A stretch of 26,432 bases of DNA from a virus. Below are positions 1 through 26,432 of the stretch, piece after piece. Below the pieces are notes generated by a model, which was not told the origin of the DNA, did not search any database, and saw only the letters and a list, made by a program, of their open reading frames with translations. Every line of letters begins with the position of its first letter. The first letter of the stretch is position 1. The position numbers and the translations under genes were made by a program. The stretch is taken from positions 1-26,432 of the IMG/VR virus record IMGVR_UViG_3300042197_002851; one strand, given 5' to 3'.

Positions 1-1298
1 GACTCGTCATTTTCGTCAACAGTAGCAACCAAAACAACGTCTTGCACATTCAATTCCTTTAAAATGTTGACACCGTGTCCGCCTTTGGGCGATAGAACTG
101 CTTTAATGGTTGGGTGAACAGTTTCTTGAGAAGTGCCGTCTGCTTTTGCACTCAAAACCTGAACTTCGGCTTGGCTATAGTTTTCCCCACCGTTTACCAG
201 TTCTATTCCGTTTACTCGTCTCCAATCAGCGTCACCGGTTTTTCCCAACTTAAGAAAACCGTAAGCACCACTTCCGTCTCCACTTATTTTTGCATACGGA
301 ACAATATCGTAAAAAACTGTGTCAGTGGTTCCATTAAAAGTAAAAACAAAAGGCTCATATTCTCCACGAACAGTAAACGAATACGAATCGCTACTGGCAG
401 TTACTCCCTGAATAATTGCGTACTTGTTTATATCTGAAGGATTTCCACCAGACACACCAACAATTCTTAAAACGTATCCCAAATAATTCTGAATGTCGCT
501 AACAGGCAAAGAAAACAGGTTGGCGTTGGTGCTGGATGTAATAGTAACAAAATCGCCAACACCAAAGGAAATATTTGCTGCGGTGCTGCCCGTGAGCCCA
601 ACAGAAAAACGAGAACCGTATTCACTTCCCAAATAAACAGCAGCAGAAGCCCCACCACTGGTTATTCCAGTGTCAACCAAATCTAAACGGGTTATTTGAC
701 CACGAACGGCTTCTCGTTGGGTGTTGAACTGTGTGGTAGACTCGCTGGACACGTCTAGTGTGTCTTGTTGAACTATAGCGTAAGTGATTGGAACGTAGTC
801 TGTTAGTTCATACGGCAGAATAGACTCTTTAACCGTTGCAAGATATTTCCACGTGTACCCATCAGAGTACTCTAGAGGAACGGCTCCTGTGTGGGACGGC
901 TGTTCGGTAGAGTTTCCACTTCCTGCTTTTAAACACTTGTAAATATTGTTGGAAGAAGTCACCACATAAAAGTTTTTTGGTGAGTCTTCACTAAACAACT
1001 CTTCATCGTCTTCGTATGCGTCATATTTCCCAATTTCCCAAGGAACTCGCTCTAGAGCAAAAACAATTTTATCAGGATCTAATTTTTTATAACCCACAAT
1101 ACTACGCATGGTGCTGTACTCGTCCCGAACAGTGTCTACGGGAGCAGCAGGAATAATGTCAGCACTTACACCAGCCGTGGCTTCCCACGGCGTGGCTTTG
1201 GCTATAAAAAGAAAGTACTGCCCGCGATTTTGTGAAATATCATTCAGCAGGGTTTCAGCGTAGTTTCTTTTAATTGATGCTTTTAATAGTAGAGGCAT
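1..1298 (-). CDS. Baseplate wedge protein, gp8-like (3' end beyond window)
   Basis: The frame stays open from the ATG at 1298 to the left edge, giving at least 432 codons with no stop, so the C-terminus lies outside the window. The N-terminus (MPLLLKASIKRNYAETLL, then YFLFIAKATPWE) and the later stretch DGYTWKYLATV resemble the wedge proteins annotated gp8 or gp8/gp10-like in T4-like phages. These sit at the baseplate rim and link the inner wedge to fibres. A GGAG lies 11 nt before the ATG, and the stop of the preceding 1388-aa gene is 5 nt upstream, so the two are co-transcribed. The Gly/Ser/Thr-rich region after about residue 200 looks like beta-structure. T4 gp8 is 334 aa, so this protein is longer and may carry an added domain. 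Baseplate wedge is fairly secure; gp8 rather than another wedge protein is an inference. Confidence 0.65.
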   Translation of the reverse strand, partial: MPLLLKASIKRNYAETLLNDISQNRGQYFLFIAKATPWEATAGVSADIIPAAPVDTVRDEYSTMRSIVGYKKLDPDKIVFALERVPWEIGKYDAYEDDEELFSEDSPKNFYVVTSSNNIYKCLKAGSGNSTEQPSHTGAVPLEYSDGYTWKYLATVKESILPYELTDYVPITYAIVQQDTLDVSSESTTQFNTQREAVRGQITRLDLVDTGITSGGASAAVYLGSEYGSRFSVGLTGSTAANISFGVGDFVTITSSTNANLFSLPVSDIQNYLGYVLRIVGVSGGNPSDINKYAIIQGVTASSDSYSFTVRGEYEPFVFTFNGTTDTVFYDIVPYAKISGDGSGAYGFLKLGKTGDADWRRVNGIELVNGGENYSQAEVQVLSAKADGTSQETVHPTIKAVLSPKGGHGVNILKELNVQDVVLVATVDENDE

Positions 1299-1303
1299 TT
1301 ACA

Positions 1304-4300
1304 TTATTCTCCGAATGCAGTATATGTATCTTCCCCAAGCACGGTTCCGTCAGGCAATCGTGTGCCAGCAGACTTGTAAATAAATCCTTGTTGGTTGATG
1401 AAATCGTCTATACGAATTGTTCCTAAAGAAGTTCCTGATAGTATTCTAGAACTTCCAACAGCGTTTGGGTGTTTAGAAATGTCCCAATACGCCAAACCAA
1501 GCAGTTCTGCACTGGGGTGAGAAGACGAATACGTTAGAGGAAGAACGTAGTCCAACCTGTATTTCTTTGACAAATACGAATACACTATTTGCCTCTCTGT
1601 TTCGGTTAAAACCCGGTCGTAAACAATTACTTCGTAGATAACGCCTCTAAAAGAATACGGAACGTTTGTTAGTGCGTATGAAACAAAATTAGGAGACGTG
1701 TATTCGTAAGGAGAATCTAAAACAGGCAAACAATACGCACCAAATCTTCCAATAGAAAGCGGCTCAGAATTGTAAACAGTTTGTGACTCTGCAAAGTTGA
1801 GAGGACTGGATCCACCTGGACCAGACGAGCGGGCAATTCTGCGAGCAGTGGCAGGCGCGTAATTTTCTGACTCGGTTCCAGAGTAAAAAGAACGAATACG
1901 GTTGTCTGTTTCTCTTCGCCACTCACCAAGTGAAATATTTTCAGTGGAAACTCCGGTTAGAGTTGTTTGATACGGATTATAAGCAATACGTGCAGCAGTA
2001 GTGCTGCCAACATTATTTCTAAAACCAACAAGCCCAGTTTCGTAAGGATAATACGAAGTGTTTGTGGTTGTATTTACAAAATAGTATTCAGGAGTTTGTT
2101 TGGTTGGATCAATATCTATGTCATAATACGAACGATGATAAAACGTGTGATCGGTTTCCGTGTTTCTGAAAGTTTCCAATCCAGTTCCCGCAAACATAAT
2201 TGGATTCCACACGTCAACGGTTGCTCCGTCTGGTGTAAAACTACCACGCAAGCCAAACCGAATACTTCCCGATGTGCTAACAGCAGTTTCTTCTACGTAA
2301 AAACGTTTCCACGTGTTGGTGAGATTAAAATCAGTATAAGCACTCCCAGCGAAATGTCTGCACACAATTTTTGCAGTGGGCGTGTCCACACATCGTGCCC
2401 ATATAAAAAATCCGTAGCGAGAGCCTGGAACCAAACCAGTAATAGAGGGGGAATAAGACACCATTGATATGTGCGCCCCTGTTGTTCCTCCGTTTAGTTT
2501 AAAATTGAATCGGGTTGCGTTTTTCTGTGGTATTCTTTCAGGATTCCAACCAGCGTTAAGAGTTTTAACCATAGGAGATCCTAATCCTGCACTAAAATTA
2601 ACCCACCTGTTTCCAAAACCAACAGAATTAGTATAGGTTGGGATATCGGTTATAAGATTGGTGTGTGGAATTCTGAGTGGCGACCGAAAATCCCAAAACG
2701 GTTTAGAAGAATTAACAAACCCAAGACCGTAGTTTGCTCCCATATAGCCCGCAGCGGTGGCTCCGTTGGCAGTAACACCTGCACGAAACACGATAAACGC
2801 ACTCATGTCTTTTGTGAGTGTTATTCCTCTCGTTAATGTAAAGAAAGTTCCACTCTGAATAGATTCTCCTCTTAAGCCAGAAACAAAAGGAGCAACACCA
2901 TTTGCTCCAAGAGTTTCTCCTTCTTTACACGCGCCCTCTGTAAACACGCTTGACATACCCGAAATTCCCAAAGTTCCTCCACACAATCCGGTCTGTCTCC
3001 AAATTGTTTGTGGGCCATACACAACACCACCATTAAAAGCAATTCCCGTTCGTCCTGCCACTCCTCTGTCTGCAACTACTAGTGTTGGTCGTAGTTTGTC
3101 CACAGTAACACCTCTAACAAGCCTAAAAATCGTGTCGGGTGTGGATGTCCATCCAGAAACCGGCAGATCTACACCGTTGTTTTGTGCTTTCAAAACCTGA
3201 TAACACGTGCCTATAAGATATATGGAAGAATCAAAATAAAAAGTTTCTCCAGCAGAAACACCAACTGTCCGTAGTGTTTCAGTAGTAGCACCTGGGTAGG
3301 AATTTTTTCTGTAGTACCTCACCTGGTTGTTTGCTTTGTCGTGACTCAAACCAAATATGGTGTCTCTGGTGTATTGGTTGGGAGTACCAGTATCGTAAAG
3401 TGTAATAAAAGTACCACCAGTTCTTCCCACCTCATATGCCACCAAAACTCCAACACCTGTGGCTTGGTCAGGAATAACATAATGACTAAAATCTAAACGA
3501 TGGTATCCGAGACCGACTGCATTCCCGCCTGTGCCTAATGGGCCAGTTCCACCAAGCCCCCAAAATCCCACCATTACAGACCCACTTGCACTGACTCCCG
3601 CAACAGGGCCACCATAACTGCCCATTTTAAACTCTAAATTATCACACGCATTAGTGTTCCACAGCGAACCATTCCAATCGTTATTTCCACTTATTTTTTG
3701 TGTAAACAAAACAGTTTCACTGTCCCATAAATCCCACTTGGGTGGCACAGCGTGGTTTTGAGACGGGGAAGCGTCTCGCCATATGTCCATGCTGCGTCCA
3801 GTAATCAAGGAACCACCACACACACCGATATTTTCTGGTTTTAGCCACAGGGTCAACCCAACAATGGCTTCGGGAGACGTGCCCACAACTTCTGGAGTAA
3901 GAGCAGATTCTCTGTTTAGTACCCAAGCCGTAACTCCACCCAAAGGAGCACCCAATGGGCGGTGTGCAGTTCTGCCACTTTCTGAAACGTATGCGTAGGT
4001 GTATCCAAGTCCTGTCACACCACCGCTTCCGCCCATACGGAACAGGGTTCCTATTGGCGATGTTAGCCCGTTTGGGCCAGTAAATCCAACCGAACTAATA
4101 TACGGATTGTATCCTGCGGGATATAAATCGCCTGTTGTTCCGTATGTGATACCGTACTCCTGAAACACCCAAGAACCTGCGGCAGTTACTCCGTTGTTTC
4201 GCAGATCAAAGGTTGTACCAAAAGTATAGGGGGTGTAGTTTCCAATAACAGGAATTCCTACACGAGTCACCTGTGAGGATCCAAAAGAAGGAGAGTTTAC

Positions 4301-5470
4301 GAAATTCTCAAGCAGAATAGATCCAAACATCTTCATGCCCGCAGGGTGGACGAGTTTTCTTAAAACGTCGTAATACCGATCTATGCTAACCGCTGATTTC
4401 AGCCTATACGAATACTCTTGATACTCGTCACCGTCGTATAACCGTTGAGTAGAAGAAATCTTACCACGATTTGTTTTGTAGTATCCTGGATAGTTTGTTA
4501 TGGCAGTTGGCGTAAGCAAAACTCTACACACGTTGTTGGATCCGTTTGCACTCACAACAATAGCACTAACAGAATCAAAATAATTTACACCAGAGTTTTC
4601 AATGCGTATACGTTTTACTGCTCCTGCCAAACCTGTCTGTTCTACCTTTGCAGAAAAACCAACACCACCAGCAGTAACAAACACAACATCACCCACAATG
4701 TAATTTTCTCCCGGCGTTTGCACAAAAAATTCACCCAACACACTGTAGGTTATTTCGTTGAAAGCAGACACACCACTTTCACTAGGAGGAGATAAACGAA
4801 CACTTGAATTAGGAGTAAACGTACCAACAATATTAGTAAGATATAGTTCAGTTACTGGAACACCATCTTGAAAATAACTGTGAACACGATCAATGTTTGC
4901 GCGACCCAAAAGTGTGGTGTTGTTTTCGCCGCCGTATTGTTGGATTGTTCCACCTTTTAAAGACGGATGAAGTTGTTCATTGAAGCGGGTTATTTTTACT
5001 GACTTTTCTTCTATCCACAACCCATCAGACGCACGAAGAATAAAATTTTTAGGATATTTGAATTCCACACCGCTATCAAACAACAAACGAAACAAAAACC
5101 GATACGCACTCTCTGTGCCTTTATTTGCGTAAAAAGTTTTTATCTTCTTTATGAGTGTTTTTTTGTTTGGAGCAATTCCGTCTATGTTGACTGCCAAAGC
5201 ATCTGGAAATCCATCCAAATACATGGACTTGAAGTGTTCATAGAACTCAAAAAGGTTATTATCAACATCAATAGCCGTGTCTATTTTTTGGTTTACAAAA
5301 CTTGGGTTGCCTTGTTTTTCTGCCCACTCGTAATACGCCTTAATAAACAACACAAGTTTTCTGTAATCGTTTCGTATAAAAGACGGAAACTGCTCCTCAA
5401 TAAAAGGAGACAACACGTCTTCTAGTGCTTCAGCAGGGGTATTTAAAACTATTGATTTAATGTCTATCAT
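1304..5470 (-). CDS. Giant baseplate wedge protein (gp7-like) with C-terminal lectin-like domains
   Basis: This 1388-aa protein has an N-terminal part (about residues 1-410: FPSFIRNDYRKLVLFIKAYYEW, KGTESAYRFLFRLLF, ASDGLWIEEKSV) of the type found in wedge proteins of cyanophage-like T4 relatives, usually called gp7. The rest is unlike T4 gp7 (1032 aa). Near residue 540 LTLWLKPENIG and IWRDASPSQNHA look like the start of a concanavalin/LamG-like domain. SAFIVFRAG near 890 and the ending RGVIYEVIVYDRVL, TETERQIVYSYLSKKY near 1275-1300 look like its remaining strands. Between them, about residues 1000-1100 (GLVPGSRYGFFIWARC, TWKRFYVEET) resemble a CBM_4_9-type jelly roll. The gene lies 2 nt after gp6 and just before the gp8-like gene. 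I infer a wedge protein that also binds a surface glycan. The domain calls rest on motif memory. Confidence 0.7.
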   Translation of the reverse strand: MIDIKSIVLNTPAEALEDVLSPFIEEQFPSFIRNDYRKLVLFIKAYYEWAEKQGNPSFVNQKIDTAIDVDNNLFEFYEHFKSMYLDGFPDALAVNIDGIAPNKKTLIKKIKTFYANKGTESAYRFLFRLLFDSGVEFKYPKNFILRASDGLWIEEKSVKITRFNEQLHPSLKGGTIQQYGGENNTTLLGRANIDRVHSYFQDGVPVTELYLTNIVGTFTPNSSVRLSPPSESGVSAFNEITYSVLGEFFVQTPGENYIVGDVVFVTAGGVGFSAKVEQTGLAGAVKRIRIENSGVNYFDSVSAIVVSANGSNNVCRVLLTPTAITNYPGYYKTNRGKISSTQRLYDGDEYQEYSYRLKSAVSIDRYYDVLRKLVHPAGMKMFGSILLENFVNSPSFGSSQVTRVGIPVIGNYTPYTFGTTFDLRNNGVTAAGSWVFQEYGITYGTTGDLYPAGYNPYISSVGFTGPNGLTSPIGTLFRMGGSGGVTGLGYTYAYVSESGRTAHRPLGAPLGGVTAWVLNRESALTPEVVGTSPEAIVGLTLWLKPENIGVCGGSLITGRSMDIWRDASPSQNHAVPPKWDLWDSETVLFTQKISGNNDWNGSLWNTNACDNLEFKMGSYGGPVAGVSASGSVMVGFWGLGGTGPLGTGGNAVGLGYHRLDFSHYVIPDQATGVGVLVAYEVGRTGGTFITLYDTGTPNQYTRDTIFGLSHDKANNQVRYYRKNSYPGATTETLRTVGVSAGETFYFDSSIYLIGTCYQVLKAQNNGVDLPVSGWTSTPDTIFRLVRGVTVDKLRPTLVVADRGVAGRTGIAFNGGVVYGPQTIWRQTGLCGGTLGISGMSSVFTEGACKEGETLGANGVAPFVSGLRGESIQSGTFFTLTRGITLTKDMSAFIVFRAGVTANGATAAGYMGANYGLGFVNSSKPFWDFRSPLRIPHTNLITDIPTYTNSVGFGNRWVNFSAGLGSPMVKTLNAGWNPERIPQKNATRFNFKLNGGTTGAHISMVSYSPSITGLVPGSRYGFFIWARCVDTPTAKIVCRHFAGSAYTDFNLTNTWKRFYVEETAVSTSGSIRFGLRGSFTPDGATVDVWNPIMFAGTGLETFRNTETDHTFYHRSYYDIDIDPTKQTPEYYFVNTTTNTSYYPYETGLVGFRNNVGSTTAARIAYNPYQTTLTGVSTENISLGEWRRETDNRIRSFYSGTESENYAPATARRIARSSGPGGSSPLNFAESQTVYNSEPLSIGRFGAYCLPVLDSPYEYTSPNFVSYALTNVPYSFRGVIYEVIVYDRVLTETERQIVYSYLSKKYRLDYVLPLTYSSSHPSAELLGLAYWDISKHPNAVGSSRILSGTSLGTIRIDDFINQQGFIYKSAGTRLPDGTVLGEDTYTAFGE

Positions 5471-5472
5471 TT

Positions 5473-7326
5473 TTATCTAACAACAGCAAGTGCTTCGGCA
5501 GAGGTTTCAGAAACCACACTTACTCTAACAGAATCGGTGTATGATGGGCTTATTCGTAAAATTTGATTTTCGTTTGCGTAGATGTTTGTGGTTTCTGGTT
5601 CTACAGTAATTATTATGGGGAATGCAGTGGTTTCTATGGTTCGACTGTTTGGTTGAAACTTGGAATTTAAAGTAACTGTTCCCGCAGAGTAATCCACGAC
5701 ACCAATTGAAGGATACACCAGCAAATACTCATCAGCATTGTCTGGATCTTGTCTTACTACGTTAAGGCTTCCAAACCCGTCGTCTTGTATGGAACAATCA
5801 AACTGTAAATTTTCAGATACATCATTATGAGAAAATGTGCTGCTTGTCACGACAAAAACGTGCCCATCGTGCGGATGATAAATGCCGTTTCCAAAATTGA
5901 AAGAAAATGATCTGCTTGCTCTAATGGTTGATACATCACTAGACTTTCTCATTTTTATCTTGCTGTAAACACCAAGCACAGACTTATGAATGTTGTTTAT
6001 TCCCTCTGCCATTTTTGAATAATAAAAGTTTCTGCCAAACTGTTCAACGTTCACAGCAGAATATCCGTATATGTAAGAAATCGCTAGAGTTTTAAGCACA
6101 CCCGGAGATATAGACAAGGTGGACGGGTTGTATATAACTGTGGTGTCAAGAACCAAATCAATGTAATCAGGATCCACTACTTTGGGGGTTATTGTGACAA
6201 TAGAGTTGTTTGATCTAATATCGTTTTCCAAATTTATCTTTTCACTAGTAGTAAGCACTCCACCAGAACTTGGTCGTATAGCAATAAAGACGGTTCCGTA
6301 TTGTGGTGGAACAACAGTTTCTCCCCCGTAAACATTCACGGATGCCACGTTTGGATACTTTTTATACACCAATGCAGCATAATCGTTTTCTGTTACTGCT
6401 CTATTTCCTGTTTGATAGAATTTGGGAGCGTTGTACTTGATGCTACCAGTTGTCTCCCGGTTAGCACCTCCAAAAGTAAAGTCTCCACTTGTTTGAAATT
6501 CTATTGATGAAATAGCAGAATCACTTTTGGTAAACGACTCTACTCCGTTTCCATCGTTTCCATTGGTTTCAAGGTATTCTATTGAAACAACATTTCCTGT
6601 TTCGGGCTGTTCACCTAAAATACCATCACCAAAATACAGTTCGTATATTCCAGCGTCTCGCTCTTGTAAGAAATACACTTTGGAAGTAGGCTCAAGGGTA
6701 AGATAGTCTGCGCCGTAATTCCAAACATCATCAATCCCTGTGGTGTCTGTTATAGACTTGTATACGTTCACCTTTATCGTGCTTATATCTGCTTTATCGT
6801 TTGGTATGATTAAAAACGAACCAATTTTTGTGTCTCTGTTGTAGATATAGGTGATTCGTCTTATAGTTCCTTCGTAAAGATCAAATGGGCCTATTGTAGA
6901 ACTGCCAGCATCAGCAAAAACTGTTTCCAAATTTACAAACTTGTATCGTGTGCCTGCGGGATTAATTCCAGTAAATTCTGTTCCACGAGCAATGTACGTG
7001 TCTGATGTGGCAGGAGCGGTTAGATTTACATTAACCAACCCTTTTGCTGCACGGGTAGAAGACGGCAAATATCCCAATTGTTTTGCGTGAGAAACAATAG
7101 AAGACCTTACCAAAGCACTGTCCAAGAACATCTCGTTGGCAACCATGTTTGAGTAAAATGCTTGGTAGTGTGTATTGTAAGCCAACACATCTAACAAAGT
7201 ATTCAACACAGAACCATCAAAGTTATAGTCTTTCAGAACGCTTTGGTTCTGTAAATACGTTTTCAAAGACTCTTTTATTTGGTCAAAATCCAGATTAACA
7301 ACATTTATAGAGTTGTTTTGTGCCAT
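5473..7326 (-). CDS. gp6: Baseplate wedge protein gp6
   Basis: This 617-aa protein is close in length to T4 gp6 (660 aa), the dimeric wedge subunit that forms the inner baseplate ring. Its N-terminus has the features of the T4-like gp6/baseplate J family: LDFDQIKESLKTYLQ, LNTLLDVLAYNTHYQAFY, ANEMFLDSALVRSSIVSHAK and LGYLPSSTRAAKG. The middle contains YFGDGILGEQPETGN and VTENDYAALVYKKYPNVASV, also typical. The ATG overlaps the last base of the gp25 stop codon (TAATG), so translation is probably coupled. gp25, gp6 and gp53 contact each other in the T4 baseplate, and all three are encoded in this operon. I am confident of the family. Confidence 0.92.
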   Translation of the reverse strand: MAQNNSINVVNLDFDQIKESLKTYLQNQSVLKDYNFDGSVLNTLLDVLAYNTHYQAFYSNMVANEMFLDSALVRSSIVSHAKQLGYLPSSTRAAKGLVNVNLTAPATSDTYIARGTEFTGINPAGTRYKFVNLETVFADAGSSTIGPFDLYEGTIRRITYIYNRDTKIGSFLIIPNDKADISTIKVNVYKSITDTTGIDDVWNYGADYLTLEPTSKVYFLQERDAGIYELYFGDGILGEQPETGNVVSIEYLETNGNDGNGVESFTKSDSAISSIEFQTSGDFTFGGANRETTGSIKYNAPKFYQTGNRAVTENDYAALVYKKYPNVASVNVYGGETVVPPQYGTVFIAIRPSSGGVLTTSEKINLENDIRSNNSIVTITPKVVDPDYIDLVLDTTVIYNPSTLSISPGVLKTLAISYIYGYSAVNVEQFGRNFYYSKMAEGINNIHKSVLGVYSKIKMRKSSDVSTIRASRSFSFNFGNGIYHPHDGHVFVVTSSTFSHNDVSENLQFDCSIQDDGFGSLNVVRQDPDNADEYLLVYPSIGVVDYSAGTVTLNSKFQPNSRTIETTAFPIIITVEPETTNIYANENQILRISPSYTDSVRVSVVSETSAEALAVVR

Positions 7327-7739
7327 TATCGTATCCTCTCTAGAACTGTTGTTACTCTGTCTCGTTCTCCACCAAAAACAAGAGAAAATTCTACTGTTAC
7401 TTGGTATGAGTTTGACTCTGGATTTGAAATCACATCAACAACCAAAGCACCCACTCTTGGCTCGTGGTTTCTAATAGTGTTTATAATTCGATCTTTCATT
7501 TCAAATGTTGTTAACGGATCTATTGGCTCAAACAAAAGGGATCGCAAAGAACCACCAATGTTTGGTTGAAACAGTCTCTCTCCGTATGCGGTTAGAAGCA
7601 AATTGAGTATAGATCGCCTCACAGCCTTTGTGTTTTGTAAAACAAAAAGATCACTGTTCTTGCTATTAACCAACATAGACGGATCAATGTCCGAGTATGC
7701 AGATTCGTTTTCTTTTTTTGTGGTTATGTATGATGGCAT
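7326..7739 (-). CDS. gp25: Baseplate wedge protein gp25 (lysozyme-like fold)
   Basis: This 137-aa protein matches T4 gp25 in length (132 aa) and in features: NSKDL-type N-terminal segment (NSKNSDLFVLQNTKAVRRSI), TAYGERLFQPNIGGSLRSLLFEP, then an IxxTIRNHEPRV helix-strand and a C-terminal strand VTVEFSLVF. gp25 is the most conserved wedge component across contractile injection systems. It joins the gp6 core bundle and nucleates sheath assembly. Despite the old name it has no lysozyme activity. The stop overlaps the gp6 ATG by one base, and the membrane-protein gene upstream ends at 7741, so the gene sits in the continuous baseplate operon. Confidence 0.93.
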   Translation of the reverse strand: MPSYITTKKENESAYSDIDPSMLVNSKNSDLFVLQNTKAVRRSILNLLLTAYGERLFQPNIGGSLRSLLFEPIDPLTTFEMKDRIINTIRNHEPRVGALVVDVISNPESNSYQVTVEFSLVFGGERDRVTTVLERIR

Positions 7740-7740
7740 T

Positions 7741-8403
7741 TTACTTGTGGGCGTGAATTAGGTGGTTGTTAATGATTCGTGTACTGGTTTCTATGACATC
7801 TTCTAGATTTTTATCCGTTATTCCCTCTTCATAAATATTTTTAATCTGTTCGTCGTCGCACCAGTGACAACACACAAACCCCATAGGAGTAAGAGAGTCT
7901 TGGCATTTTAAAGAACCAACAGAAAAATGCACAACATTATTTATCTCCAATATTGAACGAAGTGAACAATCAGGCAAACTAGAAACAGAAATAATTTGAT
8001 TGGTTCTGTCCTCTAATATGTCTATAAGTTCCATGTATCGTGTAATCAACACGTCTTGCGATTCCAATATTAGACCCGGGGTTCCCGCAGCACACGATTC
8101 GTGTGTGACAGAAAATCTTTTTATTGATGTGCCATCGGCAAATTTGCCACCATTGTGATACTGAAAAATAATAGACCGGGACGCACGAACCATTATTCGT
8201 AATTCTGTCAGCGTTTCGTGCACGCGAGTGTGTGTCTGCATTTTATTAGATTCTGCGGAACCGTAAAAGAACTTCTGTATGTTTTTCTTTTTCAAAACCG
8301 AAACTGCACCAAGCACAAGCCCCACGACTAGTGCTCCAGCAAATTCCCCCACAGTAAAAAGAATGTCTTTCAACGAAAATGATAGGTCTGTTAGTTGATT
8401 CAT
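7741..8403 (-). CDS. Membrane-anchored protein with possible GAF-like domain, in the baseplate operon
   Basis: I do not recognise this 220-aa protein with certainty. Residues about 13-37 (LFTVGEFAGALVVGLVLGAVSVL) form one clear transmembrane segment, followed by a positive KKKNIQK stretch, which suggests an N-out, C-in anchor. The soluble part begins with a helix (HETLTELRIMVRASRS), then IIFQYHNGGKFADG, FSVTHES and later MGFVCCHWCDD. The helix plus a FQYHNG strand and a final hydrophobic strand recall GAF/PAS-type sensor folds and phage proteins with the same FHNG signature. Cysteines are plentiful (SCAAG, PDCS, KCQ, CCHWC). Its ATG overlaps the stop of the 269-aa gene (ATGA), so it is coupled to the PAAR-linked genes. 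A membrane protein inside a baseplate operon is odd. It may be a virion or host-membrane component. Confidence 0.6.
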   Translation of the reverse strand: MNQLTDLSFSLKDILFTVGEFAGALVVGLVLGAVSVLKKKNIQKFFYGSAESNKMQTHTRVHETLTELRIMVRASRSIIFQYHNGGKFADGTSIKRFSVTHESCAAGTPGLILESQDVLITRYMELIDILEDRTNQIISVSSLPDCSLRSILEINNVVHFSVGSLKCQDSLTPMGFVCCHWCDDEQIKNIYEEGITDKNLEDVIETSTRIINNHLIHAHK

Positions 8404-9209
8404 CTGAAACTCGTTCCAAAACCTGGGTTTGCGGCTGCATTTAACGGATTGCTACGCCTTGCTCTTTCAATAAATTCGGGGTTCAGTATGCCCTGTTGAA
8501 AGCCCACACCAAATTTTGTACACGGATCATTTGAAAAATTGACTGCGAAGTTTATATTTGTAAACTGGGTAATAAAGTCTAAAGCGTCGGTAAACAACCC
8601 ATTTACTTGGTCTATTGCCCCGTTTATGTCTCCTGCTATCTGGTCTATTTCTGACGTTATTTTATTTATTTCGGTTGTAATTCTCCCAATAGACTCTGTT
8701 AGAGACCCCTGACTTCCGCCCAAATCAATGTTGTTCAGCAACTTGTCAAGGTTTGCATTAACCTGAATAGCAGTATTAAGTTTAAGTTTGCCGTCTTCGG
8801 TCATTAAACCTATACCCAAACCCACATCTAGCCCTTCTATGCCTAGTGCACATTGAAAATTAACTGCTGCACCAACGGTGCTTACAAGAGAAAGCAAGTC
8901 TGGGCCATCTCCGGTAAAAGGAAGACCAGATAAACGATTAGAAGTATTTAAATAATTGCCTAATACTCCTTGCATGTTGCCTATGGTGTTTGCAAGTCTC
9001 TGCATTTGCCCAACTTCTCCACCAACCGAACCCAAAATTCCAAGAGCACTGTTTACTTTTGACAGGCTGTTGGCAAATCCCCCCTGTGCGTTGTTTATTT
9101 GAGACGCAACAGGATTTTGAAAAACGGGGTTGCTGCGACCCCAATTAAGGGTGCTTTGCTGATCCTCTGGAAGTGCTGCACACGGACATTCTGGTGTTTC
9201 TTCTGCCAT
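8400..9209 (-). CDS. Unknown PAAR-linked structural or hub-associated protein
   Basis: This protein has 269 aa from the ATG at 9209, chosen because a GGAGG lies about 9 nt upstream and the PAAR stop is 1 nt away. The frame stays open further upstream but without a better start. I cannot assign a family. The N-terminus is short, Cys/Pro-rich (ECPCAALPED) and then has NWGRSNPVFQNPV. Residues about 35-110 are Gly/Asn/Ala-rich amphipathic stretches, and about 165-205 (ITTEINKITSEIDQIAGDI) form a likely coiled coil. The C-terminal part (NFAVNFSNDPCTKFGVGFQ) is polar. No transmembrane helix or signal peptide is evident. Its position directly after the PAAR gene, and coupling by ATGA to a membrane protein, suggest a part of the spike or hub, or a cargo carried by it. 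This is inference from context only. Confidence 0.6.
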   Translation of the reverse strand: MAEETPECPCAALPEDQQSTLNWGRSNPVFQNPVASQINNAQGGFANSLSKVNSALGILGSVGGEVGQMQRLANTIGNMQGVLGNYLNTSNRLSGLPFTGDGPDLLSLVSTVGAAVNFQCALGIEGLDVGLGIGLMTEDGKLKLNTAIQVNANLDKLLNNIDLGGSQGSLTESIGRITTEINKITSEIDQIAGDINGAIDQVNGLFTDALDFITQFTNINFAVNFSNDPCTKFGVGFQQGILNPEFIERARRSNPLNAAANPGFGTSFR

Positions 9210-9210
9210 T

Positions 9211-9474
9211 TTAAAGAGCCTCCACCGATGAAGTAGAAAGAGCAATATGACCACAAGTCGCTCGGCTTGTTCCTTCTAATATAACAGGTATGCCGTCAAC
9301 AACAAAACGAGAAGCCCCGCCTATGACTATGGCAGAGTCGTGTTCGTTGTTGCCGTGATCTGCAACACGGTTTCCCTCCAAAGCAACAGGATAGCCGTCT
9401 ATGAAAACTGTAGAACTACCACCCAATATAATTCCACCTGCTCTGTCTATGTTTGCTCTACAAACTCTTGGCAC
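9211..9474 (-). CDS. PAAR-repeat protein capping the central spike (gp5.4-like)
   Basis: This 87-aa protein has the repetitive short-strand pattern of PAAR proteins. MPRVCRANIDRAGG is followed by GGSSTVFIDGYPVALEGNRVADHG and then a second copy, GGASRFVVDGIPVILEGTSRATCGH. His and Cys near the ends (C5, H35, C79, H81) could serve as metal ligands at the tip. In T4 (gp5.4) and in type VI secretion, PAAR proteins sharpen the tip of the beta-helical spike. The gene lies 10 nt after the gp5-like spike gene, which fits. PAAR genes in secretion systems are often followed by effector genes, and two unknown genes follow here. Confidence 0.85.
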   Translation of the reverse strand: MPRVCRANIDRAGGIILGGSSTVFIDGYPVALEGNRVADHGNNEHDSAIVIGGASRFVVDGIPVILEGTSRATCGHIALSTSSVEAL

Positions 9475-9484
9475 GTGTTATCCT

Positions 9485-10585
9485 TTACTGCACATTTACT
9501 TTGGCTGGACGAATTGTTGGTTGCCCTGAATTCATCTCTATTCTTCCGTTTTGTGTTACTACCATCACACCCGCATCGCTTATGAATGAAACCGATCTTC
9601 CTGAAAACCCAACATCTCCTTCGGAAAAGAATTCCATTTGCTTTGCCGATGCTTTAAAGTTGCCTTCACACTGTAGATTTATATCACTTTTGGCTAGCAC
9701 ATTAGCCTGCCCGTTTATCTGAACGTTTACCCCTCCACCAACAGTAAGGTTGACTCCTCCACCAACAACAATGTCTATGCCGTTCTGCCCTTCTATATAA
9801 ATTTTCTTGTCACCCAAGCATATTTCATAATCGTTTCCTACTATTTTTTCTACTCGGGTTCCTCTTGGATCCCCACTTTTCCACCCGTTTCCTACTTCAG
9901 AAAAAGAACCAGAAGCGTGATACGTATGGATTCTTTCCGATCCTGGTGTATCGTCAAACTCTTCTACATGACCGCTCTCTGTGAATCTAACGTGATTTTT
10001 AGGATATACTGCTGCATATGGGGTGGGTGGTTCGCTCCAACTACCACGAGCACCCATATCAGGAACGCTGTTGATGTTTTTTTCAACACCAACACTCTTT
10101 TTTGCGTATATGGTGGCTTCCATCTGTTCCAAAACATCATTTCTTGCCAAACGGTTGGTGTCTGTTTCTCCCACAACCGAAACGCCTAGAGGATATTTGT
10201 TATCTTGAACTCTCTCTGGTGTGGCAGGATATTGTCCAGTTTGATTATAAAATCCTTTTGGGCTATCAGGATTTCTTCTTGGTATACCACCAAAAGAACC
10301 AATTACGACTGGCTCTTGTGCGTCTTCGCCGTCTCTAAAAAACCCAAACACATGGGAACCAACAAGAAGACCTGTTGGAGACTGCCCTATACCCGAAAGT
10401 GCAGCACTAGTAATAGGTTGCATGGGATACGCCCATGGCAAATCTGAAGTTGGCAAATCAAGAAGGTTGTCTGTGTGATAACCAAAAACCCTGACCCTAC
10501 ATCTGCCTAGTCGCAAAGGATCTCCGATGTCTTCCACAACACCGTGCCACCAATAGAATCCTTCTCGTCCGGCAAACTCTTTCAT
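9485..10585 (-). CDS. gp5: Central spike protein gp5 (OB fold plus beta-helix, no lysozyme domain)
   Basis: This 366-aa protein begins with a gp5/VgrG-type OB domain: WWHGVVEDIGDPLRLGRCRVRVFGYH, LPWAYPMQP and VGSHVFGFFRDGEDAQEPVVIGSFGG (about residues 12-110). A polar linker follows. The C-terminal region (about 235-350) is a run of short alternating strands rich in G, V and N (DIVVGGGVNLTVGGGVNVQI, LAKSDINLQCEGNF, MEFFSEGDVGFSG), as in the gp5/VgrG triple-stranded beta-helix. T4 gp5 (575 aa) has a lysozyme domain between these parts. None is visible here, and the protein is shorter by about that amount. The gene lies between the gp27-like hub and the PAAR gene, the expected order of the spike complex, so spike function is well supported. 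Confidence 0.88.
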   Translation of the reverse strand: MKEFAGREGFYWWHGVVEDIGDPLRLGRCRVRVFGYHTDNLLDLPTSDLPWAYPMQPITSAALSGIGQSPTGLLVGSHVFGFFRDGEDAQEPVVIGSFGGIPRRNPDSPKGFYNQTGQYPATPERVQDNKYPLGVSVVGETDTNRLARNDVLEQMEATIYAKKSVGVEKNINSVPDMGARGSWSEPPTPYAAVYPKNHVRFTESGHVEEFDDTPGSERIHTYHASGSFSEVGNGWKSGDPRGTRVEKIVGNDYEICLGDKKIYIEGQNGIDIVVGGGVNLTVGGGVNVQINGQANVLAKSDINLQCEGNFKASAKQMEFFSEGDVGFSGRSVSFISDAGVMVVTQNGRIEMNSGQPTIRPAKVNVQ

Positions 10586-10586
10586 T

Positions 10587-11930
10587 TCATACTCCCAAAC
10601 AATTTCTTGACAGTTCTAGTTTGCAAGTGTAGTGCTTGCCAAAACTGTGACAGATTGAAGTGATCAAATATTCGCCGCTTAAAACTTTATCTTCTGGCTC
10701 ATCTAGTAGATGACCATCAGCAGAAATCTTTGGAATAAAAACTTCTACAAGATTTCCCACCCGTTTTGTGCTGTCGCCATAAATTTCAACAGACAGCCTT
10801 TGTGTCATTAAAGCGTTCATCATATACTTTCTCTTTAAAAAATATTCTTCTGCTCTTGAATTGTCAACAATATTGTTTTCCAGAGTGTAAACACTATACG
10901 GAGAGAATGAATAATAAAAATATGCAGAGTTGCTTTTTTCAAAAAACTCGTTGGTTTCTTTTTGTGTTGCCTTTACATAGTGGGGATGTTTGCCCAAGCG
11001 TTTCATTGTGTCAAACACATCTGCTTCTTTGAATGTGTATTCTCGTTTTTCTTTGTTAACTATATCATGCACACTCATACGAGACGCAATCACCCCAGAA
11101 CCTATATTCTCAATCATATCAAACCGAGAAGACTCTTGTAGACTTTGAATTTTGTTATAGATTCCTGGAAGAGCAGCAGTTCCTTTGACTCGTATTCCAC
11201 TGCCCTCATTTGTTTCGGGGTTTTTGTTAACATTGCTGTTAATGAAATAGTATTTGTCTTTACTCTTTTCTCCGTCTTCTATTATTTTATTCAAGGTCTG
11301 AAATCTATAACCTTCAAGGGTTTCATAAAAAAGATACGGAGAATAATCGGTTTCAACACCACTTATTGCTCTTTTAGACAACCATGTAATAGACTTGAAC
11401 GGGCTATAGTTTTGTGGCAACACAAAAGAAAAATTGTCAGATGATGGTTGAATAACTAGTGTGTCTTTCCACAAATACTCTGGAAAGTGTTTCTTGAAAA
11501 CTTCTCCTACCATTGTTGAAATCTTACCTTTAACCGAATATCCACACCTCTCGGTGTAGTTGTAATATCCGCCTTCGCTCATTAGGTGCAGAGTGTATTG
11601 TTGCCCACGACCATTTTCGTCTATGGTTTGATTGTCTATTTTATAGACCTTGAATGTTTTTTTGACTGGTGTTACGCCGGTAAAGTCTGTTTGGAATTCT
11701 AGTTCTAAGGTTTCTTGTCCCCGTATAGGCAACCGCTCGGGAAGGTTTAAAGAGTCTATCATATTAATCTTGGCAGTCATATAGGGAGAGAACAAATCTT
11801 CAAAAACCTCAAACGTGGTATACAAAGCACGAACATCAACACTGGTTTCGTTTATACCGGACTTAAGAATCATTTTGTTGATTCTGTAATCACCCGCTTT
11901 GGTTATATCGTTTCCGTAATTATTAGGCAC
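10587..11930 (-). CDS. Baseplate hub protein, gp27-like
   Basis: This 447-aa protein has features of hub proteins of the gp27/gpD type. The N-terminal part is a beta-rich domain (MILKSGINETSVDVRALYTTFEVFEDLFSPYMTAKINMID, LPERLPIRGQETLELEF). The middle has KISTMVGEVFKKHFPEYLWKD and SPFKSITWLSKRAI. The C-terminal SVEIYGDSTKRVGNLVEVFIP and LSGEYLITSICHSFGKHYTCKLELSR form the typical last strands of tail-tube-like domains. T4 gp27 has 391 aa and forms the trimeric ring on which gp5 sits. The gene is 1 nt upstream of the gp5-like gene and 3 nt after gp53, so it is translated with its partners. The assignment rests on position and on these motifs. Confidence 0.8.
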   Translation of the reverse strand: MPNNYGNDITKAGDYRINKMILKSGINETSVDVRALYTTFEVFEDLFSPYMTAKINMIDSLNLPERLPIRGQETLELEFQTDFTGVTPVKKTFKVYKIDNQTIDENGRGQQYTLHLMSEGGYYNYTERCGYSVKGKISTMVGEVFKKHFPEYLWKDTLVIQPSSDNFSFVLPQNYSPFKSITWLSKRAISGVETDYSPYLFYETLEGYRFQTLNKIIEDGEKSKDKYYFINSNVNKNPETNEGSGIRVKGTAALPGIYNKIQSLQESSRFDMIENIGSGVIASRMSVHDIVNKEKREYTFKEADVFDTMKRLGKHPHYVKATQKETNEFFEKSNSAYFYYSFSPYSVYTLENNIVDNSRAEEYFLKRKYMMNALMTQRLSVEIYGDSTKRVGNLVEVFIPKISADGHLLDEPEDKVLSGEYLITSICHSFGKHYTCKLELSRNCLGV

Positions 11931-11933
11931 AGA

Positions 11934-12830
11934 TTACACTCCTAGAGCCGCTTTCAATTCTTTGATTGCCGCATCTAAATACGATGGATGTAAAATCTTT
12001 ATAACTCTCTTTTTCTCGTTTCTGTCTTGTTCGTGTGTATAGTTAGAAACAGCATACAGGTCTACTTCTTCTCCGGACACCCCCATATATTTTCCAATAT
12101 AGGTTTCCCAAAACTCCACTGTTGCTCCAGTAACTCCACCAACACCAATGGGTAAAATTTGAGTGCCAACAACTGGTGGTAGTTCTTCGTAGTCTGCTAC
12201 TTGTCTAGAAAGTGGGTCAACAACAGGAAACTCTTGTGCTCCACTAGACCCTTCTCCACTAGCAGGTCTTTCAACCGTAAAATGGTGAACCGCTGTATAG
12301 TTAGGTAAAACTCTGTGAATATACACCCCCATAGTTTTTCCACTTGGCATACTAACAACTGCACCACCAACACCAAAAGAAGGAGACTCTATTGTAAACT
12401 CACAGAAAGTGTCTCTGTAGTTTTTTATAGAATCAGAACGATTATTTTGACTCAAAGTGCAACCACTAAAAAACTCGGGGCTGTAAGTAAAACCACCAAA
12501 AACAGTTTCTGTAAAATAAACAGCAACACCATAATATGCTTTTTGTATATACTGCTCAAGTGTGGATTGGGACATATACCACCCGTAATACGGATCGGTT
12601 ATGTCGTTTGCCAACAAAACAAGCCAGTGGTGATTTGGGTTTCCGTAAACACGATTGGCTATATGTTCTGGTCGCTCTCCGTCTTTAATGTTGTATTCTA
12701 TAAAAGCAGACTCGCTATTCACACGATCAGAAAATGCCACTCTGCGAAGAATATTTTTCGCCAACACATAAGTGCGATTGTTAGAAACGTATGCAGGATA
12801 CGGAAGAACTGGAAAATTCTTAAAATACAT
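11934..12830 (-). CDS. gp53: Baseplate wedge protein gp53 with a central insertion
   Basis: This 298-aa protein has the gp53 signature near its N-terminus: IEYNIKDGERPEHIANRVYGNPNHHWLVLLANDITDPYYGW, which aligns with the matching region of T4 gp53 (PEELANAIYGNP, DPYYGW). It ends with EKKRVIKILHPSYLDAAIKELKAAL, matching the T4 C-terminal RQIKII helix region. T4 gp53 has 196 aa. The extra roughly 100 residues lie in the middle (about 110-230: FGGFTYSPEFFSGCTL, VYIHRVLPNYTAVHHFTVER) and look like an inserted beta domain. gp53 clamps the gp6-gp25-gp7 wedge core. The ATG overlaps the last base of the gp48 stop (TGATG). In T4, gene 53 lies next to gene 4. Here gp4 is nearby but divergent. Confidence 0.9.
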   Translation of the reverse strand: MYFKNFPVLPYPAYVSNNRTYVLAKNILRRVAFSDRVNSESAFIEYNIKDGERPEHIANRVYGNPNHHWLVLLANDITDPYYGWYMSQSTLEQYIQKAYYGVAVYFTETVFGGFTYSPEFFSGCTLSQNNRSDSIKNYRDTFCEFTIESPSFGVGGAVVSMPSGKTMGVYIHRVLPNYTAVHHFTVERPASGEGSSGAQEFPVVDPLSRQVADYEELPPVVGTQILPIGVGGVTGATVEFWETYIGKYMGVSGEEVDLYAVSNYTHEQDRNEKKRVIKILHPSYLDAAIKELKAALGV

Positions 12831-14335
12831 CAGAAACCAGCCTCTACATCTTCGCGTGTAAGTTGAGCAACTTCAGAGAATGAAAGGGTCAAAGTGTACC
12901 CACTAGGAGAATTGTCTTTTAAGGTTGAAAACACTCCGTTGGGTGTGTAGTCCACAGAAATACTGTTTAAAACACAGCGTGATATTTTTGGAATATATTC
13001 GTTCTCAACAAAAGCACTGCCCTCGCTTCCCACAGAAGAAGACAAAAACTTGATTGTGAATTCCGCAGGAACACGAAGCATTATTTGAGCATCTAGTCCC
13101 GAGTCGCCCCCTCTAGATCTGGCTGGGTGTGAATGGTATCTAAAGGTTTCAATTATGTTCTTTATGTTCTTGACTTCTTCTTCGTTTCTGGGGTATAAGT
13201 CCCAAGAAAAACTAAAGTTTCGTATGTCTTTCTGTTGAAAAATCTTTTCAATTCTAGGATTCAAAACCAAACCAGTAACAGAGGTTAGTGCGCCCCCAAA
13301 GGGGCCTCCTCCCAAAAGAGAGGTAGCAGCAGCGGCAGCGGCTTGTTTTCCAGTTTCAACCAATGCTTCTCCTAGTCTTCCAGATTGATATCCACTAGCA
13401 AGAGCACCTATTCCAGCAACAATTCCGCTTGCTATTTTCATATCTGTGTCTGTATACGAAAAAGTTTCTTCGTTGTTTATTCGGGTACAAATAGGCAAAT
13501 ATATCGACACCATTTGATCGTATTGTGGATCTCTCTGTTGTAACAAGTCTCCCAAATTCACATCAGTAAATGGTATTTTGATTCCTGAAAGGCTTTTAGC
13601 ACCAGTAGAAGTAGCAGTTTGATCCAATAAACGATTAAAACGATTACTCAAAACAGTATCATCATAGTTCGTAGCACCAAAACTTGTGTTTCCAAAACTG
13701 TCTTTTGCGAATTCTGACGATATGCTTTCTACCCTGTCTGTTGCACTTCTAACATTTTTCTCCATTATCCGTCTACCTTCTTCGCGGGTTTCTGGATTGT
13801 TCAACAACTCGTATAGGTTTCTGTTATTTGATGGATTCTGTGGATCCACAAAATTGGGATCAAACAACATTTTCATAGCAGTTTGATCCGTTCCAATGTC
13901 TGTGGTTCCAAACTGCTGCATAAAAGTTTCGTAATTAAAATTGCCGTCTTCTATAAGACTGGTAGAACTTGCTAATTGCTCTAAATTTTCTTCTGATTCT
14001 TTTTTAAGATTTTCTGCTGCTTGGGCAAACTCTGGATTTTCCCATCTCCAAAATATCTTGAACTGCATAACATGTGGCATTTCGCTTTTTGCGTTTCCAA
14101 TATCATACGGATACCGCATAATCATTGGTTTTTCTCTAGAACCACGATTTATGGGAGTATAAGACTCTAACGCATTAACTTCAGGGGTTTCGCCACCCTG
14201 TGGAGCCATTAGTTCACGAGCAACAACCGATCCTGTTCTGGGTCTATTTGTTGCCCAACAGTAATTGGCATCTAATTGCTCTTGCGGAACTATCAGAGAG
14301 CCTATGCCTTGTCCTTTGATTGGTGGTAATGCCAT
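12830..14335 (-). CDS. gp48: Baseplate tail-tube cap protein gp48
   Basis: This 501-aa protein ends with a gp48-type tube domain: FSFSWDLYPRNEEEVKNIKNIIETFRYHSHP, FTIKFLSSSVGSEGSAF, IPKISRCVLNSISVDYTPNG and LTLSFSEVAQLTREDVEAGF. gp48 sits on top of the hub and, with gp54, starts tail-tube polymerisation. T4 gp48 has 364 aa. The extra length is largely a charged helical region (about residues 105-230) and an Ala/Gly-rich hydrophobic stretch (about 310-350: IASGIVAGIGALASGYQ, AAAAAATSLLGGGPFGGAL). It is the first gene of the leftward baseplate operon, with AGGAA about 10 nt before the ATG, and faces gp4 across 36 nt. Confidence 0.87.
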   Translation of the reverse strand: MALPPIKGQGIGSLIVPQEQLDANYCWATNRPRTGSVVARELMAPQGGETPEVNALESYTPINRGSREKPMIMRYPYDIGNAKSEMPHVMQFKIFWRWENPEFAQAAENLKKESEENLEQLASSTSLIEDGNFNYETFMQQFGTTDIGTDQTAMKMLFDPNFVDPQNPSNNRNLYELLNNPETREEGRRIMEKNVRSATDRVESISSEFAKDSFGNTSFGATNYDDTVLSNRFNRLLDQTATSTGAKSLSGIKIPFTDVNLGDLLQQRDPQYDQMVSIYLPICTRINNEETFSYTDTDMKIASGIVAGIGALASGYQSGRLGEALVETGKQAAAAAATSLLGGGPFGGALTSVTGLVLNPRIEKIFQQKDIRNFSFSWDLYPRNEEEVKNIKNIIETFRYHSHPARSRGGDSGLDAQIMLRVPAEFTIKFLSSSVGSEGSAFVENEYIPKISRCVLNSISVDYTPNGVFSTLKDNSPSGYTLTLSFSEVAQLTREDVEAGF

Positions 14336-14372
14336 TTAGATAATTCCTCGTGGGCTGTTCTACATATCTATA
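14316..14372. promoter_or_regulatory. Divergent promoter region between gp48 and gp4
   Basis: Only 36 nt separate the gp48 ATG (minus, 14335) from the gp4 ATG (plus, 14372). On the minus strand TATAGATA at 14365-14372 is one base from the T4 late promoter TATAAATA and would give a leader of about 23 nt for gp48. On the plus strand TTGATT (14316-14321), a 17-nt spacer and GATAAT (14339-14344) form a possible sigma70-like promoter for gp4, partly inside gp48. gp4 has no obvious Shine-Dalgarno site. Both assignments are weak individually. Confidence 0.35.
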
Positions 14373-14815
14373 TGCCATATAAAGGATATTTTTCACCCAT
14401 CAACCCATCCAAATATATGGGCAACCCCACCCAAATAGTATACCGCTCACTGTGGGAACGGCGGTTTATGAAATTCTGTGACTTGAGCGAAACTGTGCTG
14501 CGGTGGGGGTCAGAAGAGGTGGTAATCCCGTACATCAGCCCGCTAGACCACAAACCGCACCGCTACTTTGTGGATTTTATTGTGGAAATGCGCACCGTGA
14601 ACGGTGGAGTTAAAACAATGCTGATAGAAGTAAAACCCAAAAAGCAGACAGTAGAACCACAAAAACCAAAACGACAATCCCGAAACTACATCAACGAGGC
14701 TCGCACTTGGATAACCAACAAGGCTAAATGGGCAGCAGCCAAAACTGCTGCGGAGTCTCGTGGGTGGGAGTTTCGCGTATTAACCGAAAACGACCTATTC
14801 GGGCAGAAAACATGA
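14372..14815 (+). CDS. gp4: Head completion protein gp4 (nuclease-like)
   Basis: This 147-aa protein closely follows T4 gp4 (150 aa) along its length: MPYKGYFSPINPSKYMG, IVYRSLWERRFMKF, LRWGSEEVVIPYISPLDHK, RYFVDFIVEM, TMLIEVKPKKQT, NEARTWITNKAKWAAA and WEFRVLTENDLFG. The family (also called gp50/gp4) has a PD-(D/E)xK-like nuclease core, visible here as E31, D57 and ExK in LIEVKPK. It acts on the packaged DNA end or head vertex before tail joining. The gene starts the rightward operon, and its TGA overlaps the next ATG (ATGA). Its codons look more GC-rich than those of the genes around it. Confidence 0.93.
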   Translation: MPYKGYFSPINPSKYMGNPTQIVYRSLWERRFMKFCDLSETVLRWGSEEVVIPYISPLDHKPHRYFVDFIVEMRTVNGGVKTMLIEVKPKKQTVEPQKPKRQSRNYINEARTWITNKAKWAAAKTAAESRGWEFRVLTENDLFGQKT

Positions 14816-15396
14816 ACGCTGGTGGAGAATTAAAATTTTTACTGGAAGAAACTGTGGCAGGACTTGGTGGCACAGACCAATCGTATGTCCAATTGCTCCA
14901 CTATTTGCAAGACCAAAACGAACTTTATATGCCTTCACGATTCCTACCCGGTCAAATGGTGTTTTTTAAATATAAGCCACAAGACAAGAGGTTTTTGGGA
15001 TCGTATAAAGCGTATGACGTGTTTCCTCTAGTGATCATCACAGATGTTCACAAAGACGGCTTTGAAGGTTTGAACCTCCATTTTATTTCCAAGAAATGGA
15101 GAAAGGCACTGTTCACGGCTATAGAAACAGATCTGCCTGTTAAGCGAATGGGAAACGAATCACTTACCCGGTTAGGGGCTACATATAAAAGAATGGACGG
15201 TCTGCGAAAATTTGCATTTTTTAGACCGTGTTACAGGCGGTATGTTCGTGAAGGATTCCGAAAGCGTCCTATACTGATACCCAAACACGCATGGGATGTT
15301 TTGGTGGATGTTGACTTGGCACTGTTTGTCAAAGGCAGAAAGATGGGAATTCGTCGTATGGCATACAACTCAGTAATCTCAAGAGACAACACATGA
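14812..15396 (+). CDS. Conserved T4-like structural protein of unknown function
   Basis: This protein has 194 aa from the ATG at 14812, which overlaps the gp4 stop (ATGA). The frame extends upstream inside gp4, but that part is the shadow of gp4. The central part has a compact, aromatic-rich beta signature: QMVFFKYKPQ, YKAYDVFPLVIITDVHKDGFEGLNLHF. Basic, Arg-rich helices follow (FRPCYRRYVREGFRKR, VKGRKMGIRRM). Proteins with a similar PLVIxxxxxxxGFxGLNLH core occur in many marine T4-like phages, but I cannot name the function. In T4 the gene upstream of gp4 is gp2 (DNA end protector). A related virion role is possible but unproven. The basic C-terminal half would suit nucleic-acid contact. Its stop overlaps the following ATG. 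Confidence 0.7.
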   Translation: MNAGGELKFLLEETVAGLGGTDQSYVQLLHYLQDQNELYMPSRFLPGQMVFFKYKPQDKRFLGSYKAYDVFPLVIITDVHKDGFEGLNLHFISKKWRKALFTAIETDLPVKRMGNESLTRLGATYKRMDGLRKFAFFRPCYRRYVREGFRKRPILIPKHAWDVLVDVDLALFVKGRKMGIRRMAYNSVISRDNT

Positions 15397-16100
15397 GCGA
15401 ATTTCAAGGGTCTTCCAGAATAGAAAACATGATATCAAATATTGTGGACAACGGGCTGTTGACCACAAACCGATACGTTGCGTTGTTTCAATTACCAAAA
15501 ACCATGCTGGATGAAAATCCAAACGTTCCAAACATAACTATTCGTTGCTCAAATGTAACCATACCCGCCAGAAACGTGTCAACAGTTGGATATAGAATTT
15601 ATGGGCCCGCAAGACAGATGCCCTATGAAATTCTATATGGTGGAGAAATAACTCTTACTTACGTTTTGTCTTCTGATATGCGAGAACGAGGGTTTTTTGA
15701 AAAATGGATGAATTCGGTTATTTCTAATCGGGATTATAAAGGCGGTTTCTATGATGACTTCGTGGGAACACTAGAAGTTGTTGTTTTGGATCGGTCTGAT
15801 CAACTTGCTGCTTCTTTTTTGGTTGAAGAAGTATATCCCAAAACTGTAAGTGATATCACGTTGGCAAACGACAGAGAAAACGAATATATGACACAAGAAA
15901 TAACACTGGTATTCAGAAAATACACATCGCTTTTCTTTACCAAACAGTATCCAGAATACAATGGAGGCGACTCTCCCGCGTTAAGGAGTCGCATACCCAA
16001 AAACAATGGGGGTGGGCTCGGTATTGCTTCATTCTTTACAGATGTTCGTCAGGGCATAGGAGAAGGAATAGGAAATCTGTTTACTCCCAAATCTTCGTAA
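15393..16100 (+). CDS. Tail-tube-fold protein, probably gp54-type tube initiator
   Basis: This 235-aa protein has tail-tube-fold features: RYVALFQLPKTM near the start, then ITIRCSNVTIPARNV, MPYEILYGGEITLTYVLSSDMRERGFFEKWMNSVI, and final strands AASFLVEEVYPKTVSDI and TQEITLVFRKYTS. Both gp19 (tube) and gp54 (baseplate-to-tube initiator) share this fold. A C-terminal extension of about 45 residues with GGGLGIASFF and IGEGIGNLF follows the tube domain, as in gp54, and T4 gp19 (163 aa) lacks one. The gene sits among hub and tape-measure genes, as T4 gp54 does. I therefore prefer gp54, but a tube protein cannot be excluded. It is coupled to the previous gene by ATGA. Confidence 0.65.
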   Translation: MSEFQGSSRIENMISNIVDNGLLTTNRYVALFQLPKTMLDENPNVPNITIRCSNVTIPARNVSTVGYRIYGPARQMPYEILYGGEITLTYVLSSDMRERGFFEKWMNSVISNRDYKGGFYDDFVGTLEVVVLDRSDQLAASFLVEEVYPKTVSDITLANDRENEYMTQEITLVFRKYTSLFFTKQYPEYNGGDSPALRSRIPKNNGGGLGIASFFTDVRQGIGEGIGNLFTPKSS

Positions 16101-16121
16101 TTTTAGACAAAAGGAATCGCT

Positions 16122-16829
16122 ATGGAAAAACTTCGTATTGCTCCGTCTACAATACCGTATTACACAACCAAACTACCAATTAGTGGAATTGTAGTAAAAT
16201 ACAGACCATTCTTAGTTAAAGAAGAAAAAGTGTTGCTTGTTGCCATGCAAAGCGGAAATCCCAACCAAGTAATTGAAGCCATTAGAAACATGATACTTGC
16301 TTGCACAGACAACCAACTAGACACCAAAAAAATACCTGCTGCTGATGCAAACCACGCCATGTTGCAGATACGAGCCAAGTCTGTGGGAGAAGATTTGAAA
16401 CCCGTAATCAAATGCTTGCAATGCCAGTCAAAAACTCCAGTTAAACTAAATGTGGACAAAATACAAAATACGGTGATCAAAGAGGACGCAAACCCTAATA
16501 TAAAAATAAACGACGATATAACTTTTGTTATGAGATATCCGTCTATTCACGATCTAGACGTTACCAAAGACGAAGCCACCATGCTATTTGAAATGGCATA
16601 CTCGTGTATTGAAAAAATAATTTATAAGGGAGAAGTTCACGAAAAAGAAATGGTAAACGAAGACGACGTTAACTTGTTCGTGGACAGTCTTCTTCCAGAG
16701 CAATTCAAAAAAATACTTCAATATTTAGAGACTGCGCCATCGGTAAAATACGAAATAGACTTTAATTGCCTGAACTGTAAAAACAAAATCCACGTGGCAC
16801 TGGAGAATATAACTGATTTTTTTATCTAA
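16122..16829 (+). CDS. gp26: Baseplate hub protein, gp26-like, with paired CxxC motifs
   Basis: This 235-aa protein resembles the T4 baseplate family that includes gp26 (208 aa). It starts with a short N-terminal strand segment (PSTIPYYTTKLPISGIVVKYRPFLVKEEKVLL), followed by helices (NQVIEAIRNMIL). A split zinc-ribbon-like pair follows, C98-x2-C101 (KCLQCQSK) and C216-x2-C219 (NCLNCKNK). Between them is MRYPSIHDLDVTK and a helical bundle. gp26 takes part in assembling the central hub in T4. The start has AAGGAA about 7 nt upstream, and the gene stands 21 nt after the gp54-like gene. Its last codon overlaps the next ATG (TAATG). Confidence 0.78.
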   Translation: MEKLRIAPSTIPYYTTKLPISGIVVKYRPFLVKEEKVLLVAMQSGNPNQVIEAIRNMILACTDNQLDTKKIPAADANHAMLQIRAKSVGEDLKPVIKCLQCQSKTPVKLNVDKIQNTVIKEDANPNIKINDDITFVMRYPSIHDLDVTKDEATMLFEMAYSCIEKIIYKGEVHEKEMVNEDDVNLFVDSLLPEQFKKILQYLETAPSVKYEIDFNCLNCKNKIHVALENITDFFI

Positions 16830-17011
16830 TGCTGACACATACCGATCTGTCAGCGTTCTATAAAACTAACTTTTCACTTCTACAGCACCACAAATACTCT
16901 TTGGACGAAATAGAGTCGCTTATTCCTTGGGAACGAGAGGTATACATAAATTTGCTTATATCATATTTGAAAGAAGAGCGAGAAAAGACAAAAAACAAGA
17001 AACGGGCGTAA
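16829..17011 (+). CDS. Small conserved protein between gp26 and tape measure
   Basis: This 60-aa protein reads LSAFYKTNFSLLQHHKYSL then DEIESLIPWEREVYINLLI and a very basic tail (EEREKTKNKKRA). The HHKYS-x-DEIE-x-x-x-PWERE-x-Y pattern is one I associate with small proteins next to hub and tape-measure genes in marine T4-like phages, sometimes annotated as a hub assembly factor (gp51). T4 gp51 is much longer. In many tailed phages a short ORF just before the tape measure is a tape-measure chaperone, often made by a frameshift. Here I see no slippery run at the junction, and the gene has its own stop one base before the tape-measure ATG. Start and stop overlap or abut both neighbours, so it is certainly translated in the operon. 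Confidence 0.65.
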   Translation: MLTHTDLSAFYKTNFSLLQHHKYSLDEIESLIPWEREVYINLLISYLKEEREKTKNKKRA

Positions 17012-19162
17012 ATGGCAAAACGCAAAACATCCAAAGGGCCAGGAAGAGGAAGACGAGGGGCGGTTCCTATTGATCCTGTCACCAAGCGTTTCATAAAAAC
17101 AGAAAGTTCTGCGCCTGCTGCGGTTCCAATTGCACCACCAATAACTCCAGAAACGGTAAAAGAAGAAATATCAGGATTTCGAAAAGCACTGTTAGACGCT
17201 ATGAGAGATTTGGGTGCTGACCAATCAGCGGTTCAGGACACTATATTGGACGGACTCCGAGAAACTGCTGAAAAACTGGTGGCAGAACAAGAAAAAATCT
17301 TTGGAAAACGAGTAGAAAAAACAGTAGAGCAATCCGCTGCATATGAAATACTTGAGGGCGTTGTTAGATTAGGAGAGTCAGCAGCAAAAGCAAAAACAGT
17401 AGCCGAAAAAAGAAAAATTCTACAACGTCTACGAACGTATAAAACAGTAACCGCAAAAGTATTTGCTGGTGGTGGCGACAAAAAGAGTGCGGTCGCAGGC
17501 AAAATTTTAAAAATGATAGAAACCATAGAAAAACCCCTATCAAAAGAATCGGGAAGACGAGCAGCAATCCGAGAGGGGGTAACAGAATACGTAAAAACTC
17601 TTCCTGAAAAAATGGCTAGAAAAATTCCATTAGTCGGTGGCATTGTTGGTGGTTCTTTACAGAGACGAAGAGAAAGAAAAGAAGAAGAAGCAGAAGCCCT
17701 GTCGTCTCTAACCGAAGAAATTTCACGAGCAGGAAAAAGCAGTCTATACGGTAGAAAAGCAGATTTTGGTGCTATGGAACCCGATTCTTCTTTTCCAGAT
17801 GTAAGCCAATTTTCTCCAGAACCCCCAATTGCGGGCGGAACTCCAGTAAGTGCTCTAATGGGAGGCAAACAAAACAAAGAAATAGGATTTGACCGATCAT
17901 CCGTTCAAATTTTAGGTCAAATACTAGTTCAAGTGTCTGATATGAAAAAACTATTGTTCGAACAATACGATCCAGGAAACAAAGATCTAAAAGAAGAAGA
18001 ATCCCAAAGAGAAACAGCAGACAAAAACACAGACACATTTTCAAAATTAAAGGGGCTGTTTGGTAGAAAAGGAAGAACACAGGGAACAGAATCGGCTGGT
18101 GGTGGTAGTGGAATATTTCAAACTGTTATGAATACACTAGGACTTGGTGGTATATCAAAAACTGTTGGATCCATAATTTCAACAATTGGGGGTATTGCGT
18201 CCGGTCTTGGCACAATAATTGGAGGAATTGCTGGTGCTGTGGGAACACTCGCTTCAACTATAGGAGCAGTGGTATCATCTGTTGCAGGATTGGACATAGA
18301 CAACCGTGACGCTGTTCGCAGCAAGCCCAAGAAAACCATCCTGACCCAAAAAGTGCAGGACGGCAAAAAGGTTGGTTCGGCTCGCCCCATCCGCAAGATA
18401 GTAGGAAAGGCTGCTGTTGTTGCTGCGCCTTTGGTTGCTGCTGCTGGAACAGGAACCGCTATTGGATTGGGAGCGGCGTATGGAGTCAACAAAGGTATTG
18501 ATGCCATACTAGGAACAAATCTGGCTGAAAAAATGTTTGAGCCAGAAACTTGGACTTTTTCTGATGTAAAGAAAGACATAGAAAGAGAAGAATTAGGTAA
18601 AAAAATTGAAGCGTCTCAGCGTGAAGGCGTGTCTTCTCCTGAATACATTAGTGCCGCGAAAGGCGACATTAGACGACTACCCGATCTTGTCCGAGACGGA
18701 AAACTCTCAGGAACAGAAGGACTAAGCATTCTTTCTGATTTTGAAAAAGAAAACGGAAAAGCAGAAGACACCGAGTTTATTAGACAAAGAATAAAAGATA
18801 TTGATCCTTCGGCTGTAGAAATGCCACCACTACCCGCAATTCCGAAATTGTCGGATCAAACTGGAGAACTGATTCCCGGTGATACATCCAACACAACTCT
18901 ATCAGCATTTCCGTATCAAACTGGAGAACTGATTCCCGGTGATACATCCAACACAACTCAACAGTATTTAAATAGTTTAAACCAAAGCCGAGAAGCACTA
19001 ATAAACGAAACAGCAACCACCACCAACGGAAACGGCGGACAAATAAATTCGGTAATTGCTCCAAACACAACCAACAACAACGTTTCAATAAACACACCAT
19101 CACCCAGTGGGGTGCGAAACAACGATCCCACCCTCAAGGCAGCAGAACGAGCAACAATATAA
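17012..19162 (+). CDS. Tape measure protein of the tail (gp29-like position)
   Basis: This 716-aa protein has the build of a tape measure. A basic start (AKRKTSKGPGRGRRGAVP) is followed by a long helical, charged region (about 50-240) and a short helix repeat region. A Gly/Ile/Ala-rich hydrophobic stretch lies at about 375-430 (IISTIGGIASGLGTIIGGIAG) and a second at about 467-491 (KAAVVAAPLVAAAGTG). The C-terminal part is polar and Asn/Thr-rich. Tape measures set tail length and enter the cell membrane during DNA ejection. T4 gp29 (590 aa) occupies the matching place after hub genes. Length suggests a tail slightly longer than T4's. The C-terminal third contains a perfect 45-nt duplication. 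Local codon use turns GC-richer around 18300-18500. Confidence 0.75.
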   Translation: MAKRKTSKGPGRGRRGAVPIDPVTKRFIKTESSAPAAVPIAPPITPETVKEEISGFRKALLDAMRDLGADQSAVQDTILDGLRETAEKLVAEQEKIFGKRVEKTVEQSAAYEILEGVVRLGESAAKAKTVAEKRKILQRLRTYKTVTAKVFAGGGDKKSAVAGKILKMIETIEKPLSKESGRRAAIREGVTEYVKTLPEKMARKIPLVGGIVGGSLQRRRERKEEEAEALSSLTEEISRAGKSSLYGRKADFGAMEPDSSFPDVSQFSPEPPIAGGTPVSALMGGKQNKEIGFDRSSVQILGQILVQVSDMKKLLFEQYDPGNKDLKEEESQRETADKNTDTFSKLKGLFGRKGRTQGTESAGGGSGIFQTVMNTLGLGGISKTVGSIISTIGGIASGLGTIIGGIAGAVGTLASTIGAVVSSVAGLDIDNRDAVRSKPKKTILTQKVQDGKKVGSARPIRKIVGKAAVVAAPLVAAAGTGTAIGLGAAYGVNKGIDAILGTNLAEKMFEPETWTFSDVKKDIEREELGKKIEASQREGVSSPEYISAAKGDIRRLPDLVRDGKLSGTEGLSILSDFEKENGKAEDTEFIRQRIKDIDPSAVEMPPLPAIPKLSDQTGELIPGDTSNTTLSAFPYQTGELIPGDTSNTTQQYLNSLNQSREALINETATTTNGNGGQINSVIAPNTTNNNVSINTPSPSGVRNNDPTLKAAERATI
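18855..18959 (+). repeat. 45-nt perfect direct repeat, period 60 nt, in the tape measure
   Basis: Positions 18855-18899 and 18915-18959 are identical over 45 nt, separated by a 15-nt spacer, so the period is 60 nt and the frame is kept. Each copy encodes QTGELIPGDTSNTT. The spacers differ. Identity at the DNA level, including silent sites, points to a recent duplication. Confidence 0.95.
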
Positions 19163-19195
19163 AAGAAAAAGGCACACCGAAGTGTGCCCTTTTCG
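19163..19195. terminator. Bidirectional rho-independent terminator
   Basis: GGCACAC (19171-19177) and GTGTGCC (19182-19188) form a perfect 7-bp stem with a 4-nt loop. On the minus strand the loop reads TTCG closed by C-G, an extra-stable tetraloop, and the stem is followed by TTTTTCTTTT. On the plus strand it is followed by CTTTTCG. It lies between the convergent tape-measure and gp32 genes and can serve both. Confidence 0.9.
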
Positions 19196-19213
19196 TGCTG
19201 CTAGGCAGGTGGC

Positions 19214-20161
19214 TTACTCGTCGCCAGCCAACTTCTCAAAGTATGAGAGCGAATCCTCCACCTCGTCATCGGATTCCACCACACGCTTTACCTCTCGCTT
19301 GGGAGCAGGAGGAGCAGCGGGCTTCCGCGTTTGGGGACGCGGGGTTTCATCCTCATCATCAAAAGAGGCAGATTCCGCACCGCCCTTTGCAGCGGACTCG
19401 TTGACAGACGCACGGATATCACCACCGAGAACCTCGTGGAGCCGTGTCTTCAACTCGTCGTAGGACTTGAAATTCTTGGGGTCGGTGAACTCCTTGAGAG
19501 GATGCTGCTTCTTCCACAACTCCTCTAGAGCCTTGTCATCACCACCAAGCAGGGGAGCAGCCCCCGCAAACTCGCTGCGGTCGTAGTTCACATAGCCGTC
19601 CACCTGACGAATCTTCAACTTGAAGTCTGCACCACCCCAGAAGTCAAAAGGATTCAGGGGCTTCTCGTCCTGATACTCAGGATTCATGGCACTCTGAATC
19701 TTCTCAAAAATCTTCTTGCCGTAGCGGAACAGGAACACCTTGCCCTCATTTTCGGGATTCTTGGGGTCATTCACCACCAAGATGTTGCTGACATACGAAA
19801 GGCGACGCTTGCGGTCACGAGCCAACTTCTTGTCATCGTCGCTACCGCTGTTCCACAACTGTGAATTCAGTTCAGAAACCGGATCCTTCAGACCAATGGT
19901 GGTGAGTGAATTCTCAATATACCATCCACCCGGACCGCGGAAACCGTGATTCCACACTCGTGCCCACGGCAGGTCTTCGCCTTCCACAGCAGGCAGGAAA
20001 CGGATTACTGCGTATCCGTTGGAAGCCTTGTCTAGTGCAGGCTTCCAAAAACGGTCGTCCTTGTACGATTCTGAACGCTTGTTCAGTTTCTCCATTTCAG
20101 CCGCAAGCGACTGGTAGGAGGTGGGGGACTTGGAACGGGTCTTCATATCCTTGAAACTCAT
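19214..20161 (-). CDS. gp32: Single-stranded DNA-binding protein gp32
   Basis: This 315-aa protein starts at the ATG at 20161, set by AAGGAG 7 nt upstream. The frame stays open further 5' through a promoter and leader and should not be used. It has cyanophage-type gp32 features: MSFKDMKTRS (LAST-like basic N-terminus for self-association), FWKPALDKASNGYAVIRFLP, HGFRGPGGWYIENSLTT, DPVSELNSQLWNSG, KRRLSYVSNILVV and PFDFWGGADFKLKI for the OB-type core. The C-terminal tail is Pro then Asp/Glu-rich (ESDDEVEDSLSYFEKLAGDE), the usual protein-interaction tail. The protein contains no cysteine, so the zinc site of T4 gp32 (His-Cys3) is missing. It coats ssDNA in replication and recombination. It has its own sigma70-like promoter, and a terminator follows. 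Confidence 0.93.
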   Translation of the reverse strand: MSFKDMKTRSKSPTSYQSLAAEMEKLNKRSESYKDDRFWKPALDKASNGYAVIRFLPAVEGEDLPWARVWNHGFRGPGGWYIENSLTTIGLKDPVSELNSQLWNSGSDDDKKLARDRKRRLSYVSNILVVNDPKNPENEGKVFLFRYGKKIFEKIQSAMNPEYQDEKPLNPFDFWGGADFKLKIRQVDGYVNYDRSEFAGAAPLLGGDDKALEELWKKQHPLKEFTDPKNFKSYDELKTRLHEVLGGDIRASVNESAAKGGAESASFDDEDETPRPQTRKPAAPPAPKREVKRVVESDDEVEDSLSYFEKLAGDE

Positions 20162-20234
20162 GCGTATCTCCTTGTACTTGTTGTACTGTGTGTGTTTGTG
20201 TGTAGACGAACAATTCAGACACAGGTATGTAGGT

Positions 20235-20263
20235 ACTATACCACACACCCTGTGGGATGTCAA
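20235..20263 (-). promoter_or_regulatory. Sigma70-like promoter of gp32
   Basis: Read on the minus strand, TTGACA (20258-20263), a 17-nt spacer and TATAGT (20235-20240) give a near-consensus promoter. Transcription would begin near 20228, leaving a leader of roughly 65 nt that is rich in CA repeats before the gp32 ATG. It lies just inside the gap after gp33, so gp32 can be made independently early in infection. Confidence 0.8.
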
Positions 20264-20266
20264 GTG

Positions 20267-20482
20267 TCAAATAGGAAGTTTTGCTTTTTTTGGAAGCAGG
20301 TTTAGCCCCTGCCCCTCTGCACGAAGCCGCTCAATTATTGGTTTATTTAAAAACTTGGCAGCAACCTGTGGTTCTATTCCAAAACGCTCACAAACAGCAA
20401 TCACCGCGTCAATATACGAAACTCCGTATTTTTCAACATGCGTTTCTACTTCTTTGGGGAATCTTGAATTGTTCACTTCCAT
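20267..20482 (-). CDS. gp33: Late-transcription coactivator gp33-like
   Basis: The protein has 71 aa from the ATG at 20482. An upstream in-frame ATG (20503) has no ribosome site, whereas GAAGGA lies about 9 nt before 20482, so the inner start is preferred. The sequence FPKEVETHVEKYGVSYIDAVIAVCERFGIEPQVAAKFLNKPI, RAEGQGLNLLPK resembles the short gp33 of cyanophage-type T4 relatives. gp33 bridges RNA polymerase and the sliding clamp with gp55 to activate late promoters. Gene 33 lies next to gene 32 in T4 as well, and the order is kept here. The product is shorter than T4 gp33 (112 aa). I judge this likely but not certain. Confidence 0.72.
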   Translation of the reverse strand: MEVNNSRFPKEVETHVEKYGVSYIDAVIAVCERFGIEPQVAAKFLNKPIIERLRAEGQGLNLLPKKAKLPI

Positions 20483-20509
20483 GTCTAGCAGTCCTTCTTT
20501 CATGTGTTG

Positions 20510-20517
20510 TATTTATC
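20510..20517 (-). promoter_or_regulatory. Late-type promoter motif before gp33
   Basis: GATAAATA on the minus strand differs from the T4 late element TATAAATA only at the first base and fits the NATAAATA form reported for cyanophage late promoters. It lies 28 nt before the preferred gp33 ATG, allowing a leader of about 20 nt that includes GAAGGA. Confidence 0.4.
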
Positions 20518-20520
20518 TAG

Positions 20521-20740
20521 CGTCTAATACCTGCCACCATCATACACCACACCAAGCCAAAGTCAACTGCCAAAACGGCATGTTTCGTGGGTTTGAATAT
20601 TTGGTTTGGTGTTTCTTTCGGCTCCCCCCCCCACCGCACCACACACCGCCTCCAAAGCAGCAGAGGGCATCGTAGCCCCTTTAAATGCCGTACCACACAG
20701 CACCTAACACAAAAGACTACGGTATTATTGGACTACCAAT
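20521..20740. other. 220-nt stretch without a convincing gene
   Basis: No ORF here has a ribosome site or protein-like composition. It contains a run of nine C (20624-20632) within a CA/CC-rich segment and no strong hairpin that I can find. It separates gp33 from the small membrane-protein gene and may hold the promoter region of gp33. The C run is also a place where sequencing errors could hide a small frame. Confidence 0.6.
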
Positions 20741-20929
20741 TTAAATATTCAGATATTCTGTTTCGTTACGCTTGGAGCGTTCAGCGGCTTTCCACAAGCC
20801 TTGAGTAAAACCCGAATGCTGTCCATGAGAATAGCCTTGCGAATACGACCACCGATAAAACTTAAGTTGGGCAGCAACAAATGCAGACACGCCTGAAACA
20901 ATTAGAGAAATAGTTTGTAGGGTTTCCAT
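20741..20929 (-). CDS. Small membrane protein of unknown function
   Basis: This 62-aa protein has one predicted transmembrane helix (about residues 5-22, TISLIVSGVSAFVAAQL) and a soluble, basic, Gly/His/Ser-rich tail (YSQGYSHGQHSGFTQG, KAAERSKRNE). Its ATG lies 53 nt after the 3' end of tRNA-Tyr, so it may be expressed from the processed tRNA transcript. No clear Shine-Dalgarno site precedes the ATG, which lowers confidence. Small single-helix proteins are common in this part of T4-like genomes and can modify the host membrane or block superinfection, but nothing here shows which. Confidence 0.5.
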   Translation of the reverse strand: METLQTISLIVSGVSAFVAAQLKFYRWSYSQGYSHGQHSGFTQGLWKAAERSKRNETEYLNI

Positions 20930-20981
20930 ACTGGTATGTTGGCTTGATGACGATGTTGAACTGTTTCTTTACAATCAAAAA

Positions 20982-21063
20982 TGGGAGCGGAGGGATTCGA
21001 ACCCCCGTAGCCAATGGCAGCACATTTACAGTGTGCCCTCGTTGTCCGCTTGAGTACACTCCC
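20982..21063 (-). tRNA. tRNA-Tyr (GUA)
   Basis: The minus strand folds into a class II tRNA of 82 nt with acceptor GGGAGTG/CGCTCCC, D stem CTC/GAG and anticodon stem GCACA/TGTGC. The loop is CTGTAAA (anticodon GTA), with a long variable arm and T arm GGGGG-TTCGAAT-CCCTC. The discriminator is A and CCA is not encoded. One base separates it from tRNA-Gln. Confidence 0.95.
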
Positions 21064-21064
21064 G

Positions 21065-21135
21065 TTCCTTCGCTTGGATTCGAACCAAGACAAGGAGGAC
21101 CAAAATCTCCTGTGCTACCGTTACACCACAAAGGA
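21065..21135 (-). tRNA. tRNA-Gln (UUG)
   Basis: This is a 71-nt tRNA with acceptor TCCTTTG/CGAAGGA (one G-U pair), D stem GTGT/GCAC, anticodon loop TTTTGGT (anticodon TTG) and T arm CTTGG-TTCGAAT-CCAAG. The last anticodon-stem pair (positions 31-39) is A-C, a mismatch. The discriminator is A and there is no encoded CCA. It lies 1 nt from both neighbouring tRNAs. Confidence 0.92.
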
Positions 21136-21136
21136 A

Positions 21137-21209
21137 TGGCGAAGGCTGGAATCGAACCAACGACTTATCCCGTATGAAAGGATTGTTCTGCCGACTGAAC
21201 TACTTCGCC
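21137..21209 (-). tRNA. tRNA-Met (CAU), elongator type
   Basis: This is a 73-nt tRNA with acceptor GGCGAAG/CTTCGCC, D stem GTTC/GAAC, anticodon stem ATCCT/GGGAT and loop TTCATAC (anticodon CAT). The perfect first acceptor pair G1-C72 speaks against an initiator tRNA. A CAU tRNA could instead be Ile2 if the C is modified to lysidine. Sequence alone does not settle this. Confidence 0.92.
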
Positions 21210-21220
21210 GTTCAGGAATA

Positions 21221-21385
21221 TTATAGACCTTTTTGTGTCTTGACCCAAACAGGAAGACGATTAATTTCGTCCAATTTTCTGAGTGTGTCTTTTTTTGCGT
21301 TTAGCAATTCTGCTTGTCGAACTCGCTTACGAGACTCGTACTTACGCTTCCGACGACGACGCATTTCACGAAACTTGTCAACCAT
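21221..21385 (-). CDS. 54-aa basic protein within the tRNA cluster
   Basis: An ATG at 21385 with AGGAG 7 nt upstream opens a 54-codon frame between tRNA-Glu and tRNA-Met. The start MVDKFREMRRRRKRKYESRK is extremely basic, followed by a helix (RQAELLNAKKDTLRKLDEI) and the end LPVWVKTQKGL. A basic helical peptide of this size could bind nucleic acid, but I recognise no family. The strong ribosome site and the fit between the two tRNAs support a real gene. Confidence 0.62.
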   Translation of the reverse strand: MVDKFREMRRRRKRKYESRKRVRQAELLNAKKDTLRKLDEINRLPVWVKTQKGL

Positions 21386-21410
21386 GTTGATTCTCCTATA
21401 AAAAGTACAA

Positions 21411-21483
21411 TGAGCCTACGGGGATTCGAACCCCGATCAAGGGCTTGAAAGGCCCCTATCCTAAACCATTAGACGATAGGCCC
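21411..21483 (-). tRNA. tRNA-Glu (UUC)
   Basis: This is a 73-nt tRNA with acceptor GGGCCTA/TAGGCTC (one G-U pair), D region GTCT..AGGA, anticodon stem GGGGC/GCCCT, loop CTTTCAA (anticodon TTC) and T arm CGGGG-TTCGAAT-CCCCG. The discriminator is A and CCA is not encoded. It is the first tRNA of the leftward cluster. Confidence 0.95.
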
Positions 21484-21543
21484 AGAAAGCAGTCTTTTTG
21501 GTATTGCCACAGGAAAAGACCGCAAGAAACCTGTTGAAAGGAA

Positions 21544-21843
21544 TTAGTATGGATAACCGTATTGACCGTAATTAGGAACAACCACAGGCATAACAGGGGC
21601 AACAGGAACTCCACCGTAACCTCCATATGGGCCATATCCGTAACCAAACCCGTAATCACGCACGTGCACAGACTGCTCGGCAGTGCCAGTGAAATTGGGA
21701 TTGTAATTATAACCGTTGCTCTTGTTTTCGTATACCTCCACAGAGCCGTTTGTGTGCTTTACTGTTCGGGTAATGTTGGTTTCGGTATAGCAACCAAAAC
21801 CACACACAGACGTGGCAACAAGAACACAAGTCAAGAAACGCAT
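21544..21843 (-). CDS. Exported or membrane-anchored Gly/Tyr-rich protein (second of a pair)
   Basis: The protein has 99 aa from the ATG at 21843, with AAAGGAG 9 nt upstream. A longer frame upstream is the shadow of the neighbouring repeat gene. The N-terminus MRFLTCVLVATSVCGFGCYT is a signal peptide, and the two Cys (15 and 19) make a lipoprotein possible, although neither fits the lipobox well. The mature part has a polar Thr/Asn segment (ETNITRTVKHTNGSVEVYEN) and a Gly/Tyr/Pro tail (YGFGYGYGPYGGYGGVPVAP, then VPNYGQYGYPY). It follows a similar exported Gly/Tyr-rich gene by 22 nt. The function is unknown. An envelope-located role is inferred from the signal and composition. Confidence 0.7.
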   Translation of the reverse strand: MRFLTCVLVATSVCGFGCYTETNITRTVKHTNGSVEVYENKSNGYNYNPNFTGTAEQSVHVRDYGFGYGYGPYGGYGGVPVAPVMPVVVPNYGQYGYPY

Positions 21844-21865
21844 TTTCAAGTCTCCTTTAAACAAG

Positions 21866-22258
21866 TCAGCGAATGATGAATTGACCATTGCAAATGGGAT
21901 ACACAGGAACCACAGGACCACCATAGTAAGGCAACACAACAGGGGGGTAGTACGGATTGCCGTAACAACGGGTAAACGGAGAATACACAGGAACACCGTA
22001 GCCGTAGCCACCGTAGCCGTAGCCACCGTAGCCGTAGCCACCGTAGCCGTAGCCACTAACAGAATTAATTCCAATTCCACCACCAATTTGGGAATTTGAA
22101 ACTCTTACAGTTCCCTGTGGTGTGTCGATCTTGGTGCGACTGTACGAACCACCAAAACCAACACCAATATTTGTTCCACCGTATTGTGCCGCAGCAGGTG
22201 AAGCAAACAAACTAGCAACTGTTAGAATTCCAACCGATACAAGAGTCTTAAAGTTCAT
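21866..22258 (-). CDS. Exported Gly/Tyr-rich repeat protein
   Basis: This 130-aa protein begins with a clear Sec signal peptide (MNFKTLVSVGILTVASLFASPAAAQ, cleavage likely after AAA at about residue 24). The mature part has a short beta-like segment (NIGVGFGGSYSRTKID, QGTVRVSN), then four perfect GYGYG units (about 69-88), and a Pro/Tyr tail with two Cys (RCYGNPYYPP, PVYPICNGQF) that might form a disulfide outside the cytoplasm. AAAGGAG lies 8 nt before the ATG, and a sigma70-like promoter stands at 22280-22308. Signal peptides of this quality are uncommon in T4-like genomes. Gly/Tyr-rich composition is typical of sticky, low-complexity surface proteins, but no family is recognised. Confidence 0.75.
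   Translation of the reverse strand: MNFKTLVSVGILTVASLFASPAAAQYGGTNIGVGFGGSYSRTKIDTPQGTVRVSNSQIGGGIGINSVSGYGYGGYGYGGYGYGGYGYGVPVYSPFTRCYGNPYYPPVVLPYYGGPVVPVYPICNGQFIIR
21996..22055 (-). repeat. Four perfect 15-nt tandem repeats coding GYGYG
   Basis: On the plus strand CCGTAGCCGTAGCCA occurs four times in a row without a mismatch (21996-22010, 22011-22025, 22026-22040, 22041-22055). The unit is a multiple of three, so copy-number change by slippage keeps the frame of the exported Gly/Tyr-rich protein. Confidence 0.97.
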
Positions 22259-22279
22259 GGATGAACTCCTTTCACGTAT

Positions 22280-22308
22280 ATGTTATCACAAAAAACAAGC
22301 GGTGTCAA
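22280..22308 (-). promoter_or_regulatory. Sigma70-like promoter of the exported Gly/Tyr-rich pair
   Basis: On the minus strand TTGACA (22303-22308), a 17-nt spacer and TAACAT (22280-22285) precede the 130-aa gene by about 20 nt. The -35 box is perfect and the -10 box is weaker. The leader would be short and include AAAGGAG. Confidence 0.65.
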
Positions 22309-22312
22309 TACT

Positions 22313-22441
22313 CTAACGAGAATTACGTTTATTTGGTTTTGGTTTCTGAGACAAGTTGTGATTGCTGTTCCGTATTTTTTGAACAGCATTTTTTAAAAGA
22401 GCAGACTTTAGTTTTTCTCGTGAAGTCTGTGGTTTAGCCAT
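22313..22441 (-). CDS. 42-aa basic protein
   Basis: An ATG at 22441 with AGGAG 4 nt upstream opens a 42-codon frame. The product starts MAKPQTSREKLKSALLKNAV and ends NHNLSQKPKPNKRNSR. It is very basic and polar and probably partly disordered. It has no recognisable family. It lies 16 nt after the DUF3293-like gene and ends before the promoter of the exported pair, so it is probably the last gene of that transcript. Confidence 0.55.
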   Translation of the reverse strand: MAKPQTSREKLKSALLKNAVQKIRNSNHNLSQKPKPNKRNSR

Positions 22442-22457
22442 TTTGCTCCTATACTAT

Positions 22458-23318
22458 TTAGGAGTTCTGTGAGTCTAATTCCTCAAAAATTGTAATCCAC
22501 TTAGGGTCTTCTCCACGACGCAGATACGCAGCCTTTGCAAAATTCCAATCTTCTCGTTCCTGAATACGATAACCAGTCTTGTGCTTTTTGGCGTATCTAA
22601 TGGCAGATTCTTTGTCTTGAAAATACTCGTAATTGCCCTCACTGTCCATTGCTCCCCACAGTCCACTAGACGTTTTCCACACGTCTCCTGCACGGTGTCG
22701 CTGTGCACTCACAGTGGTTTCACCACTCTTTTCTTGTTCGCCGCCCTGCTGTGGTTCGTCCTTAACATTAAAAACAAACTTCTTGCCGCTGTGTGGGCCT
22801 TTGCGTAGTTGTGAAAAGAATTGGACCACCTTGTGCTTGGCTAGTTCCAGGTTGTTTTGTCCTTCGCCCTTCTTGAATCGCATAAGCACCTTGCCAATAC
22901 CAGCACTTTCGTTAGTGCCGATATAGTAAAAGTCTTGGTCGTTCTTGTACATGACCGAGTGTTGCTTGTAGTGGCGACCCAACTTGACGATTTCTTCCTT
23001 CTTGATGTTGGGAATGAGCAGACTCAACTCCTCAACCACACCACCTTCCTCTTGGTAGCCGCCCTTCATCTCAATGTAACCGTATCCCATGTCGCGGACA
23101 CGCTTCTTGAGGTCATCGTGGAGTTTCTTGTTCTCTTCACGAGAGTTTTCACCACGAAAAGCACTCACAATACCAAAATCTTTGCTGTCGTCTTCCACAT
23201 ACTGGAACACGCGGGACAGTTTGGCTTCAACCAGAGGGGTTTCAGCGGCTTCGCGGCGTGAAAGCCACTCGTTTAGTCCGTTTTGGTCAAGGTACTGTGA
23301 GAATTTCTTCATTTTCAT
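22458..23318 (-). CDS. DUF3293-like phage protein with C-terminal GDVWKT motif domain
   Basis: This 286-aa protein has a central region (about 47-135: FGIVSAFRGENSREENKKLH, MGYGYIEMKGGYQEEGG, VEELSLLIPNIKKEEIVKLG, FYYIGT) that resembles DUF3293 proteins, whose biochemical function is unknown. A Gln/Glu-rich linker leads to a small C-terminal module (RAGDVWKTSSGLWGAMDSEG, YEYFQDKESAIRYAKK) of a type that recurs as an add-on in phage proteins. Two ATGs are possible (23318 and 23312). GGAG is 4 nt from the first and 10 nt from the second, so the start is uncertain by two residues. The gene overlaps the 3' end of the deaminase-like gene by 32 nt. The N-terminal KKFSQYLDQN helix also resembles starts of other phage-encoded proteins. 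Confidence 0.62.
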   Translation of the reverse strand: MKMKKFSQYLDQNGLNEWLSRREAAETPLVEAKLSRVFQYVEDDSKDFGIVSAFRGENSREENKKLHDDLKKRVRDMGYGYIEMKGGYQEEGGVVEELSLLIPNIKKEEIVKLGRHYKQHSVMYKNDQDFYYIGTNESAGIGKVLMRFKKGEGQNNLELAKHKVVQFFSQLRKGPHSGKKFVFNVKDEPQQGGEQEKSGETTVSAQRHRAGDVWKTSSGLWGAMDSEGNYEYFQDKESAIRYAKKHKTGYRIQEREDWNFAKAAYLRRGEDPKWITIFEELDSQNS

Positions 23319-23730
23319 CGTTCTCCTGTCGGGGTTTCACTATATTTAGCGGAAAAAGGGTGTTGCCGTGCAGCATTACCCCCTCATTTGTGGTGTACCA
23401 AATCTCTGAAAACGCCCCGTAGCACCACGGCATGCACCGTTCGCACGGTCTTGCCATCCGCATCTGCCCCAAACTGTTGAATCGCACATTAAACAGCACC
23501 AAATCGCGTTCAGGAGCGTCCAATTTCAAAAATGCGTCTAATTCAGAGTGCATTTCTTCAAACATGTACCCCTTTTCCTTTGCAACAGGGTGAGTTTTGA
23601 AGCGATTGCACCCGATAGACACAATTCGACCCTTACGAAGAATGATAGAAATGTGCTTTTTCTGCCGCTTGATCCTTAAGCAAAGCGGATAAGCGTATTC
23701 CAAAAGTCTTTGAAGTCGCTTGGCGTTCAT
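23287..23730 (-). CDS. Cytidine/deoxycytidylate deaminase-like protein
   Basis: The protein has 147 aa from the ATG at 23730. A TTG at 23739 is an alternative. The zinc-deaminase signature is complete: H61-S-E63 (MHSELDAF) with the catalytic Glu, and P95-C-x-x-C99 (RPCERCMPW), separated by 35 residues. The segment before (ISIILRKGRIVSIGCNRFKTHP) gives the usual beta strands and asparagine turn of the fold. Enzymes of this fold deaminate dCMP, free cytidine or bases in RNA or DNA. T4 gp cd is a dCMP deaminase of 193 aa. This shorter protein lacks a visible allosteric region, so substrate is uncertain. No Shine-Dalgarno site is obvious, and a terminator lies directly upstream, so how it is transcribed is unclear. 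Confidence 0.72.
   Translation of the reverse strand: MNAKRLQRLLEYAYPLCLRIKRQKKHISIILRKGRIVSIGCNRFKTHPVAKEKGYMFEEMHSELDAFLKLDAPERDLVLFNVRFNSLGQMRMARPCERCMPWCYGAFSEIWYTTNEGVMLHGNTLFPLNIVKPRQENDENEEILTVP
23340..23349 (-). promoter_or_regulatory. Possible late-type promoter motif before the DUF3293-like gene
   Basis: CTAAATATAG on the minus strand lies 21 nt before the 23318 ATG, with CAGGAG between. It resembles the T4 late element in its TAAATA core but departs at the first bases. It sits inside the 3' end of the deaminase gene. Confidence 0.3.
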
Positions 23731-23732
23731 AA

Positions 23733-23758
23733 AAGACAAAAGGGGGCGTTAGCCCCCC
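23733..23758 (-). terminator. Rho-independent terminator
   Basis: On the minus strand GGGGGC (23752-23757) pairs with GCCCCC (23742-23747) around a 4-nt loop, followed by TTTTGTCTTTT. It comes 22 nt after the stop of the 143-aa membrane protein and ends only 3 nt before the deaminase ATG, so readthrough or an internal promoter is needed for the latter. Confidence 0.85.
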
Positions 23759-23779
23759 ATCGTCCGAGTCACAAATTGT

Positions 23780-24211
23780 TCAGAGAGCCTTGCAGCACTC
23801 TTCGGTCTTGCCGATAGTGAGTCGGTCAAGTTCCTGATTAAAAGAATCCACTTCCGATTCAATAGTGCGATTGGTTGCGTCAATCGTGTTATTGATGGTG
23901 TCAACCTCGCTGTCAATCCGACGAGCAACCTTCTCGTTCTCGCCGTCAACGTAACGATAAACCGACTCAATCTCACGACCGAGAGAGGCTCTATCGTCAG
24001 CCATCGTATCAAAAACGGTGTCGATGCTCTGCTTCTGACTGGCAAGCACGTAGAACACCACCGTTGTGGACAGGAAACTATAGAACGCAAGAAACGCTTC
24101 AGAAGTGTTCAGACTTTCTCCGCTCTTTGCCCCACCAAACCACCAAAACCCACCAAAACCCACCACACTCAACAGAGCGTATGTGCTAAAAATAGAAGTC
24201 TTGTTACGCAT
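23780..24211 (-). CDS. Two-helix membrane protein with coiled-coil domain
   Basis: The protein has 143 aa from the ATG at 24211, set by AAGGAG 7 nt upstream. The open frame further 5' is not used. Two hydrophobic helices (about 8-26, FSTYALLSVVGFGGFWWFGG, and 40-57, FLAFYSFLSTTVVFYVLAS) are joined by a short polar loop. A long cytoplasmic coiled coil follows (about 60-130: FDTMADDRASLGREIESVY, RIDSEVDTINNTIDATNRTI) and a CC near the end. The charge pattern suggests both ends in the cytoplasm. The domain plan resembles membrane scaffold or superinfection-exclusion proteins, but no family is recognised. A terminator follows it, and an inverted repeat lies in its 5' leader region. Confidence 0.7.
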   Translation of the reverse strand: MRNKTSIFSTYALLSVVGFGGFWWFGGAKSGESLNTSEAFLAFYSFLSTTVVFYVLASQKQSIDTVFDTMADDRASLGREIESVYRYVDGENEKVARRIDSEVDTINNTIDATNRTIESEVDSFNQELDRLTIGKTEECCKAL

Positions 24212-24253
24212 GATTTTCTCCTTGAAAAGTTGTGTAGTGATAAAACACCTATA

Positions 24254-24293
24254 GGGTGGACACGTGAAGAATTTAGCAGTCACGTGCCCACCC
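24254..24293. repeat. Long inverted repeat in the leader of the membrane protein gene
   Basis: GGGTGGACACGTG (24254-24266) and CACGTGCCCACCC (24281-24293) form a 13-bp stem with one A-C mismatch around a 14-nt loop. No T run follows on the minus strand, so it is not a standard terminator. It could be a terminator-like pause, an mRNA stabiliser between the 83-aa and 143-aa genes, or a protein-binding site: the half-site CACGTG is itself a palindrome. Confidence 0.7.
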
Positions 24294-24318
24294 CAAAGAT
24301 GCCACAGGTTACTGCCTA

Positions 24319-24570
24319 TTAGGCAGTGAAGACCTTGACGGTCGCATCCTGCATGCCCGAACCCAGACGCTTCGTCCAACGGTTCAGCAGGATAGCAACG
24401 CCCTGCTCAGAGCAGCGGAAGGTATACGCACGACCCTCATCGGTGGGACGAGTGCGAATCAGATCAATGTTCGTGCCAATCACGCGATCAGCAAAAGCAT
24501 CAAACTTGCTGTCGTTGCTGTTGTCGTACAGGTTGACATTCACGGAAACGGTGTAGTTGCGAGTCTTCAT
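24319..24570 (-). CDS. 83-aa protein of unknown function
   Basis: The start is the ATG at 24570, with GGAG about 9 nt upstream; an in-frame TTG lies 15 nt before. The product (MKTRNYTVSVNVNLYDNSND, FDAFADRVIGTNIDLIRTRP, EGRAYTFRCSEQGVAILLNR, LGSGMQDATVKVFTA) looks like a small compact alpha/beta protein without transmembrane segment. Codons are GC-richer than in the structural genes. A strong sigma70-like promoter at 24656-24683 indicates early, high expression. A small hairpin (ACTGCC/GGCAGT, 24311-24327) surrounds the stop codon. I cannot name a family. Confidence 0.68.
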   Translation of the reverse strand: MKTRNYTVSVNVNLYDNSNDSKFDAFADRVIGTNIDLIRTRPTDEGRAYTFRCSEQGVAILLNRWTKRLGSGMQDATVKVFTA

Positions 24571-24655
24571 TACGAGTATCTCCAAAAGTCGGGCTTGTGA
24601 TTAAAGAGCCATTGTGTGCTGCCCGTTAGCACCTTTGGCTGACTGTTACTCCCAT

Positions 24656-24683
24656 AGTATAGCATGTTTTAATGCTGTGTCAA
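24656..24683 (-). promoter_or_regulatory. Strong sigma70-like promoter
   Basis: On the minus strand TTGACA (24678-24683), a 16-nt spacer and TATACT (24656-24661) give a near-consensus promoter. The start site would be near 24648, leaving a leader of about 80 nt for the 83-aa gene. It also serves the downstream 143-aa gene unless the inverted repeat stops transcription. Confidence 0.8.
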
Positions 24684-24704
24684 TACCCTTGGGAGACTTT
24701 TCTA

Positions 24705-24712
24705 TATTTATT
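24705..24712 (-). promoter_or_regulatory. Late-type promoter motif after the PurA-like gene
   Basis: AATAAATA on the minus strand matches the NATAAATA late motif and is followed by TAG. It lies upstream of the sigma70-like promoter, so the 83-aa and 143-aa genes may have both early and late start sites. The AT-rich setting makes chance occurrence possible. Confidence 0.4.
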
Positions 24713-24725
24713 TTAATTATTTGAA

Positions 24726-25718
24726 TCAAATAGTCTCGGGACTATCTGAAAAGCGAACATCGTGCAGTTCAGGAACTCCACCACACGACAACTCACAAAC
24801 CAAATACACTTTGAATTCACCCAAATCCTTGAATTCAACAATTTCGCCGTTATGAATTACTTTAAACACACCAACCCTAGTCAACACATCGCACTTGTTG
24901 ATAATTATTTGAGTGCAGCCTGAAAGGTTTGCTGCCGCAATCAACTTGTCTAGATTCAACCAATTTGCAAGTCGCTTGCGACCTGTGGTTGTGCCGTATT
25001 CGCCGCCTTCACGAATAAGCCTGTCAATCTGCGGGTCTTCCCAAAGCGTTTCAGGAAACAGGGGGTCAACACCACTCTTGGTGTCGTAGGCTTTGGCTAC
25101 ACCGATTATCTGTCCGATTCTGCGAGGTGTAAAACCCAAAGAGCAAGCACTATAAGGGAGAGTGTTGCTAGAAGTAACATACGGGTAGTCTCCGTGGTCT
25201 ATGTCTAGCCAAACACTCTGTGCTCCTTCGCACAGAACTCGTCCGCTCATCTTGCCGTCCCAAAGCCAATCAGAAATGAAATACTCTGCTGCTCGTCGTC
25301 CACGACGCAGCATCTTGTCTGCGTAGCACGGAGCAATTCCTTGTCCTGTGGTTCCCAAGTGACTCAAATTCTGTTTGTCGTAAGCAATATGCTCTTCTGT
25401 AATTATATGAGCAGCAGGAGAAATCTTGACAAGACTTGTATCAAATCCTTCACTACGGAGGTAGCGAATCTCTTCAAAGAACTTGTCGGTATTGATTACA
25501 CACCCTGGCCCAATCACACACGGCTTGCCTGCGAAAATGCCTGAAGGGACAATATGGGTCTTGTGCTTCTTGCCGTTCACCCACACGGTGTGACCCGCGT
25601 TTGGACCGCCGTTCCAACGGCACACCCAATCGTATCGGGGAGCCATTGCAGCAGACACCTTGCCCTTGCCTTCGTCACCCCATGCCAAACCGTATACCAC
25701 ATCAACGCTGGCAATCAT
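24726..25718 (-). CDS. Adenylosuccinate synthetase family enzyme (PurA/PurZ-like), short phage form
   Basis: This 330-aa protein has the full catalytic set of the family: G14-DEGKGK loop with Asp15, NAGHT with His43, GTTGQGIAPCYADK (122-135), EGAQ (164-167), DIDHG and PYVTSSNT (172-186), TTTGRKR (243-249) and the guanine-binding NKCD (274-277). PurA joins IMP and aspartate using GTP. Phage PurZ uses dGMP to make the precursor of 2-aminoadenine (Z) DNA. In described PurZ such as that of phage phiVC8 the loop Asp is replaced by Ser (GSTGKG). Here Asp is kept, favouring PurA chemistry or an intermediate PurZ0 type. E. coli PurA has 432 aa. This protein is near archaeal length, with a shortened C-terminus. 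GTTGRG reads GTTGQG. It is the last gene of a coupled operon (ATGA overlap). Confidence 0.88.
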   Translation of the reverse strand: MIASVDVVYGLAWGDEGKGKVSAAMAPRYDWVCRWNGGPNAGHTVWVNGKKHKTHIVPSGIFAGKPCVIGPGCVINTDKFFEEIRYLRSEGFDTSLVKISPAAHIITEEHIAYDKQNLSHLGTTGQGIAPCYADKMLRRGRRAAEYFISDWLWDGKMSGRVLCEGAQSVWLDIDHGDYPYVTSSNTLPYSACSLGFTPRRIGQIIGVAKAYDTKSGVDPLFPETLWEDPQIDRLIREGGEYGTTTGRKRLANWLNLDKLIAAANLSGCTQIIINKCDVLTRVGVFKVIHNGEIVEFKDLGEFKVYLVCELSCGGVPELHDVRFSDSPETI

Positions 25719-25969
25719 TGTAGCCCCAATTCTTCGTCTAGTTGTGCGAGGCGGTCAAGTGCTTCCAATCTTTTGCGAAGTTCGTCGTTCTTGTTCGCTA
25801 CCTTTTCGCATACATGACAACTGCCCTCAAAACCTTCTTCAAAGGACTTGACACGATCCTCAAGGCGAACAATCTCTGCATACGCATCAGAAAAAGTACG
25901 AATCACATCGGCGGGCAAATCTGTTCGTTTGCTCTGCTCTCGCAAGTGCATGGCTACATCTTTTTTCAC
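25715..25969 (-). CDS. Coiled-coil protein with CxxC, coupled to PurA-like gene
   Basis: I place the start at a GTG (25969): AAGGAG lies 8 nt upstream and the GTGA overlaps the previous stop. ATGs at 25996 and 25951 are in frame but have poorer context. The 84-aa product is mostly helical: REQSKRTDLPADVIRTFSDA, then YAEIVRLEDRVKSFEEGFEG, a CHVC pair, and ANKNDELRKRLEALDRLAQL. No transmembrane segment is present. The stop overlaps the PurA-like ATG by 4 nt, so synthesis of the two is linked. Function unknown. Confidence 0.65.
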   Translation of the reverse strand: MKKDVAMHLREQSKRTDLPADVIRTFSDAYAEIVRLEDRVKSFEEGFEGSCHVCEKVANKNDELRKRLEALDRLAQLDEELGLQ

Positions 25970-26229
25970 GATTCTTTCTCCTTGAAGCAGTCCCATCCCT
26001 CATCCTTTGCGGTCTGCTGCGCTTCGGCTTGCTCACCATGCTCTGCCATCGCAAAGCAGTAACGCCGCCTCGCCTCATCGCGCTCATGTTGCAACTGCTC
26101 ACACTTTGTCACCAAATCTTCAATGTGAGAAGTAAGTTCTTCAATCGTATCAGCGGCTTCCCGACAACGCAGTTCCACAGAACGGTCGTTGTTGAAAATA
26201 CTGCGTAGCCAATCTACAATATCAGTCAT
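25966..26229 (-). CDS. 87-aa coiled-coil phage protein (MTDIVDWLR type)
   Basis: The start is the ATG at 26229, with AAGGA about 10 nt upstream, and it overlaps the HNH stop (ATGA). The product begins MTDIVDWLRSIF and has ELRCREAADTIEELTSHIED followed by a coiled coil. The MTDIVxxLR-EAADxIE pattern is very common in small phage proteins of many phage types, none with a settled function. It ends DEGWDCFKEKES, and its last codons overlap the GTG start of the next gene. Confidence 0.68.
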   Translation of the reverse strand: MTDIVDWLRSIFNNDRSVELRCREAADTIEELTSHIEDLVTKCEQLQHERDEARRRYCFAMAEHGEQAEAQQTAKDEGWDCFKEKES

Positions 26230-26432
26230 TTGTTCCATTCCTTTTTCCAAAAACCAAACTTTTTTAGAAGATCGTTGTTTGTGTGTTTTACTGAATGACA
26301 GTTGGCACAAACAAGTTCACATTTTTTGAGTTCTTCGTACCGTTCGGATACTAGGAGTTTATTTCCATTTATAGAAAAATTTTTTGATGTCGGATCGGTG
26401 TGATGAAAATGGAACGAAGACGGATGACCCAT
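26226..26432 (-). CDS. HNH endonuclease, C-terminal part (5' end beyond window)
   Basis: The frame enters from the right edge and ends at 26226, and 68 residues are visible. FHFHHTDPTSKNFSI followed by KKCELVCANCHSVKH is the HNH core: HH as the first metal and catalytic site, N and H of the second strand-helix, and CxxC with upstream Cys likely binding zinc. Such short HNH proteins in phages are usually free-standing homing endonucleases or nicking enzymes. The visible Met at the edge is probably internal, since the family needs an N-terminal Cys pair. It is the first visible gene of a coupled operon ending with the PurA-like gene. Confidence 0.82.
   Translation of the reverse strand: MGHPSSFHFHHTDPTSKNFSINGNKLLVSERYEELKKCELVCANCHSVKHTNNDLLKKFGFWKKEWNK

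Follow-up and report, generated by a model that had tools for sequence, protein, structure and literature searches.

Phages are known to rebalance pyrimidines, as with the dCMP deaminase of phages such as T4, which shifts the nucleotide pool towards the phage base composition, and cyanophages carry genes of early purine synthesis. The described enzymes closest to the one examined here are bacterial adenylosuccinate synthetase (PurA, EC 6.3.4.4), the short PurA of archaea (Pyrococcus horikoshii PH0438, 2d7u/5k7x), and the short, phage-borne PurZ (phages phiVC8 and S-2L) and PurZ0 (Gordonia phage Archimedes and Arthrobacter phage Wayne), which belong to the same superfamily and have Z-base companions. 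The hallmark of PurZ and PurZ0 is the replacement of Asp13 by Ser, or by Gly in archaeal forms, and Ser occupies this position in all 147 phage PurZ/PurZ0 sequences (PMC12884076). A GMP reductase has been described in a deep pelagimyophage, in a report that does not mention purA (PMC7029224), and we found no description of a phage guaC-purA pair in the open-access papers searched.

The window analysed in our study is an entire IMG/VR record of 26,432 bases. Its carrier is a T4-like myovirus, with homologues of gp6, gp25, gp5, gp4, gp2, gp32 and further genes, and its closest kin are cyanophages and Pelagibacter phage HTVC008M. The features discussed below are collected in Table 1, in which residues of the window protein carry their own numbers; elsewhere, numbering follows Salmonella/E. 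coli PurA, based on an alignment of 94 clade members with reference PurA, PurZ and PurZ0.

Table 1. Positions of the features of the window, with the evidence for each
Feature	Position	Strand	Evidence or remark
gp6 baseplate wedge, T4-like marker	5473..7326	(-)	phrog_219 E=7e-158; HTVC008M 35%
gp32 single-stranded DNA-binding protein, T4-like marker	19214..20263	(-)	PF08804 E=1.9e-44, phrog_224
S-adenosylmethionine lyase-like protein	22458..23318	(-)	PF23780 E=2e-11
Deaminase-like protein, cytidine/dCMP deaminase type	23287..23730	(-)	MHSELDA ... PCERCMPWC
Shortened PurA-family adenylosuccinate synthetase of 330 aa, starting with ATG	24726..25718	(-)	PF00709, phrog_1211, AF2 model
NKCD, residues 274-277	24888..24899	(-)	Lys275/Asp277 = Lys331/Asp333 (guanine of GTP); Asp in 94/94
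TTGRKR loop, residues 244-249	24972..24989	(-)	Arg247/Arg249 = E. coli Arg303/Arg305; Arg303 equivalent in 94/94
Ribose-contact loop T-K-S-G, residues 213-216	25071..25082	(-)	Lys214/Ser215 replace PurA Arg272/Val273
GDEGKGK loop, residues 14-20	25659..25679	(-)	catalytic Asp15 = E. coli Asp13; Asp in 94/94
Small ORF, 93 aa, upstream of purA	25715..25996	(-)	stop overlaps purA start by 4 bp (ATGA)
Fragment at contig end	26226..26432	(-)	HNH-like CxxC...H pattern

The PurA-family ORF proposed by the sequence-only reading proved to be exact, and its sole Pfam match is Adenylsucc_synt (PF00709, 280 bits, E=3.6e-83), while the best PHROG is phrog_1211 (E=6e-68). Its match covers positions 1-149 and 210-338 of the 416-position profile, so that the protein has lost the central helical insert and a portion of the C-terminus, which accounts for the roughly 100 residues by which the same reading had found it shorter than bacterial PurA. 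The protein shares its predicted fold, all catalytic residues and its clade with bacterial PurA, but differs from it, besides length, in Val273 to Ser, Gly225 to Ser, Arg272 to Lys and the presence of Pro37, a residue found at this position in PurZ and PurZ0 too. The GDEGKGK loop with its Asp was rightly described as intact. The claim that every family motif is kept went too far, as T-K-S-G stands in place of the ribose loop T-R-V-G of PurA, EGAQG has become EGAQS, and the SxGP motif near the C-terminus is not conserved. By its ATGA overlap, purA is probably translationally coupled to the small upstream ORF, which has no family match in Pfam and has homologues in three relatives (L003-L005). 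The fragment at the contig end resembles ORFs in five other loci.

The window protein belongs, on sequence similarity far beyond chance, to a large environmental phage family, with 57 IMG/VR relatives at 41-97 % identity and at least 549 in a broader scan. We read 95 phage purA loci, of which 94 members were alignable for residue counts. Protein length among the 95 was nearly always 328-337 aa, and the motifs recurred throughout (WGDEGKGK in 93, EGAQS in 95, YDTKSG in 95, GPNAGHT in 93 and TTGR[KR]R in 94). Separately, a 735-kb uncultured phage (L099, LR756501.1) encodes a PurA of about 399 aa with a reduced insert and T-R-V-G kept, which in one tree groups with PurA of two Bacteroidota; we regard it as an independent phage acquisition. 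A viral transcript in a Lake Baikal metatranscriptome was assigned to a Pithovirus-like adenylosuccinate synthetase (PMC9611531), and may instead derive from the present phage family.

The active site was found to be of the PurA type, as had been read from the sequence. All 94 clade members keep the catalytic pair Asp13 and His41, Lys16, and the IMP- and Asp-binding residues Asn38, Thr129, Arg143, Gln224, Thr239, Arg303 and Arg305, together with Lys331 and Asp333, the residues of GTP specificity. The catalytic residues and those for GTP, IMP and Asp are likewise kept in 10/10 relatives with an operon-type arrangement. By comparison, Asp13 is replaced by Ser in 2/2 PurZ and 4/4 PurZ0, position 303 is Lys in both, position 331 is Phe or Met, and position 333 is Asn in PurZ, whereas the window clade has Asp. 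The departures from PurA lie elsewhere. Positions 272-273 read KS in 94/94 members of the window clade and RS in 10/10 operon-type relatives. At position 273, all 105 phage sequences have Ser (94 from the window clade, 10 of the operon type and the distant carrier L058), compared with 0/37 of the others aligned; Val is present instead in the cellular (28/28), archaeal (2/2) and PurZ/PurZ0 (6/6) sequences and in the huge-phage PurA. Gly225 to Ser is a further departure in the phage family.

In a maximum-likelihood tree, the phage clade received 100/100 support and fell on the bacterial-PurA side, separated from archaeal short PurA and PurZ/PurZ0 by a 100/100 branch of length 1.33; this placement is to the bacterial side as a whole, without one particular bacterial sister. 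Of the outcomes for which a tree had been proposed, the placement with bacterial PurA was borne out, and a grouping with PurZ or PurZ0 was not. Scores against the NCBIfam PurA models were below the cut-offs (PRK01117 271.9/402, TIGR00184 250.5/395.6, PRK04293 163.6/368), so that by these profiles the protein is PurA-like and divergent, below the curated full-length models. An AlphaFold model built from a 50-row alignment (pLDDT 90.6, pTM 0.90; a single-sequence model with pLDDT 33 was discarded) matched solved PurA best, with a VIA Z of ~39 over 317-320 residues, compared to 35.5 for archaeal PurA, 31.4 for PurZ0 and 29.6-30.7 for ligand-bound PurZ. Archaeal short PurA is of similar length and keeps Asp13, but occupies a separate branch and has EGTQ..LYYGTYPY and TVTGRRRR in place of the phage EGAQ..LDIDHG and TTTGRKR. 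An archaeal origin of the short length was therefore rejected on tree and motifs, which indicate that the likeness to archaeal PurA and PurZ is one of parallel shortening only. Because Asp13, Arg303, Lys331 and Asp333 are kept, the clade is that of bacterial PurA and the model is nearest to PurA, the window protein is probably a shortened PurA of bacterial ancestry, not a Z-base enzyme.

The commonest neighbour of purA, by ORF clustering, was a protein of the IMPDH/GMPR family (58/95 loci), and a whole-contig search found such a gene in 30/40 purA contigs; the other ten, in which no guaC was found, are fragments. In the isolate collection the family occurred in 76/50,697 records, many apparently bacterial contamination. 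GMP-reductase-type genes are also carried by Caulobacter phage Cr30 and Thermus phage phiYS40, which have genomes of low G+C and infect hosts of high G+C. Within the window clade the partner is a GMP reductase (GuaC), upstream on the same strand and 1.1-6.3 kb from purA. Upstream of purA, 714 bp remain before the window contig ends, and 787 bp before the end of the contig of a 97 % relative (L003). Relatives L004-L008 hold guaC either complete or truncated at the end of the contig (L004-L007 are 81-86 % relatives), and L004 and L005, at 85-86 %, have it; the window's own phage presumably carries it as well. When searched in reverse, 33 of the 45 type A guaC loci that had 6 kb of downstream sequence showed purA in the flanks examined, as did 11/11 loci of type C. 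Sixteen contigs whose guaC is of type A or akin to it, among them records 86-197 kb long, show no PurA, and three type C contigs without it are cut by the contig end, with only 87 bp downstream. The pair is thus not obligatory, since there are ten purA contigs without guaC and 16 guaC contigs without purA. These loci are not independent samples, and the count of separate pairings is a better measure than raw percentages.

Three types of partner were distinguished, which sit with different purA subclades. Type A lies next to Salmonella GuaC, to which the phage partner is 57 % identical, differing from the E. coli/Salmonella type in being phage-borne and repeatedly paired with purA. It reached equivalog level for GMP reductase (NF003470/PRK05096, cut-off 397) with 517.6 bits in L032 and 536.7 in L210. 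Type B, which forms a separate branch within that GuaC group, scored 384.6, just under the cut-off, and type C 116.0. The tree puts type C on the side of IMPDH, but the type has no CBS domain and, by eye, no Arg-Tyr flap of IMPDH, which counts towards a GMP reductase. It scores slightly better against curated IMPDH than GMPR models, so that NCBIfam naming leaves it between IMPDH and GMPR, and were it an IMPDH, flow would run towards G. Type C phages also carry nrdA/nrdB near the guaC-purA module. In a sister group (L306-L324) with purA at 50-54 % identity, 10 of the 11 loci have purA and guaC overlapping by 4 bp (ATGA). The guaC of this operon group nests inside type A, whereas the purA beside it branches outside the entire window clade (a split with only 71 % SH-aLRT), and guaC was therefore probably moved and re-paired with purA. 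In a distant carrier (G009) the two genes lie 100 kb from each other. As the partners descend from separate branches (A, B, C and the re-paired A), the gene trees indicate that the pairing arose repeatedly.

Two further genes of the window lie close to purA. The deaminase-like protein occurs within 10 kb of purA in 47/95 loci, with MHSELDA and PCxxC...WC invariant. The family gave a very weak Pfam match only (PF00383, E=0.04 in 1/14 members) and no solved structure was matched by sequence, and it is possibly a new deaminase subfamily. Its weak kin are mostly from cyanophages, some annotated as CMP/dCMP-type deaminases. If it acts on dCMP, then, speculatively, the locus would push C to T as well as G to A. 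The S-adenosylmethionine lyase-like protein, found near purA in 13/95 loci, is a possible anti-restriction gene.

Taken together, we consider it likely that the phage pair of GuaC and short PurA moves G nucleotides to A nucleotides for an A+T-rich genome. The phage GuaC is predicted to convert GMP and NADPH to IMP, from which the window's PurA would form adenylosuccinate with Asp and GTP; host PurB would release AMP, and kinases and ribonucleotide reductase would carry AMP on to dATP. The net effect would be that purine leaves the guanine pool for that of adenine, feeding the genome. No phage PurB was found in 20 contigs searched, which agrees with a supply of this enzyme by the host. We infer activity, substrate and purpose from the sequences, by which the window's PurA, though divergent and shortened, most likely carries out the ordinary reaction. 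The reading fits the base composition of the carriers, which ranges from 25 to 48 % G+C by locus with the lowest median, 29 %, in type C. The earlier suggestion that adenylate comes under the control of a T4-like phage is supported, although the decisive partner, GMP reductase, lies beyond the end of the window and so was out of sight of the sequence-only reading. Against the guanylate-to-adenylate reading stand the sub-threshold PurA scores, the closeness of type C to IMPDH, the loose pairing, the window's own G+C (0.41-0.45, not strongly low), and the substitutions at positions 273 and 225, which it leaves unexplained.

An enzyme of the PurZ or PurZ0 kind, making the precursor of 2-aminoadenine (Z) from dGMP, would have a similar length, and phrog_1211 is labelled 2-aminooxy adenylosuccinate synthetase, yet that family spans PurA-like proteins as well as PurZ. 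We regard this as very improbable, as the window family has Asp13 where PurZ and PurZ0 have Ser, keeps Arg303 where both have Lys, forms a separate clade, and reaches 93 bits against an NCBIfam PurZ cut-off of 300. The sequence-only reading had taken the retained Asp to fit a PurZ0-like enzyme; however, PurZ0 itself has Ser, with GSEAKG in Wayne, Archimedes, Hiyaa and Benry and Ser throughout the published set (PMC12884076). A PurZ0-like identity was accordingly rejected on residue 13, clade and Arg303, and Lys331 is likewise of the PurA type. Of the proposed companion genes, DatZ gave no match in six large contigs, and the T4-like contigs G002-G005 showed no family A polymerase (PolA), having one of family B instead. 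The contigs are possibly incomplete; dUTPase-type matches were seen in G002, G003 and G009, and the distant carrier G009 (locus L058) has a family A polymerase. As a separate observation, three A+T-rich type C carriers (G025, G031 and G040, 121-172 kb) had neither a family A nor a family B DNA polymerase by Pfam.

Two other readings accept a PurA-type enzyme. PurA alone might raise adenylate from host-made IMP, with guaC a frequent auxiliary gene of aquatic phages, and the active site and the contigs holding one gene without the other would agree with this. We think it unlikely, as partners from three separate branches and an overlapping operon built from a transferred guaC argue for functional coupling. 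Less likely still is a module working at the deoxy level, in which the substrates of GuaC and PurA would be dGMP and dIMP derived from the breakdown of host DNA, giving dAMP directly and bypassing ribonucleotide reductase. This was considered mainly for the change of Val273, which lies close to the ribose C2' in PurZ and PurA (PMC8342488), to a Ser confined to the phage sequences; that this change adapts phage PurA to such substrates seems to us equally improbable. Against it, the whole clade retains Arg303, a residue that in PurA balances the ribose O2' (PMC8342488), and type C phages have ribonucleotide reductase genes near the module. If true, a deoxy-level module would be the purine counterpart of dCMP deaminase.

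In summary, we favour a route from guanylate to adenylate, by analogy with phage dCMP deaminase in its concept of a pool shift, but differing in that it would act on purines and with two enzymes. As phrog_1211, by its label a base-Z family, takes in PurA-type phage proteins, automatic annotation overcalls base-Z phages, and surveys that count such phages by phrog_1211 may over-count. The shortened enzyme would represent a further minimal PurA fold, reached from the bacterial side, and a guanylate-to-adenylate route built repeatedly around one short PurA family would show purine balance to be under phage control.
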